DNA of 64,000 nucleotides from assembly GCF_000429465.1 (NCBI RefSeq), contig NZ_AUBX01000011.1:62001-126000 (forward strand), given 5' to 3'. How positions within the stretch are numbered: the first letter of the stretch is position 1; each line of letters opens with the position of its first letter. The notes below the pieces were generated by a model that worked only from the letters and a program-made list of their open reading frames with translations, was not told where the DNA came from and searched no databases. The stretch is from Algoriphagus vanfongensis DSM 17529 (GTDB lineage: Bacteria; Bacteroidota; Bacteroidia; Cytophagales; Cyclobacteriaceae). This document shows, piece after piece, positions 1 to 64,000 of the stretch. The position numbers and the translations under genes were made by a program.

Positions 1-1052
1 GGATGGCATTCGATTCCGATTTCTGTGTCTTTGACAGTATAGCTTCGGGCATCCAATTCATGCTTTTTGCCTCCGTCATAGTATTGCAATCGCACAAAAG
101 GATAGAACTGTTGGTTCCATTTTTCGAAAAAATAAGAAAAAGTTGCATAGCCGCCTTCAAGATGATTTACTTGGATCGAGTTGCTTGCTTTGTCAAATTC
201 TGGTCCTCGACCCAAATTGTATTCGGCCTGTATGCCGAAAGGCTGAGGATAAAGTACAAAGGATAATGCGGTTCTTTGGTCCAGGTATCCCGACTCGTTT
301 ACCTGGATTTCAGGGCTGTGATTCGTGACCACGTATCTTCCTGTGTAGGCCTGAATCCCGGGCTCTATCACTTGATTTCCCATTTTTAGGGGGTAAGAAA
401 AACGGGTGACCAGGTGAAATTCATTATTTTCATCTAGTTTATTCGCGGTTTGTCCATTGTAAAATCCCAGCGCAAAAAGCCCAAAATCACCTCCGCTCAA
501 ACCAGCTTTTCGCAGGCTTTTGATAAGCTTTCTCTTTTCTTGTGGTGCCCAGAAAAAGAAAACGCCCAGATCCCGCTCATCTTTCACGGCACTGTTGAGC
601 GCATCATTTCTATCCAGAGGTAGTCGGTTGCTGCTTGACTGCATATTTTCAAATCCGTATGGGACCTTGCTTTGTCCGATTCGAACCCTGAACTCATTCC
701 TTTTGTCAAGTCCCACATCGAGGTAGGCGTCTTTGAGTTGACCAACATGATGATCTCCTCCGATGGATTTGGCAAAATCAGGTTGAAAATAGAAATACAC
801 TCGAGGGGAAATCTGCCCCTTGATGGTAAATCGCAGGCGGCGAAAAGAAATTCCACCTCCTTCATGCCCCCAAGATTCATCACATTGCTCGCATTCCAGA
901 TTGGGATTGCTCTCAAACAAGCCGTTGTATCGGATCTGCATGTAGCCACCAATTTGAATGTTTTCAAACCACTTATTGGTTTTGCCTTTTTCTTGTGCCA
1001 GCAGTGAAAAATTCACTGCCAGCACTAAAACTCCTAATAAAATCAGACGCAT
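1..1052 (-). CDS. Phosphate-selective-type porin (OprO/OprP family), 3' part outside window
   Basis: I translated this frame directly: it is open from the ATG at 1052 to the window edge, giving about 350 residues without a stop. It starts with a signal peptide (MRLILLGVLVLAVNFSLLAQ). Next comes IQIGGYMQIRYNGLFE, a segment with RRLRFTIKGQISPRVYFYFQPDF, and then RVRIGQSKVPYGFENMQSS. This order (a first strand, then an 'RR.R....G' strand, then 'G..K.P.G.E') is typical of Bacteroidota members of the Porin_O_P family, 16-18-stranded outer-membrane beta-barrels. The substrate cannot be read from sequence. Alternating aromatic strands continue to the edge (VTRFSYPLK, FGIQAEYNLGRGPEF). The start codon directly follows the stop codon of the PepSY-like gene (TAAATG on the minus strand), so the two are probably co-transcribed and perhaps translationally coupled. 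The C-terminus lies outside the window. Confidence 0.8.
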   Translation of the reverse strand, partial: MRLILLGVLVLAVNFSLLAQEKGKTNKWFENIQIGGYMQIRYNGLFESNPNLECEQCDESWGHEGGGISFRRLRFTIKGQISPRVYFYFQPDFAKSIGGDHHVGQLKDAYLDVGLDKRNEFRVRIGQSKVPYGFENMQSSSNRLPLDRNDALNSAVKDERDLGVFFFWAPQEKRKLIKSLRKAGLSGGDFGLFALGFYNGQTANKLDENNEFHLVTRFSYPLKMGNQVIEPGIQAYTGRYVVTNHSPEIQVNESGYLDQRTALSFVLYPQPFGIQAEYNLGRGPEFDKASNSIQVNHLEGGYATFSYFFEKWNQQFYPFVRLQYYDGGKKHELDARSYTVKDTEIGIECH

Positions 1053-1496
1053 TTAATCAGCCTTTTTGCTCAAAATCATTCCTTTTGCATCTATCACAAG
1101 GTCAAAGTCCTGCTTGGTTAAAGCATTGAGCTCCAGCTTATAGACTATTGTTCCTTTGTCAGTTATTCTTTCTAAGTCATCGAGGGAATAGCCTTTGAAA
1201 TCGGCTTTTATTTTGTCTTTGACAGCTTTGGGTAAGTCATCTTCCGAAATGTCCTCTTTGTGTTTGAGGATTTTCCCCTCGGCATTGTACCAGATTTCGT
1301 GATCTACATTCCATCCAGTTTCGAATTCCACCTGATAGAGATCTCCTTTTATCTCCCAATCGATATCTGAGGCTTTAGGATATTCTGTCTGAAATTGATT
1401 GAGAATCACAGAAGGGACCTGTTGAGTCAGAAGGTCTTGTGCTTGGGTCAGTCCAACTATTGTCAGAGTAGCGACCAATAGAATTTGCTTTTTCAT
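1053..1496 (-). CDS. Periplasmic PepSY-like (DUF2874-type) protein
   Basis: This 147-residue protein has a clear signal peptide ending near residue 19 (MKKQILLVATLTIVGLTQAQ). Two similar alpha/beta repeats follow: VPSVILNQFQTEYPKASDIDWEI with YQVEFE, then LPKAVKDKIKADFKGYSLDD with IVYKLELNA. The pattern of a helix followed by 'W....Y.VEF' and a second helix with 'Y.VEL' is that of the PepSY-like/DUF2874 family, which resembles the BLIP fold and is common in Bacteroidota. Its biochemical role is unknown; PepSY relatives are thought to bind or inhibit periplasmic proteins. It lies between a two-component system and a porin, so it is likely part of the output or a modulator of that system. Confidence 0.75.
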   Translation of the reverse strand: MKKQILLVATLTIVGLTQAQDLLTQQVPSVILNQFQTEYPKASDIDWEIKGDLYQVEFETGWNVDHEIWYNAEGKILKHKEDISEDDLPKAVKDKIKADFKGYSLDDLERITDKGTIVYKLELNALTKQDFDLVIDAKGMILSKKAD

Positions 1497-1580
1497 ATCC
1501 TTGTTTTTTTAAGTTGATATGCCAAAACAAAGACCTGAGATGGGAAAGAATTGGGAATAAGACGGAGGCTAGAGAAATTT

Positions 1581-2861
1581 TCAGAAAAATCTCAACTCAA
1601 AATGGTGGAGGTCTTCTGCGTAGCGATACTCGATCTCAAAAGAATAGAGTTTGCAAATAGCTTTGACAATGGCCAAGCCCAAGCCAGTGCCTGATGCTGT
1701 ACTTTCGGATTTATGAAAGCGGTGAAAGATCAGCTCTTCAGCCAGAGGCTGACTGATACCTGAGTTGGAAATAATGAGCCGATCAGGATGAATTTTTATA
1801 AGAATCCTTCCTCGCGGCTGATTATGAGAAATAGCGTTTTTTAGCAAATTGCTGAGAACTGTAATTGCGAGGTTGGGGTCCATGGAAACCTTGACTTCAC
1901 CCAATTCTTCCAAGGAAATTTCTATTTGTTTGACAGCTGCTATTTCCTCGAATTCTTCCAAGATTTGATGGCAGGCTTGATTAATGGAGACTTCCTGATT
2001 GTCGAGAAATTGTTTGTTTTCGATTTTTGAAAGAAGAAGTAGGGACTTATTCAGCTTGATAAGTCGCTGGATGATCTGGAAAATTTCAGATACTTTCTCA
2101 GCGTCTTCCGCTTGGAGACTTTCCTTTTCCAAGAGGAGTTCCAGCTTGCCGGTTAGCATAGCCAAGGGAGTTTGGAGCTCATGGGAAGCATTTCCGATGA
2201 ATTCTTTTTGCTGCTCAAAAGTAGAGATGCTATGCTGCAGCAAGGTGTTGACTGCTTGCTGGAGGTCCAAAAATTCTTTGGTTTGGGTAGAGACATGTGG
2301 CAAGTCTTTGGTTTTTCCTAACCTGAATTTTTTCAATTGATGAAGCAGCTGGTAAAATGGCTTCCAGAGCTTTTTCAATACCAAATTGTGAATGACTATC
2401 ATGCTCACCAGGAGGACTAAATAGAGCCAGATCACATCCCACAGGAGTTCTTTGATCAGATCGTCTTCTTCCACCATGGAATTGGCGACGTGAAGCTGGT
2501 AGTATTTTCCATCTATTTCAAAAGCCGTGGTCAGCAGGCGGACAGGTTCTGGTTCGGGAGCCTGATCATCGGCGTCCTGCATGTAGATAACGGTATCTTG
2601 ATAGGTGTCGTGAAAGGAAAGTGCCTCCGATCTGGTGATGCTTGAAATCGTAAAAAAGCTTTCGTCAAAATACTTCTTGGAAAGAATCGTACTGTCTTCT
2701 TGGGCATTTTGGATGATGATCCGCTTTGAGTTTTCCAGGCCCTCGTCGATGCTGCTTTTGATTTCCTGGAGCATGTTGAAGTAGAAAATCACTGCCCAGA
2801 TGCTGACTATTCCTAGCGTGGAAATAGATACATACCATAAGGTTTGGTTGAGCAGTTTCAT
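1581..2861 (-). CDS. Membrane sensor histidine kinase
   Basis: This is a 426-residue HisKA/HATPase kinase. Membrane segments are at about residues 8-30 and 141-162, flanking a periplasmic sensor region of about 110 residues. The dimerisation/phosphoacceptor helix carries SHELQTP with the predicted phospho-histidine at H227. The ATPase domain has an N box (NLLKNAISHN), an F-box-like IFHRFHKSES and a G2 box (GTGLGLAIVK). A conventional HAMP domain is not evident between TM2 and H227. The gene overlaps the upstream response-regulator gene by four bases (ATGA at 2858-2861), so they are one transcription unit and should form a cognate pair. The signal is unknown. The downstream PepSY-like and porin genes suggest an envelope stimulus. 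Confidence 0.93.
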   Translation of the reverse strand: MKLLNQTLWYVSISTLGIVSIWAVIFYFNMLQEIKSSIDEGLENSKRIIIQNAQEDSTILSKKYFDESFFTISSITRSEALSFHDTYQDTVIYMQDADDQAPEPEPVRLLTTAFEIDGKYYQLHVANSMVEEDDLIKELLWDVIWLYLVLLVSMIVIHNLVLKKLWKPFYQLLHQLKKFRLGKTKDLPHVSTQTKEFLDLQQAVNTLLQHSISTFEQQKEFIGNASHELQTPLAMLTGKLELLLEKESLQAEDAEKVSEIFQIIQRLIKLNKSLLLLSKIENKQFLDNQEVSINQACHQILEEFEEIAAVKQIEISLEELGEVKVSMDPNLAITVLSNLLKNAISHNQPRGRILIKIHPDRLIISNSGISQPLAEELIFHRFHKSESTASGTGLGLAIVKAICKLYSFEIEYRYAEDLHHFELRFF

Positions 2862-3535
2862 TTTTCTACCAGTTTGTAACCTATGCCATAGATGGATTCG
2901 ATTTCCACACTTGCCTTCGCATCATGAAGCTTTTTTCGGAGATTTTTGATTTGATAGTACACAAAATCAAGGTTGTCCGATTGATCAGCAAGATCTCCCC
3001 AGACATGCTCAGCCAAAGCCGTTTTACTCACTAGTCTATTCTTATTCAGCAGCAGGTAGTTGAGCGTGTCAAACTCCTTCCTGTTGAGGCCGAGTGGATT
3101 TTGATCGATGTGGACAAGTCTTTGGGAAATATCCAGTGTGAGATTGGCCGCTTGGATACTGTCTTTCCCTTCCAGTTTTTTTCTTCGGAGGACGGCTTTG
3201 ACTCGGGCTGTAAGCTCGGCTAGGTGAAATGGTTTGCAGAGATAGTCATCTGCTCCAAGTTCCAGTCCTTGGAGTTTGTCATCCAGTGAGTCTTTGGCCG
3301 AAATGATGATGACATTTTCACTTTTTCCATGATTTTTGAGCTCCTGTAGGAGTGCTAGCCCACTGCCTCCCGGAAGCATGATGTCCAGTAGGATGCAGTC
3401 ATAATCATAGACAAAGAGCTTTTCTTGAGCAGATGAAAAGTCAGATGCTGATTCGATCAGAAATTTCTCTTTTTCCAATGACTCGCGGATATTGGCGAGG
3501 AGGGAAGGTTCATCTTCGATTACCAGGATTTTCAC
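2858..3535 (-). CDS. OmpR/PhoB-family response regulator
   Basis: This 225-residue regulator has an N-terminal receiver domain: acidic pocket E7/D8, phosphoacceptor D51 (LLDIMLPGG), S79 and K101 (DDYLCKPF). A C-terminal winged-helix DNA-binding domain covers about residues 125-225 (LNRKEFDTLNYLLLNKNR, VWGD, VYYQIKNLRKKL, IYGIGYKL). The family works by phosphorylation-driven dimerisation on direct-repeat sites. It is the first gene of the group RR - histidine kinase - PepSY-like - porin on the minus strand. A weak promoter-like TAGTTTCG lies in the 102 bases upstream, but I do not consider it secure. Confidence 0.95.
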   Translation of the reverse strand: MKILVIEDEPSLLANIRESLEKEKFLIESASDFSSAQEKLFVYDYDCILLDIMLPGGSGLALLQELKNHGKSENVIIISAKDSLDDKLQGLELGADDYLCKPFHLAELTARVKAVLRRKKLEGKDSIQAANLTLDISQRLVHIDQNPLGLNRKEFDTLNYLLLNKNRLVSKTALAEHVWGDLADQSDNLDFVYYQIKNLRKKLHDAKASVEIESIYGIGYKLVEK

Positions 3536-3637
3536 GGCTGTAAGTTGGGAGAAAAATCTGGAAAGAAATGGGAATCCGTTTGTTTTGGCGCTTGAGAGAT
3601 CGTGTAGAAATGAGCGAAACTAGTTTTTATAACTTTT

Positions 3638-4522
3638 TCAATGTTCTTTATTTCCGATTTTAAATAGCTTTTTGACTCCCATCACTAGGATCAAAGTCAC
3701 AAAGCCAATCACTATACCATAGAGGAACTCTTGTAAAAAACCTGGAATCGCCTCAGGAAGCAGGTGATGGAAAAGATCGATTTTATGGGCAAAAATACCT
3801 CCGGAGACTAAGAAGAGTGCGATCGTACCAATAAACCCGAGCGCCTTGATGACCACAGGAAGTGCATTGACCAATGTGCGGCCTACCTTGTCCGAGAAGC
3901 TGTCAGTTTCGTCATTGTGGTCAATGAGCTTGTATCCAAACTCATCCATTCTGACTATCAGCGCCACGATCCCATATACACCGACTGTCGCTAGGAGGGC
4001 GATGATAGTGACGACCATGATCTGGGTACTGATCGGAGATCCTTCTACCGTGCCGAGTGCGATGATGATGATTTCTACGGATAGGATGAAATCTGTAACG
4101 ATAGCAGATCTTACTTTTTCCTTTTCTCGCTTGAGAATTTCTTCTTTGCTTAGTTTTTCGTCCAAGTCCACTTTGGATTCATGATGGTGGGGGACGAAAT
4201 ATTCATATATCTTCTCAGCTCCCTCATAGGCCAAGTAAAGCCCTCCTAAGATTAGAATTATCGTGACTGCTATCGGAAGAAATGCACTGAGCAGGAAGGC
4301 TACAGGCAGGATTATCACTTTGTTGAGCAGGGAACCCTTGGTGATGGCCCATAGCACGGGTAGCTCCCTATCTGAGACAAAACCAGATGCTTTTTCTGCA
4401 TTGACAGCCAAATCGTCCCCTAGGATTCCAGCGGTTTTTTTGGCAGCAACTTTACTCATGACTGACACGTCGTCCATCAAGGTGGCAATATCATCCAGTA
4501 GTGCAAATATTCCTGAAGCCAT
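3638..4522 (-). CDS. DUF808 (YedI-like) inner-membrane protein
   Basis: The 294-residue protein begins MASGIFALLDDIATLMDDV and continues with KKTAGILGDDLAVNAEKA. This opening is highly characteristic of the DUF808/YedI family of multi-spanning membrane proteins. Hydrophobic segments lie at about residues 67-100, 145-160, 165-190, 220-245 and 260-285. There is a histidine-rich loop (VPHHHES) near residue 110. The function of the family is not established. The gene stands alone: about 100 bases from the response regulator and 95 bases from the fucosidase gene, all on the minus strand. Confidence 0.85.
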   Translation of the reverse strand: MASGIFALLDDIATLMDDVSVMSKVAAKKTAGILGDDLAVNAEKASGFVSDRELPVLWAITKGSLLNKVIILPVAFLLSAFLPIAVTIILILGGLYLAYEGAEKIYEYFVPHHHESKVDLDEKLSKEEILKREKEKVRSAIVTDFILSVEIIIIALGTVEGSPISTQIMVVTIIALLATVGVYGIVALIVRMDEFGYKLIDHNDETDSFSDKVGRTLVNALPVVIKALGFIGTIALFLVSGGIFAHKIDLFHHLLPEAIPGFLQEFLYGIVIGFVTLILVMGVKKLFKIGNKEH

Positions 4523-4617
4523 TCGGTATTAGATTAAGATTTTCTGTCTGAAGATACGTGTGCTGACCTGTAAGCCCAAAGCATTTTTTACATTTGGTTT
4601 GCAATGGGGATATTGGC

Positions 4618-7077
4618 TTAGTTTTCCTGGTATTCTATTTTTTGTAAGAAATAGTTTCCTGACTTTTCAGTTTCAAAAGTCACCAGCTGCGCTTCTGAGC
4701 TGAGGTTTTCGGCAAGAACTTCCTCTGAACTGTCCATGATTTTCATGCCTTCCGGCAAAAGGAAACTACAAGGCTTCCCCAATTTGGAGATAAGTTGTCC
4801 CTCTTGAACTTTGCCATTTTCCCATACAAAATCCACAATAAATCCACCTCTGGCGCGCATTCCTGTCAGTTCTCCTTTCTGCCAATCCTGATCCTGCGGC
4901 AATGCAGACAAGAGTCGAATGGTTTCATCCTCTCCATGGCTTTGGAAAAGCATCTCGGAGATCCCAGCTGCTCCACCGAAATTGCCATCGATCTGGAAAG
5001 GCGGATGCGCGCAGAATAAGTTGGCGTAGGTGCCTCCGTTGGACATCACGATTTTATCCCCGCTGTCCCACACAGGCTCTAGGAGTTTTTTCAAAAGAAC
5101 CAAGGCATGATCTCCATCTCCAAGTCTTGCCCAAAAATTGATTTTCCAAGCTCGGCTCCAGCCTGTGCCGCCATCTCCTCTTTGGGCCAAAGTTTCTCTT
5201 ACGGCCTGCGCCAGATCCGGGCTGTCCCATGGTGTGATTTCGTCATACGGATGTAGTCCATAAAGATGCGAGACATGTCTATGCTGAGGTTCGGCGTCTT
5301 CCCAGTCTTCTAGCCATTCATTGAGATCTCCTTTTGCACCGATTGTATTGGGAGCAAGATTCCTTCTTTTTTCATCCAGTTCTTTAACTAGACCCGAGTC
5401 AAGACCTAGGATTTCGGCGGCTTGAATGGTGTTGCCAAAAAGCTCACGTGCGATTTGCATATCGATGGTGGGGCCCATCGTCGTGAACCCACTGAATCCA
5501 TCCGGCATGCGATAGGAATTTTCCGGAGAATTAGAAGGAGCGGTGACAAAGTAGCCGTTTTTGGGTTCTTTGATAAGCACTGCAGCCAAAAACTCAGAAG
5601 CTCCTTTAAGTACTGGATAGTACTCTCTGAGAAATGTCGTGTCACCTGTAAATCTAAAATGCTCCCAAATGTGCTCTGTCAACCAAGCGCCTCCGGTCAT
5701 GGTCGAACCCCAATTGGCTCCTTCTCCAGGAGAAGTATATCTCCAAGGATTTGAAATCACATGCGCTACCCAGCCCGGAGCATTGTAATAGGCACGGGCA
5801 GTTTTAGAACCATTCTCCACGAGGCTTTTAGTAAAATCATGAAGCGGCATGGTCAGGGCTCCCAAGCCCACTGCCTCAGCATGCCAATAATTCATTTGCA
5901 CATTGATATTGAGATGGTAGTCTCCATTCCATGGTGTTTGATATTCCTGAGCCCAGATTCCTTGGAGATTGGTTGGGAGTTCACCCGGCTGGGAGGAGGA
6001 GATTAACAAATACTTGCCATAGTTGTAGTAAAGAACCGGAAGCTGTGGGTCACTTTCTCCCTTTGAGTAGCGCTCCAATCTCTCTGGAGTGCTGAGTTTA
6101 TCCAGGGCTGAAAAGGAATCTCCCATTTGAAAAGAGTTGCGCTTATACCAGGCTTGATAGGCTAGAATATGTTTCTCTTTGGCACTTTCGAGGTCAAAGT
6201 TGTCCAGAGTTTTTTCTACCTTTTCCAGAGGGTTTTCAGCTCTCAAAGAAGGATTTGAGATGTTGTAATCCGTAGCAGCTGCTAGAATTAGATAGCATTC
6301 GCTGGAATTTTCAACTTGGATTTTAGAGCCTGACGCCGAAACTTTTCCATCATTGGAGATTACCCGAACTATGGAGGCAAACTTCATTCCTCCTTGATCT
6401 TTATTGGGGAGCTGCCCCATCATCTTAAGCTGAGTACTTCCAATCACATTGATTTCTGCATGCTCTTTTCTTTCTATCGCCAAGTGAAAATTCAAGCCAT
6501 TTTTCTTGGTCGAGCTCAATCGGATGACCATCACTTGATCAGGGATGCTGGAAAATGCTTCCTGGATGTATTGATTTCCATTTCTCTCCCAGCTGACCGA
6601 TGAGATGGCATTCTCCAGATCCAGCACTCTCTTGTATTTGCTAAATTCACCCAAAGTGTCCTGCCAGGTGATCCACAGATCCCCCAAGGTCTGATAGGCT
6701 CCATAGTGCTCATTGGCGCCTGTTCCATAGCCGGACCCAACTCCTTTGCTCACAAAATTTTGCTGGAGCAATTCTTGGGCTTCCTGATTTTTTCCTTGCA
6801 AAAGCAAAGATTGGATAGGTTCCAAATATTGAAATGCATCCTCCCGATCTGCATCCTGCACACCACCGGACCAGAGAGATTTCTCATTGAGAATGATCCT
6901 GTCTCGAGTGGGATCTCCAAAAATCATAGCCCCCAGTCTGCCGTTTCCGATCGGCAGAGACTCTGTGAAATTGGAGGCAGGTTTTTTAAATAATAGGCTT
7001 TGGGCGGGGTCCTGTGCGAAAGTTTCTATAGAAACTAGACATAAGACGGCAAAGAGAAAAAAGCTAGTTCGGGGCAT
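4618..7077 (-). CDS. Glycoside hydrolase family 95 alpha-L-fucosidase
   Basis: This 819-residue secreted enzyme has a signal peptide (about residues 1-21). Its N-terminal beta-sandwich starts with PIGNGRLGAMIFG and LNEKSLWSGG, a hallmark of GH95. The catalytic (alpha/alpha)6 barrel retains the known GH95 set. The two asparagines are in LNINVQMNYW (N421/N423 in Bifidobacterium AfcA), the general acid Glu is in SNSPENSYR (E566 in AfcA), and the Asp is in QIDGNFG (D766 in AfcA). Family members hydrolyse alpha-1,2-linked fucose, and some act on galactose, so exact specificity is open. The signal peptide has no lipobox, so a periplasmic or exported location is expected. It is monocistronic with its own -7-like element (7094-7101). 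No SusC/D pair lies nearby, so it is not in a typical polysaccharide-utilisation locus. Confidence 0.92.
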   Translation of the reverse strand: MPRTSFFLFAVLCLVSIETFAQDPAQSLLFKKPASNFTESLPIGNGRLGAMIFGDPTRDRIILNEKSLWSGGVQDADREDAFQYLEPIQSLLLQGKNQEAQELLQQNFVSKGVGSGYGTGANEHYGAYQTLGDLWITWQDTLGEFSKYKRVLDLENAISSVSWERNGNQYIQEAFSSIPDQVMVIRLSSTKKNGLNFHLAIERKEHAEINVIGSTQLKMMGQLPNKDQGGMKFASIVRVISNDGKVSASGSKIQVENSSECYLILAAATDYNISNPSLRAENPLEKVEKTLDNFDLESAKEKHILAYQAWYKRNSFQMGDSFSALDKLSTPERLERYSKGESDPQLPVLYYNYGKYLLISSSQPGELPTNLQGIWAQEYQTPWNGDYHLNINVQMNYWHAEAVGLGALTMPLHDFTKSLVENGSKTARAYYNAPGWVAHVISNPWRYTSPGEGANWGSTMTGGAWLTEHIWEHFRFTGDTTFLREYYPVLKGASEFLAAVLIKEPKNGYFVTAPSNSPENSYRMPDGFSGFTTMGPTIDMQIARELFGNTIQAAEILGLDSGLVKELDEKRRNLAPNTIGAKGDLNEWLEDWEDAEPQHRHVSHLYGLHPYDEITPWDSPDLAQAVRETLAQRGDGGTGWSRAWKINFWARLGDGDHALVLLKKLLEPVWDSGDKIVMSNGGTYANLFCAHPPFQIDGNFGGAAGISEMLFQSHGEDETIRLLSALPQDQDWQKGELTGMRARGGFIVDFVWENGKVQEGQLISKLGKPCSFLLPEGMKIMDSSEEVLAENLSSEAQLVTFETEKSGNYFLQKIEYQEN

Positions 7078-7141
7078 GTAGATTGATTTTCCTCAAAACT
7101 ATCAGTTAAATCCGAAGAAAATCAGATGAATCATCGAAAAA

Positions 7142-7729
7142 TCAGTCGATTAATTTTTGATGGATGGACAGCACTTGGGGAATCAGCATTTTGCTGTCGG
7201 TATTTTTGATGACAAAGTCGGCCAGTTCATTTTTTTGCTCATCGGGGAGCTGCTGATCAATGATCTGATTGACCTGATCCAAACTTCTCTGAGGGTCTCT
7301 CATCAAAACTCGGGACACCCGTACTTTGAGAGGGGAACTTACATTGATGACGGCATCCAGCTTTTTTTCTCCTCCAGTTTCAAAAATGAGTGCGGCTTCT
7401 TTGAGCACATAGGGAGTTTCTTGAGAAGCTGCCCACGTTTCAAAATCTTTTCCTACCGCAGGATGGACGAGATTATTGATCGTTTTGACTTTTTCAGGGT
7501 CTGAGAAGACTGTTTTGGCAAGAAACTCTCGGTTGAGATGCCCTTCTGATGTATAGCTTTCCGACCCGAATTTTTCAATTAGTTGGGTTTTAAGCTCTTC
7601 TTGATGATTCATTAGCCACTTGGCTCGATCGTCCGCATAGTAAACTGGAATGCCGAGAATTTCAAAAATTTTTGCGACGGTGGATTTTCCGGACCCTATC
7701 CCCCCAGTGATTCCTACTCGCTTAGTCAT
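7142..7729 (-). CDS. coaE: Dephospho-CoA kinase
   Basis: This 195-residue cytosolic kinase phosphorylates the 3'-hydroxyl of dephospho-CoA, the last step of coenzyme A synthesis. The N-terminal P-loop (GITGGIGSGKST, residues 6-17) is followed by the CoaE signature GIPVYYADDRAK, then VHPAVGKDF and VLKEAALIFE, as usual for the family. Length is normal. Its start overlaps the end of the YbbR-like gene by 8 bases, so it is the last gene of a compact operon running from nusB. Confidence 0.96.
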   Translation of the reverse strand: MTKRVGITGGIGSGKSTVAKIFEILGIPVYYADDRAKWLMNHQEELKTQLIEKFGSESYTSEGHLNREFLAKTVFSDPEKVKTINNLVHPAVGKDFETWAASQETPYVLKEAALIFETGGEKKLDAVINVSSPLKVRVSRVLMRDPQRSLDQVNQIIDQQLPDEQKNELADFVIKNTDSKMLIPQVLSIHQKLID

Positions 7730-8693
7730 TTTCGTAAATCAGATTAAGAAGGGAAGGTTCGATCCTTACTTGATCGAGATATTCAGGCATAGGTCGGATC
7801 TGTACAGAAATGGTTGAGTCTTGCTTGTTTCTTTTTCCGTAGTCCAAAATCGCTTCGAATTCCATGTCCTTGAGTTCTTCGGTAAATCTGGCATCTACCA
7901 GATAATACATCATGATGGTAGGATCCTCTTCCTCGAGAGTGACTGTGCGAGGGAAATTGATTTTTTTCACTTTCAGTCGCTTATTCCCTTCCATGAATCC
8001 AATGACATCCAAGTTGACCACGATAGTCTCTTCTGTAATCGAAAGATAGTCTTCCAAATCGCGAGGTACCTCGAGCGAAACTTCTTTGCTCATAGCGCCT
8101 GAAATTCTACTTTCATTAAGCTGAACAGGAAAGGTTCCTTCGAAAATTTCCAAAATAGAGCTAGGGCCGGAAAGCGTGATGCGTTTGGGTTCAAATGTGG
8201 GATCGTCTGCCAAGCGGTAGTTTTTACCTAGGGTATAGCTTAGGGAATCTAATGTCGGGGTGAGCTGGACGGTTTGTATTTGGTCAATTTCATATTCCAG
8301 CGAGTCATTGACCATGGAGATCAATTGAGTCGGTGCCAAAAATTCAGATAATCCTCTTTTCAGGTCAGAGGTCAGCAAAAAAGCTTTTGAACTAGGGTTG
8401 TCCAGTTCGATAGGGTAGGGAGTGTTATTGATTTTAAAATACTTTCTCAACAGGTCCCATCCATTGCCACTGATTTCGATCTCTACGCTGGAAGGGAGCT
8501 TGCCTACAGCCATATATTCCTCCTGGTCAAAGACAAATTCGACGGGGAAATCGACAATAGTCGTATAGTCGTCCTTGTTGAGGGCGTTTAAAATCCAAAA
8601 AGTGGTAGCCGCTGCGACGCAGAGGACTACCACTTTGAGATTAGAGAGTTTTTTAGGAGAAATCCCGGTTGGGGATTTTTTAATTTCCACCAA
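7722..8693 (-). CDS. YbbR-like domain protein (CdaR-type)
   Basis: This 323-residue protein has a single N-terminal membrane helix (about residues 21-38, VVVLCVAAATTFWILNAL). Repeated YbbR-type beta modules follow outside the membrane: FPVEFVFDQEEYMAVGKLPSSVEIEISGNG, then a second repeat with YRLADDPTFEPKRITLSGP. The latter contains the 'P..V.v.GP' strand typical of YbbR repeats. In Firmicutes, CdaR (YbbR) regulates the diadenylate cyclase CdaA. No cdaA is adjacent here, so a link to c-di-AMP is only an inference. The gene sits between yajC (9 bases away) and coaE (8-base overlap). Confidence 0.8.
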   Translation of the reverse strand: MVEIKKSPTGISPKKLSNLKVVVLCVAAATTFWILNALNKDDYTTIVDFPVEFVFDQEEYMAVGKLPSSVEIEISGNGWDLLRKYFKINNTPYPIELDNPSSKAFLLTSDLKRGLSEFLAPTQLISMVNDSLEYEIDQIQTVQLTPTLDSLSYTLGKNYRLADDPTFEPKRITLSGPSSILEIFEGTFPVQLNESRISGAMSKEVSLEVPRDLEDYLSITEETIVVNLDVIGFMEGNKRLKVKKINFPRTVTLEEEDPTIMMYYLVDARFTEELKDMEFEAILDYGKRNKQDSTISVQIRPMPEYLDQVRIEPSLLNLIYEND

Positions 8694-8702
8694 AATTCAA
8701 TT

Positions 8703-9014
8703 TTATTTTGTCGTTTTCTTAGAGAAATCCAGTGAGATGGCGGACTTTTCGACTTTGACTTTGAGGCCTCTGTCTAGTTCCAGTGTGATGGTGTCTCCTT
8801 CGACGGAGCTGACTTTGCCATGGATACCTCCGATGGTCACGACTTCATCCCCTTTTTTGATTTCTTCGATAAATTTCTTGGACTCTTTTTGTTTTTTCTG
8901 CTGAGGACGGATCATAAAGAAATACATGATCAAGATGATCGATCCAAACAGGAATACCTGTCCCATGATACCTGCGCCGCCTCCTGAGACTTGCGCCAAA
9001 ATTGTTGCTGTCAT
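8703..9014 (-). CDS. yajC: Preprotein translocase accessory subunit YajC
   Basis: The 103-residue protein has one membrane helix (about 19-38, [20 protein letters not shown]) followed directly by [10 protein letters not shown] small beta domain comes next, with [14 protein letters not shown] and [10 protein letters not shown]. This is the standard YajC arrangement. YajC associates with SecDF in the Sec translocase. SecD/SecF are not in the window. It is 3 bases from the DUF1573 gene and 9 from the YbbR-like gene. Confidence 0.96.
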
Positions 9015-9017
9015 TGA

Positions 9018-9560
9018 TTATTTTTTAACTGGACCTACTGGAGTGGCAGCACCTGCGGCTTTAGGAGTCACGGTACCTTTCATTCTTAGTCTGGTCACAG
9101 TAGGGTTGGTATTTGCTTGGATAGTCACAGTAGGAGCCTGAGAACCTGATTTTGCAGTGGAATTAAACACCACTTTCACGTAGCCTTCTTCTCCTGGATT
9201 AACTGGTGTTTTGGTCCAGTCAGGGCTAGTACATCCACAGGATGCTGTGATATTGGAGATGACCAATGGCGCTTGTCCGTTATTGGTAAAGTTGAAAATG
9301 TGTTCTACTACTTTGCCTTCGTTGATAGTACCGAAGTCGTGCTCCATCTCCGAAAATTCAAAGCCGCCTAAAGTGCTCGGATCGGCAGTTTGGGTAGCTT
9401 GCGCATTCACAGGTGTGATGGATGAGCCTTTGGCCTCCAACTGTGCAATTTTCTCTTCTAGTGCTTGGATTTTATCCTCTTGATCGCTTTTAGGGCTACA
9501 AGCTGATCCTAATGCTACCATTAGTCCCAGAGCAGCCATGCTCATGATTCTAGCTTTCAT
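9018..9560 (-). CDS. DUF1573 lipoprotein
   Basis: This 180-residue protein has a lipoprotein signal with lipobox LGSAC (Cys about 21). A short coiled coil follows (DKIQALEEKIAQLEAKG), then a DUF1573 immunoglobulin-like domain. Family marks seen are MEHDFGTINEGKVVEHIFNF, ITASCGCTSPDW and YVKVVFNSTAKSG. DUF1573 resembles ASH/MSP beta-sandwich domains and is abundant in Bacteroidota. Its role is unknown. The conserved CGC could form a disulfide. The gene is one base from the ytxH-like gene and three bases from yajC, so it is translated from the same message. Confidence 0.88.
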   Translation of the reverse strand: MKARIMSMAALGLMVALGSACSPKSDQEDKIQALEEKIAQLEAKGSSITPVNAQATQTADPSTLGGFEFSEMEHDFGTINEGKVVEHIFNFTNNGQAPLVISNITASCGCTSPDWTKTPVNPGEEGYVKVVFNSTAKSGSQAPTVTIQANTNPTVTRLRMKGTVTPKAAGAATPVGPVKK

Positions 9561-9561
9561 A

Positions 9562-9858
9562 TCAGTCTTTGTTGATTTGGTCGATTAGTTTGTTTACGTC
9601 ATTGAGCAGGTTTTCTGCTTTATTTTTGGCGTCACTGATGACACGCTTGCCTTCAGTCTTGGCCTCATTGAGATGAAGCTCTTTGCCTTCTACCAGCTCC
9701 TCGATCAAGTCTTCCAGCTCTTTTTTATATTTGGAGAGCCTGTATGACAGTCGATCTCGGGTATTGGACCCAGTGTCTGGGGCGAAAAGTACTCCCAAGG
9801 TGGCTCCGATACCGGCGCCAAGTACAAAGGCAAGGAGTGAATTACTGTTTTTGCTCAT
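9562..9858 (-). CDS. YtxH-domain membrane protein
   Basis: This small 98-residue protein has an N-terminal glycine-rich membrane helix (LLAFVLGAGIGATLGVLFAP, residues 8-27) ending in the DTGSNTR.RL motif of the YtxH family. A charged amphipathic coiled coil occupies the rest. YtxH-domain proteins are linked to envelope or general stress in other bacteria, but the molecular role is unclear. It lies 7 bases after nusB in the nusB-coaE operon. Confidence 0.85.
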   Translation of the reverse strand: MSKNSNSLLAFVLGAGIGATLGVLFAPDTGSNTRDRLSYRLSKYKKELEDLIEELVEGKELHLNEAKTEGKRVISDAKNKAENLLNDVNKLIDQINKD

Positions 9859-9865
9859 AGTTTTA

Positions 9866-11050
9866 TTATTTATTGTCTAAAAGTCCACGTCCACTTTTAC
9901 GGATTTTTCCGCTTTCGGTTAACTCTTTAGCCATCACATCAAGTAGCCCATTGACAAATTGCTTGCTTTTAGGAGTACTGTATGTTTTGGAGATATCAAT
10001 GTACTCATTGATACTTACTTTTACTGGAATACTTGGGAAATTCTGCATTTCGGTGATTGCCATCGATATGATGATCTTATCCGTAAAGGCTAATCTGTCA
10101 ATATCCCAATTCTTGGTTTTCTGAGCGATAAGGGCTTTGTTTTCCCGGTCACTCTGGATGGTGAAGTTAAAGATATTTTGAAAAAACTCCTTATCCTCGT
10201 CCCAGTTCATAGCGATCTCAGGCAATTGGCCATTTGAACCCTCATCTAGAGAGGCTGCATTTTTCAGAACTTTCGAAGCGAGACTTCTGACCACAGATTT
10301 GTTTTCTGTCCAATTGAGGTCTTTTTCTGAAAAGAAATTCAGAAGGACTTCGTTTTTGAAAATGATTTTTTTGAGTAGCTCATCAGCCGCTTTGAAATCA
10401 TCTTCTAAGCTTGGGTCTGTGATTTTGAGATAGTCTTGATATTCTTCAGAAGGCTTGATATAGTCTCTAAACCATTCTTTGATTTCCAATTCGATGTCTT
10501 CCAGATCCACATTGTTTTTGGCGACTGCTGCCCGATAGACATCTGATTCTCTCAGTCTCGCCAATACTTGGTTATTGGCCAAATTGAGGTCGCTCGAAAA
10601 ACCAACGGCTCCTTCTCCTTGGAATTTTTTCTTTTTCTCAAACTCTCTGCCGACATGGACGGCAAATGCCTGAAGCAACTCGATGGCGAAGATGTAGAGC
10701 TGGGGGATTCTCTCAGCAGAGACAACCATGTTTTTGATCAAAAATTCCTGATCTTTTTTGTTTGCCTGATGGTACTGCTGAATGGCTTCCAAAGCCACCT
10801 TCTTGATTTTTGGATTGTTTTCCGAGTCTTTGATCGGATCATTGTGGGTCAAGTTTCGCTCGAAAACCTGAATGGTGGCTTCTGCATCTCTGTTTAGAGC
10901 GGCTTTGTCCTGCACCTCCATACTGTTCAAGTCGGGTAGAAATGATTCCCTTATGAAATCTTTTGCAAGGTTGAAATTGGACCCCTTGCACTGCTCATAG
11001 GCATAAAGGTTCTGAAAAGCTTTGACCCTGAGGATTCTTCTATTTAGCAT
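9866..11050 (-). CDS. nusB: Transcription antitermination factor NusB, long form
   Basis: The C-terminal third is a NusB fold: NWDIDRLAFTDKIIISMAITEM, IPVKVSINEYIDISK, then KSKQFVNGLLD. The N-terminus MLNRRILRVKAFQNLYAYEQ matches NusB helix 1. Between them lies a roughly 230-residue insertion. Typical NusB is about 140 residues; at 394 residues this is the long type I know from Bacteroidota. I start it at the ATG at 11050. The upstream in-frame extension to 11125 runs into the terminator of the leucine dehydrogenase gene and has no NusB similarity. NusB with NusE binds boxA RNA in rRNA antitermination. First gene of the operon that ends with coaE. Confidence 0.92.
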   Translation of the reverse strand: MLNRRILRVKAFQNLYAYEQCKGSNFNLAKDFIRESFLPDLNSMEVQDKAALNRDAEATIQVFERNLTHNDPIKDSENNPKIKKVALEAIQQYHQANKKDQEFLIKNMVVSAERIPQLYIFAIELLQAFAVHVGREFEKKKKFQGEGAVGFSSDLNLANNQVLARLRESDVYRAAVAKNNVDLEDIELEIKEWFRDYIKPSEEYQDYLKITDPSLEDDFKAADELLKKIIFKNEVLLNFFSEKDLNWTENKSVVRSLASKVLKNAASLDEGSNGQLPEIAMNWDEDKEFFQNIFNFTIQSDRENKALIAQKTKNWDIDRLAFTDKIIISMAITEMQNFPSIPVKVSINEYIDISKTYSTPKSKQFVNGLLDVMAKELTESGKIRKSGRGLLDNK

Positions 11051-11114
11051 AAGTCTAAGAAACGAGCTGTAAATATAGGTATTTTGAATGGGCTTACCCC
11101 ACCCGAATAAGGAC

Positions 11115-11147
11115 AAAAAAACCACCAGAAGGAGCTTCCGGTGGTTT
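11115..11147 (-). terminator. Rho-independent terminator of the leucine dehydrogenase gene
   Basis: Bases 11121-11131 pair with 11135-11145: ten pairs, one A/C mismatch and a 3-base loop. On the minus strand the stem is followed by a run of seven T (11121-11115). It lies just past the stop of the gene that ends at 11168. Confidence 0.85.
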
Positions 11148-11167
11148 AAGCTTATGTTATGATTCGA

Positions 11168-12268
11168 TTAGAAGGAGAGTTTGACTCTGCCGATCGCTGC
11201 GATTCTTTCTTTGGCAGCTTCGATAGCGGCCTGCTGTGCAGGGATATTTTCGTTTTGGGATTTGTCCAAAATGCTCAAGCAGGTGTCATAGATTTTTTCT
11301 GTCTGTTTGTAGACTGTCTCCCGATTATAGTCTCCTAGGTATTCTGCTCCGACATTGATTACTCCACCGGCATTGATCAGGAAGTCTGGAGCGTAGATGA
11401 TTCCTTTTTCAAGCAAAATTTTCCCATGTTTTGCTTCATCTTTGAGCTGATTATTGGCTCCGCCTGCGATGACTGCGCACTTCAATCTGTCAATAGTGCT
11501 GTCATTGATCGTGGCACCTAGCGCGCATGGGGCATAGATATCCATGTCCATGTCATAGATCACATCTGGATCGACCACAGTGGCTCCAGTTTCTTTAGCG
11601 ACAGCTTTTAATTTGTCTTCAAAGATATCTGTAATCATCACTTGAGCACCTTCTTTGATGAGGTGCTGGATCAGGTAGGTGCCAACTTGGCCTACTCCTT
11701 GAACACAGATTTTCTTGCCCTCTAGAGAGTCTTTTCCAAAAGCTTTGTGAGCAGCAGCTTTGATTCCCATGTATGTGCCATAAGCAGTCACGGGGCTGGG
11801 ATCTCCACCACCACCTTTGATTTCCGGTAGACCGGTGACATGTCTCGTCTCCATGGCGATGTATTCCATGTCGGAAGTTTTCATATTGACATCCTCAGCT
11901 GTGACATAGCGGCCTCCCAAACTCTGGACAAATCGTCCGAATCTTCTTAGGAAAGCTTCGTTTTTCAGCTTAGGATTACCGATGATCACGGCTTTTCCAC
12001 CTCCCAGATTTAATCCGGCCAGGGCATTCTTGAAAGTCATGCCTCGGGATAGTCTCAATACATCCGTGATAGCTTCCTCTTCTGTAGCGTAAGGCCACAT
12101 GCGGGTGCCGCCCAATGCAGGTCCCAAAGTAGTGTTGTGAATCCCGATGAGGGCTTTGAGGCCGGTGGCCTCGTCATGACAGATCACGAGCTGCTCATGA
12201 TCCATTTGTGTAATCTGTCCAAAGATGGATCCTTCTTTCACGGTTTCTGAAGCTTTAATCTCTAACAT
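11168..12268 (-). CDS. ldh: Leucine dehydrogenase (Glu/Leu/Phe/Val dehydrogenase family)
   Basis: This 366-residue NAD-dependent enzyme reversibly deaminates branched-chain L-amino acids to 2-oxo acids. The substrate domain shows LGPALGGTRMW, the catalytic-site segment with K80 (MTFKNALAGLNLGGGK) and K92, and GRYVTAEDVN. The Rossmann domain has VQGVGQVGTYL. The length and the LGGGK motif fit leucine/valine dehydrogenase rather than the larger glutamate dehydrogenases. It is monocistronic, with a good promoter (12330-12359) and a strong terminator. It is divergent from the ABC exporter gene. Confidence 0.92.
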   Translation of the reverse strand: MLEIKASETVKEGSIFGQITQMDHEQLVICHDEATGLKALIGIHNTTLGPALGGTRMWPYATEEEAITDVLRLSRGMTFKNALAGLNLGGGKAVIIGNPKLKNEAFLRRFGRFVQSLGGRYVTAEDVNMKTSDMEYIAMETRHVTGLPEIKGGGGDPSPVTAYGTYMGIKAAAHKAFGKDSLEGKKICVQGVGQVGTYLIQHLIKEGAQVMITDIFEDKLKAVAKETGATVVDPDVIYDMDMDIYAPCALGATINDSTIDRLKCAVIAGGANNQLKDEAKHGKILLEKGIIYAPDFLINAGGVINVGAEYLGDYNRETVYKQTEKIYDTCLSILDKSQNENIPAQQAAIEAAKERIAAIGRVKLSF

Positions 12269-12329
12269 GTGAACTTCGCTTTTTAGAATGTGTTATATTT
12301 GGGTTGTTTCCTTTGTGAAAAGACCGGTA

Positions 12330-12359
12330 CAAAATTAAATACTTTTATTGGCCTTCAAA
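12330..12359 (-). promoter_or_regulatory. Bacteroidota-type promoter of the leucine dehydrogenase gene
   Basis: On the minus strand, TTTG (12359-12356) and TAATTTTG (12337-12330) are separated by 18 bases. This matches the TTTG/TAnnTTTG consensus recognised by the Bacteroidota primary sigma factor. It would start transcription near 12323, about 55 bases before the ATG. Confidence 0.75.
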
Positions 12360-12412
12360 GGATTAATATACCTAGAATAATCAAACTAATTTCTCGATTT
12401 TAAAGTTTTTAT

Positions 12413-14212
12413 TTGGTGAAGCCGCTTTGGAGACTCAATAAATATTTATACAAGTACAAGGGATTGCTGCTGTTGGGGATACTATTTACGGTGATTTCCA
12501 ATGTGTTCGTAATAATCCCTGCTCAATTGGTGCGATTAGCCATAGATTATGTGGTGGAAAGTTTTTCCATTTTCAGGCCTTTAGAGCTCTCAGGAATGGG
12601 CGATTTGGCTCGGGATAATTTTCTAAAATTCGTCGTAGTATTTGGTGTTTTGATTCTGGTGATGGCCTTGCTGAGAGGATTTTTTCTTTTTCTCGTGCGG
12701 CAGACGATCATCATCATGTCCCGTAGGGTGGAGTATGATATCAAAAATGAAATCTACGAGAAATATCAAAGTTTGCCATTAAGCTTTTATCGCAAAAACA
12801 GTACGGGAGACCTGATGGCGAGGATCACGGAAGATGTGAGTCGTGTCCGGATGTATCTTGGTCCGGCGATCATGTATGGGATCAGTTTGCTCACTCTTTT
12901 TCCCATGGTTATTAGCTATATGCTGATGGTGAATGTGGAGCTGACGATTTATGTCCTATTGCCTTTACCGGTGCTGTCTGTAAGCATTTATTTTGTCAAC
13001 AATCTGATCAATGAGCGATCCGAGAAGATCCAAAGAAGTCTGTCAGGTCTAAGTACTTTTACCCAAGAAGCCTTTTCCGGCATTCGGGTGCTCAAAGCTT
13101 TTGTCAGAGAAAATGACAGCGTCCGAGATTTTGCGGATGCCAGTGAGGACTACAAAGAAAAATCAATCAACCTGACGCGCGTCAATGCCTTATTTTTCCC
13201 ATTGATCATGGGGCTCGTGGGTATCTCTACGATTGTGACGGTCTATATCGGCGGTTTGCAGGTGATCAATGGAGAGATCGGGTATGGTGTCATTGCAGAA
13301 TTTATCCTTTATGTTAATATACTGACCTGGCCAGTGACATCGCTTGGGTGGGTGACTAGCATTGTGCAGCGGGCAGCAGCCTCGCAAACTCGTATCAATG
13401 AATTTTTGGATGAAACCAACGATATCGTCAGTACTGAAAACAATGTGGATCCTATCCAAGGAAGCATTGCAGTCAAAGATGTGAGCTTTGTCTACCCTGA
13501 TTCTGGGATTCAGGCCCTCGATTCGGTTAGTTTCGAGATACAGGCTGGGCAGACATTGGGTATCATTGGGACTACAGGATCTGGAAAGTCTACCATTGCC
13601 AACTTGCTGATGAGAATGTATGATCCTAGCAGTGGGTCGATCCAGATAGACCAGAAAGCGATTGAGGCATATGAGATTTCTCATTTGAGAAAAAACATCG
13701 GTTATGTGCCTCAAGATGTCTTTTTGTTTTCAGATACGATTGGCAATAACATCGCTTTTGGAATCGATAGTCCCGACCCGGACATCATCCATCAAGCGGC
13801 CAAAGATGCAGATGTCTATCAAAACATTGTCGATTTTCCAAAGGGATTTGAGACGATGCTAGGCGAGAGAGGGATTACTCTTTCGGGAGGTCAGAAGCAA
13901 CGGGTTTCTATCGCAAGGGCAATCGCCAAAGAACCCAAGATTTTGATTTTGGATGATTGTCTTTCGGCTGTGGATACCAAAACAGAAAATGTCATCCTCA
14001 ATGCCCTTAAAAAAATCATGAAAGACAGAACCTCTGTCATTATTTCTCATCGGGTCTCTTCCGCCAAGCTGGCCGATCAGATCATTGTCTTGGACGAAGG
14101 TAAAATCATCGAAAGAGGCAATCATCAATCTCTGATGAAACTCAAAGGTGTCTATGCCGAGCTCTATGAGAAACAAACCCAAGCTGGCGAATCAGTAGAC
14201 TCGAACCTTTAA
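12413..14212 (+). CDS. ABC exporter (transmembrane plus ATPase half-transporter) with Asp in place of the catalytic Glu
   Basis: This 599-residue protein has an N-terminal six-helix ABC-exporter domain (about residues 15-320) and a C-terminal nucleotide-binding domain. Motifs: Walker A GTTGSGKST (386-394), Q-loop VPQDVFLFSDT, signature LSGGQKQR, Walker B ILILDD (D514), D-loop SAVD and H-loop ISHRVS. The residue after the Walker B Asp is D515, not Glu. This occurs in the degenerate site of heterodimeric exporters such as BmrC/YheI-type subunits, so it probably pairs with another half-transporter, but no partner gene is adjacent. The start is TTG (12413) or GTG (12416); neither is ATG. The substrate is unknown. 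Confidence 0.9.
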   Translation: MVKPLWRLNKYLYKYKGLLLLGILFTVISNVFVIIPAQLVRLAIDYVVESFSIFRPLELSGMGDLARDNFLKFVVVFGVLILVMALLRGFFLFLVRQTIIIMSRRVEYDIKNEIYEKYQSLPLSFYRKNSTGDLMARITEDVSRVRMYLGPAIMYGISLLTLFPMVISYMLMVNVELTIYVLLPLPVLSVSIYFVNNLINERSEKIQRSLSGLSTFTQEAFSGIRVLKAFVRENDSVRDFADASEDYKEKSINLTRVNALFFPLIMGLVGISTIVTVYIGGLQVINGEIGYGVIAEFILYVNILTWPVTSLGWVTSIVQRAAASQTRINEFLDETNDIVSTENNVDPIQGSIAVKDVSFVYPDSGIQALDSVSFEIQAGQTLGIIGTTGSGKSTIANLLMRMYDPSSGSIQIDQKAIEAYEISHLRKNIGYVPQDVFLFSDTIGNNIAFGIDSPDPDIIHQAAKDADVYQNIVDFPKGFETMLGERGITLSGGQKQRVSIARAIAKEPKILILDDCLSAVDTKTENVILNALKKIMKDRTSVIISHRVSSAKLADQIIVLDEGKIIERGNHQSLMKLKGVYAELYEKQTQAGESVDSNL

Positions 14213-14286
14213 GTCTTTGCTATTTTTTGAAAACTGTTTTGATATTTGATTAAATTGATAATTCAATCAAAATCAGTTTTTTAGAC

Positions 14287-14607
14287 ATGGAATCAAAGCA
14301 AAGAAAAGGAATCAGCGACATAGAGGCTACTCTGCAGGAAATAGGAGACAAAATCGAAGAGTTGGTCAAAAAGGGAGCCGAGGCAGGCTCCGAGATGAAA
14401 GAGGAAATCGAGCAGAAAATCGAAGATCTCAAAAGTAATAAAACCACACTCGAAGCCGAATTGAAGAAGGGGAAGGAGATGCTGGAGAAGGAATTTGAAG
14501 AGAAGAAAAAAGAGTACGAGCCCCAGTTCAAGGAATCCAAAGGGCTTTTTCTTGACGGGATCAAGCAGATAGGTCTAGCATTTAAAGCACTTTTTGGAAA
14601 GAAATAA
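14287..14607 (+). CDS. Small charged coiled-coil protein
   Basis: The 106 residues are strongly charged and predicted to be almost wholly helical. Long heptad-like stretches run from about 8 to 75 (EIGDKIEELVKKGAEAGSEM, KKGKEMLEKEFEEKKKEYE). A short hydrophobic helix ends the protein (FLDGIKQIGLAFKALFGKK). There is no signal peptide. I do not recognise a family. The composition resembles YtxH-tail or apolipoprotein-like proteins that bind membranes or other proteins. It lies 74 bases after the ABC exporter on the same strand and converges with the SurA-like gene. The consistent codon pattern and lack of internal stops support a real gene; a long antisense frame here is its shadow. Confidence 0.65.
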   Translation: MESKQRKGISDIEATLQEIGDKIEELVKKGAEAGSEMKEEIEQKIEDLKSNKTTLEAELKKGKEMLEKEFEEKKKEYEPQFKESKGLFLDGIKQIGLAFKALFGKK

Positions 14608-14627
14608 ACGCTGCTTGCTGGAAAACA

Positions 14628-14653
14628 AAAATGCCCGGAAGTCCGGGCATTTG
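14628..14653 (-). terminator. Terminator between the coiled-coil gene and the SurA-like gene
   Basis: An inverted repeat pairs 14629-14638 with 14643-14652 around an AAGT loop, with no mismatch. On the minus strand it is followed by TTTTGTTTT. It ends the SurA-like transcript and may also stop the convergent plus-strand gene. Confidence 0.8.
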
Positions 14654-14655
14654 AG

Positions 14656-16020
14656 TTATTTTTCACTCAGTGCATTGCAGCGATCGTAAGTGGGATCTAT
14701 ATCTATAAAGACATCTTCTTTGGCAGTAACAAACCATGTGCTGAGGATTTCATCTTCCTTCTTGCGAAGTGCCGCAGCCTTCATTTTTTCATAGTCATCA
14801 TTGAGATTGGCTCGGTGAGCAGGATATTTTGCCTGATAAAATAAGATTCTCACTTTGGTCCCTTCTCTAGGGTCTTCAAATCTCATAGGCTTGGAGATAG
14901 TCCCTACTTCCATGCTGTCAAGTGTAAAATACAAGACAGGGTCTTCGAGAGTACGCAGAGTCAGACGATTGGAACTGGTACCTGGATCGGTAAAGAAGCC
15001 TCCATTATCCGAAGTGCTTCTATCATCAGAATGCTCTTTGGCAGCATTGGCAAACTCAATTTTACCTGCTTGAATTTCAGTTTTAATGCTGTCCAGATAT
15101 CTCTCTGTTTTCAAAATATCCTCTTCATTTGCCTTTGGCACCATTAAAATATGGCGGGTGTTGAAGGTGTTGTTTTTGATTTCAAGCAATTGAATCATGT
15201 GGAATCCAAACTGTGTCTCCACAGGGTCAGATATTTCACCCTGACGAAGCGAAAGGGCCGTCGATTCATATTCAGGAGCTAGCTGACCTCTTCCAAAAAA
15301 GCCTAGATCGCCTCCTTGAGCTGCTGAACCAGGATCTTCCGAATACTCCTTGGCAAGAGTGGCAAAGTCGGCTGTACCGGCCAAAATGTCCTCTTTGAAT
15401 TGCTTCAGCTGATTGTACATTTTTTGCTTTGTAGCTTCATTGACTTCCGGTTTCTTCACGATCTGACCTACGGTAACTTCCGCTGAGAAGAAAGGAAGGG
15501 AATCAGTTGGGATACTTTCAAAAAACTTTTTCACTTCTGCAGGAGAGACAGTAAGGCCTTCGGTGATTTTGCCTCTCATGCGCTGTACGACCATTTGCTC
15601 ACGGATCATCTCTTCCATTTCCCCTTTCAATTGCTCGGCAGTTTTGCCATACATTTGAAGGACCATGTCTTCATTGCCTCCGAATTGCTGCAAAACCATG
15701 TTGAATCGATTTTCTGTCTCGAGCATCACTTCAGGTTCTGTCACGATGATGGAGTCGATTTCGGCTTTTGCCACCATCAGTTTATTGATCAGTAGGGATT
15801 CAAATACCTCACATCTGGTCGGTGCGGTCATCCCCTGTTGATTTTGAGCGATCGCCTCGATGTAGGCCTGTTGGATGTCAGACTCCAGCAAAATGTTATT
15901 GTCTACTTTTGCCACGATCTTGTCCAGGACTTGACCGGAAACTGGATTTTCCTGAGCAAAACTTTGGCTTGTCGCAATCAGACTGAGCACTGCGACTGTG
16001 AAAAGGCGTAATTTATTCAT
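14656..16020 (-). CDS. SurA-like periplasmic peptidyl-prolyl isomerase/chaperone
   Basis: This 454-residue protein has a signal peptide (residues 1-22, ending QSFAQ). A SurA-N-like helical domain follows (LDKIVAKVDNNILLESDIQQAY, TPRCEVFESLLINKLMVAKAEID). Then come two parvulin (PpiC) domains: one with VTVGQIVKKP, LAKEYSEDPGSAAQGGDLGFF and LRQGEISDPVETQFGFHMIQL, the other with TRHILMVPKA and AKEHSDDRSTSDNGGFF. This is the SurA architecture used to chaperone outer-membrane beta-barrels. It follows a second PpiC protein gene by 33 bases on the same strand. I leave the symbol empty because orthology to surA proper is not proven. Confidence 0.88.
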   Translation of the reverse strand: MNKLRLFTVAVLSLIATSQSFAQENPVSGQVLDKIVAKVDNNILLESDIQQAYIEAIAQNQQGMTAPTRCEVFESLLINKLMVAKAEIDSIIVTEPEVMLETENRFNMVLQQFGGNEDMVLQMYGKTAEQLKGEMEEMIREQMVVQRMRGKITEGLTVSPAEVKKFFESIPTDSLPFFSAEVTVGQIVKKPEVNEATKQKMYNQLKQFKEDILAGTADFATLAKEYSEDPGSAAQGGDLGFFGRGQLAPEYESTALSLRQGEISDPVETQFGFHMIQLLEIKNNTFNTRHILMVPKANEEDILKTERYLDSIKTEIQAGKIEFANAAKEHSDDRSTSDNGGFFTDPGTSSNRLTLRTLEDPVLYFTLDSMEVGTISKPMRFEDPREGTKVRILFYQAKYPAHRANLNDDYEKMKAAALRKKEDEILSTWFVTAKEDVFIDIDPTYDRCNALSEK

Positions 16021-16053
16021 GAACTAATTTTCCGGTGGGTCCGGTTTTTATTT

Positions 16054-18048
16054 TCATTGATTTAGTGAGATAAAGGCTTCTTCCTTTACCTGATTATTGA
16101 CTTTGACAGGGTATTTTTTCTTGAGCTCTTCGATCAGCTGGCTATCGAGATATTCTTGATAGTCTCGTATGACAGCTCCTCTCGTTTCGTCAAATTTCTT
16201 GGGGCCAGATGGGATTTTTTGTCCGATAACTAGCAGATAAGGGGTCTCCGCGACTGTGATCTCCTGAAATTCCAAAGTTGGATCTGCTTGACTCAACGCT
16301 TCATTTTCCTCGATTTCCATCAAGCCGGCTCTGAGTTGGTATGCCATCGGGTTGGTGTTGACCAGTTGATCCTCAAAGTCATCGACTAAGCTTTCGGAAT
16401 AGCTTTTACCCTGAAGAAATGTTTTGGCAGCGTCCTTTTTGGAAGGGTCAAGTACTTTGACTACCAAGGCATGAGCTCTGTTTTTCCACTGATAGGATGC
16501 TTTATTTTGATCAAAATAATTGCGCTGACCTATTGAATCCAGCAAGCCTTTTTGCCAAACCTGATCATTCATCAAACTGAAGAGAAGAATGCCGTCACGG
16601 TATTCTTTCAAAAGCATGCTGTATTCCTTGTTGTTGGTTTCGAGGTCTTTTTCTTCCAGGTCCGAAAGAATGCTCCCACTGTATCGATCATACCATATGT
16701 CAAAAGTTCCTCCTCTTGTTTTGGGAGATACTTCGTCTTCAGTGAGGTATTTCACGAAGTCTTCAACCAGATACTGTTGACCTTTTGCAGTGAAAAGAAG
16801 GTCCTTCCCAAGTCCCAATGCCTGAATTTTTGCCGGGAAACTGGATTTGGGCTGGTTGTTGAGCTGTTGGCTGAGTTGATCTACAAGAGACTCATTTTCC
16901 TGAAAACCATATCGGGCTTTCTGAATAGCCAAGACTTGGGATTGGATCATGGTGGATCTGGAGTCGCGTAGAATTCGCGACCGGATCAGATCTTCCATCT
17001 CTTCGAATGAATCAATGGGTTTTTTCTCCTCCAATCTCAAAATATGATAGCCATAACGGGTTTTGACCGGAGGGGAAACTTCTCCGATCTCAGTCAGCGA
17101 GAAGGCTGCCATCTCAAACTCAGGGATCATATTTCCCACTGTAAACCAGGGTAGTATGCCTCCATTTTGACTGGTGGCAGGATCTTCAGAATAGTTTTTG
17201 ACAATGTCTTCCCAGATAGTCGTGGGCTTTTGGATCTCTGCGTAGATGTCAGAGATTTTTCTTCTCGCCAAGTCATCAGACTTAGGATCGTTTTCGTCTA
17301 CTCGTACAAGAATATGAGAAACCTGTACTTGGCCAGGATTGGGTAGTCTGTCCTGTACTTTGATAATATGGTAGCCAAAGCTGGTCAAAACAGGATCTGA
17401 AACCTGACCTGTCTGCAAAGTGTAAGCAGCATCTTCAAATGGCTGTACCATCTGCAGGGCAGTGAAATAGCCCAAATCTCCTTTATTGGATTTTGCAGAA
17501 GGATCTTCTGAGTATTCAATGGCCAAAGCATTGAGATCTCCTCCGTTTTGAATCTCCTGCTTGACTTTGAGAGCCATTTTGAGCACTATCAGACTGTCGT
17601 CGGCATTGGCATTGGGCGGAAATCGAAATAGGATATGACTCGCTCGAATCACTTCTTGCATGCGGGAATATGCTTTTCTCAACTCACCTTCTTCCAGGGA
17701 GTTTTTGATTAGAAAAGGTGCTTTGAGCGTCTCTTTGAACGATGCAAATTCTGATTTGAACTCGTCTGTCTCATCCAGGCCGAGAGCTTCTGCTTCCAGT
17801 ACTTTGAGCTTGAAATTGATGAACATGTCGAGGTTTTCGTCAAATTCCTCCCGACTGAGTCCAGCGGCATTGGATTCGGTATTGTTGCCTTTGCCGAGCA
17901 GGTAGACGAATTCGTCAATAGAAATATCCTGACCTCCCAGGGTCATGAGAGGATTGTCCGGACTCTGTGCCTGGGCCATAGTGGGCGAGGCAAAAGAACC
18001 AAACAAAATCAAGGTAAATAGAAAGGCCGAAATAGATCGGTAAATCAT
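16054..18048 (-). CDS. Periplasmic PpiC-type peptidyl-prolyl isomerase, large
   Basis: This is about 664 residues from the ATG at 18048 (MIYRSISAFLFTLILFGSFA, a signal peptide). An in-frame ATG at 18078 adds ten residues before the signal peptide and coincides with the predicted transcription start, so I reject it. Two tandem parvulin domains are visible: RASHILFRFP / AIEYSEDPSAKSNKGDLGYF / GYHIIKVQDR and VSHILVRVDE / VKNYSEDPATSQNGGILPWF / YGYHILRLEE. A roughly 300-residue C-terminal region carries a degenerate PpiC-like stretch. The likely role is folding of envelope proteins together with the SurA-like neighbour. Confidence 0.85.
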   Translation of the reverse strand: MIYRSISAFLFTLILFGSFASPTMAQAQSPDNPLMTLGGQDISIDEFVYLLGKGNNTESNAAGLSREEFDENLDMFINFKLKVLEAEALGLDETDEFKSEFASFKETLKAPFLIKNSLEEGELRKAYSRMQEVIRASHILFRFPPNANADDSLIVLKMALKVKQEIQNGGDLNALAIEYSEDPSAKSNKGDLGYFTALQMVQPFEDAAYTLQTGQVSDPVLTSFGYHIIKVQDRLPNPGQVQVSHILVRVDENDPKSDDLARRKISDIYAEIQKPTTIWEDIVKNYSEDPATSQNGGILPWFTVGNMIPEFEMAAFSLTEIGEVSPPVKTRYGYHILRLEEKKPIDSFEEMEDLIRSRILRDSRSTMIQSQVLAIQKARYGFQENESLVDQLSQQLNNQPKSSFPAKIQALGLGKDLLFTAKGQQYLVEDFVKYLTEDEVSPKTRGGTFDIWYDRYSGSILSDLEEKDLETNNKEYSMLLKEYRDGILLFSLMNDQVWQKGLLDSIGQRNYFDQNKASYQWKNRAHALVVKVLDPSKKDAAKTFLQGKSYSESLVDDFEDQLVNTNPMAYQLRAGLMEIEENEALSQADPTLEFQEITVAETPYLLVIGQKIPSGPKKFDETRGAVIRDYQEYLDSQLIEELKKKYPVKVNNQVKEEAFISLNQ

Positions 18049-18083
18049 GTATCTGACAGCTGAATTTTCGAGATGCAATGTTA

Positions 18084-18091
18084 CAAAATTA
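18084..18091 (-). promoter_or_regulatory. Putative -7 element upstream of the large PpiC gene
   Basis: TAATTTTG on the minus strand matches TAnnTTTG. It lies about 36 bases before the ATG at 18048. No clean TTTG is seen at the -33 position, so confidence is moderate. Confidence 0.45.
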
Positions 18092-18138
18092 TCAGGATTT
18101 CAAGCGAAATGCCTATTGGATCAAGGTTTTAACAAGAA

Positions 18139-18552
18139 TTAGGACCGAAATAATTTGATGAGACGGCAGGTATTCAACCCGCGGTCACTTTCAAATTCGA
18201 TTTCGTCCATGATTTTCTTTACCAAAATGATGCCGAGGCCACCTTTTCGCTTTTCAGAAATGACCTTTTTCAAATCCGGTACTTCATAATCCAAGAGGTT
18301 GAAGGCCTTTCCTTTGTCGGTAATCTCAAAGGTGAGTTTGTCCCGATCTTGTCTCACCGCGAGCTTGATCTGATCACTTTCATTGCACTGGTGAGAGTGA
18401 ATGATCAGGTTGGCGCACACTTCTTCCACAGCCAGAGTGACCTGGTTGAGTTCGCTTTCGGTGAGTTGGGTATCCGCAAGCGTGTGATTGAGGAATAGCC
18501 TCAATTCGGAAAGTGCCGTGGTTCGGCAAGCTATCTGGAGGTGATGTTCCAT
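18139..18552 (-). CDS. RsbW-like anti-sigma/serine kinase (HATPase_c_2)
   Basis: This 137-residue single-domain GHKL ATPase has an N box in VEEVCANLIIHSHQ and a G box in KGGLGIILVKKIMD. There is no phosphoacceptor His domain. This is the form of RsbW/SpoIIAB-type kinases, which phosphorylate STAS antagonists and bind sigma factors or other partners. It is encoded two bases after a STAS-domain gene and a PP2C phosphatase gene, so the three form one partner-switching module. No sigma-B-type sigma gene is adjacent. The controlled target is unknown. Confidence 0.85.
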   Translation of the reverse strand: MEHHLQIACRTTALSELRLFLNHTLADTQLTESELNQVTLAVEEVCANLIIHSHQCNESDQIKLAVRQDRDKLTFEITDKGKAFNLLDYEVPDLKKVISEKRKGGLGIILVKKIMDEIEFESDRGLNTCRLIKLFRS

Positions 18553-18554
18553 GT

Positions 18555-18899
18555 TTAGCTATCCTGCAGCGCTGCTTCTTTGGTGGGTAAAATACTGATC
18601 AATTGGTCTAGACCCAGGATCCTGAATACCTCAAATACTTTGGGTGTCAAACCATAAATTTTAAGCTGAATTTCTTTTTCCTGAAATTCCTCCAAATAGG
18701 ACATAAATACGCCTAATCCTGCCGAAGAAATGTACTCCAGCTGTGCTCCGTCTACCAAGATGGATCGACTACCTTGCTCGGCTAGTTCGCGGATCTTCTC
18801 GTCCAATTGGACGGAGTTGCTGGCATCTATTTCTCCCTGTATCTTGATGATGTGATGCGGGTGTTCTTCTTGTATCGATATATCAAGCATAATTTTCAT
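18555..18899 (-). CDS. STAS-domain anti-anti-sigma factor (RsbV-like)
   Basis: This 114-residue STAS domain has ILVDGAQLEYISSAGLGVFM, where S58 or S59 is the expected phosphorylation site, matching the SSAGLG loop of RsbV/SpoIIAA. A start at 18890 (three residues shorter) is equally possible. Its 5' end overlaps the phosphatase gene by 8-17 bases, and the RsbW-like gene starts 2 bases downstream. It should switch between the kinase and its target according to phosphorylation by RsbW-like and dephosphorylation by the SpoIIE-domain protein. Confidence 0.88.
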   Translation of the reverse strand: MKIMLDISIQEEHPHHIIKIQGEIDASNSVQLDEKIRELAEQGSRSILVDGAQLEYISSAGLGVFMSYLEEFQEKEIQLKIYGLTPKVFEVFRILGLDQLISILPTKEAALQDS

Positions 18900-20976
18900 T
18901 GAATTTTACTACCACCAAAGAGTAATCGTCGTCGATCAATCCATCACCTCCTCCGACATAATCATGGAGGGAGTCGATGAGTTTGGTTTGGATTTCTCTG
19001 GGGTTGAGTTGCTGGTGGACTTCTACAAGTGATCGGATTCTTTCAAAGCCGAATTGTTGTGATTTTTGGTTTTTCGCCTCTACTATTCCATCTGTAAATA
19101 GCACCAGTATATCTCCGGGTTGGTAGTCAAATACCTTTTGTTCAACGTGTTTTTCATACTGCATGTTTCTTAAAATTCCCAATCCCAATCCATCTACGCC
19201 TAAGTAGTCAGCTTTCCCATTGCGATGGTCGAGCATCAGGGTAGGCACATGCCCTGCTCTGGCATGCTGGAAGGTCTTCTTAGCAGTATCGATTATAAAT
19301 ATAGAAGCGGTGATGAAGTGATTCCTTTCCAGACATTTTCCCAAAGCTGCATTTGCTCGAATCATAAACTGCTCAGCGTCTAGATTGAGCTGGATGAGAC
19401 TTTGGAAAATGCCCTTCATCTGAGACATATGAAAGGCTGCAGAAGTTCCCTTGCCTGATACGTCTCCGATGATCACTACAAATCGGTCCGTATCTAGCTG
19501 GAAAGTATCGTAATAATCACCTCCTACTTCATCTGCGGCATTGGAATAGGCGCAGATCTCAAAGGCATCGTTATGATCCAACTTGACAGGAAGGAGAGAT
19601 TTTTGTACTCTTTGAGCGATTTTGAGTTCTTCCTGATAGCGCTCGTTTTGGATGGCTTGATTGAGAAGACGATGGTTTTCTACAGCGATACTTGCCTGTC
19701 GGGCAAATGTGCTGATGATATTCACCATTTCTTTATTGAATCCATCGCGCACCTCCTTGCATAGAATCAACCGTCCAATGACTGACTTATTGATCACCAA
19801 TGGAATCAGCATGACGGATTCATATTTCTCATGGAAGAGTCGCAAAGAGAGAGGGCTGAGATTCTCGGGTTTTTGATCGGTCGCCCAGTCAGTAGCAGAT
19901 TTGCTCTGCTCTATCAGGTGGGAGAGTTCCTCCCGGGTCTCCGCATCGATCCATCGCTCTTGGACATATTCGTTGCCACTCTCGTTTTTGTTCATTTCCA
20001 GCCAGGCAGCATCTGCATAGGCCGCACTCATGCAAGAGTCGATCAGGATATCCAGTACTTGTTCTTCATTTTCGTCAGGCTGGATTGACTGACTTAGACG
20101 TTGAAAATTGATCGCCTCGGTGAGTTTCTGCTCAAACACAGATGAGGTGGGCAGATTGAAGAGGGTGACCAAAAAGCTAAACAGCGCATAGACAAATATG
20201 AAGACAAACAATGAGATCAGGAATAAATTGTCCAGCAGGTTGATCGGATAGATCTGCTGGGTATTGCTGAATACACTGTTTTGAAGAAATAAATAAGCCG
20301 TGCTGAGTATGATCAGAAACAGGAACAAAAGGGATTTCCATTTTTCCTTAAAAGTCAAATAGGGAATCCATTTTAGATTGCCGGCAAGCATTATTCCCAG
20401 CCCTCCCAAAATCACCAAACCAAATAGAAAGCTATAGTCTAAGGTGTTTTGGTTGAAAAAAATGAAAAACATTCCCAGCAATAGGGCGATTTCAAAGGTT
20501 TGCCATTGCTTGACGACGCGTTTTGTTTTCTGATACAGGATCAGGTTTTTCCAAAGGATAGCACTGGATATCAAGAATATCGTGACCAGCGCAAAGTGGA
20601 CATGATAAAAGAAATTGAGCAGAAAAGGATCTTGGGCAAGCTTGCTCCCTTCGAGAACGTACTTGAACAGCTGAACCAATAAAAACAAAACAGATGCACT
20701 TATCCCGGTGGACGAGGCACGCCAGATGACATTGAGGAAGTCATTGCGGGTACTTTTATTGATCGAGTAATTATAAAATCCGTAGACTGTCAGGAAAAAC
20801 AGGATTTCCAAAATCCATGTGAACTCTGGTACGATTCCCGAATTGAGATCGTTTATCAGACCGAATAAACGGACCATGTCTACAAAAAGCAGCGCAAGCC
20901 ATACCAAAATGGCGAGTAAAAAGCTGAGCTTGCCGATATGTATACTGGGTAGTTTGATCATGAAATTACCCTCCAA
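18883..20976 (-). CDS. Membrane GAF-PP2C (SpoIIE/RsbU-type) phosphatase
   Basis: This protein is 697 residues from 20976; a start at 20961 gives MIKLPSIHIG and is plausible. The N-terminal half has about seven or eight membrane helices (residues 15-275). A GAF domain follows (about 290-435, MLIPLVINKSVIGRLILCKE), a short coiled linker (QEELKIAQRVQKSLLPVKL), and a SpoIIE PP2C domain. The phosphatase metal sites are GDYYDTF, IIGDVSGKGTSAAFHMS, and LVLFTDGIVEAKN. The membrane part probably senses a signal and the phosphatase reactivates the STAS protein encoded next to it. It is the first gene of the module. Confidence 0.9.
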   Translation of the reverse strand: MEGNFMIKLPSIHIGKLSFLLAILVWLALLFVDMVRLFGLINDLNSGIVPEFTWILEILFFLTVYGFYNYSINKSTRNDFLNVIWRASSTGISASVLFLLVQLFKYVLEGSKLAQDPFLLNFFYHVHFALVTIFLISSAILWKNLILYQKTKRVVKQWQTFEIALLLGMFFIFFNQNTLDYSFLFGLVILGGLGIMLAGNLKWIPYLTFKEKWKSLLFLFLIILSTAYLFLQNSVFSNTQQIYPINLLDNLFLISLFVFIFVYALFSFLVTLFNLPTSSVFEQKLTEAINFQRLSQSIQPDENEEQVLDILIDSCMSAAYADAAWLEMNKNESGNEYVQERWIDAETREELSHLIEQSKSATDWATDQKPENLSPLSLRLFHEKYESVMLIPLVINKSVIGRLILCKEVRDGFNKEMVNIISTFARQASIAVENHRLLNQAIQNERYQEELKIAQRVQKSLLPVKLDHNDAFEICAYSNAADEVGGDYYDTFQLDTDRFVVIIGDVSGKGTSAAFHMSQMKGIFQSLIQLNLDAEQFMIRANAALGKCLERNHFITASIFIIDTAKKTFQHARAGHVPTLMLDHRNGKADYLGVDGLGLGILRNMQYEKHVEQKVFDYQPGDILVLFTDGIVEAKNQKSQQFGFERIRSLVEVHQQLNPREIQTKLIDSLHDYVGGGDGLIDDDYSLVVVKFNENYA

Positions 20977-21067
20977 TATTAGTCAAAGGGATTCGAAAAA
21001 TTATTCTGTCTCAGGATTAGGTAACTATCAGTTTGTTAAAAAATTGTAATTACCGCCGAGAATCCAC

Positions 21068-21379
21068 TCAAAGGCATACGATCTCTTCGATCATTCCTTC
21101 GCCGTATCTGTTATCGATGAGCTGGAGGATTTTACTTTTGTTCATTTGCACTTCCCGCTTGATCGGTCCGGAGCTGAGCTTGACAAATAGTTTTTTGTCT
21201 CGGATATAAACCGACTCGGTCCGGGAGGCGATTGTTTTGCCGACCATTTCTCCCCAATCATGCACCAAGCTTTTCTCTTGAAATTTTCCTTCAAGGCGAT
21301 AGGCTTTGAGCAGTTCTTTAAAGGCTTCTTCCAGCGGAGCGGCTTCTTTTTTACGATGATTGGGATGGTGGTGATTCAT
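21068..21379 (-). CDS. DUF721 (DciA-like) protein
   Basis: This 103-residue protein carries the DUF721 pattern: LEEAFKELLKAYRLEGKFQE, LVHDWGEMVGKTIASRTESV, KLFVKLSSGPIKREVQMNK and ILQLIDNRYG. DUF721 includes DciA, a loader or recruiter of the replicative helicase in bacteria that lack DnaC/DnaI. Whether this short form does so is an inference. The ATG overlaps the hemW stop by four bases, so the two are translationally coupled. Confidence 0.82.
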   Translation of the reverse strand: MNHHHPNHRKKEAAPLEEAFKELLKAYRLEGKFQEKSLVHDWGEMVGKTIASRTESVYIRDKKLFVKLSSGPIKREVQMNKSKILQLIDNRYGEGMIEEIVCL

Positions 21380-22506
21380 GGGCTTTCGTAGAAAAGGGTG
21401 GAAGCAATGCTGTCAGCGAGTAGCTTTCCACTTTTGCTCAAAGATAATGTATTCCCGGACCAAAGTAGCCATCCCGCTTCTTCCAATTGTTGAAGTCGGC
21501 TTGCTTTTTCTTGTTTCAGGTTTTTCCCAAAGCGTGTCTGGAGGTAATCCAAATCAAGTCCCCAAACTGTTCTTAGACTGGTCAGGATGTACTCGTTTAG
21601 GATGTCCTCTTGGGCCAGATCTTCTCTTTCAGACCGAAAAGTACCTGCTTGGACTTGTTTGATATACAGTGCATTGTTGCGAATATTGGCAGTCCGCATA
21701 CTTCCATCGAAGGAATGCGCGCCCGGCCCCAACCCTAAATATGGAATCCCTCTCCAGTAATTGGTATTGTGCAGAGCTTCTTTGCCTTCCGGGGCAAAAT
21801 TGGAAATCTCATATTGGCGATAGCCATGTTTTTCGGATTCTTCCTGCAAAATTTCAAACTGCTCAGCTACAAAATCTTCATCAGCCTGGATAAACTCACC
21901 TTTTTTCTCCCAAGCGCCTAGGGCTGTTCGTGGCTCGACAGTAAGCGCATAGCACGATAAGTGCCCTGGATTTTGCTCGAATGCCAGACTTAAATCTTTT
22001 TTCCAGATCGAATGATCCTTGGCAGGAAATCCATAGATCAAATCCATGCTGAATTTTGAAAAGCCTGCAGACCTGGCCTTTTTGATAGCATCTTTGGATT
22101 CTTGAGCAGTGTGGGCTCTATTATAATAGTTGAGCAATCGATTATCAAAACTCTGAATCCCCAGACTCAGCCGATCCACCCCCATCGATTTCCAGGATTG
22201 AAGCCTCTCGACTGTCAGATCGTCTGGATTGGCCTCAAGGGTGATTTCTTTGAGATTGGTTGGGAAAATAGAATCTAATTTTTGAAGCAAGTAATCAATC
22301 CATTTGGGTTCTAATAGTGAGGGTGTACCTCCTCCAAAATAGATGGTTTCTACAGTCTCATTGCCTAGAAAGTCTTTTCTGAGGTTTGCTTCCTTAGCCA
22401 TCATCTGGATCATCTCTTCGATCCTGTCAGTATTGGTGCTGAAATGGAAGTCGCAATAATGACACGCTTGTTTGCAAAATGGAATATGAAGGTAGATGCC
22501 TGCCAA
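21376..22506 (-). CDS. hemW: Radical SAM HemW-type heme chaperone (HemN-like)
   Basis: The 376-residue protein starts MAGIYLHIPFCKQACHYCDF, with C11, C15 and C18 as the CxxxCxxC cluster ligands of radical SAM enzymes. YFGGGTPSLL, RLSLGIQSFD and MDLIYGFP follow, then a C-terminal HemN_C region (RGIPYLGLGPGAHSFDG). HIPFC.. at the very N-terminus and the length of about 376 favour HemW rather than the longer HemN. HemW binds heme and is thought to deliver it to proteins; most do not oxidise coproporphyrinogen. It is divergent from the Omp85 gene (48 bases). Confidence 0.9.
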   Translation of the reverse strand: MAGIYLHIPFCKQACHYCDFHFSTNTDRIEEMIQMMAKEANLRKDFLGNETVETIYFGGGTPSLLEPKWIDYLLQKLDSIFPTNLKEITLEANPDDLTVERLQSWKSMGVDRLSLGIQSFDNRLLNYYNRAHTAQESKDAIKKARSAGFSKFSMDLIYGFPAKDHSIWKKDLSLAFEQNPGHLSCYALTVEPRTALGAWEKKGEFIQADEDFVAEQFEILQEESEKHGYRQYEISNFAPEGKEALHNTNYWRGIPYLGLGPGAHSFDGSMRTANIRNNALYIKQVQAGTFRSEREDLAQEDILNEYILTSLRTVWGLDLDYLQTRFGKNLKQEKASRLQQLEEAGWLLWSGNTLSLSKSGKLLADSIASTLFYESP

Positions 22507-22553
22507 GTGATTTCTATTAATTTGCGAATATAATCATTCCCATTTCCTCCTTT

Positions 22554-24239
22554 ATGAGGCAGTTTTATTTCCTTTTTTTATTTTTTGTCTGTTTTTCGGC
22601 GAGATCCCAAGGAAAATGGGTGGGGCATCAGTACGCTGGTCAAGAGAGGCAATGGATCTTTTTCGAGAACTCAGAGCAGCAAAGACTAAGCTTGGACTCC
22701 TTGCTGCAAAGCTATCGTGAGGAAGGCTATATCGGGGCCTATTGGCACTATGAGAAAGAAAAGCAAGACTCCGTCTGGCTCAGTCTAACGCCGGGGCCTC
22801 AGATTTCAGAAGTTTATTTGCGCAAAGGAAACTTACCTGAAAATGTAGTCAGGAATCTCAAACTAGGCGAATTGACTTTGAGCGAAAGCCAAGGTCTGCT
22901 CCATCAGATTTTGCGGGAATCAGAGAATTTGGGACATCCATTTGCGTCAGTTGGTCTGGATAGCCTTGACCGCAAAGGGTCTATTTTAAGTGCATCCATT
23001 AATTATGACGCAGGGCCGTTGATTCGCTGGGATAGCCTTTTGGTGGGAGGAAGCAGTAAGACAAACCCAAAGTACCTTCAGCGCTTGACGGGAATAGTGC
23101 CGGGCACCTTATTTTCTCAGCAAGAGCTCGAAGCAGCCAACCGCTCGCTGCAGAGAAGCCCCTATTTCAAAGTACTGCAGCCCGCCAGCTTGACTTTTCA
23201 AATTCAAAAGGCACAGCCTACATTCCATATTCAAGATCAAAATGCCAATGTTTTGGATGGGATTATCGGGTTTTTGCCCAATGAAAATGAACCTGGGAAA
23301 CTCCTGATCACGGGCCAGTTAGATTTACAGTTGTACCATTTAGGAGGGAGGGGAAGAGATATCCTATTGAGTTGGCAGCGATTCAATGCACTGACCCAGA
23401 GTTTGGAGCTAGAAGCCAAGGAGTCCTATATATTTAATTCTGCGTTGGACTTGAAAGGGAATTTCAGTTTGCTGAAGCAGGACACTACTTTTATCAAGAG
23501 GAACTTGGGTCTCCAATTTGGCTATAGGTTTCATCCAGATTGGTACATTACTTTCTTGGGAAATAGAGTGGCGAGTGATTTGATTAGCAGCGTTGGCTAT
23601 GAGACTATCACAGCGCTTCCTGAGGTGGCAGATTTTCGGTGGAGTGAGTATGGGATTTCTACGGAGTGGAATCGACTCGACGATGCTTTTGCTCCGAGGA
23701 GAGGTTTCAAGCTGGAGATGAGAATGTCAGCAGGTAAAAAGAGGATCTTGGAAAATACAGGGCTACCACCAGAAATTTACGAAGGGTTGACCTTGACCAG
23801 TACACAGTTTGCGGGAGATCTTCACTGGCAACAACACTTTTTTGTCCGTGCAAACTGGGGGATATATGTAGCAGGTGCTGCTGGTCTGATTGAAAATAAA
23901 AATCTCCTCATCAATGATCTGTACAGACTGGGGGGCTTGAAAAGCATCCGAGGATTCAATGAGAATTTTTTCTATGCGTCTTCCTTTGGATACCTGACTA
24001 TGGAGCAGCGTTTGTTTTTTGGCCAAAACTCATTTCTCTTACTTTTTTTGGATGGGGGCTTGCTGGAAAACCCTTACCTTGCATCGTCAAAAGACCATGC
24101 GATTGCGACAGGTGCGGGCTTGAATTTTGAGACAGGTTCTGGGGTGTTTCGATTTATCTACGCAGTCGGAAAATCAAGTCAGCAGCCTTTTTCCTTTGCA
24201 CAGTCCAAAATCCATTTCGGATATCTAGCTAGATTTTAA
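22554..24239 (+). CDS. Omp85-family outer-membrane protein (BamA/TamA-like)
   Basis: This 561-residue protein has a signal peptide (1-18). One or more POTRA-like modules occupy about residues 40-210 (ISEVYLRKGN..VVRNLKLGEL; IRWDSLLVGGSSKTNPKYLQRLTGIVPG). A 16-strand-type barrel follows. The diagnostic loop-6 motif is in LYRLGGLKSIRGFNE, with the conserved RGF. The C-terminus ends in an aromatic strand (KIHFGYLARF). It is shorter than BamA (about 850) and resembles TamA-like or surface-antigen Omp85 proteins of Bacteroidota. It presumably inserts or transports an outer-membrane client, but which one is unknown. It lies 3 bases upstream of the DUF4271 gene. Confidence 0.85.
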   Translation: MRQFYFLFLFFVCFSARSQGKWVGHQYAGQERQWIFFENSEQQRLSLDSLLQSYREEGYIGAYWHYEKEKQDSVWLSLTPGPQISEVYLRKGNLPENVVRNLKLGELTLSESQGLLHQILRESENLGHPFASVGLDSLDRKGSILSASINYDAGPLIRWDSLLVGGSSKTNPKYLQRLTGIVPGTLFSQQELEAANRSLQRSPYFKVLQPASLTFQIQKAQPTFHIQDQNANVLDGIIGFLPNENEPGKLLITGQLDLQLYHLGGRGRDILLSWQRFNALTQSLELEAKESYIFNSALDLKGNFSLLKQDTTFIKRNLGLQFGYRFHPDWYITFLGNRVASDLISSVGYETITALPEVADFRWSEYGISTEWNRLDDAFAPRRGFKLEMRMSAGKKRILENTGLPPEIYEGLTLTSTQFAGDLHWQQHFFVRANWGIYVAGAAGLIENKNLLINDLYRLGGLKSIRGFNENFFYASSFGYLTMEQRLFFGQNSFLLLFLDGGLLENPYLASSKDHAIATGAGLNFETGSGVFRFIYAVGKSSQQPFSFAQSKIHFGYLARF

Positions 24240-24242
24240 AAA

Positions 24243-25355
24243 ATGACGAAGAGTATACTTTGCTCAATTTTACTTTTGTTTTTGTCCCAAATCGGGCTAC
24301 ATGCCCAAGTATTGGAGGATTATAGTCAAAACTGGGAAGTAGGAGAGCGGGAAAGCTGGTTTGGTAGCTCAGACAGAATCAGTCAAGAAGTGGATTTGGA
24401 AGCTTTTCCTTTGGCCTACTTTTATCTGGAAATACCCAGCGAAACCGTGGTTTTTGCAGATGAGAAATTGTGGTTTTATGTAGAAAATGACACTATTTGG
24501 ACTCGGCAGATTCAAGATGTGGCTGCAGAACTGGGAAAAAAGAAAACTGTGCTGAGCCTCTATAGGGATGGGATCGGTGGCGAGTCTAGTCCTTTTAAGA
24601 AAATTCTCAATCCCAATCAGGTGCCTCAGGAGAGTCAAAGTGGCACGACTCAGCTCCGACTCAGAGAAGATAAAAGATCTGAGTTGAGGGATTTTTTCGG
24701 AGTGGCGGTTTTGTTGATTTTAAGTTTGGTGGCATTATATAAGCAGGCCTATCCTAATATTTTCAGAGGTCTTTTGAGTCCAAGAGGGCTTTTGAGCGAC
24801 GATGATTTTTCGGAATTGGGCAGTTTGCAAAAGTTTTTTTCACTCGACATTCTATTCTTTGTTTTTCTGGTCAATCTGCTGACGGCTTTAGTCGGGACAT
24901 TAGGTTTCGTCCTGGTGAGAGAAGACTTACTGACACGCTATTTGGAGGTTAGTCTGGGTAGTTTGTTAACTGTTTGGTTTGTAGGTGCCTTACTTCTGCT
25001 CTTGTTGACTATTCTCAAATTTATTGGAATCCGAATATTTGCATATCTGTTTGATCTGGGCAAGGTAGAGTTCCCGCATTTTTTCTATTTGCTAAGGTTG
25101 ATCGTATGGGCCAGTCTGGTGGTGATGGTCGTTTGTTTCTTTTATTTGATGAATTCGTTTTTTGCAGTAGAAAATGTGCTTCAAGTAGCGCTACGAGGAT
25201 TTTTCTGGATGTATTTGCTGGGGATAGCAGGATTGTTTCTGATTATGATGAATAAGCTATCCTTTAAGAAATATCATTTATTTACTTACCTTTGCATCGC
25301 AGAATTGGTGCCTTTTCTGATCTTTGCAAAATGGATCATGATTTTGGGTCAATAG
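24243..25355 (+). CDS. DUF4271 membrane protein
   Basis: This 370-residue protein starts with a signal peptide (1-21) and an extracytoplasmic N-terminal region to about residue 145. A domain of six or seven membrane helices follows (LLILSLVALYKQAYPN, then PRGLLSDDDF, then several hydrophobic runs to the C-terminus). DUF4271 is found in Bacteroidota and typically precedes a hemD-like gene, as here (31 bases). Its function is unknown. The location after an Omp85 gene and just before hemD and the T9SS genes is worth noting. Confidence 0.8.
   Translation: MTKSILCSILLLFLSQIGLHAQVLEDYSQNWEVGERESWFGSSDRISQEVDLEAFPLAYFYLEIPSETVVFADEKLWFYVENDTIWTRQIQDVAAELGKKKTVLSLYRDGIGGESSPFKKILNPNQVPQESQSGTTQLRLREDKRSELRDFFGVAVLLILSLVALYKQAYPNIFRGLLSPRGLLSDDDFSELGSLQKFFSLDILFFVFLVNLLTALVGTLGFVLVREDLLTRYLEVSLGSLLTVWFVGALLLLLLTILKFIGIRIFAYLFDLGKVEFPHFFYLLRLIVWASLVVMVVCFFYLMNSFFAVENVLQVALRGFFWMYLLGIAGLFLIMMNKLSFKKYHLFTYLCIAELVPFLIFAKWIMILGQ
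25287..25294 (+). promoter_or_regulatory. Possible -7 element for hemD inside the DUF4271 gene
   Basis: TACCTTTG, with the common following CA, matches TAnnTTTG. It is 93 bases before the hemD ATG. No clear -33 TTTG is present, and it lies within coding sequence, so it is tentative. Confidence 0.3.
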
Positions 25356-25386
25356 AATTTAAATCTTAAAAAAGGAACATACGAGC

Positions 25387-26160
25387 ATGAGTGCAGCTAC
25401 CAAGGATCGGCTAAAGCCAGTTAAAAGTATTCTTGTATCACAACCTAAACCTAACGATGTAAATTCTCCTTATTTTCAGCTTGCTGAAAAGTATAATCTG
25501 AAGGTAGATTTCAGGCAATTTATCAAAGTAGAACCGGTGCCGCCGAAGGAGTTTAGAAAGCAGAAAATAGACATCCTGAAGCATACGGCTGTGATTTTTA
25601 CCAGCAGAAATGCAATCGATCACTTTTTCAATATTTGTAAAGAGTTTAAAATCGAGATGCCGGCAGATATGAAATACTTCTGTATTTCTGACCAGACTGC
25701 CCATTATCTGCAAAAGTATATTGTGATCAGAAAGAGGAAATTGTTTGTCGGTCAGAAGACTGCGCAGGACCTTTTTGATTATTTCAAGAAACATAAAAAC
25801 GAGAAATACCTATTCCCTTGTTCTGATATCAGAAAAAATGATATTCCGGACTTTTTGGAGAAAAACGGTATTGCTTACACTGAGGGGATCATCTATCACA
25901 CTGTTGCTGCGGATCTATCTGATCTGGCTGATGTGAAATATGATATTCTGGCCTTCTTCAGTCCGTCTGGAATCAAGTCACTGAAGGTGAATTTTCCGGA
26001 CTTTGAGCAGGGGGCTACCCGGATAGCTGCTTTTGGTCCGACCACAGCCAGTGCAGTAAGGGATCTAGACTTGATTTTGGATATTGAAGCTCCACTTCCC
26101 AATGCACCTAGTATGACAGGCGCGTTGGAGTTGTATATCAAAAAAGCCAATAATTTGTAA
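25387..26160 (+). CDS. hemD: Uroporphyrinogen-III synthase
   Basis: The 257-residue protein has the two-lobed HemD pattern. It shows KSILVSQPKP and VEPVPPKEFRKQKIDILKHTAVIFTSRNAIDHFF, where the segment around TSRNA is the typical 'aviFtS.naV' motif. The second lobe has KYLFPCSDIRKNDIPDFL and DILAFFSPSGIKSL, matching the 'd.v.FtSpsgv..f' motif, followed by IAAFGPTTASAV. The enzyme cyclises hydroxymethylbilane to uroporphyrinogen III. Other heme genes are absent here apart from hemW. The link to porP/gld genes by position is common in my experience of Bacteroidota, but no functional link is known. Confidence 0.85.
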   Translation: MSAATKDRLKPVKSILVSQPKPNDVNSPYFQLAEKYNLKVDFRQFIKVEPVPPKEFRKQKIDILKHTAVIFTSRNAIDHFFNICKEFKIEMPADMKYFCISDQTAHYLQKYIVIRKRKLFVGQKTAQDLFDYFKKHKNEKYLFPCSDIRKNDIPDFLEKNGIAYTEGIIYHTVAADLSDLADVKYDILAFFSPSGIKSLKVNFPDFEQGATRIAAFGPTTASAVRDLDLILDIEAPLPNAPSMTGALELYIKKANNL

Positions 26161-26236
26161 TTCTTAGAATCAAAGTCTGTGGTTTTTCAGTTATAATGAT
26201 TACAATAGTCCTTTCGTCTGACAAAACTACAAATTC

Positions 26237-27217
26237 ATGATTCGAAGCGGTCGATGGAATTTCACTTTTACCCTAGCAGTGGTGCTTGGCCTTTGGATGC
26301 TATCTACCGCTGGATATGCCCAGCAGGACGCCCAATTTACCCAATACATGTACAATGGCATGTATTACAACCCTGCATTTGCAGGCAAAGAGGGGGGATT
26401 TAGATTTTCTGCTCTTCATAGGAGCCAGTGGGCAAATTATTCAACCTCATCAGGGGCTGGCGGAGCTCCTGTCACCCAGCTCTTGACCGCGCAGGGAAGA
26501 TTGGAAGGAAAAAATATAGGCTACGGTCTGACAATTACCAATGATCAGATCGGGGCTACGGGTAACTTGGAAGTCAATCTTCAAGGAGCCTATCATAAGA
26601 AATTCAACCGTGCTACTTTAAGTGTAGGCGCTTACGTAGGGATGTTTTCCAGTTCGCTTGATTATGGGGAGCTGGTGGTAGTGAATCCGGAGCCTAATTT
26701 GCCTACTTCTGGAAAAGAAAACTCCATGAACCTTAATTTTGGGGCAGGGCTTCTTTTGGACCGGGGAGATTATTATGTAGGTTTGAGTTCCAGACATATC
26801 AATCAGCCTACATTTGATTTTGGAGAAGGAGGGGTAGAGAATCCATTGTTAAATCATTCTTACTTACTGCTTGGTTATAGATTTAGACCGATTGGTCAAT
26901 TGAGAATCGAGCCAAGTTTTCTACTTAAATCTGTGTCTTTCAATAATTTTTCTTATGATGTCAGCGTTATTGCTACCCATCAGAATAAGATTAGTGGAGG
27001 GATAGCTTTTAGAGGCGAGGAGTCGGTTTCGTTGATTTTGGGTTATTCTCTCTTGAGAGATAATTCGCTTACTTTGGGATATGCATTTGATCTGGTGATC
27101 AGTGGTCTGGAAGCCAAGTCGCCAACTAGCCATGAGTTGATGCTGAGATATAAGCTCAGTACTGTGAGTAGAGAGGTACAGCGGGTGATCCAGCGGACCC
27201 CGAGGTTCAGATTTTGA
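26237..27217 (+). CDS. porP: PorP/SprF-family type IX secretion outer-membrane protein
   Basis: The 326-residue protein has a signal peptide (about 1-28). The family hallmark follows directly: QQDAQFTQYMYNGMYYNPAFAG. The rest is a predicted outer-membrane beta-barrel with strands such as RFSALHRSQW, VSLILGYSLL and LTLGYAFDLVI. PorP in Porphyromonas is encoded upstream of porK-L-M-N and is needed for T9SS; SprF partners SprB in gliding. The position immediately before gldK argues for the PorP role, but many paralogues exist in each genome. A weak hairpin separates it from gldK. Confidence 0.85.
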   Translation: MIRSGRWNFTFTLAVVLGLWMLSTAGYAQQDAQFTQYMYNGMYYNPAFAGKEGGFRFSALHRSQWANYSTSSGAGGAPVTQLLTAQGRLEGKNIGYGLTITNDQIGATGNLEVNLQGAYHKKFNRATLSVGAYVGMFSSSLDYGELVVVNPEPNLPTSGKENSMNLNFGAGLLLDRGDYYVGLSSRHINQPTFDFGEGGVENPLLNHSYLLLGYRFRPIGQLRIEPSFLLKSVSFNNFSYDVSVIATHQNKISGGIAFRGEESVSLILGYSLLRDNSLTLGYAFDLVISGLEAKSPTSHELMLRYKLSTVSREVQRVIQRTPRFRF

Positions 27218-27261
27218 TCTGGAATAGGAATATGGGCGGAATATGCTGAAAACATAACAAA

Positions 27262-27291
27262 AAAATGACCTGAAATTTGGCAGGTTATTTG
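27262..27291 (+). terminator. Weak hairpin between porP and gldK
   Basis: Bases 27264-27273 pair with 27281-27290 (nine of ten) around an 8-base loop. No long T run follows, so termination may be partial and could set the level of gldK relative to porP. Confidence 0.4.
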
Positions 27292-27377
27292 CATAACTGT
27301 TGAAAATTCAGCTAAATTTCGCTTTCAGACCGTATTTTAGATTGGGCATTCATTTGATGATATAAAAAACGTCATTT

Positions 27378-28472
27378 ATGTATAGTAAATTTAATATTCG
27401 CTTGACTACCATATTGATGGGTTTAGCCATTGCGACAATTTTACCTGGCTGTGGGCTTTTTAATAAAAAAGGGTCGGCTAGTGAAAAGCTAAATCGTAGA
27501 GGAGAGGTGACAGGGGTGCCCAAAAGGGATTCTTGGCAGCAAAATCTTCCATATGATATGGTACCCATCAAAGCAGGTACTTTTTGGATGGGACAGTCCG
27601 ATGAAGATATTGCTTACACGCAATCTTCAATGAACAAGCAGATTACGATTTCAGAATTTTTTATGGACAAATATGAAGTGTCCAATAATAAATACAGACA
27701 GTTTTTGATGGCTGTCAAAGAAGGAACCCTTACTACAGGGACTCCTACTACACTGAAAGAAGAACCCCAATTTAATTACGACGAACTAGTGCCTGATACT
27801 ACTGTATGGTCTACTAGTTTTTCTTATCATTATGGAGATCCATTGATGGAGTATTATTTTGAGCATCCTGCATTTGACAATTATCCTGTTGTAGGTGTGT
27901 CTTGGGAGCAAGCAAAAATGTACTGTGAATGGAGATCTTATCATCAGAATGCCAATGATGAGTATGACTTTGATGCTCCAAGCTTCCGCTTGCCATCTGA
28001 GGCTGAATGGGAATATGCTGCTAAAGGAGGTAAAGACGTGGCTAAATATCCTTGGGGTGGTCCTTATTTGAAGAACAAAAGAGGTTGTCTCATGGCAAAC
28101 TTCAAGCCTGGAAGAGGTAACTATATCGACGATGGGTTTGCTTACACTGCTCCAGTAGATGTATTTGCACCGAATGGATTCGGTTTACATAACATGTCAG
28201 GAAACGTATCAGAGTGGGTTTTGGATGCCTATGATGCGACATCAAGTACTGCTACTTGGGACCTCAATCCAGTCTATGATGTAGAGACTGAGCCTAGAAA
28301 AGTAATTCGCGGAGGTAGCTGGAAAGACATTGCCCATTATTTGGAGACTTCTACAAGAACATACGAGTACCAAGATGTGGCACAAGCACACATAGGATTT
28401 AGAACTGTCATGACCTTTATCGGTAGATCGGGTTCTATGGATGTGAAATCCAGCAAAAGAAGAAGAAGATAA
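27378..28472 (+). CDS. gldK: T9SS/gliding lipoprotein GldK (PorK)
   Basis: This 364-residue lipoprotein has lipobox ILPGC (C25). An SUMF1/formylglycine-generating-enzyme-like domain covers about residues 60-355: MVPIKAGTFWMGQSDED, ISEFFMDKYEVSNNKYRQFL, PVVGVSWEQAKMYCEWRS, FRLPSEAEWEYAAKGG, YPWGG, NMSGNVSEWVLDAY and VIRGGSW. True formylglycine-generating enzymes have two active-site cysteines between RGGS and the final GFR. None is present here, so it should be structural rather than catalytic. GldK/PorK forms the outer-membrane-attached ring with GldN/PorN. It is the first gene of gldKLMN. Confidence 0.95.
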   Translation: MYSKFNIRLTTILMGLAIATILPGCGLFNKKGSASEKLNRRGEVTGVPKRDSWQQNLPYDMVPIKAGTFWMGQSDEDIAYTQSSMNKQITISEFFMDKYEVSNNKYRQFLMAVKEGTLTTGTPTTLKEEPQFNYDELVPDTTVWSTSFSYHYGDPLMEYYFEHPAFDNYPVVGVSWEQAKMYCEWRSYHQNANDEYDFDAPSFRLPSEAEWEYAAKGGKDVAKYPWGGPYLKNKRGCLMANFKPGRGNYIDDGFAYTAPVDVFAPNGFGLHNMSGNVSEWVLDAYDATSSTATWDLNPVYDVETEPRKVIRGGSWKDIAHYLETSTRTYEYQDVAQAHIGFRTVMTFIGRSGSMDVKSSKRRRR

Positions 28473-28526
28473 CACTTATACTACACTTCACACTAAAAAC
28501 CAGAAACCTTAATATTTCAATTACAA

Positions 28527-29324
28527 ATGGCTAGCACAAGCAACAACTTCTTTTATTCCAACGTCATGCCTAAGATTTACGGTATTGGCGCTGCAGTCGT
28601 AATCCTAGGAGCGATGTTTAAAATCCTTGATTGGCAAGGAGCAAACTGGATGATCGGGATTGGACTTTCTACAGAGGCATTGATCTTCTTTCTTTCTGCT
28701 TTTGAGCCTCGTGCCGAAGAAGTCGATTGGAGTAAAGTGTACCCTGAATTGGCTGGTGACGCTCCAGCACCTAAAAAGGCGAGAGTTGCCGCTGTTGCAG
28801 GTGGAGATCAAGTTTCTCAAAAGCTTGATGAAATGCTAGCAAATGCCAAAGTCGGTCCTGAATTGATCGAGAGCTTAGGCAAAGGAATGCAAAACTTGGC
28901 TTCTTCAGCTGAAAAAATGGGCAATTTGTCTGATGCTGCTGTAGCTACAAATGAATATGCAACTAACGTAAAGACTGCTGCCAAAACATTGGTAGACATG
29001 AATGCATCTTATGGTAAAACTGCTGCAGCGTTGACAGAAATGTCTTCCGCTTCTCAGGATGCCAAAGAATATCACACGCAAGTAGTAACTGTAACCAAAA
29101 ATCTTTCAGCATTGAACGCAGTGTATGAGATGGAGCTACAGGATGCCAATAGCCATGTGAAAACATTGAATAAATTCTATTCCAATATGACTGCTGCCAT
29201 GGAAGGCCTGACAGAAGCTGGAAAAGAGACTGAAGCATTCAAAAACGAACTTTCGAAACTCAATCAAAACGTAAGTTCACTCAACAAAATCTATGGTGGA
29301 ATGCTATCCGCTATGAAAGGTTAA
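28527..29324 (+). CDS. gldL: T9SS/gliding motor protein GldL (PorL)
   Basis: This 265-residue inner-membrane protein has two N-terminal helices (about 16-33 and 40-58). E50 in GLSTEALIFFLSAFEP corresponds to the conserved membrane Glu of GldL that is needed for proton-driven motor function. The C-terminal cytoplasmic part (about 95-265) is a long helical region with VGPELIESLGKGMQNLASSA and repeated coil segments. Five GldL surround a GldM dimer in the known motor. It lies 54 bases after gldK and 35 before gldM. Confidence 0.95.
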   Translation: MASTSNNFFYSNVMPKIYGIGAAVVILGAMFKILDWQGANWMIGIGLSTEALIFFLSAFEPRAEEVDWSKVYPELAGDAPAPKKARVAAVAGGDQVSQKLDEMLANAKVGPELIESLGKGMQNLASSAEKMGNLSDAAVATNEYATNVKTAAKTLVDMNASYGKTAAALTEMSSASQDAKEYHTQVVTVTKNLSALNAVYEMELQDANSHVKTLNKFYSNMTAAMEGLTEAGKETEAFKNELSKLNQNVSSLNKIYGGMLSAMKG

Positions 29325-29359
29325 TTCTTTCCTAATCATCAAAACCATTACAAAAACAA

Positions 29360-30973
29360 ATGGCAGGAGCTAAAGAGACACCTAGACAGCGGATGATCGG
29401 GATGATGTACCTCGTATTGACAGCATTGCTGGCACTGCAGGTAAGTAATCAGATCCTCCAAAAGTTCGTCTTGATTAATGACGGCTTGGAGCGAACTTCC
29501 CGAAATTTCATCCAGAAAAATGAAGCCACTGTGAGCTCAATCGCATACAATGTGGAGCAGCAAGGCAATAACGAAAAAGATATTCCGAAAGTAGCAGCAT
29601 CTGAGCAAATCAGAACCGCTACCAGAGAAATATACGCCTACCTCGAAGATCTCAAACAACAACTGATCACTCAGTCCAATGCAAAAAATGACGAAGGAAA
29701 CTTTGTGAATTCTGCATTGAAAAACACAGAAGTGGCAGGCAACATGTTTGTGAATAATGGGATGGGAGAAGAATTGAAGCAGACTTTGAATGCTTATCCA
29801 AGCAAAATCGAAGAAATCCTATCTAGTGTAGGGATCTCTGATCGAAAATTTGCGCCGATTGCACTAGATGCTTCCGAAATGGAAATCTTTGCAAACGACA
29901 GAGAAGCTAGAAACAAGAGCTTTGTAGCTCTGACCTTCGTCAAGTCTCCAGTGGGAGCCGTGATGACTCAGTTTTCTCAGTATCAAAATGAAGTTTTGAA
30001 CATCGAAAGTGAAGCGCTAAACGCTGTAGCTGGTACGATCGGTTCATTCTATTTCAAAGCAGATATCACAGAAGCAAAAATCTCAGCAGTTTCCAATATC
30101 GTAGCTGCGGGTACCAAATTTGAAGGTACTATGTTTATTGCTTCTTCCTCTTCTTCTGCTGCTCCTACCATGACCTTGGATGGGAGATCAGTCACTGTGG
30201 ATGAGAAAGGCTTTGGTCAGATCGAATTCACTGCAACTCCTGCTTCTGAATATGATGACAGAGGTTTGGCTAGAAGAGTACTTCAAGGCGAAATCGTAAC
30301 CAATATCGGAGGTGAAGATCAGGTTCTTCCTGTCGAATATGAATACTTCGTAGCTCAGCCGGTAATTAAAGTATCTTCTGAAGTAGTTCAGCAGTTATAT
30401 GCTGATTGTGCGAATGATCTATTGATTGAGGTTCCTGCTTTGGGAAATACTTATGCTCCTGAATTTGCAGTAAGCAACGGTAATGCGATCAAAGGAAATA
30501 CTCCAGGTCAAGTGACTATTATTCCTGGCGCTTCTGGTCAAGTGACTATCGGAGTGAGCTCGGGAGGAAATAAAATCGGTGAGGAATCGTTTGATATTAA
30601 ACCTGTTCCTGCTCCGACTATTGTGCCATCCATGTCCAATGGATCAGCGATTGATTTGAGTCAGTCTCATGCAATCGGCTCATTGACAGGATTGAAAGTA
30701 ACCGCTGTTCCAGAGCCTACTTTTGGTAGAACAATGGCCAGAGATGCTAACTTCGAAGTTACCGGAGGCGAGGTCAGATTGTTGAGAAATGATGTGCCAA
30801 GACAGACTATCCAGATTTCAAATGGAAATAGTTTGGCGATGCGTCAATTGCTCGAGAGTGCCAGAGCTGGTGATGATATCGTGGTTGTAGTCAACCAAGT
30901 GACCAGAACGAACTTTAGAGGAAATAAAATTCCTTCTAATTTGAATCAAATCATCCGAATTGGAGTGAAGTAA
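29360..30973 (+). CDS. gldM: T9SS/gliding motor protein GldM (PorM)
   Basis: The 537-residue protein starts MAGAKETPRQRMIGMMYLVLTALLALQVSNQIL, a single transmembrane helix (about 12-32) preceded by the PRQ.MI motif of GldM. A large periplasmic region follows: a helical D1 domain (KFVLINDGLERTSRNF...) and then beta-rich domains with VGAVMTQFSQYQNEVLNIESEAL, AAGTKFEG and RGGSL-like strands to the C-terminal domain (TVTAVPEPTFGRTMA-like). GldM dimers span the periplasm and transmit torque to the GldK/GldN ring. Length matches the family (about 510-540). Confidence 0.95.
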   Translation: MAGAKETPRQRMIGMMYLVLTALLALQVSNQILQKFVLINDGLERTSRNFIQKNEATVSSIAYNVEQQGNNEKDIPKVAASEQIRTATREIYAYLEDLKQQLITQSNAKNDEGNFVNSALKNTEVAGNMFVNNGMGEELKQTLNAYPSKIEEILSSVGISDRKFAPIALDASEMEIFANDREARNKSFVALTFVKSPVGAVMTQFSQYQNEVLNIESEALNAVAGTIGSFYFKADITEAKISAVSNIVAAGTKFEGTMFIASSSSSAAPTMTLDGRSVTVDEKGFGQIEFTATPASEYDDRGLARRVLQGEIVTNIGGEDQVLPVEYEYFVAQPVIKVSSEVVQQLYADCANDLLIEVPALGNTYAPEFAVSNGNAIKGNTPGQVTIIPGASGQVTIGVSSGGNKIGEESFDIKPVPAPTIVPSMSNGSAIDLSQSHAIGSLTGLKVTAVPEPTFGRTMARDANFEVTGGEVRLLRNDVPRQTIQISNGNSLAMRQLLESARAGDDIVVVVNQVTRTNFRGNKIPSNLNQIIRIGVK

Positions 30974-30998
30974 AAACTCCTCACAGGACAAAGAAAAT

Positions 30999-31820
30999 AT
31001 GATTATGAAAAATCTTCTTCAAAAATTCATCCTTTCTCTACTGGTCATTGTGCTTGGAGCACCTATGATGGGTACTGCTCAGGTGGCCACTAGTGTGACC
31101 CCATCTGGCTTTGGAGACAGACAGTTTGATATGGATACAGTTTTCTCTGCTAAGCGAATCAGAGAAGATGATAAAATGTACCAGATCGGTGTTTGGAGAA
31201 GAATAGATCTGCGTGAAAAATACAACTTGGCTCTTTATGGACAAGGTGATGCCAAATCCAATGGGATTATCAACCAAATCTATAAAGCTGTTGTAGATGA
31301 AAATGCACTTGAGGTGTTCGGAGATGAAGAATTTACCCAACCTTTATCGATTGCTGAATTTCAGGAAAACTTCTGGTTGAATGCTACCGGTGATAGTATT
31401 TTCGTCAAGCAATTGTATTATTTGGATTTCAAAGAAGATTTTGTTTTTGACAAGCATCATTCGGATATGGTATTTGATATCAAGTACATTCATTTGGTGA
31501 TGCCGTCCGCAACGAACTCTAATGCGGGTCAAAAGACAATTGGATATATCCGCTACAAGGATTTCTTCAATTACTTTAAAGATCATCCAGAGGCACGATG
31601 GATCAACTTCCAAAACTTGTCCAAAAGCCTGACTTACGATGAAGCTTTCGAAACACGACTATTTAGATCCGTGGTACAAAGGTTCACCAATTCTGAAGAC
31701 GCTTTGATAGCAGATATGGTGGATTTTGATCATCCTAATCCAGAGCTTCAGGCATATATGGATGCTTTGGCCTTTGAGTACAAACTTCTAGAATTTGAAA
31801 ATTCCCTTTGGGAATGGTAA
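30999..31820 (+). CDS. gldN: T9SS/gliding protein GldN (PorN)
   Basis: This 273-residue periplasmic protein has a signal peptide (about 1-28). The GldN core is recognisable: FSAKRIREDDKMYQIGVWRRIDLREK, the stretch AEFQENFWLNATGDSIFVKQLYYLDFKEDFVFDKHHSDM, and DIKYIHLVMPS. GldN/PorN binds GldK/PorK to form the periplasmic ring. An alternative ATG lies two codons in, at 31005. It is the last gene of the operon; a strong bidirectional terminator follows within 5 bases of the stop. Confidence 0.94.
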   Translation: MIMKNLLQKFILSLLVIVLGAPMMGTAQVATSVTPSGFGDRQFDMDTVFSAKRIREDDKMYQIGVWRRIDLREKYNLALYGQGDAKSNGIINQIYKAVVDENALEVFGDEEFTQPLSIAEFQENFWLNATGDSIFVKQLYYLDFKEDFVFDKHHSDMVFDIKYIHLVMPSATNSNAGQKTIGYIRYKDFFNYFKDHPEARWINFQNLSKSLTYDEAFETRLFRSVVQRFTNSEDALIADMVDFDHPNPELQAYMDALAFEYKLLEFENSLWEW

Positions 31821-31824
31821 TAAA

Positions 31825-31854
31825 AAAGGGGCTTTTAAGCCCCTTTATTTTTTT
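31825..31854. terminator. Bidirectional terminator shared by gldN and uvrC
   Basis: Bases 31825-31834 pair with 31837-31846 around a 2-4 base loop. A T run follows on the plus strand and an A run precedes it. The uvrC stop codon (31835-31837, read on the minus strand) lies in the loop and stem, so the end of the uvrC coding sequence is part of the hairpin. Confidence 0.85.
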
Positions 31855-33640
31855 CCTTCCATTCCATTAAGTTTTGAGCTCTACTAGCTCCTACAACGGC
31901 AGTCAATTCTTCTAATGAGGCTTCACTTATTTTTTTAACAGACTTGAAATGACTGAGCAATTTATTCGCTGTATTTTCTCCGATTCCTGGGATTGCAGTC
32001 AGCTGGGTGCCAAATGCATTTTTGCTTCGTACTTTCCGGTGAAAGGTGATCGCAAATCTATGAGCTTCATCTCGAACCCGTTGAAGGAGTCTTAGGCTTT
32101 CTGATTTCTTGTCAATGTGAATGGGATAGGAGTCCCCAGGAAAGTAAATTTCTTCCAGACGTTTTGCGATGCCGATGATCGGCATCGAACCATAGATCCC
32201 AAGCTCATGAAGTGCCTCTACGGCTGAGGATAGCTGGCCCTTACCTCCGTCGATTACGACCAGTTTAGGAAGGGGTTTGTTTTCTTCCATTAGTCTCTTG
32301 TATCTCCGTGAGACGATCTCTTTCATACTGGCGAAATCATTGGGGCCTTCTACGGTTTTGATGTGGTAGTGTCTATATTCTTTTACAGCAGGCTTTCCAT
32401 TGAGAAAACAGACCATACTGGCTACAGGACTTGTCCCTTGGATATTTGAATTGTCAAAGCACTCGATGTGATCTGGAATCTCAGGAAGGCTTAGATCTTG
32501 CTGGAGCTGGCGAATGACACGGTCTTTTTTGTCTTGATTGAGACCTTTCAGTAATGCCTTCTCTTTCTTGTAGAATAGGGCATTTTTGGTCGACAATTCT
32601 ACAAGCTTCTTTCGATCTCCGATTTTGGGCTGGGTTAAGTTGAGTCCTTCTATAGGGTTTTCAATAGCAATATTGACTAGAACTTCCTCTGCATCACTGT
32701 GGAATTGATCCTGTAATTGGATCAAAGCAGCAAGTAATAATTCCTCTTCGCTTTCATCCAATTTCTTTTTCAGCTCTACGTTTTTGGATACTATCAATGC
32801 TCCATTTTTCACGCGCATATAGTTGACATAGGCGTTTTTTTCATCCATCACGATACTGCAAACATCATGATTGGAGATAGTAGGATTGGCTACCAGAGAT
32901 TTGGATTGATATTTTTCGAGCAGATCAAGTTTATCTTTTACTTTCTGGGCCTTTTCGAATTCCAGATTTTCTGCAGCTTCCTGCATTTTCTGTTTGAAAT
33001 AGCTTTTGGCTATTCCCAGATTTCCTTTTAAGATATGTTTGGCTTGCTCTAGATCTTTGAGGTAGTCTGCTTCAGTCTGGTTGCCCACGCAGGGTCCTTG
33101 GCAGTTTCCAATATGATATTCTAAACAGACTTTGTATTGCCCTTCCTGGATTTTATAGGGGGAGAGGTCCAGTTTGCAAGTCCGGATGGTGAAGAGCTCC
33201 CGGATCAAGTCCAGAACGTTATTCATTGCCTTGACACTGGCAAAAGGCCCGAAATAGGTTCCTTTTTTGGGAATCATCTTTCGAGTCTGGAATATCCTTG
33301 GGAAATTCTCTTTGGTGACTAACAGATAAGGGTAAGTCTTATCATCCCGAAGCAAAATATTGTATTTGGGATGTGACTTTTTGATTAGATTGTTTTCGAG
33401 AAGCAAGGCATCAAACTCCGAATTGACCAGGACGATTTCGATTCGACGAATTTCCCTGACCATCCGTCTTGTTTTGAGGTTTACTCCGGTGTTTTTGTTG
33501 AAGTAGCTGCTGACCCGCTTTTTCAGGCTTTTGGCTTTGCCTACATAGATAAGTTCTTCAGCTTCATTGAAGTATTTGTATACGCCAGGGTGGTCTGGCA
33601 AATGACTATAATCGGTCGGAGCAAAAGATGATGCTTGCAT
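31835..33640 (-). CDS. uvrC: Excinuclease ABC subunit C
   Basis: This 601-residue nucleotide-excision-repair endonuclease makes the 3' and 5' incisions with UvrB. Domains: GIY-YIG nuclease (HPGVYKYFNEAEELIYVGKAKSLKKRVSSYF), a cysteine segment CLEYHIGNCQGPC, a UVR motif (about residues 200-235, QEAAENLEFEKAQKVKD), an RNase H-like domain (IECFDNSNIQGTSPVASMVCF; LVVIDGGKGQL), and C-terminal helix-hairpin-helix motifs (TAIPGIGENTANKLL). Length is normal. A terminator of the upstream penicillin-binding protein gene ends only 12 bases before its ATG. Confidence 0.97.
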   Translation of the reverse strand: MQASSFAPTDYSHLPDHPGVYKYFNEAEELIYVGKAKSLKKRVSSYFNKNTGVNLKTRRMVREIRRIEIVLVNSEFDALLLENNLIKKSHPKYNILLRDDKTYPYLLVTKENFPRIFQTRKMIPKKGTYFGPFASVKAMNNVLDLIRELFTIRTCKLDLSPYKIQEGQYKVCLEYHIGNCQGPCVGNQTEADYLKDLEQAKHILKGNLGIAKSYFKQKMQEAAENLEFEKAQKVKDKLDLLEKYQSKSLVANPTISNHDVCSIVMDEKNAYVNYMRVKNGALIVSKNVELKKKLDESEEELLLAALIQLQDQFHSDAEEVLVNIAIENPIEGLNLTQPKIGDRKKLVELSTKNALFYKKEKALLKGLNQDKKDRVIRQLQQDLSLPEIPDHIECFDNSNIQGTSPVASMVCFLNGKPAVKEYRHYHIKTVEGPNDFASMKEIVSRRYKRLMEENKPLPKLVVIDGGKGQLSSAVEALHELGIYGSMPIIGIAKRLEEIYFPGDSYPIHIDKKSESLRLLQRVRDEAHRFAITFHRKVRSKNAFGTQLTAIPGIGENTANKLLSHFKSVKKISEASLEELTAVVGASRAQNLMEWKEKNKGA

Positions 33641-33649
33641 AGCTCTAAA

Positions 33650-33683
33650 TTAAAAAAACAGCTCCGGAATGAAGCTGTTTTTG
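33650..33683 (-). terminator. Terminator between the penicillin-binding protein gene and uvrC
   Basis: Bases 33654-33663 pair perfectly with 33673-33682 around a 9-base loop. On the minus strand the stem runs into TTTTTTTAATTT. It lies between the stop at 33704 and the uvrC ATG at 33640. Confidence 0.8.
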
Positions 33684-33703
33684 TGAAATGGGTTTATCGT
33701 CAA

Positions 33704-36007
33704 TTAGAAATCATTCTTTTTTGCATCATAGTCAAACTCGACAAACCGTTGACTTTCGCGTTCGTAGACATCGCAGTCTATCTCGATACTCAATGGTCTT
33801 TCCGGTCTTGGGAAAGGACCTTTGGTATAGCCTAGCTCTTTGTCTGCATATACTTTCTCCATGTATTTGACCCAGATAGGTCTTGCAGTACGTCCACCTT
33901 GACCGGAAATCCAACTACGGAAGTGAATTGCTCTATCATCGCCACCAGTCCAAGCACCTGATACTAGATCTTTGCTCATCCCGATATACCATCCATCGGA
34001 TGCATTTTGCGTAGTCCCTGTTTTTCCTCCCAGTTCATTTCCTTCACGCAAGGACCAAGGAACGCCTTGGCTGGTGCCGGATTCTTCTTCAAACCCTCCT
34101 CTAAGCATATAGGTCATCAGATAAGCATGCTCTTCACTCATCGCGGGACGTTTTTTGGGGGTGAATTGCTGAATCACATTTCCATTTTTGTCTTCGATGC
34201 GATCGATATAAAATGGTGTGGTATGTTCTCCTTTGTTGACAAAAGTGCCAAAGGCGCCGATCATTTCATAAATAGATACATCATTCACTCCAAGTGCCAA
34301 AGCAGGGACTTCCTGCAGATCACTAGTTACGCCCAGTCTTCTGGCTGTTTCTACGACGATCTTGGGACTCAGTTTTTTCATCATATAGGCAGTGACTGAA
34401 TTGATAGATTGAGCCATTGCTTTTCTAATTGTCATCTTCTGGTAGGTGAACTTCCCATCTGCATTGGAGGGAGACCAAGCTGGCTGACCAGGGATATAAA
34501 CTTCCACAGGTTGATCTACGACGGAGTAGCAAGGGCTGTAGCCGTTTTCGATCGCTGCTGCATAGACGAATGGTTTGAAAGTGGAGCCCGGTTGTCTTTT
34601 GCCTTTCATCACATGGTCAAATTTGAAGTACTTGTGGTCTATACCTCCCACCCAAGCTTTGATATGGCCTGTATGTGGGTCCATACTCATAAAACCAGTC
34701 TGCAGAAATTTCTTGTAGTACTTCAGAGAGTCCATTGTGCTCATCAATGTGTCTATCTCACCGTCCCAAGAGAAAACTCTCATTTTCTTCTTTTCATGAA
34801 GCTTGATGTCGATAGAGTCCGTGTCATCACCATATCTGACCTTGAGTAGTCGATAGGCCTCTGTTCTTTTGACGGCATTTTCGATGAAGTTTGGAATCAC
34901 TCTATGACTCTCGTCAATCCAAGGATCCCTAGAGCCCATGTCTTTGTAAAACAATGCCTGAAGAGCTTTCATATGCTCTTCTACAGCTTCCTCCGCATAG
35001 CGCTGCATGCGGCTGTCAATGGTTACGTAGATTTTCAGGCCATCGCCAAATAAGTCATAGGAGCTGCCATCTGACTTGATGTTTTCCTTGGTCCAGCGGA
35101 GCAAATCGGCTTTGACTACTTCCCTGAAGTAAGTGGCCAATCCGATATTTTGATTCTGAACCTTGTAATCCAGCTCGATAGGCATGGCGGAAATAGAATC
35201 ATAGTCACTTTTACTCAGAAAATTGTTTTTGACCATTTGGTTCAATACAGTGTTTCTTCTTCGAAGCGAGTTGTCAGGGTTATAAACGGGGCTATAATAG
35301 GTGGGCGCTTTGAAAAGACCTACCAAAACCGCTGCCTCTTGAATATCTAGTTCGTCTGGAGTTTTATTGAAAAAAGTCTTGGATGCAGTTTTGATCCCGT
35401 AAGCATTGGATCCAAATTCAGATGTATTGAGGTACAAAGTCAATATTTCCTGTTTGGTATAGGCTTTTTCGAGCTGGGAGGCTACGATCCATTCTTTGGT
35501 CTTGATGATCAGCATTCTCAATCCCGGTATGGAGCTGAGAAATCCCTGATTATCGTCTGTCCGAGTTTTAAATAGGTTTTTGGCAGTCTGCTGTGATAGC
35601 GTCGACCCACCACCTGCATCTTGTCCCAAAAGAATGGACTTGACAAACACACGGGACATTGCTCTGATATCTATACCGGAATGCTCTTCAAATCGCTCGT
35701 CTTCGGTTGCGATTAAGGCATTGACCAAATTGGGAGAAAGTTCCTGGTAGGTGACAGGGCTTCGATTTTCTCTGGCATAAGTTCCTAGCAAAAACCCGTC
35801 AATGGAATAAAGCTCTGAGGCTACTTCACTGTCTGGATTCTCCAGAGCTTTGAAATCAGGAAGTGCCCCAAACAACCCTAGGAAATCGACACTGACCATC
35901 CATACAAACAGGATGAATCCGAAGAATCCCGCGGCAAAAGCAATCCAAAGAAATTTGACGGTTTTTTTTGCCCAATTGGAGCTCTCCGGTTTTGTATTCT
36001 TACTCAT
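33704..36007 (-). CDS. Class A penicillin-binding protein (PBP1A-type)
   Basis: This 767-residue bifunctional peptidoglycan synthase has one membrane anchor (about residues 17-41). The glycosyltransferase 51 domain has catalytic E102 in IATEDERFEEHSGID, plus GGSTLSQQTAKNLF and KEQ-like KQEILTLYLN. The transpeptidase domain has the SxxK serine in PGSTFKPFVYAA, SxN in QSINSVTAYMM, and KTG in GGKTGTTQNASDGWY. It polymerises glycan and cross-links peptides in the periplasm. It is 3 bases after the SprE-like gene, so the two are probably co-transcribed. Confidence 0.95.
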   Translation of the reverse strand: MSKNTKPESSNWAKKTVKFLWIAFAAGFFGFILFVWMVSVDFLGLFGALPDFKALENPDSEVASELYSIDGFLLGTYARENRSPVTYQELSPNLVNALIATEDERFEEHSGIDIRAMSRVFVKSILLGQDAGGGSTLSQQTAKNLFKTRTDDNQGFLSSIPGLRMLIIKTKEWIVASQLEKAYTKQEILTLYLNTSEFGSNAYGIKTASKTFFNKTPDELDIQEAAVLVGLFKAPTYYSPVYNPDNSLRRRNTVLNQMVKNNFLSKSDYDSISAMPIELDYKVQNQNIGLATYFREVVKADLLRWTKENIKSDGSSYDLFGDGLKIYVTIDSRMQRYAEEAVEEHMKALQALFYKDMGSRDPWIDESHRVIPNFIENAVKRTEAYRLLKVRYGDDTDSIDIKLHEKKKMRVFSWDGEIDTLMSTMDSLKYYKKFLQTGFMSMDPHTGHIKAWVGGIDHKYFKFDHVMKGKRQPGSTFKPFVYAAAIENGYSPCYSVVDQPVEVYIPGQPAWSPSNADGKFTYQKMTIRKAMAQSINSVTAYMMKKLSPKIVVETARRLGVTSDLQEVPALALGVNDVSIYEMIGAFGTFVNKGEHTTPFYIDRIEDKNGNVIQQFTPKKRPAMSEEHAYLMTYMLRGGFEEESGTSQGVPWSLREGNELGGKTGTTQNASDGWYIGMSKDLVSGAWTGGDDRAIHFRSWISGQGGRTARPIWVKYMEKVYADKELGYTKGPFPRPERPLSIEIDCDVYERESQRFVEFDYDAKKNDF

Positions 36008-36010
36008 AGT

Positions 36011-38644
36011 TTATTGATAATTGGCTCTGAAAAAAGCCAGGTATTCCTCTATATTTTTGGACTTGTTGAGAATTTGGAAATTTTCGATAGAGATGAAGAA
36101 TGATTTTTCTTTGATCTCCTGACTCAAGTGACTGGACTCAAAATCTTCTGAAAACTTCACAAAATACTCTTTTGCTTTTTCGACATTATTGAAAGGACTG
36201 ATGATATAAATCGCATTTTCCTGATTCATATTCATGTTTCCGATTCTTAGTCTGGAGCCAGAGAAGTTTTTGGCATGGAATGTCTCCAAATCTCCCGTCA
36301 AACCCTCCGCTTGTGCTGCTTCTTCCAAACTCATAGACAAGACCATGATATGAGTCAGACTCTCATTGAGCTTAAATGGCGAGTCTGTCAGTTGATTGGC
36401 TGTTGAAAGTGAGTCGGTTAGGGTTTGGTTGACCTCGGCCGAATCCAGCGAACTGTTGTCTTCGGGATTAAGGGCAGCCAGCTCCTCAGCAGACAGCATA
36501 GGTTTTAGCATATTTCTTGCCAATTCTACCAGATTTGCATCTTTTGAGTTTTCTATGAAAGATTCAAGTCTAGATCGATACCGGTCACGGCTTTCCAATT
36601 TTCCTGTCACCATGATGTCCAAGATGAGTAGGCGCTCGGTATTGCGAGTGAGCGGGAAGTCTTCCAGCGTGCGTTGGATGAGTTGTCTGGCTTGGGCAAA
36701 TTGGTCTTGATAATAGAGCTCGTAGGCTTTTTCGTAGTTTTTGGATGACTCGAGATAGGCTAGGTTTCCGGAAGCAGCTTCAGGGTTATTGACCGAATAG
36801 GTGTACTGGGATTCTGGGAATTCTCGATTGAGTCGAGTGACATATTGTTGTGAATTTCCTCCTAGGTCTTTTTGTCCCAGATATAAGAGATAGTAAGCTT
36901 CTGGTTTTCGGGCGCTTTCAGGATACTCTCTCACGAGTGTCTCGAGGTTATCGATACTTTGCTCCGTTTCATCCAAGTCAAAGTAGAGCAACTTTCCTAG
37001 TTCAAAATAGGACTCTTCAAGTTCGCTATTCAAGGTCAGTTTTTCCTCTGGGCTGCTCGGGATATTAGCCAAGAGGCTCTCTACGTCTGGGAGCTTATTG
37101 AGTGGGTTCTCTTCTTGTGCAGTGGAATCCTTGGGAGCAATCTCGGGCTGGGGAGAATTGCTTTGAAAATTGACAGCACTTCTTCTCCAATTGTCCTGAA
37201 GAGGACGGTTGCCCCATGTTCTGTAAAACTCTATAGATCCTTGCTGCATCGCCACAGCATTGTCAAAATAGAAGGAAGAGCCGGAGCCTCTATCTGCAAA
37301 TGCGAGGAGATTGTCAAAAATCCCATTGCCTTTGGGCTGCTCTTGAGCACGTGCCTCAGCTAGCAGCCTTTCCTCTTCAGCCTTGATAAAGGCAGTAGCC
37401 TGCGCGACTTGCTCGTCCTTGGACAGTCCCGATAGGATCAACAAGCTGTCATTTTCCTGAATTCTCTCAACATGAAACACAAACTGGTCCAGTGTCTCTT
37501 TTTGTTGTGCTATCTGAATAGCTACGGGATCTCCCTCGCGAATGTGTGTCAGAGCGCTGTCTAAGTAATACTTGGTGGCACGGTAGTCATTGAATTCATT
37601 GTAACTTATATCTGCCAGCTTTTGGTAGATATAGCCTTTGATGCGTGGATTGCTTCCGGGCTCTTTGGCCGCTTGATGCAGTAGGTCTACGGTGAGATCG
37701 ATGTCCCCCTGTTTTTCTTCAAATAGGGCACGCTCGTAGACAACTACGTCTTTGAGGTCTTTGTTTTTTGGGTCATCATACAGGGATTCGTAGTAGTTTC
37801 TGACCTTGCGGAGATCTTTAGAAGCGTTGAGCTCTGCCACTTGCTGCGCATAGAGCTGCGCAAAAAAGCTTCTTTCATAAGGAGGATTTCCTTCTTGGGC
37901 CTTTCTATAAAAGTCATATGCCAAGGCATCCAGCCCTTCTCTTTGATAGCGCTGTGCCAGAATGAAATTTATACGAGATTCCTCCTTCTTGTCTTTGGAA
38001 TATTCTATAGCCTTGTCCAGCGCACCGATGACCCCATTGCGGTCATTCCTTTTTTCATAGTAATATGCCAAAGTCCTGTAAAGCTCGTAGCGATTGTCGT
38101 CATTGATCCCAGATTCTTTGGAAAGGTAGTCGATCGTGAAATTGGCATCTTCATAGTCCCCCAGATCTACATAGAGCCTGAGCAAGCTGATCAAAGTCTG
38201 ATGTCTTAGGTCTTTGTCCTTTCCGCTGACATTGACGTATTTGAATGCATTCTGAGCATCGTCAAACTGAGCCTGGAGGTAGTCGATTTTGCCGATCAGG
38301 TAGTAGCTGTCATCTACCCATTTGGAGATACGATGCCATTCGATGGCCTTGGAAGAGAGCTCCCGTGCCGACTCTAATTTTTCTTGGTTGGATTGGATCG
38401 TAGCTGAGTCTATCGGTACAAAAACAGGTAAGACCTGCGTATAATCTTCCTTATAATTAGCCCGAACCTCATCTTCCACTTCCTTGATTTTGACATCTGC
38501 CAGATAAAATGCGTTGTAGTGGGCAGTCAAATTATGGAAGTTGCGATTGACAAAAGTATTGCGCTCCGAAGAGCAGGCTATCATAGCCAGACCAAAAGCC
38601 GTGATCCAGAAGAAGCGATGATTGAAAAATGAATGCTTTGCCAT
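36011..38644 (-). CDS. sprE: TPR lipoprotein SprE/PorW-like, type IX secretion component
   Basis: This 877-residue lipoprotein has lipobox-like MIAC (C24). It then has RNTFVNRNFHNLTAHYNAFYLADVKIKEVE, the N-terminal pattern I associate with SprE (Flavobacterium) and PorW (Porphyromonas). Many TPR-like helical repeats follow: YYLIGKIDYLQAQFDDAQNAF, RYELYRTLAYYYEKRNDRNGVIG, FELGKLLYFDLDETEQSI and YEKAYELYYQDQFAQARQLI. A conserved C-terminal module carries YIISPFNNVEKAKEYFVKF. SprE/PorW is required for T9SS secretion and is thought to link the motor ring to the translocon. It lies 4.2 kb from gldN on the opposite strand, co-directional with the PBP gene. Confidence 0.82.
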   Translation of the reverse strand: MAKHSFFNHRFFWITAFGLAMIACSSERNTFVNRNFHNLTAHYNAFYLADVKIKEVEDEVRANYKEDYTQVLPVFVPIDSATIQSNQEKLESARELSSKAIEWHRISKWVDDSYYLIGKIDYLQAQFDDAQNAFKYVNVSGKDKDLRHQTLISLLRLYVDLGDYEDANFTIDYLSKESGINDDNRYELYRTLAYYYEKRNDRNGVIGALDKAIEYSKDKKEESRINFILAQRYQREGLDALAYDFYRKAQEGNPPYERSFFAQLYAQQVAELNASKDLRKVRNYYESLYDDPKNKDLKDVVVYERALFEEKQGDIDLTVDLLHQAAKEPGSNPRIKGYIYQKLADISYNEFNDYRATKYYLDSALTHIREGDPVAIQIAQQKETLDQFVFHVERIQENDSLLILSGLSKDEQVAQATAFIKAEEERLLAEARAQEQPKGNGIFDNLLAFADRGSGSSFYFDNAVAMQQGSIEFYRTWGNRPLQDNWRRSAVNFQSNSPQPEIAPKDSTAQEENPLNKLPDVESLLANIPSSPEEKLTLNSELEESYFELGKLLYFDLDETEQSIDNLETLVREYPESARKPEAYYLLYLGQKDLGGNSQQYVTRLNREFPESQYTYSVNNPEAASGNLAYLESSKNYEKAYELYYQDQFAQARQLIQRTLEDFPLTRNTERLLILDIMVTGKLESRDRYRSRLESFIENSKDANLVELARNMLKPMLSAEELAALNPEDNSSLDSAEVNQTLTDSLSTANQLTDSPFKLNESLTHIMVLSMSLEEAAQAEGLTGDLETFHAKNFSGSRLRIGNMNMNQENAIYIISPFNNVEKAKEYFVKFSEDFESSHLSQEIKEKSFFISIENFQILNKSKNIEEYLAFFRANYQ

Positions 38645-38788
38645 TAGGATTCTAAATTAGCCTTTTTGGTGGATTTAGAGAACGAAGAGTGTTTCGGATT
38701 CGATATTGTTTGCAAGGAAAAGGCGATCCATTGAAAAATAACTAATTTGCCTTTCCGTCTATTTCTGCAGAAACGATCTATTTAATTC

Positions 38789-40192
38789 ATGAAAATTATC
38801 CTTAAACCCATTTTTGTCTTTTTACTTCAATTCATATCTCTTTCGATTTTTGGACAAACCCAATCTCCCAACATTGTTTTTGTCATGGCAGATGATCTAG
38901 GGATTGGGGATATTGGTGCTTATGGACAGACTTTGATCCAAACTCCCAATCTGGATCAATTGGCACAGGAAGGGATGAAATTTACCAATTTCTATGCCGG
39001 GAGTACCGTTTGTGCACCTTCTAGAGCAGCTCTGATGACTGGTCAACATACTGGACACGGGCATGTCAGAGGAAACGGTGAGTATCCCCTAGACCCAGGC
39101 CAAAAGATCATGCCCGAATACCTGAAGCAAGCTGGATACAACACGGCCATGTTTGGCAAGTGGGGGCTTGGGCAAAAAGAAACAGAAAGCAGTCCGGAAA
39201 AAAGAGGATGGGATGTGTTTGCTGGATTTCTCCATCATGTCGATGCGCACTATCAGCACCCAGACTCTATAGATATGATCGTGGATGGGAAAATCGAGAA
39301 ACTTCCCGTGCCCGGTGGTATGTATGCCAATGATTACTTTGCGCAACGAGCCGGTGAATTTATTTCTGACCAGACAGCCGAAAAGCCTTTTTTCCTTTAT
39401 CTATCATTCACAGTACCTCATGCAGAGTTGATTTTGAATCCAAAAGCATTGAGTTTGTATTTGGATAAGGAGGGGAATAGCGTATTCGCGGACGAGGTGG
39501 CTTGGCCAGATGGTCGACATTATGGACCTCAGGAATATCCAAAGGCCGCCTACGCCGCCATGGTCAGTCACATGGATCAGCAAGTAGGGGATTTGATGAA
39601 ACTGCTGAAAGAAAAAGGGTTGGATGAAAACACGATTTTCATCTTCACTTCTGATAATGGTACCCACACAGAAGGTGGGCGTACGGACAAAGATGTTGAG
39701 TTTTTTAGCAGTAGCTCTTTCTACAGAGGCAAGAAACGTGACTTATACGAAGGAGGAGTACATGTGCCTTTTATCCTAAAATGGCCTGCACAGGTCAAAG
39801 CAGGTTCGCTTTCTGATCACCGAGCCTCTTTTTATGATTTGCCCCAGACTTTCGCAGAACTGGCGCGAGTCAGCACTCAAGACAATCTGGATGGCCTATC
39901 TCTAGCTCCGCTCTTGACAGGACAAGGTGAGCAGCCAAGCCATGACTATCTCTATTGGGAGTTTCACGAGCAGGGAGGAAAACAGGCGATCTTAAAAGAC
40001 CAATGGAAAGCCATCAGACTCGAAGTGGGTAAAAATCCATCTGGGGCAATTGAGCTATATGATTTGGAAAAAGATCCATCAGAGACTGAAAATGTGGCGG
40101 ACCAATATCCAGAAAAAGCAGCTGAACTAACTGAGATATTGGATGGGGTCCGAACCTCAAATCCGATATTCAATTTCGGGATCAAAAAATGA
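38789..40192 (+). CDS. S1-family sulfatase (arylsulfatase-like), exported
   Basis: This 467-residue enzyme has a signal peptide (about 1-23). The sulfatase core has metal ligands in VMADDLGIGDIGAYG and the formylglycine signature C75-A-P-S-R (STVCAPSRAALMTGQ); C75 must be oxidised to formylglycine for activity. FGKWGLGQ and TSDNGTHTEGG follow, then a C-terminal subdomain ending in LYDLEKDPSETENVADQYPE. It would hydrolyse sulfate esters, probably on carbohydrates. No dedicated maturase or SusC/D genes are nearby. A terminator follows, separating it from the atp operon. Confidence 0.93.
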   Translation: MKIILKPIFVFLLQFISLSIFGQTQSPNIVFVMADDLGIGDIGAYGQTLIQTPNLDQLAQEGMKFTNFYAGSTVCAPSRAALMTGQHTGHGHVRGNGEYPLDPGQKIMPEYLKQAGYNTAMFGKWGLGQKETESSPEKRGWDVFAGFLHHVDAHYQHPDSIDMIVDGKIEKLPVPGGMYANDYFAQRAGEFISDQTAEKPFFLYLSFTVPHAELILNPKALSLYLDKEGNSVFADEVAWPDGRHYGPQEYPKAAYAAMVSHMDQQVGDLMKLLKEKGLDENTIFIFTSDNGTHTEGGRTDKDVEFFSSSSFYRGKKRDLYEGGVHVPFILKWPAQVKAGSLSDHRASFYDLPQTFAELARVSTQDNLDGLSLAPLLTGQGEQPSHDYLYWEFHEQGGKQAILKDQWKAIRLEVGKNPSGAIELYDLEKDPSETENVADQYPEKAAELTEILDGVRTSNPIFNFGIKK

Positions 40193-40200
40193 AATGATTT

Positions 40201-40237
40201 TGCCGGAAATTCATAGTTGAGTTTTCGGCATTTTTTT
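40201..40237 (+). terminator. Terminator of the first sulfatase gene
   Basis: Bases 40201-40209 pair with 40222-40230 (one mismatch) and are followed by seven T. It isolates the sulfatase transcript from the atp genes. Confidence 0.7.
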
Positions 40238-40274
40238 AGCTACTAGTTTGCTAAGCAAAGTAAACTTGATTTCT

Positions 40275-40499
40275 ATGGCAAAAAGCGAAAATCAACCTAA
40301 AAGACAAATTCCCACTTGGGCCAAATACATGGGCCTATCCTTTCAGTTGTTTGGTGTGATCGGGCTTGGGACATGGCTGGGATGGTGGATTCAGCAGCAA
40401 AGTGAGATGAAATTTCCGGTGTGGATCTTAGTGTTTTCTTTCCTTTCGGTGGTTTTGGCCTTTTACCAATTGTGGGTATCGATGAAGCAGGATAGGTGA
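40275..40499 (+). CDS. atpZ: AtpZ/AtpI-family F1Fo assembly protein
   Basis: I start this 74-residue protein at the ATG at 40275 (MAKSENQPKRQIPTWAKYMGL); a longer in-frame start at 40248 adds only a non-conserved stretch. Two membrane helices follow (about 18-36 and 43-66, LSFQLFGVIGLGTWLGWWIQQ and WILVFSFLSVVLAFYQLWVS). The G..lG.wlG pattern and position at the head of an atp operon fit AtpZ/AtpI, which helps c-ring assembly or Mg uptake in other bacteria. Confidence 0.8.
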   Translation: MAKSENQPKRQIPTWAKYMGLSFQLFGVIGLGTWLGWWIQQQSEMKFPVWILVFSFLSVVLAFYQLWVSMKQDR

Positions 40500-40515
40500 A
40501 AATGACATAAAAGCC

Positions 40516-40523
40516 TACCTTTG
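40516..40523 (+). promoter_or_regulatory. Putative -7 element before the second gene of the atp cluster
   Basis: TACCTTTG matches TAnnTTTG and sits 18 bases before the ATG at 40541. Eleven consecutive A (40525-40535) follow, exactly where transcription would start. No clear TTTG lies at -33. Confidence 0.45.
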
Positions 40524-40540
40524 CAAAAAAAAAAATCAAC

Positions 40541-40924
40541 ATGGCTTCTAGCAAAGGCACCCATTTGAAATTCACAATTTTGTCAGCTTTTCTGGCGGGA
40601 TTGATCCTCTTATTTCAGCAAGTTTTGCCTCAAGTGATCCATTCTCAGATTTGGGAGATTTATATTTTTCTAGTGATTTTATTCTTTTTGATCAATTTGA
40701 TGACAAGTTTTCTGCTGAAGAAAAGCGCTGAAAATTTCTTTCAAATATCTCTTTTGGCAATGATTCTCAGAATAATAGGCTCTTTTGTATTTATTGGCAT
40801 ACAGGTTTGGGGCGGAATGGAGAATATTATTCTGTTTATCTCAGATTTCTTTGTGCTTTTTTTGTTATATCTGGTTTTTGATATCTACACCTTTATAGCT
40901 AACTTGCGCCCGATTTCGAAGTAG
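40541..40924 (+). CDS. Four-helix membrane protein of the atp operon (AtpI-like position)
   Basis: This 127-residue protein has four predicted membrane helices (about 10-28, 38-58, 68-90 and 95-118). There is one basic segment (LKKSAENFF) between helices 2 and 3 and a tail LRPISK. I see no specific motif. Its place between atpZ and atpB, its size and its topology suggest the AtpI/accessory subunit role found in many atp operons, where the sequence diverges rapidly. This assignment rests on context. Confidence 0.6.
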   Translation: MASSKGTHLKFTILSAFLAGLILLFQQVLPQVIHSQIWEIYIFLVILFFLINLMTSFLLKKSAENFFQISLLAMILRIIGSFVFIGIQVWGGMENIILFISDFFVLFLLYLVFDIYTFIANLRPISK

Positions 40925-40943
40925 CCCTCAAAAAAACGACTTG

Positions 40944-41987
40944 ATGACGCGTAAAATTCTGGCCCTAAGTCTTTTACTTTCAGCATTTTTGCTGAATTTC
41001 TCCAATGCGGCATTTGCAGCAGGAGCAGAGACTGAAGAAGGTGGGGAAGACCCTACGGGATTTATCATGCACCACGTAAAGGATTCGCATGAATGGCATT
41101 TTTTCAACATTGGACATACTCATGTCACTTTGCCTTTGCCGGTGATTACCTACGCATCGGATAGAGGATTGGAGTTTTACATGTCTTCTGATTTCCAAAA
41201 CCATGAGACCCATCTTTTCGGTGAGGAGAATGCTCACAATGGTATCTACATCGACTCCCATGAGCATTTGGGAAGAGTAGATGGGGGTTCTATTACAGAC
41301 TTCTCTATTACCAAAAACGTGGCCATGATGTTCATTGTGATTGCGTTGGTGCTTTATCTGGCGCTTTCTGCAGCTGGACATTACAAAAAGCACGGGGCTG
41401 TGGCGCCTAAAGGAGCTGCTGCTTTGGTAGAGCCGATTGTGATTTTTATTCGTGATGAGATTGCCAAAACAGCGATCGGGCCGAAATACAAAAAATTCGT
41501 TCCTTATCTGATCACTTTGTTTTTGTTTATCTGGGTAGGAAACCTGCTAGGCTTGATGCCTGGTGCGGCTAACCTGACCGGGAACATTGCAGTGACATTT
41601 ACCTTGGCGATGTTGACATTTGTTTTGGTCAATGTCAATGGGAATAAGGATTATTGGAAGCACGTATTTGCGACTCCGGGTGTGCCGGCTCCATTGCTTC
41701 CTATTATTGTAGTGGTTGAGTTTATAGGTCTTTTCACTAAGCCTTTTGCCTTGATGGTTCGTCTTTTTGTAGCGATCACGGCTGGGCACATCGTGATACT
41801 TGCCTTTATTGCATTGGTGTTCATCTTTGAGTCCTATGCCATCGGGGTAGTGAGTACCATCATGGTGACCTTTATCAATATGATCGAATTGCTCGTAGCG
41901 ACTATTCAGGCTTATGTCTTCACACTATTTACAGCGATGTATATCGGTGGGGCTGTGGCTGAGCATGCGCATGACGATCATCATTAA
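40944..41987 (+). CDS. atpB: F1Fo ATP synthase subunit a, with extended N-terminal domain
   Basis: This is 347 residues from the ATG at 40944; a TTG one codon earlier is also in frame. An N-terminal signal-like helix (to about residue 28, FLLNFSNAAFA) is followed by a roughly 100-residue extracytoplasmic region rich in His and acidic residues (MHHVKDSHEWHFF, SHEHLGRVDGG). The canonical Fo a core comes next. The essential Arg of the proton channel is R273 in PFALMVRLFVAITAGHI, and IAKTAIGPKYKKFVPYLITLF precedes it. The protein ends in EHAHDDHH. Length exceeds the E. coli subunit (271). Confidence 0.95.
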   Translation: MTRKILALSLLLSAFLLNFSNAAFAAGAETEEGGEDPTGFIMHHVKDSHEWHFFNIGHTHVTLPLPVITYASDRGLEFYMSSDFQNHETHLFGEENAHNGIYIDSHEHLGRVDGGSITDFSITKNVAMMFIVIALVLYLALSAAGHYKKHGAVAPKGAAALVEPIVIFIRDEIAKTAIGPKYKKFVPYLITLFLFIWVGNLLGLMPGAANLTGNIAVTFTLAMLTFVLVNVNGNKDYWKHVFATPGVPAPLLPIIVVVEFIGLFTKPFALMVRLFVAITAGHIVILAFIALVFIFESYAIGVVSTIMVTFINMIELLVATIQAYVFTLFTAMYIGGAVAEHAHDDHH

Positions 41988-42023
41988 TTTAAATTTCTTT
42001 GTTCAATTTATAAATCTAACGTT

Positions 42024-42284
42024 ATGTTAACTTCTATCTTGTTGTCTGCTGGATTGGCTCTAATGGGTGCTGGTATCGGTGCAGGTATTGTTGCGATTGG
42101 CGCAGGACTTGGAATCGGTCGTATCGGTGGCCAGGCAATGGAATCTATTGCCCGTCAGCCAGAGGCTGCTGGTAAGGTACAAACCGCTATGTTGATCATC
42201 GCTGCGTTGATCGAGGTGGTTTCCCTGTTTGCAGTAGTAGTTTGTCTACTTATTGCATTGAATGCAGGTGGTCTTACCTTCTAA
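42024..42284 (+). CDS. atpE: F1Fo ATP synthase subunit c
   Basis: This 86-residue double-hairpin proteolipid has helix 1 with the glycine-repeat pattern GAGIGAGIVAIGAGLGIG and a polar loop SIARQPEA (the R-Q-P loop). Helix 2 carries the ion-binding E64 in LIEVVSLFAVVVCLL. The Na-binding pattern (a Gln in helix 1 and E-S/T after the Glu, with a distal Tyr) is absent, so a proton-driven ring is inferred. A perfect hairpin follows 13 bases after the stop. Confidence 0.97.
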   Translation: MLTSILLSAGLALMGAGIGAGIVAIGAGLGIGRIGGQAMESIARQPEAAGKVQTAMLIIAALIEVVSLFAVVVCLLIALNAGGLTF

Positions 42285-42297
42285 GAACAAAAGAATA

Positions 42298-42320
42298 GGG
42301 ATTGGCGCTAGGCCAATCCC
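42298..42320 (+). promoter_or_regulatory. Intercistronic hairpin after atpE
   Basis: GGGATTGGC (42298-42306) pairs perfectly with 42312-42320 around a 5-base loop, between the atpE stop and the atpF start at 42359. Only a weak T run follows. It could stabilise the 3' end of atpE mRNA or attenuate downstream genes, giving the high c-subunit ratio. Confidence 0.6.
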
Positions 42321-42358
42321 TTCTTATTGAACAAAATCGAAATTATACACACTACATC

Positions 42359-42853
42359 ATGGATCTGATATTACCTAGTTCTGGCCTGATTTTCTGGCAA
42401 TTGTTTGGCTTCTTGGCCTTGTTGTTTATCTTGATCAAGTTCGCTTGGAAGCCTATGTTGGGCGCATTAGAAGAGCGTGAAGCAAGTATTGACAATGCAT
42501 TGAAATCTGCCGAGCAAGCTCGCAGTGAAATGGCAAACTTGAAAGCTGAGAACGAGAAGTTGTTGGCTGAGGCAAGACTAGAAAGAGACAATATCCTGAA
42601 GAAAGCTCAGGAAGCTTCTGCTAAAATGATCGAAGAAGCGAAGGATGAAGCTGGAAAGCAAGGTGCTCAAATGATCGCCAATGCCAAAGCTGTGATCGAA
42701 ACAGAGAAAAAAGCTGCGCTTGCTGAAGTGAAAACTCAAGTGGCTACTTTGACTTTGGAAGTAACAGAGAAATTGTTGAAAAAGAACCTGTCAGACGACA
42801 AAGCCCAGAAGGAATTGGTAGACGGGTTTGTAAACGACTTGAAGCTTAATTAA
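42359..42853 (+). CDS. atpF: F1Fo ATP synthase subunit b
   Basis: This is 164 residues from the ATG at 42359 (MDLILPSSGLIFWQLFGFLALLFIL). The longer in-frame start at 42302 would run through the hairpin and adds a non-conserved segment. There is a single N-terminal membrane helix (about 9-27), then KFAWKPMLGALEEREASIDNAL and a long right-handed-type coiled coil rich in A, E and K. This is the peripheral stalk that holds F1 to subunit a. It is 9 bases from atpH. Confidence 0.95.
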   Translation: MDLILPSSGLIFWQLFGFLALLFILIKFAWKPMLGALEEREASIDNALKSAEQARSEMANLKAENEKLLAEARLERDNILKKAQEASAKMIEEAKDEAGKQGAQMIANAKAVIETEKKAALAEVKTQVATLTLEVTEKLLKKNLSDDKAQKELVDGFVNDLKLN

Positions 42854-42862
42854 TCCCAGCAC

Positions 42863-43423
42863 ATGTCAAACTACAGAGTAGCATCCAGATATGCGAAGGC
42901 CATTTTGGAACTAGCCATAGAAAATGGCAAGCTGGAGGAAGTACATGCGGATTTTCAGAAACTCACCGCTATGGCCAAAGGGCATCGTGAGCTGAACTTG
43001 CTTCTGAACAACCCGGTGGTCAATTCTGAAAAGAAATTGAGCATTCTGAAAGCATTGTATGGGGAAAAAGCAGAAGAGTTGACCATCAAGTTTTTTGAAA
43101 TCATCTCCCGCAAAAACAGAGAAGATGTCCTATTGGATGTCGCGAAGCAATTCGAAAGTCTGTACAATGAGCATAAGTCTATCCAGGTAGCAGAAGTGAC
43201 AACGACATTCCCGATTGACGAAAAGCTGAAAGCTGAATTTGTCAAAATCGTGAAGGAAATCTCCGGAAAAGAGTCTGTACAATTGGTAGAAAAAATCAAT
43301 CCGGCTTTGATCGGTGGATTTGTTCTGAAAGTAAATGACCGTCAGTTGGATGAGTCATTGAGTAGCAAACTGAGAGAATTGAAGAATCAGTTTAGCCAAA
43401 ACCATTACGAAAGTAAAATCTAA
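42863..43423 (+). CDS. atpH: F1Fo ATP synthase subunit delta
   Basis: This 186-residue protein has the N-terminal six-helix OSCP/delta domain (VASRYAKAILELAIENGKLEEV, LLNNPVVNSEKKLSIL, FEIISRKNREDVLLDVAKQF). The C-terminal segment is VEKINPALIGGFVLKVNDRQLDESLSSKLRELKNQF, the delta signature. It connects the peripheral stalk b to the top of F1. It lies between atpF and atpA as in standard operons. Confidence 0.96.
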   Translation: MSNYRVASRYAKAILELAIENGKLEEVHADFQKLTAMAKGHRELNLLLNNPVVNSEKKLSILKALYGEKAEELTIKFFEIISRKNREDVLLDVAKQFESLYNEHKSIQVAEVTTTFPIDEKLKAEFVKIVKEISGKESVQLVEKINPALIGGFVLKVNDRQLDESLSSKLRELKNQFSQNHYESKI

Positions 43424-43450
43424 TCTTAAAAGCATTAATCAACATATATC

Positions 43451-45028
43451 ATGGCAGAAGTAAGACCAGATGAAGTTTCGGCGATTTTGAGAGAGCAACT
43501 CTCAGGTGCCAGAACAGAGGCCGAACTCGAAGAAGTGGGTACAGTCCTCCAAGTAGGGGACGGTGTAGCTCGTATCTATGGACTTTCTAAGGCTCAGTCA
43601 GGTGAATTGCTGGAATTTGACAATGGTCTGAAAGCAATGGTACTGAACTTGGAAGAAGACAACGTAGGTGCTGTATTGTTCGGTGACTCCAAAGAGATCA
43701 AAGAAGGTGATACTGTAAAACGTACCAAAAGAATTGCTTCCATCCAAGTAGGTGAGGGCATGTTGGGTCGTGTAGTGGATACCTTGGGTAACCCGATCGA
43801 CGGTAAAGGCCCTATCGCTGGTGATTTGTACGAAATGCCTTTGGAGCGTAAAGCACCAGGTGTAATCTACAGACAACCTGTAACCGAGCCTCTTCAAACG
43901 GGTATCAAGTCTATCGATGCCATGATTCCAATCGGTAGAGGACAAAGAGAATTGGTCATCGGTGACCGTCAGACTGGAAAGACTGCGGTAGTGATCGATA
44001 CCATCTTGAACCAAAAAGAATTCTATGACAAAGGTGAGCCTGTATTCTGTATCTACGTTGCTGTAGGCCAGAAAGCTTCCACTGTTGCCGGTGTGGTAGC
44101 AGCTTTGGAAAAAGGCGGTGCCCTTCCATATACAGTAGTTGTTTCTGCAGCTGCTTCTGAACCTGCTCCTATGCAGTTCTTTGCTCCATTTACTGGTGCA
44201 GCTATCGGTGAGTTCTTCCGTGATACCGGACGTCCTGCTTTGGTAGTTTATGATGATCTTTCCAAGCAAGCTGTTGCTTACCGTGAAGTTTCTCTTCTAT
44301 TGAAAAGACCTCCGGGACGTGAAGCATATCCAGGTGACGTATTCTACCTTCACTCCAGATTGCTAGAAAGAGCTGCGAAAATCAACAAGTCTGATGAGAT
44401 CGCTCAGCAGATGAATGACCTTCCAGAGTCTCTAAAACCATTGGTGAAAGGTGGAGGTTCTTTGACCGCTCTTCCTATCATTGAAACTCAAGCTGGTGAC
44501 GTTTCTGCTTATATCCCGACTAACGTAATCTCCATTACTGATGGTCAGATCTTCTTGGAAACAAACTTGTTTAACTCAGGTATCCGTCCAGCGATCAACG
44601 TAGGTATCTCCGTATCTCGTGTAGGTGGTAACGCGCAGATCAAATCTATGAAGAAAGTAGCTGGTACTTTGAAGTTGGATCAGGCTCAGTTCCGTGAATT
44701 GGAAGCATTTGCCAAGTTCGGTTCTGACCTAGATGCTACTACCAAGCGTACCATCGAAAGAGGTAGAAGAAACCAAGAGATCTTGAAGCAGCCTCAGTAC
44801 TCTCCAGTATCTGTAGCGCATCAGGTAGCAATCATCTACGCTTCTACTAGAGGCTTGATGGATACTGTACCTGTAGAAAAGGCAAGAGCATTTGAGAAGG
44901 AATTCTACACCTTGTTGGATACTTCTTATCCAGATGCATTGGAGTTGATCCTGAAAGGAAATATCGACGGAGCAGGTGAAGTTTTGAAAAAAGCTGCCGC
45001 TGAACTAGCTCCTAAATACGCAAACTAA
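43451..45028 (+). CDS. atpA: F1Fo ATP synthase subunit alpha
   Basis: This 525-residue protein has AILREQLSG at the N-terminus and the beta-barrel crown [14 protein letters not shown]. The P-loop is GDRQTGKT (about 172-179), followed by [30 protein letters not shown] and the signature [14 protein letters not shown]. The segment SVTDGQ-like [11 protein letters not shown] is also typical. It is a non-catalytic nucleotide-binding subunit of F1. Codon use looks cleaner and more uniform than in the neighbours, as expected for a highly expressed gene. A long antisense frame opposite it is a shadow. Confidence 0.98.
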
Positions 45029-45037
45029 ATCAAACCC

Positions 45038-45063
45038 TCCGGAGGTGAAAGCCTCCGGATTTT
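45038..45063 (+). terminator. Hairpin with T run between atpA and atpG
   Basis: TCCGGAGG (45038-45045) pairs perfectly with 45052-45059, and four T follow. It resembles an intrinsic terminator inside the operon and may reduce atpG relative to atpA (3:1 in the enzyme). Confidence 0.65.
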
Positions 45064-45089
45064 AGATATCTGATTACAATCAAGCACGA

Positions 45090-45959
45090 ATGGCTAACCT
45101 CAAGGAAGTAAAGGAACGGATCAATTCGGTAGTCTCTACACAGCAGATTACCAAAGCAATGAAAATGGTATCCGCTGCGAAACTCAGAAGAGCTCAGGAC
45201 AAAATCGTTCAGATGCGTCCTTACTCTCAGAAGTTGACCAATATCCTGAACAATGTATCCGCTGCATCTGAAGGCGCTGCTGACATTGTTTTTGCTGAAA
45301 AGCGTGATGTGAAGAAGGTATTGATCGTACCTGTTACTTCTGACAAAGGCCTTTGTGGTGCTTTCAATACCAATGTAATCAAGGCTACCAACGCCGCGAT
45401 CACCAAGCAGTTTGCAGGTAAAGAAATTACCATTTTGCCTCTTGGTAGAAAAGCTTACGAAACCTTCAAAAAGCGTGAGTTTGCAGTGATCAATGATTTC
45501 TACCAGGTATTCTCTGACGTCTCTTTTGACAATGTGAAGGCCGCATCCGAATTTGCGATGAAAGGCTTCCTTGCAGGAGATTTTGATCAGGTAGTTTTGG
45601 TATTCAATGAATTCAAAAACGTAGCGACTCAGATCATCCGTACCGAGCAGTTTTTGCCTATGGCAAAAGATGAAGCCGCTGAGGTGGAGAAAACAGCAGA
45701 GACTGACTATATCATGGAGCCTTCCAGAACCTATATCATCGAGGAGCTGGTTCCTACTTCTTTGAAAATCCAGTTTTACAAGGCCGTTTTGGAAAGCAAT
45801 GCTTCCGAACATGGTGCTCGTATGACAGCGATGGATAAGGCGACTGAAAACGCCGGAGAATTGTTGAAAGAATTGAGATTGATGTACAATAGAACTCGTC
45901 AAGCGGCGATTACCAATGAGATTTTGGAAATCGTGGCAGGTGCTAATGCGCTTGGCTGA
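45090..45959 (+). CDS. atpG: F1Fo ATP synthase subunit gamma
   Basis: This 289-residue central-stalk protein has the N-terminal coiled-coil helix MANLKEVKERINSVVSTQQITKAMKMVSAAKLRRAQ. The Rossmann-like part has VLIVPVTSDKGLCGAFNTNVIK, and the C-terminal helix has ASEHGARMTAMDKATENAGELL and RLMYNRTRQAAITNEILEIVAGANAL. All family marks are present. It is the last gene of the atp cluster here; atpD and atpC do not follow. A good terminator comes 27 bases after the stop. Confidence 0.98.
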   Translation: MANLKEVKERINSVVSTQQITKAMKMVSAAKLRRAQDKIVQMRPYSQKLTNILNNVSAASEGAADIVFAEKRDVKKVLIVPVTSDKGLCGAFNTNVIKATNAAITKQFAGKEITILPLGRKAYETFKKREFAVINDFYQVFSDVSFDNVKAASEFAMKGFLAGDFDQVVLVFNEFKNVATQIIRTEQFLPMAKDEAAEVEKTAETDYIMEPSRTYIIEELVPTSLKIQFYKAVLESNASEHGARMTAMDKATENAGELLKELRLMYNRTRQAAITNEILEIVAGANALG

Positions 45960-45985
45960 TACTAATTACAATAGACCTATCTTCG

Positions 45986-46020
45986 AAACCACAGCTCGCA
46001 AGGGTTGTGGTTTTTTGTTT
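45986..46020 (+). terminator. Terminator of the atp operon
   Basis: An inverted repeat pairs 45986-45993 with 46006-46013, then TTTTTTGTTTTTTT follows. It marks the end of the atp transcript after atpG. Confidence 0.8.
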
Positions 46021-46132
46021 TTTTCAATCCAACTCAGTCAAAACTCGGAGATTGGCTTGCGTAATGGATTATTCATTTTCGTTTGATTAACTAGGGCGAA
46101 AGGACTAGATTAGCTTCCTGAATTGTTGACTT

Positions 46133-47707
46133 ATGAATCAAACCCTATCCAAATTTATTTTTGCTCTTTTAGCTTTTGGCTTCTTGGCATCTTGCCAACC
46201 GGAACAAAACACAAACAAGAGTGAGAAAACCAATGTGATTATTGTTTTGGCTGATGATCTCGGATATGGAGATATTGGAGCCTTTAATCCCGATAGCAAA
46301 ATCCCAACACCGCATATCGATCAGTTAGCCTCGGAAGGCATGCGTTTCACAGATGCTCATACTCCATCGGCGGTCTGTACTCCCACGAGATATGGACTAC
46401 TCACCGGCCGGTACAACTGGCGTAGCAGACTGAAGTCAGGAGTGCTTACTGGGAAATCTGAAGCCTTGATAGAAGATGAGCGAACTACCATTGCTGATGT
46501 GATGAAAAGTGCAGGATACCAGACTGCTTTTATCGGAAAGTGGCATTTGGGCTGGAATTGGGGCCTTGTAGATGGTGATTCCCTGCGAGGTGAAGGTTGG
46601 GATGCTAGGGATTTCGACCAGTTGGATTTCGGCAAACCAGTCACGCATACTCCCAATGATCTGGGCTTTGACTATGCTTATGGCCATTCGGGATCTCTGG
46701 ATATGGCACCATATGTCTATGTAGAGAATGGAAAGGCGACAGCTATTCCAGATACTGTCACTGTGAACAAAGGTAAATATTCTTGGTGGAGAGAAGGCCC
46801 GACTGCTCCTGATTTTGATCATGAAGAAGTGACTCCCCATTTTTTTAAAAAATCTATTTCTTTCATTCATGAAAAAGCTGCTACTGATCAGCCCTTCTTT
46901 TTGTATTTGGCTTTGCCGTCTCCTCATACGCCAATTCTCCCTCCAGCTGAGTGGCAGGGCAAAAGTGGAGTAGCTCCATTTGCTGACTTTATGATGATGA
47001 TAGATGATTACATGGGGCAATTGTCCGCAGCTGTAAAAGAAGCCGGGATCGAAGAAAATACACTGATCATCTTCACCAGTGACAATGGTGGATCTCCGGC
47101 AGCAGGGCTGGATGTAATGCAGGCAGCAGGACACTTTTCCAGCTATATCTACAGAGGACACAAGGCTGATATCTACGAAGGAGGGCATAGAGTTCCATTT
47201 ATAGCCAAGTGGCCAGCTCAAATCCAAGCGGGTACTGAGAGAGAGCACACCATTAGTTTGACGGATGTGATGGCTACGGTTGCGGATTTTGTCGGGTATT
47301 CACTAAAGGATAACGAAGCAGAAGATAGCTATAGCCTAATGAGTTTATTTGACTCAGCTGAGCCAGTTGAGACTTTTCGGGAGGCGACCGTCTTTCATTC
47401 GATCAATGGAAGCTTTGCTATCCGTCAAGGAGATTGGAAGTTGATCATGGCCAAGGGGTCTGGTGGCTGGAGCTCACCCAAACCAAATACTTCAGATGAG
47501 GAAGGTCTTCCAGATGTGCAACTGTATAATTTAGCCTCCGATCCTGGCGAAACCAAGAACCTACAAGCTGAGAATCCGGAGAAGGTAGCTTCGCTAAAAG
47601 AATTGCTGAGCAAGTACATCCAGGAGGGAAGAAGCACACCTGGTGCTCCTCAACCAAACGATCCGATCGACGGAGAATGGAAGCAGATTGGTTTCATAAA
47701 CGACTAA
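46133..47707 (+). CDS. S1-family sulfatase lipoprotein
   Basis: This 524-residue sulfatase has a lipobox (GFLASC, C21), so it should be membrane-anchored. The core has VLADDLGYGDIGAF and the formylglycine signature C82-T-P-T-R (SAVCTPTRYGLLTGR). FIGKWHLGWNWG and TSDNGGSPAAG follow, then LYNLASDPGETKNLQAENPEK near the end. The C-T-P-T-R form is an accepted CxPxR motif. It differs from the first sulfatase in anchoring and in the residues after the motif, so the substrates may differ. It is monocistronic with a terminator shared with the convergent doxX gene. Confidence 0.93.
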   Translation: MNQTLSKFIFALLAFGFLASCQPEQNTNKSEKTNVIIVLADDLGYGDIGAFNPDSKIPTPHIDQLASEGMRFTDAHTPSAVCTPTRYGLLTGRYNWRSRLKSGVLTGKSEALIEDERTTIADVMKSAGYQTAFIGKWHLGWNWGLVDGDSLRGEGWDARDFDQLDFGKPVTHTPNDLGFDYAYGHSGSLDMAPYVYVENGKATAIPDTVTVNKGKYSWWREGPTAPDFDHEEVTPHFFKKSISFIHEKAATDQPFFLYLALPSPHTPILPPAEWQGKSGVAPFADFMMMIDDYMGQLSAAVKEAGIEENTLIIFTSDNGGSPAAGLDVMQAAGHFSSYIYRGHKADIYEGGHRVPFIAKWPAQIQAGTEREHTISLTDVMATVADFVGYSLKDNEAEDSYSLMSLFDSAEPVETFREATVFHSINGSFAIRQGDWKLIMAKGSGGWSSPKPNTSDEEGLPDVQLYNLASDPGETKNLQAENPEKVASLKELLSKYIQEGRSTPGAPQPNDPIDGEWKQIGFIND

Positions 47708-47710
47708 GAC

Positions 47711-47747
47711 TAAAAACAGCCCTAGCATACACTAGGGCTGTTCTTTT
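47711..47747. terminator. Bidirectional terminator between the sulfatase and DoxX genes
   Basis: Bases 47715-47725 pair perfectly with 47732-47742 (11 pairs, 6-base loop). A T-rich run follows on the plus strand and TTTTTAG on the minus strand. The two convergent genes share it. Confidence 0.85.
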
Positions 47748-47755
47748 ATCTAATC

Positions 47756-48157
47756 TTAGAGTAGACTCGTTTTTTTCTTCCAAAAAGCGTCTAGTGAATA
47801 TTTCCCTCCACCTACTATCAGGAGAACCAAAAAGACTGTGAAATAGAGTAGAGGAAGCTCCTTCCTTCCAAAAGGATCTGCTGCATGTGCTACAAATGCC
47901 GCTGTCAGCATGGTGATCATGAGTGGAATTGTGGCTAGTCTGGTTTTGAGGCCCAAAATGAGTAAGGCCGAGCAGACAACTTCAGCAAACACAGCCAATG
48001 CTAAGGAAATAGTGGGGCCCAAGCCAAAAGGGTCTGCAAACTTTACTTCATCTGCAAAGAGTCGATTTATTTTAGGGATGCCGTGTGTCAGCATCATTCC
48101 GGCTGATCCTAAGCGTAAGATCAACATGCCGAGATGCTTATTCATTGAATCTTTCAT
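47756..48157 (-). CDS. DoxX-family membrane protein
   Basis: This 133-residue protein has four membrane helices and the DoxX pattern LGMLILRLGSAGMMLTHGIPKI, ISLALAVFAEVVCSALLILGLKTRLATIPLMITML and a C-terminal helix. DoxX relatives are associated with quinone or thiosulfate metabolism and oxidative stress in some bacteria, but most have no defined role. It is 78 bases after the FAD oxidoreductase gene on the same strand. It may be read as the last gene of the hydroxyproline operon, but this is not certain. Confidence 0.85.
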   Translation of the reverse strand: MKDSMNKHLGMLILRLGSAGMMLTHGIPKINRLFADEVKFADPFGLGPTISLALAVFAEVVCSALLILGLKTRLATIPLMITMLTAAFVAHAADPFGRKELPLLYFTVFLVLLIVGGGKYSLDAFWKKKTSLL

Positions 48158-48235
48158 GGTGTCAAGAATTAGGGTGTCTTTTAAAGGTAGAAGCTTTCCT
48201 TTTTCTTTTGAAATAAAAATTCAATAAAGCGCCTT

Positions 48236-49492
48236 TTACTTATATGAATGATATCTGCCTGGTTCGAATCCTGCTATTTCCAAACTGGAGTCTTTTTGTT
48301 GGTGTAGCTCGGCGATGAGTTTGCCGGAAGCCGGTGCCAGACTTACTCCCATCATAGAATGCCCTGTATTTACCAGTACATTAGAGTAGGTAGGTGCGAA
48401 ACCCAGGTAAGGTAGTCCATCTGGTGAACAGGGACGGAGACCCTTCCAGATTTTGTTTTCCTCCGGAAATTTAGACTCAAATGAAGGGTAGTAGCGATTG
48501 ATTGATTCAAAAATACCCTTGACCCGATTGAGGTTGATTTTTTCGTTGGTTCCGGCTATTTCCATCGTTCCGCCAAATCGAATCTGGGATCCGTAAGGGC
48601 TTACAGCTACTTTCTGCTCTGTGAGTATCGCTGCTTGCTGGATTTCTGGTTTGTTTTCCTGAAGAAATGAATAGCCTTTTCCTCCCATCATAGGTAGGTT
48701 GAACTGGAGCATTTTTGCCAATTCACCAGACCAAGATCCGCCGCACAATATGATTTTCTCGGCAGGAATCTTCCCTTGATCGGTGAGTACCGCGCTGATA
48801 TGATTTCCGTTTTTTTCAAAACCAGTTACAGCTGTTTGTGGTAGGAATTTGACTCCTTTTTCGAGTAAGTATGTTTTAAGAAACGAGTACAGCTTTCCCG
48901 GATCCAAATGAGCATCTCCCGGAAATCGTACGGCACCTCTTGCTCGTACTTCCAAATTTGGCTCTATTGCTCGAATATCTTCAGGAGAAAGAATGTCAGC
49001 TTCTAAGCCATGTTTCCGTGCAATGTGCGCAAACTCCGTCTCTTCTTTTTCTATCGATTCTGTCTGATAGATCATCATCAAGCCTTTTTCGGCTAGGGCA
49101 AGTTGGGACTCAGGGTGCTCATCTCTTAGTTCCTGATAAAGCGACTTACTGAGTAAGCTTAGGTTTTTTAGGAAAGGAATACTTCGCTCCACATGAGCCG
49201 GAGTTGCTGCTCGATAAAATTGCAGGCACCAGCTGAGCAGCTTGGCGTCCAGTCTGGGCTGAATATAAAAGGGGCTTTTGGAAGAAAACATCCAGGAAAT
49301 TCCCTTGCTGATCATCCCTGGAGCGGCCAGCGGTATGATATGGCTCGGCACGATCATGCCCGCATTGCCTGTAGAACAATTTTGCTGCATGTCTCCTTTG
49401 TCGATGACCTGCACTTCTATTCCTTCTTTTTGAAGAAAATAAGCAGAGAAAAGTCCCACTATTCCGCCGCCGATGATGAGGGTTGGTTTCAT
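48236..49492 (-). CDS. FAD-dependent D-amino-acid (cis-4-hydroxy-D-proline) dehydrogenase/oxidase
   Basis: I start this 418-residue protein at the ATG at 49492 (MKPTLIIGGGIVGLFSAYFL), whose Rossmann GGGIVG motif binds FAD. The longer in-frame start at 49558 would run through the GTAC repeat. The DAO fold continues with GNAGMIVPSHIIPLAAPGMI, KIILCGGSWSGELAKML and WKGLRPCSPDGLPYLGF, then NTGHSMMGVSLAPASG. It resembles DadA-type dehydrogenases. In this operon it should oxidise cis-4-hydroxy-D-proline to 1-pyrroline-4-hydroxy-2-carboxylate. That substrate is inferred from the neighbours. Confidence 0.88.
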   Translation of the reverse strand: MKPTLIIGGGIVGLFSAYFLQKEGIEVQVIDKGDMQQNCSTGNAGMIVPSHIIPLAAPGMISKGISWMFSSKSPFYIQPRLDAKLLSWCLQFYRAATPAHVERSIPFLKNLSLLSKSLYQELRDEHPESQLALAEKGLMMIYQTESIEKEETEFAHIARKHGLEADILSPEDIRAIEPNLEVRARGAVRFPGDAHLDPGKLYSFLKTYLLEKGVKFLPQTAVTGFEKNGNHISAVLTDQGKIPAEKIILCGGSWSGELAKMLQFNLPMMGGKGYSFLQENKPEIQQAAILTEQKVAVSPYGSQIRFGGTMEIAGTNEKINLNRVKGIFESINRYYPSFESKFPEENKIWKGLRPCSPDGLPYLGFAPTYSNVLVNTGHSMMGVSLAPASGKLIAELHQQKDSSLEIAGFEPGRYHSYK

Positions 49493-49498
49493 ATTTTT

Positions 49499-49570
49499 GT
49501 ACCAAGTACAATGTACAACGTACCAAGGTGTGTCAAAATGACTTTGTACTTGGTACATCGTACTTTGTAC
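49499..49570. repeat. GTAC heptad inverted-repeat array
   Basis: GTAC occurs at 49499, 49506, 49513 and 49520, then at 49546, 49553, 49560 and 49567: two blocks of four in exact 7-bp register, 22 bases apart. The right block is an imperfect reverse complement of the left (about 24 of 29 positions), so the RNA or single strand can fold into a long hairpin. It lies between the hydroxyproline epimerase stop (49574) and the FAD oxidoreductase start (49492). I saw no other copy in the window. Confidence 0.85.
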
Positions 49571-49573
49571 AAT

Positions 49574-50578
49574 TTAGATGACTTGGAATCCATGGACATA
49601 GGGATCGTCATCGTCCAGGATGATGGTGTTATATCCGTAAACTTTGGCCCAGCCTTCTATGCTGGGAATGATGGCTGGCTGGCCGTTTATTTCAGTTTCT
49701 TCTTCGATTCGTCCGATGAATTTGGAGCCGATGAAGCTTTCATGCACAAAGTCCTCACCGGGTTTTAGAAGTCCCTTGGCATACCACTGTGCAAGTCGCG
49801 CCGAAGTACCAGTGCCACATGGAGATCGATCGATCGCTTTGTCTCCGTAGAAGACAGCATTTCTGGCTGTACTTGTGGGGTTTAATGTCTTGCCTGTCCA
49901 TAGGATATGGGAAAGCCCCCGAATCTGGGTATGCTCAGGATGGACAAAGTCATAGCGCTCATTCATCTTTTTACGCAGAGAGCGGGCCATGGAGATCAAT
50001 TGCTCCGCTTTGAAATGCTCCAAGCCAGGGAAATTTTGCTGAGGATCCACAATGCAGTAGAAGTTGCCCCCATAGGCCACATCGACCGTAAGTTTTCCGA
50101 GTTCTTCGGATTCAATTTCCAGAGCTTCCGCTGCCAAAAAGCTTTTGACATTGGTGAGCTTTACGGATTTCACTTTTTTACCTTCTTGCTTGTACTCGAC
50201 CAACACCAATCCTGCAGGGGTCTCTAGCCGAAGATGTCCGGGAGTTTTGGGAAAAATCAAACCTTCCTCGATCGCGATCGTCACCGTACCGATAGTCCCA
50301 TGACCACACATCGCCAGACATCCGCTGGTTTCGATGAAGAGCACTGCTACATCATTTTCAGAATTGTGGGGAGGGAAAAGCATGGAGCCGGACATCATAT
50401 CGTGACCTCTTGGCTCGAACATTAATCCCGTCCGGATCCAGTCCAGATTTTCCTGAAAATACTGCCGTTTTTCCAGCATGTTGGAGCCTTTGAGAAATGG
50501 AACTCCGCCAGAAACCACCCGCACGGGATTGCCACAGGTATGGGCATCGATGCAGGAGAAAGTGTGCCTTGTTGACAT
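49574..50578 (-). CDS. 4-hydroxyproline 2-epimerase (proline racemase family)
   Basis: This 334-residue protein begins with IDAHTCGNPVRVV, the family opening. The two active-site cysteines are C91 (SGCLAMCGHGTIGTV) and C254 (DRSPCGTGTSARLA). Both are Cys, which fits racemase/epimerase activity; the related 3-hydroxyproline dehydratases have Thr at one site. It converts trans-4-hydroxy-L-proline to cis-4-hydroxy-D-proline. Choice of hydroxyproline over proline rests on the neighbouring pathway genes. The gene is preceded by a hairpin (50638-50677) and followed by the GTAC array. Confidence 0.9.
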   Translation of the reverse strand: MSTRHTFSCIDAHTCGNPVRVVSGGVPFLKGSNMLEKRQYFQENLDWIRTGLMFEPRGHDMMSGSMLFPPHNSENDVAVLFIETSGCLAMCGHGTIGTVTIAIEEGLIFPKTPGHLRLETPAGLVLVEYKQEGKKVKSVKLTNVKSFLAAEALEIESEELGKLTVDVAYGGNFYCIVDPQQNFPGLEHFKAEQLISMARSLRKKMNERYDFVHPEHTQIRGLSHILWTGKTLNPTSTARNAVFYGDKAIDRSPCGTGTSARLAQWYAKGLLKPGEDFVHESFIGSKFIGRIEEETEINGQPAIIPSIEGWAKVYGYNTIILDDDDPYVHGFQVI

Positions 50579-50632
50579 GAATTAATTCAAAATTGAAATA
50601 AGGGGAACGTGGACTTGATGATGGATAGGATA

Positions 50633-50677
50633 TAAAAGTGAGAAACCGGAATCGACTATCGATTGACGGTCTCTCAC
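50633..50677 (-). terminator. Long hairpin between the aldehyde dehydrogenase and epimerase genes
   Basis: Bases 50638-50655 pair with 50659-50677 through three stem blocks (outer GTGAGA, middle ACCG, inner AATCGA) with short bulges. On the minus strand TTTTATA follows. It may partially stop transcription inside the operon. Confidence 0.6.
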
Positions 50678-50692
50678 ATCCTAAATTTTAAA

Positions 50693-52147
50693 TCACTTGA
50701 TTTTCTCTACTGTAAACTTCCCATTGACCTGACGAACAATTTTCAGCGGGTTCTCATTTTTCAATGCATCCGGAAGCAGTTCCTGTGGCATATCCTGAAA
50801 TGCGATCGGCCTTGCAAAGCGTTTGATAGCACCAGAGCCTACGGAGGTGGTTCTCGAATCAGTAGTCGAAGGGTATGGGCCTCCGTGCTGCATGGCGTAG
50901 CCTACTTCCACCCCTGTAGGTACTCCATGAAATAGCAGTCTTCCACATTTTTCCTCGAGAAGATTGATCAGGGCAGCATGGAGCTTCAGTTCTGCGATAT
51001 CTCCCCAGAGGGTGATAGTCAGCTGTCCATGGAGTTTTTTGGCAACCTCCATCAGTTCATTTGGTGAGTCATAGACTACCATCAAGGCAAAAGCACCAAA
51101 GACTTCTTGTTGGAAAGCATCATCGCTGAGCCAGTCAGCAGCTGAGATAGATGCAATGGCAGGGCTACCATGGATTTCATGTTGCGGACCGGCTACCTTG
51201 ATCCACTTGAGTTCATTTCTGGTTTGGTAATAAGAGATGGACTCATAGTAGGCCTTGGCAATGCCAGGGTGGAGCATAGGTGAGCCAGCGAGATCTTTGA
51301 TTGCATCTGCTACAGCTGCTTCAAAAGGAATTTCAAATGCCTTGGGTACAAAGATCAGCCCGGGGTTGGTGCAGAACTGCCCCGCTCCCAAAGTCAATGA
51401 ACTGACATAGGACTGTGCAAGTGGAACCAATTCGTTTTCCAGCTTTTCCGGAAAAGTAAAGACAGGATTGACTGAGCCCATCTCGGCATAGACAGGAATA
51501 GGCTCATCTCTATTAGCTGCCAAATCGTACAGCGCTTTGCCTCCGGCAAAAGAACCCGTAAATGCCACTGCCTTAGCCGCAGGATGCTTGACCAGCGCTT
51601 GTCCTACTTCTATACCTCCTTCTACGTGAATGAAGACGCCATCTGGAAGCTTGGATTCCACCACGGCTTGGTTGATGCATTCCGCCACCAGTTTTGAGGT
51701 TTTGGGATGGGCAGGGTGTCCTTTGTAAATGACCGGACAGCCAGCAGCAAGAGCCGAAATCGTGTCTCCGCCTGCGGTAGAAAATGCCAATGGGAAATTA
51801 CTCGCTCCAAAGACGACCACGGGCCCTACTGGAATCAGCATTCGTCTGATGTCAGCTTTAGGAAGTGGCTCCCGATGAGAATCTCCAGGATCAATGGTTG
51901 CTTCTAGCCAGCTGCCATCTCTGACCATAGAGGCAAATAGTTTGACTTGACCTGTAGTACGTCCCAGTTCTCCGTTGATTCGGCCTTCGGGTAGATTGGA
52001 CTCCTCTACCGCCAAAGGGACGATAGTCGGACGGTTGGCTTCTAGTATTTCGGCTATTTTTTCCAGAAAATCCGCTTTTGTCGAAGCAGGGATATTCTTG
52101 TATTGGATAAAAGCAGCTGAGGATGCTGCGAAAATGTCGTCTATCAT
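50693..52147 (-). CDS. 2-oxoglutarate semialdehyde (2,5-dioxovalerate) dehydrogenase
   Basis: This 484-residue aldehyde dehydrogenase has the catalytic cysteine C259 (GAGQFCTNPGLIFV) and general base E222 (YAEMGSVNP). N117 stabilises the oxyanion (GASNFPLAFS), and the NAD(P) loop is in VAFTGSFAGGKAL. The 'E.GS.NPVF' and 'GQFCT.PGL' forms are those of the KGSADH subgroup. It oxidises 2-oxoglutarate semialdehyde to 2-oxoglutarate, the last step of hydroxyproline degradation. It lies 75 bases after the DapA-family gene and ends just before a hairpin. Confidence 0.9.
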   Translation of the reverse strand: MIDDIFAASSAAFIQYKNIPASTKADFLEKIAEILEANRPTIVPLAVEESNLPEGRINGELGRTTGQVKLFASMVRDGSWLEATIDPGDSHREPLPKADIRRMLIPVGPVVVFGASNFPLAFSTAGGDTISALAAGCPVIYKGHPAHPKTSKLVAECINQAVVESKLPDGVFIHVEGGIEVGQALVKHPAAKAVAFTGSFAGGKALYDLAANRDEPIPVYAEMGSVNPVFTFPEKLENELVPLAQSYVSSLTLGAGQFCTNPGLIFVPKAFEIPFEAAVADAIKDLAGSPMLHPGIAKAYYESISYYQTRNELKWIKVAGPQHEIHGSPAIASISAADWLSDDAFQQEVFGAFALMVVYDSPNELMEVAKKLHGQLTITLWGDIAELKLHAALINLLEEKCGRLLFHGVPTGVEVGYAMQHGGPYPSTTDSRTTSVGSGAIKRFARPIAFQDMPQELLPDALKNENPLKIVRQVNGKFTVEKIK

Positions 52148-52221
52148 AAGTCTTTTGATTTTTAATAGAAAGAATTCAAGGTAAGAAAATGATGCAAGAC
52201 AGATGCCATGTAAAGAGGCTT

Positions 52222-53112
52222 TTACAAAGCTGGTCTTTTGGCAATGCCGTCTGCGATGATTTTCTCAATTCGTTCCCTCTCTTCTCCTATCAGCGGAAGT
52301 CTCGGAGCTCTCACGTGCTCAGACCCGATGCCGCAGTGTTGCTCGGCCAGCTTGATGTATTGTACGAGCTTAGGATGGATGTCCAGCTCCAATAGGGGAA
52401 GGAACCATCGGTAGATTTCTCTCGCTTCTTCGATTTTCCCTTCATTGACAAGGTTAAAGATGGTTACGGTTTCTTTGGGGAAGGCGCAAACCAATCCTGC
52501 AACCCATCCTACAGCGCCCATGAGGAGCTCTTCCATTGCCAAGGTATCCACACCGCACAATAATTGGAATCTGTCTCCGAATCTGTTGATCATTCGAGTT
52601 ACATTGGATATATCTCGGGTGGATTCTTTGATCGCCTGAATGTTGTCGCACTCAGCCAACTCCGCAAACATATCGATGGTCACTAGCGTCTTGTAGTCCA
52701 CGGGATTATTGTAGATCATGATCGGAAGATCAGTGCTGTTGGCGACGGTTTTGAAATAAGCCACTACTTCCCGGGCATCCGCAGCATAGCGCATAGGAGG
52801 AAGGATCATCAGTCCAGAAGCACCTAATTCTTTGGCCTTTTCTGCCCAGAATAGAGCGTCTTGTGTGGCTCCTTCCGCGATATTTAAAATGACTGGGACT
52901 TTTCCGGCTACATAGTCTACAGTCTCTTTCGTCAAAGTAATTTTCTCTTCTTGAGAAAGTACAGAGCTTTCGCCCAAAGTGCCTCCCAAAATAATTCCGT
53001 GAACACCAGACTCTAATTGAAAATCTATATTTTTGAAAAATAGGTCCATGTCCAAAGTCCCATCTGCATGGAACTTGGTCGTGACAGCAGGGAATACGCC
53101 TTTCCAGTTCAT
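52222..53112 (-). CDS. DapA-family 1-pyrroline-4-hydroxy-2-carboxylate deaminase
   Basis: I start this 296-residue (beta/alpha)8 enzyme at the ATG at 53112 (MNWKGVFPAVTTKF), typical of the family; the upstream extension to 53154 is not conserved. The Schiff-base lysine is K162 (IQAIKESTRD), the catalytic Tyr is Y134 (PIMIYNNPVDYK), and the substrate loop is GGTLGES. DapA relatives include dihydrodipicolinate synthase, N-acetylneuraminate lyase and hydroxyproline-pathway deaminases. With the neighbouring epimerase, oxidase and KGSADH, the deaminase that yields 2-oxoglutarate semialdehyde is the best assignment. Confidence 0.85.
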   Translation of the reverse strand: MNWKGVFPAVTTKFHADGTLDMDLFFKNIDFQLESGVHGIILGGTLGESSVLSQEEKITLTKETVDYVAGKVPVILNIAEGATQDALFWAEKAKELGASGLMILPPMRYAADAREVVAYFKTVANSTDLPIMIYNNPVDYKTLVTIDMFAELAECDNIQAIKESTRDISNVTRMINRFGDRFQLLCGVDTLAMEELLMGAVGWVAGLVCAFPKETVTIFNLVNEGKIEEAREIYRWFLPLLELDIHPKLVQYIKLAEQHCGIGSEHVRAPRLPLIGEERERIEKIIADGIAKRPAL

Positions 53113-53129
53113 AGTGATTTTTTTTATTT

Positions 53130-53137
53130 CAAATGTA
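53130..53137 (-). promoter_or_regulatory. Putative -7 element of the hydroxyproline operon
   Basis: TACATTTG on the minus strand matches TAnnTTTG and lies about 18 bases before the ATG at 53112. No TTTG is visible at -33, which fits an activator-dependent promoter; the AraC-type gene is divergent. Confidence 0.4.
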
Positions 53138-53248
53138 GCTGTCCACCATCTCACTGTCTTTCACAGAATTAATATTTACTGATTCTATATTGATATTTAT
53201 TTTATTCAATAGGCTGTGTTTGTTTTAAAATACTATTACTTTTGATTT

Positions 53249-54130
53249 ATGTCAAAGATTATAGCATTTCAAATCCCCAAGTCCCAAAAAGAATTTATTA
53301 GGTTTCAGCAGGACCGGGGGAGTTTTTTTTACGACAAGCTGCATCAGCATCCACAGTTACAGTTGACAGTGATTTTGGCAGGGAGAGGACAGTTTTTGAG
53401 TGGGGATTATATGGGGAGGTTTGAGCCAGGAGATGTATTCTTCTTGGGCGAAAATGTGCCTCATGTATTTAGAAGCGATGAGGAGTATTTTGAAGAAAAC
53501 TCAGGTTTGGAAATAGCCGGGGATACCTTGTTTTTTGATTTTCAGGCTATGGGAAATTCTTTTTGGGAAGTAGAAGATCTGGCCGCTTTGCGAAAATTTC
53601 ATGCAATGAAAGGAGCTTGCTACCAGCTTCAAGGAGCTACTCTGACTAAAATCAAGCAGCTCTTTGAAGAGGTTCAGGGTGCTTCAGGGCTGTTTCGATT
53701 TCAAAAAGGGATGGAAATGCTAGCAGAGTTGGAGGCTGGGATGGGTGAGCTAGTAGCGCTCAATCAAACCGAAGGGCTCATTGGGCTCAAGGAAAAGGAT
53801 GGAAGCCGGATGGATCAGATCCTGCGATTTATACTTGAAAACAAATCCAGAGCCTTTAGTTTGGATGAGGTAGCAGGTGTCGCTCATATGAGCAAGGAGG
53901 CGTTTTGCAGATTTTTCAAATTGAGGACTCGGAAGACATTTACGCAATATGTGAATCAGCTTCGCATCTCAGATGCTCAAAAGCTACTCCAAGAGACGGA
54001 GTGGAATATTTCTGAGATTGCTTTTAAGGTGGGGTACGAGAACCTCTCCCATTTCAATAGGAATTTTAAAAGTATTGTTGGGAAAACTCCGATGGAATTC
54101 AGAAAAGGCTTTGTGCTTGAAGCTGATTAG
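53249..54130 (+). CDS. AraC-family regulator with cupin domain, likely hydroxyproline-responsive
   Basis: This 293-residue regulator has an N-terminal cupin-like sensor domain: LHQHPQLQLTVILAGRGQFLSGDYMGRFEPGDVFFLG with LPH-like VPHVF. The C-terminal AraC HTH pair is SLDEVAGVAHMSKEAFCRFFK and the second helix-turn-helix WNISEIAFKVGYENLSHFNRNFK. It is divergent from the hydroxyproline operon by 136 bases, so it most likely activates it. The inducer is an inference from this arrangement. Confidence 0.88.
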   Translation: MSKIIAFQIPKSQKEFIRFQQDRGSFFYDKLHQHPQLQLTVILAGRGQFLSGDYMGRFEPGDVFFLGENVPHVFRSDEEYFEENSGLEIAGDTLFFDFQAMGNSFWEVEDLAALRKFHAMKGACYQLQGATLTKIKQLFEEVQGASGLFRFQKGMEMLAELEAGMGELVALNQTEGLIGLKEKDGSRMDQILRFILENKSRAFSLDEVAGVAHMSKEAFCRFFKLRTRKTFTQYVNQLRISDAQKLLQETEWNISEIAFKVGYENLSHFNRNFKSIVGKTPMEFRKGFVLEAD

Positions 54131-54326
54131 CGGAGAATTGTGACTTTTTTTCTACACAAATGGGACAGTATTTCTCAAGATATCAGTAGCGTGTATCTTT
54201 TCTTTTTTAAGCTAATTAGTATTGTAAGTATCTGATATTTAATTTTTTGTGAAGGTTTGTTAACGTTGCTGCGACGTTGAGGCATCAATATTGGCCTTAG
54301 ACGCATCAGTAACATTCTAACAAACT

Positions 54327-54866
54327 ATGAAAAAACTACTCACAACTTTTGCTCTTCTCCTTGTAGGGGTGAGTGCATTTTCACAACAAAATGTAAGAGA
54401 ATTGGACGAGATCAACGAAGACAATTCTTGGCTGAAATTGGGCGTCAACATGGGCGTGCCAGTAGGCGACATTTCCAATTATTCATCTTTTGCATTTGGT
54501 CTGGACGCAGCTGGGCAGTTTATGAGAACTGACAATTTCGGATTGGGAGTAGCATCAGGATACACGCAGTACTTCAAAAAATCTGATGTAGCCGGTGCGG
54601 AGGATTTTGGTGTGATTCCATTGGGAGCCATGTTTAGATATTATCCTCAACCAGCGGGGGTATTTGTAGGAACTGACCTTGGGTATTCTTTTTACACAGG
54701 CTCGGGAATGAGTGAAAGTGGCGCGGCTTATATCAGACCACAGGTCGGCTATCACAATTATGACTGGAACATTTTCGGATTTTACAATCACGCCTTCACA
54801 TCTGATCCGGGGATGGATGTACAAGCTGTCGGAGTCGCCGTGACTTATAATATCCGCTTTAAATAA
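54327..54866 (+). CDS. Small outer-membrane beta-barrel protein
   Basis: This 179-residue protein has a signal peptide (MKKLLTTFALLLVGVSAFSQ). Beta-strands of an 8-stranded OmpA/OmpW-like barrel follow: LKLGVNMGVPVG, FGLGVASGYTQYF, YPQPAGVFVGTDLGYSFY and FYNHAFTS, with C-terminal strand VGVAVTYNIRFK. The family is not assigned to a function. It is 17 bases upstream of a small membrane-protein gene. The 196 bases upstream hold a short near-palindrome (AACGT...ACGTT, 54263-54279) but no clear promoter. Confidence 0.7.
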   Translation: MKKLLTTFALLLVGVSAFSQQNVRELDEINEDNSWLKLGVNMGVPVGDISNYSSFAFGLDAAGQFMRTDNFGLGVASGYTQYFKKSDVAGAEDFGVIPLGAMFRYYPQPAGVFVGTDLGYSFYTGSGMSESGAAYIRPQVGYHNYDWNIFGFYNHAFTSDPGMDVQAVGVAVTYNIRFK

Positions 54867-54883
54867 TCAAAATCAACCATACG

Positions 54884-55102
54884 ATGAAAGCGATAGAAAT
54901 TTTAGATCAAAAAATATCCAAGATCACGGTATTAGTTCTGTTGGGACTCCTGATCACTTCACAGATTTTCGCCCAAGATGGCGGATTGGATATCGATATA
55001 GATTTGGGCAAACCTGAATGGTACGAACAGCCATGGGTATGGGTAGTCGGCGGAGCCGTGTTTATTCTCATACTGGTAGCCCTTTTGAGAAAGAAAAAAT
55101 AG
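54884..55102 (+). CDS. Small two-helix membrane protein
   Basis: This 72-residue protein has an N-terminal signal-like helix (ITVLVLLGLLITSQIFAQ, about 14-31). A short acidic Asp/Gly segment follows (DGGLDIDIDLGKPEWYEQ), then a second helix (PWVWVVGGAVFILILVALL) ending in RKKK. This gives a short periplasmic loop and a cytoplasmic basic tail. I recognise no functional family, though the WVWVVGGAVFILILVALL type of helix seems to recur in related bacteria (recollection, not checked). It lies 17 bases after the OMP gene and just before a strong terminator. Confidence 0.65.
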   Translation: MKAIEILDQKISKITVLVLLGLLITSQIFAQDGGLDIDIDLGKPEWYEQPWVWVVGGAVFILILVALLRKKK

Positions 55103-55131
55103 TAGCTGGGTTTAGGTTATTTGGGACAGAG

Positions 55132-55163
55132 GCCATTTCATGTTGAAATGGCTTCTTTTTTTA
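55132..55163 (+). terminator. Terminator after the small membrane-protein gene
   Basis: GCCATTTCA (55132-55140) pairs perfectly with 55144-55152, and a T-rich run follows (55153-55163). The 220-base gap around it holds no other gene I can support. Confidence 0.85.
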
Positions 55164-55323
55164 TTTGTACCCATGTGATGTTTGGATTTTTACAAATGGG
55201 TAGATGGAAGTGATATTTTTTTTATAACTAGATCATTTCTATCAATTGTGCCCAAAAAATGGGCTGATTGGGAGAGAAAACAGGAGTTTATCCCTGCAAA
55301 TTGTTCTTTAACTAACCAACCTT

Positions 55324-57006
55324 ATGAAGAAATTATACCTGACACTTTTGCTGTGTTTTACGCTCGGATTTTCTTGGGCGAATGAGCTGGTCACTATGAT
55401 CCAGACTTATCAGGCTGATCGAGGAGCCTTGTTTAGGTTATACACCAATCGCCTCTCAGATGAATACTTCCAGCGAATGCAAGCATTTAATCAAGAGTAT
55501 CTAGATGCATTGCAAAGCTATAATTATGATTCCTTTTCTGAAGATGGAAAGATCGATTATGTGTTGTTCAGAAACTATCTAGAGACACAGCTCGCTGAAT
55601 TGAATCTTGAAAAGCGGGATTTTGACGAGGTGAAAAATGTAGTTGCATTTGGCGGACCTCTTCATGATTTTGTAGTCGCTAGAAGAAGAGCCAAAGAGCC
55701 AGACTCCAAAGCTCTTGCCGCTACTTGGAACGAGGTGGCCAAAAAAATTGACCAGCAGCTAGCCGCTCTCCCATCCACAAGCAAGTATACTTCTTGGCAA
55801 AAAGCCGATCTGGCAGCCATGTCAGTCGAAAGCATGGCAGGAGTAGTAAAGGAAGCTTATGAATTTTACTATGACTATGATCCTGAATTCACCTGGTGGA
55901 TGCCAGAGCCATGGAAAAAGCTCGAGGCAAGCATGAAGACTTATGCCAAAGCATTGCGTGAGCACTACACCAATTCGGTCAAAGATGATGGAAGTGGGAT
56001 TATCGGCAAGCCGATCGGTCGCGAAGCCTTGCTGAATCAACTGGCTTTTGAGATGATTGCTTATAGTCCGGAGGAGTTGATTGCAGAGGCAGAAAAGCAG
56101 TTTGCCTGGTGCGAGAAGGAAATGCTCAAAGCGTCGAATGAACTGGGCTTTGGGGATGACTGGAAAGCTGCTTTGGAAATGGTCAAAGAGACATACCTGC
56201 CTGCAGGAGCCTGGCCGGAAGAAGTCGCCAGACTTGGGGAAGAGGCAATAGGAATCATGGAAGAAAATGATTGGATCACTGTGCCGCCTTTGGCCAAGGA
56301 AACTTGGAGAACTACCATGATTTCTGCCGAAAGACAACGAGTAAGTCCTTTCTTTTTGGGAGGCGAAGTCATTCAGATTTCTTACCCTACCTCAGAGATG
56401 AGCCATGAGGAAAAGATGATGTCTATGCGTGGTAATAATCCTCATTTTTCCAGAGCTACTGTGCAGCACGAATTGATTCCAGGCCACCATTTGCAGCAGT
56501 TTATGAATCAGCGCTACAATACGCACAGAAGAATGTTCAGAACTCCTTTTTGGACTGAGGGCTGGGCTTTGTATTGGGAATTTGTGCTGTGGGACAGGGA
56601 TTTTCCAAGAGATGCCAAAGACAAAGTAGGGATGCTTTTCTGGAGAATGCACCGATGTGCTCGTATCATTTTCTCTTTGAGCTATCACTTGGGTACGATG
56701 AGTCCTCAGGAATGTATTGACCTATTGGTGGATAAAGTTGGGCACGAATATGCCAATGCAGAGGCGGAAGTTCGCCGTTCTTTTGAAGGTCGATATGGTC
56801 CATTGTACCAAATTGCCTATATGATCGGAGCTTTGGAGTTTTACTCCCTCAGACAAGAAATGGTAGAAAGCGGTAAAATGGAAGAGAAGGCCTTTCACGA
56901 TCTGATTATGCAGCAAAACACCATGCCTGTAGAAATACTCAGAGCCAAAGTGACAGGAAAACCTCTGGATAAAAACCATAAGGCTAGCTGGAAGTTCTTG
57001 GATTGA
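55324..57006 (+). CDS. DUF885 metallopeptidase-like protein, exported
   Basis: This 560-residue protein has a signal peptide (MKKLYLTLLLCFTLGFSWA). A mostly helical DUF885 domain follows: DYVLFRNYLETQLAELNLEKRDF, LNQLAFEMIAYSPEELIAEAEKQF, and the zinc-type motif HELIPGHHLQQF (H382, E383, H388, H389) with FWTEGWALYWEFVLWD downstream. DUF885 belongs to the gluzincin-like peptidases (HExxxGHH) and may hydrolyse peptides in the periplasm, but activity is unproven. It is monocistronic and shares a terminator with the convergent gene. Confidence 0.85.
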   Translation: MKKLYLTLLLCFTLGFSWANELVTMIQTYQADRGALFRLYTNRLSDEYFQRMQAFNQEYLDALQSYNYDSFSEDGKIDYVLFRNYLETQLAELNLEKRDFDEVKNVVAFGGPLHDFVVARRRAKEPDSKALAATWNEVAKKIDQQLAALPSTSKYTSWQKADLAAMSVESMAGVVKEAYEFYYDYDPEFTWWMPEPWKKLEASMKTYAKALREHYTNSVKDDGSGIIGKPIGREALLNQLAFEMIAYSPEELIAEAEKQFAWCEKEMLKASNELGFGDDWKAALEMVKETYLPAGAWPEEVARLGEEAIGIMEENDWITVPPLAKETWRTTMISAERQRVSPFFLGGEVIQISYPTSEMSHEEKMMSMRGNNPHFSRATVQHELIPGHHLQQFMNQRYNTHRRMFRTPFWTEGWALYWEFVLWDRDFPRDAKDKVGMLFWRMHRCARIIFSLSYHLGTMSPQECIDLLVDKVGHEYANAEAEVRRSFEGRYGPLYQIAYMIGALEFYSLRQEMVESGKMEEKAFHDLIMQQNTMPVEILRAKVTGKPLDKNHKASWKFLD

Positions 57007-57013
57007 GCAAAAC

Positions 57014-57046
57014 AAAAAAGGAGACCATTGTGGTCTCCTTTTTTAA
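57014..57046. terminator. Bidirectional terminator between DUF885 and the ECF module
   Basis: GGAGACCA (57020-57027) pairs perfectly with 57031-57038 around a 3-base loop, flanked by A and T runs (57014-57019, 57039-57044). It can stop transcription from both convergent genes. Confidence 0.85.
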
Positions 57047-57058
57047 TTTTAGCTGGAT

Positions 57059-57826
57059 TTACTTTTTCTTGAGAGTGATCAGAATTACCCCGTTTTTTCC
57101 ATCTTCCCCAAAGAGGTCTGTGGCAGACTTGTCTTTGAGTACAGAGATGCTTTCAATGTCCTTTGGATTGATCTCGCTCAATTGTTTCTGATCGATTTTT
57201 TTGTGCTTCCCATTTTCCAAAACCTCGTAATATGATGGCTGTTTGTCGGAGTTTGCGCCTTGTACATACACTTTAGTTTGTCCATCTCCAGAGCTATAGA
57301 AGGAGGAAGAAGGATAGCCGACTACTGCGGTGCTCCCTGATCGGATAGAACCGACACCTGTTACAGTATTTGGCTTGGCCACATAGCCGTAGACACTTGT
57401 CGCTTTGACTGGCTTGTCCAGTTGGTCGATCTGATCTGCGGTGAGCTCGTTTTTAATGGCGACAAGTGAGTTTAGCTGCTTTTTTTTGAGTTTATTTTCG
57501 ATTTCTAGCACGACATCCATTTGTTTGGAAACTGCCGTCTGATCTATTTTGGTCTGCTCCAGCATTAGTTTCAGTTTGCTGTTGGCCTCATCCAGATCCC
57601 ACTTCAGTGTAGAGAATTCACCGGCATTGTCTGCATGGATTTTTTTGATTTTGGCGGCCTGCGCATCTGTCAACTTGAGCTCTTTTCGTGCCTCCATGAT
57701 GCGGTCAGCCGAGTAGAGATTTTCTTTGAATATATCTTGCCCCTGGGCGACCTTTGGGCTGACTACGATTTGTCCCAAAGCTAGGTTTGAAAGCAGAAAA
57801 AGGGTGATTAGAAATAGGTTTTTCAT
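57059..57826 (-). CDS. Exported LTxxQ-helical protein with a C-terminal TonB-plug-like segment
   Basis: This 255-residue protein has a signal peptide (about 1-18). A helical region (about 35-140) contains two LTxxQ-like marks (LTDAQAAKIKKIHADN and LTADQIDQLDK), as in Spy/CpxP-type periplasmic proteins. A linker follows with Ser/Gly/Tyr-rich sequence (about 150-205). The C-terminal segment INPKDIESISVLKDKSATDLFGEDGKNGVILITLKKK matches the end of a TonB-dependent receptor plug domain, yet no beta-barrel follows. I do not know a function for this arrangement. It is the last gene after an ECF sigma factor and a small membrane protein. Confidence 0.8.
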   Translation of the reverse strand: MKNLFLITLFLLSNLALGQIVVSPKVAQGQDIFKENLYSADRIMEARKELKLTDAQAAKIKKIHADNAGEFSTLKWDLDEANSKLKLMLEQTKIDQTAVSKQMDVVLEIENKLKKKQLNSLVAIKNELTADQIDQLDKPVKATSVYGYVAKPNTVTGVGSIRSGSTAVVGYPSSSFYSSGDGQTKVYVQGANSDKQPSYYEVLENGKHKKIDQKQLSEINPKDIESISVLKDKSATDLFGEDGKNGVILITLKKK

Positions 57827-57838
57827 TGTTAAGTTGGT

Positions 57839-58150
57839 TTAGAAATCAGTCAAAAGGGAAGAGGTAGTCGGCTCCCAAGTATCGATGTAAGCTTTTTCCT
57901 CAATGGTTATTTGTTGCTCATTTTGCTCGTTTGTTTCCAAGGAGATGATGATCACCTCCGAGGGAGCCTGAGGTGCTTGGGAAAGCTTGATAAACCAAAA
58001 GCAGCCCAGCAGCAAACTAGCAGCGATGCCAGTCGGGATCCACCAATGGATGGATTTAACTTGTGTCTCAGGAAATTGTGGTACTGGTAGCTCCTGATCC
58101 TGTTTTTTCATGTCTGAGAAAAAGCGTTGGAGCATTTCGTCATTTTCCAT
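57839..58150 (-). CDS. Small single-pass membrane protein, possible anti-sigma factor
   Basis: This 103-residue protein has a cytoplasmic N-terminal part (MENDEMLQRFFSDMKKQDQ), one membrane helix (about 31-50, WWIPTGIAASLLLGCFWFIKL) and a short Glu/Gln-rich periplasmic tail. It overlaps the ECF sigma gene by 11 bases, so it probably follows the sigma factor in one transcript. This order (sigma, then a one-helix protein) suggests an anti-sigma factor. No zinc-binding (ZAS) Cys/His motif is seen, so the role is inferred from context. Confidence 0.6.
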   Translation of the reverse strand: MENDEMLQRFFSDMKKQDQELPVPQFPETQVKSIHWWIPTGIAASLLLGCFWFIKLSQAPQAPSEVIIISLETNEQNEQQITIEEKAYIDTWEPTTSSLLTDF

Positions 58151-58634
58151 TTTGCTCGATCAGTTGAGATTTGAGAATCAATTCTTTGAGTTTCTTTTTA
58201 CCGCGCTCGTAGTGAGTTCGGGCCGTTCCTACGCTGATTTGTAGGATTTCTGCACTTTCGGAGATTGTCATTTGGTGATAAAACACAGCTAGAATGACCT
58301 CCTTTTGCATTTCTGGAAGCTTTCGGATGATGCCTTCATAGTCTGTGCAGTCCAAATGTTCCTCCAACTCCACAGGTTCATAGGATTCGTCCAGAGAGGT
58401 TGTTTTGCCAGACTTCCGCAGCTCATCGATACAGGTGTACCGGATGATGGAGAACAGCCATGTTTTGGCCTTTTGCGGATTTTTTAGCTTGGCATTTCCT
58501 TCCAGAATTTTCAAATAAGACTGCTGTAGCATATCCTTGGCTAGCTCATCATCGAACTGGCAGCACTGCCTCGCCCAGAGATAGGCGTCACGATGAAACT
58601 GTTTGAGAATATGTTCGAGCTCTGTCCGATTCAT
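58140..58634 (-). CDS. ECF-type RNA polymerase sigma factor
   Basis: This 164-residue sigma-70-family protein has region 2 from about residue 15 to 80 (AYLWARQCCQFDDELAKDMLQQSYLKIL, KTWLFSIIRYTCIDELRK) and region 4 from about 100 to 160 (LPEMQKEVILAVFYHQMTISESAEILQISVGTARTHYERGKKKL). No region 3 is present, as expected for ECF factors. It heads a three-gene set with the membrane protein and the LTxxQ-plug protein. A perfect 12-base palindrome lies upstream at 58724-58735. Confidence 0.93.
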   Translation of the reverse strand: MNRTELEHILKQFHRDAYLWARQCCQFDDELAKDMLQQSYLKILEGNAKLKNPQKAKTWLFSIIRYTCIDELRKSGKTTSLDESYEPVELEEHLDCTDYEGIIRKLPEMQKEVILAVFYHQMTISESAEILQISVGTARTHYERGKKKLKELILKSQLIEQNGK

Positions 58635-58723
58635 TTACATCCTTTAGTCGGATTAATGGAAGAATATATGACAAAGAGATTAGAAAAGTTTACAAAGTTT
58701 AAAACTGGAAAGAGGTAATCCTT

Positions 58724-58735
58724 TGATAATTATCA
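58724..58735. promoter_or_regulatory. Perfect 12-base palindrome upstream of the ECF sigma gene
   Basis: TGATAATTATCA is an exact inverted repeat about 90 bases before the sigma-factor start. It lies in the 118-base gap between that gene and the beta-barrel gene ending at 58753. It could be an operator for either gene or a chance AT-rich match. Confidence 0.3.
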
Positions 58736-58752
58736 CTTTCAAACTTTTGAGC

Positions 58753-59412
58753 CTATTTATCTTTGATCTTGAATAAGTAAGCTAAGGAAAACTCCAGTAC
58801 GGTTGAGTTCATGTCAAAAATACGGTCTTGGCTCTCTGGATTTGAAAAATCATAAGAGAATCGTACCTCTCCTGCCAGCGTGCTTTTTCCAAAAATCTTG
58901 GAAATACCGGCTCCAGCTGTCAGCCCATACATGAATTTTTTTGGGTCATCACTAGCTCCACCGTAGGTCGGGATTTCTACTGGGCTCGCATCACTGAACT
59001 CCCGCCGCACATCAGTAGCCTTTAGCAAATATCCAAAATGGGGGCCTACCTTGATCTGAAATCGTCCGGATCTACCGGCATAAAATGAAGCCAGCAATGG
59101 CATTTTGAGATAGTTAAACTCCGTACTATTGGATACCGTGGGCTCCACTTCCTCTTGTATCTGTTCAAAACCCATCGTGACCCACTGGAAGTTTGCTTCT
59201 ATCCCGGCATTTTTGGAGTTGAAGTGCTCGATGACCAGAGCAAAAGTGGGATTACCCAAGCTTTCAACTTTTTCGCCCCTAGAATTGGCCGCTGGCCGAT
59301 AGGTATAGGTGCTAGTGGTATAGCCACCCCGGATACCGATGCTGGTTTGGGAGAAAGCCGTAAATCCGCAGATCAGAAAGAGAAAAGCCAAGAGGGTAAT
59401 ACGCATATCCAA
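58753..59412 (-). CDS. Outer-membrane beta-barrel protein (PorT/OMP_b-brl-like)
   Basis: This 219-residue protein has a signal peptide (MDMRITLLAFLFLICGFTAFSQ; a start two codons in is equally possible). A small barrel typical of Bacteroidota follows: SIGIRGGYTTSTYTY, NAGIEANFQWVTMGFEQ, FNYLKMPLLASFYAG, FQIKVGPHFGYLLKAT, MYGLTAGAGISKIFG, TLAGEVRFSYDFSN, and a terminal aromatic strand LEFSLAYLFKIK. The function is not known. It is 21 bases after the large MG2/plug protein gene, so they are likely co-transcribed. Confidence 0.8.
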   Translation of the reverse strand: MDMRITLLAFLFLICGFTAFSQTSIGIRGGYTTSTYTYRPAANSRGEKVESLGNPTFALVIEHFNSKNAGIEANFQWVTMGFEQIQEEVEPTVSNSTEFNYLKMPLLASFYAGRSGRFQIKVGPHFGYLLKATDVRREFSDASPVEIPTYGGASDDPKKFMYGLTAGAGISKIFGKSTLAGEVRFSYDFSNPESQDRIFDMNSTVLEFSLAYLFKIKDK

Positions 59413-59433
59413 AATAAGGGAATCTGGACGAGA

Positions 59434-62217
59434 TTATTTTTGATTTATTGTGAAAGTACCTGAAACGGGCTTTCCGTCAACGGAAAGTCCCCTGATCTCT
59501 ACCGTCATCGGGCCTGCTGAGTCGTTGGTGAAAAAGGAAATACTAGCTTCGCCAGACTCATCGGTCACTAGAGTAGGGTTCCAGTATAACGTTTGTCTCA
59601 AGTCTTTACCTTCTAGATCATCTTCCTGATCATAGTCGAGTTGGTAGAAATTTTGAACTGGCTGGTATCCTTCCAGAGTGAATACACTCATGCTTTGGGT
59701 GTTGGAAAGTGGATTGTCTGGAGAAGAACCTTCTTTGAGATAGACGGCGATCACCCCGTTTGCACCTTGATCACCCAGCATGGAGACAGTTCTGGTCACG
59801 ATCTCTACCCGATCTATATCGTTGGGATTGACAGTTCGTAGGTTGTCAGCAGCCGTAGTGGAGCCTGTACTAGGGCGGATGGAGCCATTGATCATGACTA
59901 CAGGCTCGAGTGAACCAGAGAAAGAACCGGAGCCTCTAAAGCGTATCTGCTGCTGACCGGATGCTCCAGCGACTGTGACGCGCATTCCCGGTACATTTCC
60001 CGCTAGACTATTGACCAAGTCTACCGTATTGCCGGTTCCCATGAGTTTTTCGCCGGTGACGACATAGTCAGGGCTCCCGTAGATCGATTGTTTAGATTGG
60101 GAGTCTGGAGAGGTCTCTTCGGCTTCCATTTCGTTGGGATTGTCGTCAGGCACTAGTGCCAAAGGCCGGATTGATGTTTCCACCTTGTATGTTTTCGGAA
60201 AAGAAGGATTAGGAGGAAGGACCACTGGGGCTTTGAGTGACTCGGTGAGCTCTACAGAAGCGACTGGTTTTCCTTTTTTATCCATGGCTTGAATCGCCAG
60301 CTTCATAGGTCCATAGAACTCCATGTCTTCGAGGATGAATTCTCCTGACTTATCAGATTGTAGGTCAATCATTCCCTCAAAGTCATTGACGAAAATGGTG
60401 ATTTCGGCTTCTTCACCTTTTCCTTTTTCATCCACCGTTTTTCCTTTTTGGGTGATACCTTTTTCGATGGTATAGGCGAAGCGATTTAGGTCGACCTTGT
60501 CTGAAATCTTATCCAAGGTTAACTGTTTATCGATGGATACTGGATAGGATATCAGAGGTACTTGTGTCTGATCCAGGACCGACACAGATAGAATAGTCTG
60601 TAACGCTTTTTGATCCTGATTTTTGGCTGATATCGTTAGGGTGACTTTTTCGCGTGCTTCGTAGCTGACTTGGTCGGCGTAGACGGAAGTGAGTGAAGAG
60701 GATTCTGAAGATGCTGTTGGTTGAATTCGGGTATATAAGTCCAGCACTTGAAGAGGCTGCACGTAGAGGTGCTCAGGACCATAGTTTCGATTCCAATTGG
60801 TGTAAGCTCTTAAAAAGTAATTTTCTTGTGAAAGACTGTCGGGAAGGTGGAAATTTCCCGCAACTGCCCCGTCAAAAATCTTGAATTTCTTTTCAATAAT
60901 GTAATCACGGTTGGCGTTGATCAGTTCTACATAGAGTACGGTACTCAGCTCCTGGTTAAGAAGCGGGTTTCCATAGTTGAGAAAGGCCTTGAAAAACACC
61001 TCGTCTCCGGCATAGTAAAACGGTTTGTCTGTGTGTAAAAAGACTTTCTCTTGCAAATTCTGAGCAGTTCGTTCTAGATTTTGTAGCTGGATCGCTTTCT
61101 CGGCATCATAATCCAATGGCAGGAGTGTAGAAATTCTTTTCCTATCCATATCACCAGAAAATACCAGATCCTGAGGGTTGAGAACGGAGCCGTTTGCCTT
61201 GACTCGTACTTTTCCACTATTTACCTCTAGCCACGATACCGGGTAGGGGGCGTCTTTGTAGGTGTTTACTTGGGTGTAACCTTTTTGGTAGTGGATTTCG
61301 ATTCTGCCTTTGAGATTGATCAGGTATTCTCCTGACTTATCTGCTGGTGTGACAAGATCCTGAGGTTTGTATTCTACTACCGATCTCCCAAGCTCATTGG
61401 CAAAAATGTCCGAGCGCATATTCATAGAAGGCGATCCGCCAGCCTTGTCCCCATAGAGATAGAACCCTTCTTTTAAATGGTCACCGGAAATCATCGCCCG
61501 AAACATGTTTTGAGGGGATTTACGATAGGTGTCAGCTCTATTTTGCTCCCAAGTGCTGCGTTGCGAGTCTGATTCAGGATTTAATTCTTCGAAGCGGGCG
61601 GCACCTGCGATTCGATAGTTGGTAGGGGTGTCAAAAAACTCTTTGAGGTCAAAGGTGATTTTATAGCCTAAATAGTTGTTGACGAGTTCGATTGGAAGTT
61701 GAGCTTCTGCCTTGAAACTCCCTTTTTCTTCGGCTTCCGGAAAGTCAATTACCCACGGATTGAGGATTTCAGATTGGGCGGCGATGGCATCATTGCCAAG
61801 GAAGAGGTTTTCAAATTTTCTTAAATCTCTTTCCCAGGACTTGTCCCTTTTGGCTTTGATCTCTACATCAGAAAGCTCCGTTTCAAGCGGTTTCATGCTC
61901 AAGTTGACCGTCAGTGTGCCGCCAGGATTCAAAGTCACAGATTTGGTCTGGGCCTCATAGCCCATAAACGAGAATCCCAATTCAACAGGGCCTGCTTCCA
62001 ATCCTTCAAGACTGTAATTGCCATCCATGTCTGTGACAGTCGAGATCGTGGTGTTATTGACGAATACATTGCAGTAAGGGAGCGTTTCCCCTGTTCCGGC
62101 ATCTTTGATAGTGCCTTTGACAGCGGCAGTTTGGCTCCATGCTGAAAAGTGAATCGAAAAGAGAATTAAAAGTAAGCTGATCCCTCTTGTAGAATGGGAT
62201 GTCGAGAAAAAGAACAT
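59434..62217 (-). CDS. Exported MG2/plug-domain protein with carboxypeptidase-regulatory N-terminus
   Basis: This is 927 residues from the ATG at 62217 (signal peptide LLLILFSIHFSAWSQ); the longer in-frame start at 62298 would run across the upstream terminator. Domains: a carboxypeptidase regulatory-like fold at about residues 32-110 (VKGTIKDAGTGETLPYCNVF). A roughly 250-residue middle region begins WERDLRKFENLFLGND. An MG2-like macroglobulin segment is near 390 (KVFLHTDKPFYYAGDEVFFKAFLNYGNP). A TonB-plug-like domain lies at about 720-830 (NTVDLVNSLAGNVPGMRV; PNDIDRVEIVTRTVSMLGDQGANGVIAVYL). The C-terminal beta region is TLVTDESGEASISFFTND. No receptor barrel follows. Confidence 0.82.
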   Translation of the reverse strand: MFFFSTSHSTRGISLLLILFSIHFSAWSQTAAVKGTIKDAGTGETLPYCNVFVNNTTISTVTDMDGNYSLEGLEAGPVELGFSFMGYEAQTKSVTLNPGGTLTVNLSMKPLETELSDVEIKAKRDKSWERDLRKFENLFLGNDAIAAQSEILNPWVIDFPEAEEKGSFKAEAQLPIELVNNYLGYKITFDLKEFFDTPTNYRIAGAARFEELNPESDSQRSTWEQNRADTYRKSPQNMFRAMISGDHLKEGFYLYGDKAGGSPSMNMRSDIFANELGRSVVEYKPQDLVTPADKSGEYLINLKGRIEIHYQKGYTQVNTYKDAPYPVSWLEVNSGKVRVKANGSVLNPQDLVFSGDMDRKRISTLLPLDYDAEKAIQLQNLERTAQNLQEKVFLHTDKPFYYAGDEVFFKAFLNYGNPLLNQELSTVLYVELINANRDYIIEKKFKIFDGAVAGNFHLPDSLSQENYFLRAYTNWNRNYGPEHLYVQPLQVLDLYTRIQPTASSESSSLTSVYADQVSYEAREKVTLTISAKNQDQKALQTILSVSVLDQTQVPLISYPVSIDKQLTLDKISDKVDLNRFAYTIEKGITQKGKTVDEKGKGEEAEITIFVNDFEGMIDLQSDKSGEFILEDMEFYGPMKLAIQAMDKKGKPVASVELTESLKAPVVLPPNPSFPKTYKVETSIRPLALVPDDNPNEMEAEETSPDSQSKQSIYGSPDYVVTGEKLMGTGNTVDLVNSLAGNVPGMRVTVAGASGQQQIRFRGSGSFSGSLEPVVMINGSIRPSTGSTTAADNLRTVNPNDIDRVEIVTRTVSMLGDQGANGVIAVYLKEGSSPDNPLSNTQSMSVFTLEGYQPVQNFYQLDYDQEDDLEGKDLRQTLYWNPTLVTDESGEASISFFTNDSAGPMTVEIRGLSVDGKPVSGTFTINQK

Positions 62218-62281
62218 AGGCTGAGAAGTGAAGCTATCCGAATATATCCTTGAAAAATAAGAGATTAATTCTAGTATGAAA

Positions 62282-62311
62282 AAATAAAAGCTCCTCAATA
62301 GGAGCTTTTTA
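62282..62311 (-). terminator. Terminator after the small charged-protein gene
   Basis: AGCTCCT (62289-62295) pairs perfectly with 62300-62306, flanked by A/T runs; on the minus strand TTTTATTTTT follows the stem. It separates the gltX-side genes from the MG2/plug gene. Confidence 0.8.
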
Positions 62312-62317
62312 TACTGT

Positions 62318-62515
62318 TTATGACTTTTTCACATCATCCAAATCGTCTCGATCTTTGAGCTTCTTATCTTCGACATTTTGATTTAGAAATTCGTTGATCT
62401 TGTCGATAGGGAAGGAGGAACTGATTTCACCAAAGGAATTGATTTCCATTTTAAAGCCTTTCAACTCTTCGTGTACTTTTGGATCCTCGTCCTTCTTTTT
62501 CTTCTTTTTGCTCAT
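62318..62515 (-). CDS. Small highly charged protein next to gltX
   Basis: This 65-residue protein begins with seven Lys (MSKKKKKKDEDPK). A short conserved-looking core follows (ELKGFKMEINSFGEISSSFPIDKINEFLNQ) and a charged tail (KLKDRDDLDDVKKS). It has no signal peptide or membrane helix. I do not recognise a family. The gene starts 11 bases after the gltX stop on the same strand and ends just before a terminator, so it is probably the last gene of the gltX transcript. Real coding status is likely because the reading frame fits the gap neatly. Confidence 0.65.
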   Translation of the reverse strand: MSKKKKKKDEDPKVHEELKGFKMEINSFGEISSSFPIDKINEFLNQNVEDKKLKDRDDLDDVKKS

Positions 62516-62526
62516 GGCTTTGGTCT

Positions 62527-64000
62527 TTATCCCGCTAAAGGTAACGTATCCAAGGCGAATCGGATGCGTTTGGCTACTTCGGCCGTACCCAAGATAGCAA
62601 ATATCTCCATCAAATCCGGTCCGCCACCGACTCCGGTGACAGCCAGACGGACAGCTTGCATCACTTTGCCCAACTTGATTTCTTCCGCTTCCGCTGATTC
62701 GCCCAATAGCGTTTTGGCTGTTTCTGCATCAAATGTCCCGCTATGCATATCCAGTACCCCGGCGTAGTGAGTTAATACTTTGACTGCGTCCTCATTCCAT
62801 TTTTTAGAAGCCACTTGCTCGTCAAATGTCTCTGGAGCTATGACAATGTAGTGATAGTCTTTCCAAAATTCCGAAGGGAAGGTCACTCTCTCTTTGGTCA
62901 AGCGCACCACATTTTCGGCTAATTCTTGAGAGATTTCAGTGCCAGATGATTTGGCATCAGCTACCACGAAGTCCGCCAATTCTGAATCTGGCTTGGATCT
63001 CAAATATTGCTCATTGTACCATTTGGCTTTCGCAATGTCAAATTTAGTACCTGACTTGCCGATTCGTTCTACTGAGAAAGCCTCAACCAATTCTTCTTTG
63101 GAGAAAATCTCCTGATCATTGCCGGGATTCCATCCCAAGAATGCCAAGAAGTTTAAGAAAGCATCAGGAAGGTAACCCTGCTCTCTGAAACCTGCAGCTG
63201 TTTCACCAGTGGCTTTGTTTTCCCAGTTGAGAGGGAATACAGGAAAGCCTAATTTATCTCCATCACGCTTGGATAGTTTGCCATTTCCATCAGGCTTTAG
63301 AAGCAAAGGTAAATGGGCAAATTGAGGCATGGTGTCTTCCCAGCCGAAGAATTTGTAGAGCAAAACGTGCAAAGGTGCGGATGGCAACCATTCCTCGCCA
63401 CGGATCACATGGGTGATTCCCATCAAATGATCATCGACGATATTCGCCAAGTGATAGGTAGGCATGCCGTCTGATTTCATCAGAACTTTATCATCCAAAG
63501 TAGAAGTATGAACCATCACCCAGCCACGAATCATATCGTTTAGACGAACTTCCTCTTTGCGGGGGATTTTCACCCGGATGACATAAGGCTCTCCAGAAGC
63601 CAATCTCTCTTTTACTTCCTCTTCAGAAAGTGTCAGGGAGTTTTTCATCTGAGTCCTGGTGATGCTATTGTATTGAGGCTGAACTACGCGAGCGGCGGTC
63701 AGCCTTTCTCTCATGGCTTCCAGTTCCTCAGAAGTGTCAAAAGCATAGTATGCATGACCTTTTTCTACTAGGTCCAATGCGTACTGCATGTAGTCTGGCT
63801 TACGCTCAGATTGACGATATGGTCCTACAGTACCTGGATTCCAAGGGCTTTCGTCTGGATTGATTCCCAGCCACTCCAAGGACTCTTTGATATATTCCTC
63901 TGCTCCGGGTACGAAGCGAGTTTGATCAGTGTCCTCGATTCTAAGAAGGAATTTCCCTCCCAGTTTTTTGGCAAAAAGGTAATTGTAAAGGGCGGTTCTC
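62527..64000 (-). CDS. gltX: Glutamyl-tRNA synthetase, N-terminus outside window
   Basis: The frame is open from the stop at 62527 to the window edge, so at least 491 residues are present and only the start is missing. Near the edge it reads RTALYNYLFAKKLGGKFLLRIEDTD, the region just after the HIGH motif of GluRS. Further on are MKSDGMPTYHLANIVDDHLMGITHVIRGEEWLPSAPLH and the KMSKS-equivalent GKLSKRDGDKLG. The C-terminal anticodon-binding region is also visible (AFSVERIGKSGTKFDIAKAKWYNEQYL). It charges tRNA-Glu with glutamate. An internal TTG at 63879 is not the true start. Confidence 0.96.
   Translation of the reverse strand, partial: RTALYNYLFAKKLGGKFLLRIEDTDQTRFVPGAEEYIKESLEWLGINPDESPWNPGTVGPYRQSERKPDYMQYALDLVEKGHAYYAFDTSEELEAMRERLTAARVVQPQYNSITRTQMKNSLTLSEEEVKERLASGEPYVIRVKIPRKEEVRLNDMIRGWVMVHTSTLDDKVLMKSDGMPTYHLANIVDDHLMGITHVIRGEEWLPSAPLHVLLYKFFGWEDTMPQFAHLPLLLKPDGNGKLSKRDGDKLGFPVFPLNWENKATGETAAGFREQGYLPDAFLNFLAFLGWNPGNDQEIFSKEELVEAFSVERIGKSGTKFDIAKAKWYNEQYLRSKPDSELADFVVADAKSSGTEISQELAENVVRLTKERVTFPSEFWKDYHYIVIAPETFDEQVASKKWNEDAVKVLTHYAGVLDMHSGTFDAETAKTLLGESAEAEEIKLGKVMQAVRLAVTGVGGGPDLMEIFAILGTAEVAKRIRFALDTLPLAG

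Follow-up and report, generated by a model that had tools for sequence, protein, structure and literature searches.

Inverted heptad arms in an operon spacer of Algoriphagus vanfongensis, shared with a 23S_rRNA_IVP locus of the same genome: a possible short, gene-less hairpin cassette

What are eight GTAC tetramers doing in strict 7-bp register, as two inverted arms, between an epimerase gene and an oxidase gene? The Pfam matches around this element (Pro_racemase, DAO, Aldedh and DHDPS) fit a hydroxyproline-type operon, which is the context proposed by a first-pass annotation of the window, i.e., the whole stretch of 64,000 nucleotides that was analyzed. Both flanking genes lie on the minus strand, with the epimerase stop at 49574-49576 and the oxidase ATG at 49490-49492; a longer oxidase ORF with its start at 49558 was a mechanical call, and the oxidase start was placed at 49492. 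The resulting spacer (49493-49573, 81 bp, minus strand), which was itself missed by ORF-based gene calls, is filled by the two arms. In transcript order, the features are:

49574..50578, minus strand: upstream gene, proline racemase / hydroxyproline epimerase family (PF05544, 435 bits)
49540..49573, minus strand: first arm, directly 3' of the epimerase stop; four GTACNNN units, with GTAC at 49567, 49560, 49553 and 49546
49528..49539, minus strand: loop between the arms, 12 nt, partly self-paired in the predicted fold
49493..49527, minus strand: second arm, inverted, stopping just short of the oxidase ATG; four units, with GTAC at 49520, 49513, 49506 and 49499
48239..49492, minus strand: downstream gene, FAD-dependent (DAO) oxidase (PF01266, 218 bits)

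All eight positions given by the first-pass annotation were confirmed, and their spacing is far above chance: within the window, the pattern GTACNNNGTAC was matched six times, always in this spacer, versus a mean of 0.08 and a maximum of 1 in 100 shuffled sequences, a check that the annotation itself had proposed. Its description of the right block as an imperfect reverse complement of the left also holds, in the form of a 17-nt core with 94% complementarity, as does the single hairpin that it envisaged in the message between the two genes, since the minus strand (the transcript strand) has a predicted fold of -31.1 kcal/mol (z -4.69) that none of 200 shuffles equalled. The window gave no family match above gathering score in Rfam, and the 81-bp spacer contains no S23p/IVP ORF. 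As in a MITE, inverted repeats form the ends of the element and no transposase gene is present.

The same spacer was then compared among relatives. The epimerase was found in 57 of 60 genomes of the genus, and the spacer was read in 56 of them, G001 being omitted because its epimerase match is cut by a contig end; in 49 of the 56, the oxidase lies within 450 nt of the epimerase. By a simple motif rule, 45 of these 49 spacers were assigned to one of four repeat classes, namely GTAC (13, including a 37-nt remnant in G018), AAGANYC-like (11), AGTATCA-like (6) and ACCTTYGAGGT-type palindromes (15), leaving four unassigned. GTAC as an essential core was rejected, as relatives have other units in its place here; with only 13 of 49 genomes carrying it, the tetramer does not define the element. 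The palindromes, present in G007, G011, G020 and G073 among others, extend up to 307 nt. In G058, where the two genes are not adjacent, heptads come after the epimerase and are themselves followed, as seen by eye, by an IS3-type orfA-like ORF. On a tree of 22 species, built quickly and without bootstrap, the class at this spacer changed at least seven times, and the option of an array bound by a site-specific regulator is weakened by this turnover.

With regard to the arms themselves, the 5' arms of 28 heptad spacers had a match score of 13.8 with their own 3' arm, 15.1 with those of the same class in other species and 8.9 with those of another class. Therefore, the arms share a class and switch class together; within one class, the two arms are not tuned to each other. 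Conservation was uneven: in the nearest clade the GTAC columns were the most conserved (4/96 changed, versus 15/54 for NNN and 22/66 for the loop), the second clade showed no such contrast (10/72, 13/78 and 10/63, respectively), and hardly any difference was seen in a third pair (0/28, 1/22 and 0/26).

The same GTAC arms recur in this genome at G000:C3:337894-338405, between the E2 gene and lpd, where they stand about 470 bp apart and enclose a gene:

G000:C3:338001-338354: IVP gene inside GTAC arms; 117 aa, four-helix bundle; PF05635 (23S_rRNA_IVP), 141 bits

The protein also matches bAvd, below the cut-off, and has solved relatives (2gsc, 2rld). IVP (S23p) is a common but functionally uncharacterized protein family, described mostly in connection with rRNA intervening sequences (IVSs), which exist without an ORF too. 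Because the window element has no ORF, its link to IVP rests on the shared arms. Inverted flanks were detected at all ten IVP genes of this genome, one of which falls below the family cut-off, with scores of 13-25 and a mean of 17.4; by comparison, 391 control genes from 464 kb of the same genome had a mean of 9.1 (sd 1.46), with five at 14 or more and two at 16 or more. Most of the ten loci have a unit of their own, and two have period 8 in place of 7.

In order to assess generality, IVP loci of other genomes were scored in the same manner. IVP genes are present in 45 of 61 genomes of the phylum. For 68 of these loci (the top 69 by score among those listed, one being dropped for short flanks), the median own-arm score was 17 versus a cross-locus mean of 9.4, and 55 reached 13 versus 8.1% of cross pairs; the best period was 7 in 47 loci and 8 in 14. 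A further sample from named genomes comprised the best 80 of at least 586 loci, reduced to 77 by three short flanks. Here, a score of 13 was reached by 51 of 61 loci from Bacteroidota and by 13 of 16 from other phyla (cross pairs: 14.5% and 4.2%), the latter assigned by record titles and including L405, which has no named phylum; period 7 was best in 51/61 and 13/16. As several IVP loci are close orthologues (L279, L301, L307 and others), p-values overstate independence. In one batch of 39 loci, the motif used yielded no ORF for eight, and the called start was too far downstream in at least five. Rfam gave no rRNA match for any of the 17 IVP loci that came from other phyla or had no named phylum.

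Judging from recurring junctions, the arm class can differ between families while the IVP gene stays. Two loci with IVP before nuoD had own scores of 22 and 24 and a score of 8 across; five before an acyl-CoA dehydrogenase gene had 19.4 versus 12.75, with one own score of 8; and 13 before fadA had 18.7 versus 13.5. No difference was observed at the lpd junction (21.0 versus 20.8), all members of which are GTAC. Genes of PDDEXK_3 (PF13366), a small family unrelated to IVP, are also bracketed, 26 of 31 loci reaching 13 versus 12.8% of cross pairs, which were the only comparison (no control genes) and involved flanks slightly longer than for IVP. Their best period was 9 in nine loci, 10 in six, 12 in four, 8 and 11 in three each, and 7 in one, and only 11 of 31 had a period score of at least 11; given this spread and the few high period scores, the longer unit is a trend rather than a rule. 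The arms at L270, L271 and L421-L449 tend towards units of 8-10 bases, such as arrays resembling CAGAGAGG.

We also monitored whether the arms behave as an RNA stem. As for the RNA element suggested in the first-pass annotation, the hairpin is present, but a search for compensatory changes and for a G-U bias found neither. When arms were swapped between species of one class at the epimerase-oxidase spacer, own arms paired no better (permutation p 0.54, 0.99 and 0.43 for classes A, B and C; one antisense value, in class C, was 0.03), and the same was observed for the IVP elements (p 0.45). G-U pairs did not exceed A-C pairs (9 versus 17 in class A), and among the epimerase-oxidase spacers compared, the sense strand was not more stable than the antisense strand. 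An RNA hairpin kept by base-pair selection was rejected, as strand stability, the G-U versus A-C counts and arm swapping gave it no support. These results disfavour a finely tuned stem; a coarse one is still compatible with them, since any two GTAC-class arms pair at about -26 kcal/mol. The arms are asymmetric: all 28 epimerase-oxidase heptad spacers had more purine in the 5' arm than in the 3' arm, and the purine fraction of the 5' arm was above 0.6 in 32 and below 0.4 in two of 55 phylum IVP loci, and above 0.6 in 32 and below 0.4 in one of 64 named-genome loci (flank background, 0.57-0.58). The element is therefore tied to the direction of transcription.

We assign a probability of about 0.5 to the reading that the window element is a short, ORF-less member of a class of transcribed, IVS-like hairpin cassettes, situated in an operon spacer and with its RNA probably cut, the cutting being the part that we infer. 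Such cassettes would extend from stop to start between co-directional genes, with two inverted arms of a degenerate unit, usually of 7 bases, and a long form carrying a small gene, here 23S_rRNA_IVP (S23p); by analogy, the class appears to be for operon spacers what IVSs are for rRNA. What is observed is the anatomy, the match of the two arms at class level, the turnover of the unit and the recurrence of these arms around an IVP gene elsewhere in this genome. In the polycistronic mRNA, the two arms would close an imperfect stem, and an RNase III-type enzyme would cut it, which would leave the epimerase and oxidase on separate messages with little penalty. Such a stem would survive mutation in many registers, owing to the repetition of its unit. 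Alternatively, the window cassette may merely be tolerated, as a cut between two cistrons would do little harm.

Heptad arrays also have a wider distribution. In the same genome, a three-unit GTAC pattern gave 18 matches versus 0 for the reversed pattern, and a two-unit pattern gave 55 versus 56 for its control, which leaves only the longer arrays as informative. Arrays of four units occurred in 27 of 58 genomes searched, this one included, with 24 of the 27 in the genus and a single match of the control pattern in all 58; the largest number, 98, was found in the small relative G002. The dispersed repeat family that had been suggested is upheld in kind by these counts, but the GTAC tetramer does not define it, being one of several interchangeable units. 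Arrays of this genome vary in NNN, and near-identical copies were noticed only locally, in G002. There, three nearly identical 140-bp GTAC-arm elements were seen by eye around an msrB-like gene (L105:3200-4200, G002:C32); nested arms were seen by eye at L106. At the starts of two contigs, a GTAC heptad arm also lies just 5' of the gene for 5S rRNA (L036:100-170, G000:C8; L037, G000:C9). A single inverted pattern of period 7, CAAG...CTTG, was found at 88 places over 60 genomes versus 144 for its reversed control, and the wider class is thus not findable by one pattern.

Period 7 is prominent in the intergenic DNA of this genome, with many units (nine intergenic of 11 arrays; 0-5 for other periods). 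This prominence favours polymerase slippage followed by drift as the origin of degenerate heptanucleotide arrays, with the inverted pair as a functionless by-product, and for heptanucleotide repeats of bacteria, slippage at 7 nt has already been suggested (Mrazek et al. 2007, cited after PMC4679880). We consider this explanation unlikely, as it accounts neither for a shared unit in opposite orientation on both sides of IVP genes nor for arms that switch unit together, as in the arm match scores above. Slippage may supply the raw material for the units, because period 7 is special outside inverted pairs as well, most period-7 arrays in the 464-kb sample not being inverted pairs, a point that counts against the cassette reading.

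A second rival starts from the E2-lpd junction, where 49 classified spacers of 50 genomes comprised 22 with IVP and GTAC arms, 16 of a TTACGA type and seven of a TATCAAG type, both without IVP, and four others (two bare, 38-39 nt; that of G031, filed here, is by eye a worn TTACGA type). The type differs between well-supported sister species (G026/G030, G019/G021 and G065/G009) and changed at least 11 times on the 22-species tree. Together with the up to 98 four-unit arrays in G002 and the three copies around one gene at L105 (by eye), this would suit a DNA foldback or MITE-like element, whose arms would be terminal inverted repeats for a putative recombinase and whose RNA hairpin would be incidental. 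We regard this, too, as improbable: arm sequence is not constant from locus to locus, IVP shows no recombinase signature, and an element acting only as DNA would not be expected to show strand asymmetry. Moreover, switching may stem from recombination in the flanking genes, for which the data are suggestive only: a divergence gradient was seen in the genes flanking the spacer in G065/G009, and nearest neighbours shared the type in 13/26 cases by the last 150 nt of E2 and 9/26 by the first 150 nt of lpd, with 8/26 and 4/26 further away. Finally, a regulatory element of the hydroxyproline operon (a protein-binding array or an RNA switch setting oxidase expression) would fit the repeat-armed spacer in 45 of 49 genus spacers and is nevertheless very improbable, given at least seven changes of class, the same arms at unrelated junctions and the window's lack of an Rfam match.

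If, in line with the cassette reading, IVP genes generally sit in heptad-arm cassettes between operon genes, then rRNA IVSs would be a special case of something broader, the role of IVSs and their protein could be tested in mRNA spacers of bacteria that are easy to grow, and some of the degenerate heptad repeats between genes of Bacteroidota would be accounted for. More speculatively, hairpin cassettes might follow common rules across phyla, with unit length going with cargo (7 or occasionally 8 with IVP, and a tendency to 8-10 with PDDEXK_3), unit letters specific to the locus and both arms rewritten together; if true, a cellular activity would write or maintain locus-specific arrays of set period on both arms. 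A literature search covering titles and the beginnings of abstracts, with subscription journals and preprints outside its scope, returned no report of heptad arms around IVP genes outside rRNA.

Among known systems, REP/BIME and MITE-type palindromes provide many intergenic hairpins in operon spacers, and the ACCTTYGAGGT palindromes, found in 15 of the 49 genomes at this very spacer, have such a look. In contrast, copies of the present element share no fixed sequence, their arms being degenerate heptad arrays. The TAACTGA repeats of Beggiatoaceae, Cyanobacteria and five Bacteroidetes (PMC4679880) are likewise intergenic tandem 7-mers, often near start codons, with indels in steps of seven; however, they are direct repeats of one fixed heptamer, whereas the arms here are paired and inverted, the unit is GTACNNN in the window and one of many across loci, and there is a link to IVP genes.

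With regard to rRNA IVSs, the known system that comes closest, that of Coxiella burnetii has (PMC4990558) a 28-bp terminal inverted-repeat stem and tandem heptamers (three GACAGAT and a variant) ahead of the S23p/IVP start, their number varying between strains, and RNase III cuts at the first repeat. Both systems have a hairpin closed by inverted repeats, a long form with an S23p/IVP ORF, heptamers before the ORF and a patchy presence. The differences are that the window element lies between protein genes of an operon and not inside an rRNA gene, that it is ORF-less, that units differ between loci and that RNase III would here be a presumed agent. An S23p/IVP ORF is absent from the window element and present in its sister element at G000:C3:338001-338354, and a stem from closing inverted repeats is present in the window element itself. 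Since the anatomy of the Coxiella IVS is that of the cassettes described here, the window element is probably a short transcribed cassette that is cut, or at least tolerated, between its two genes.
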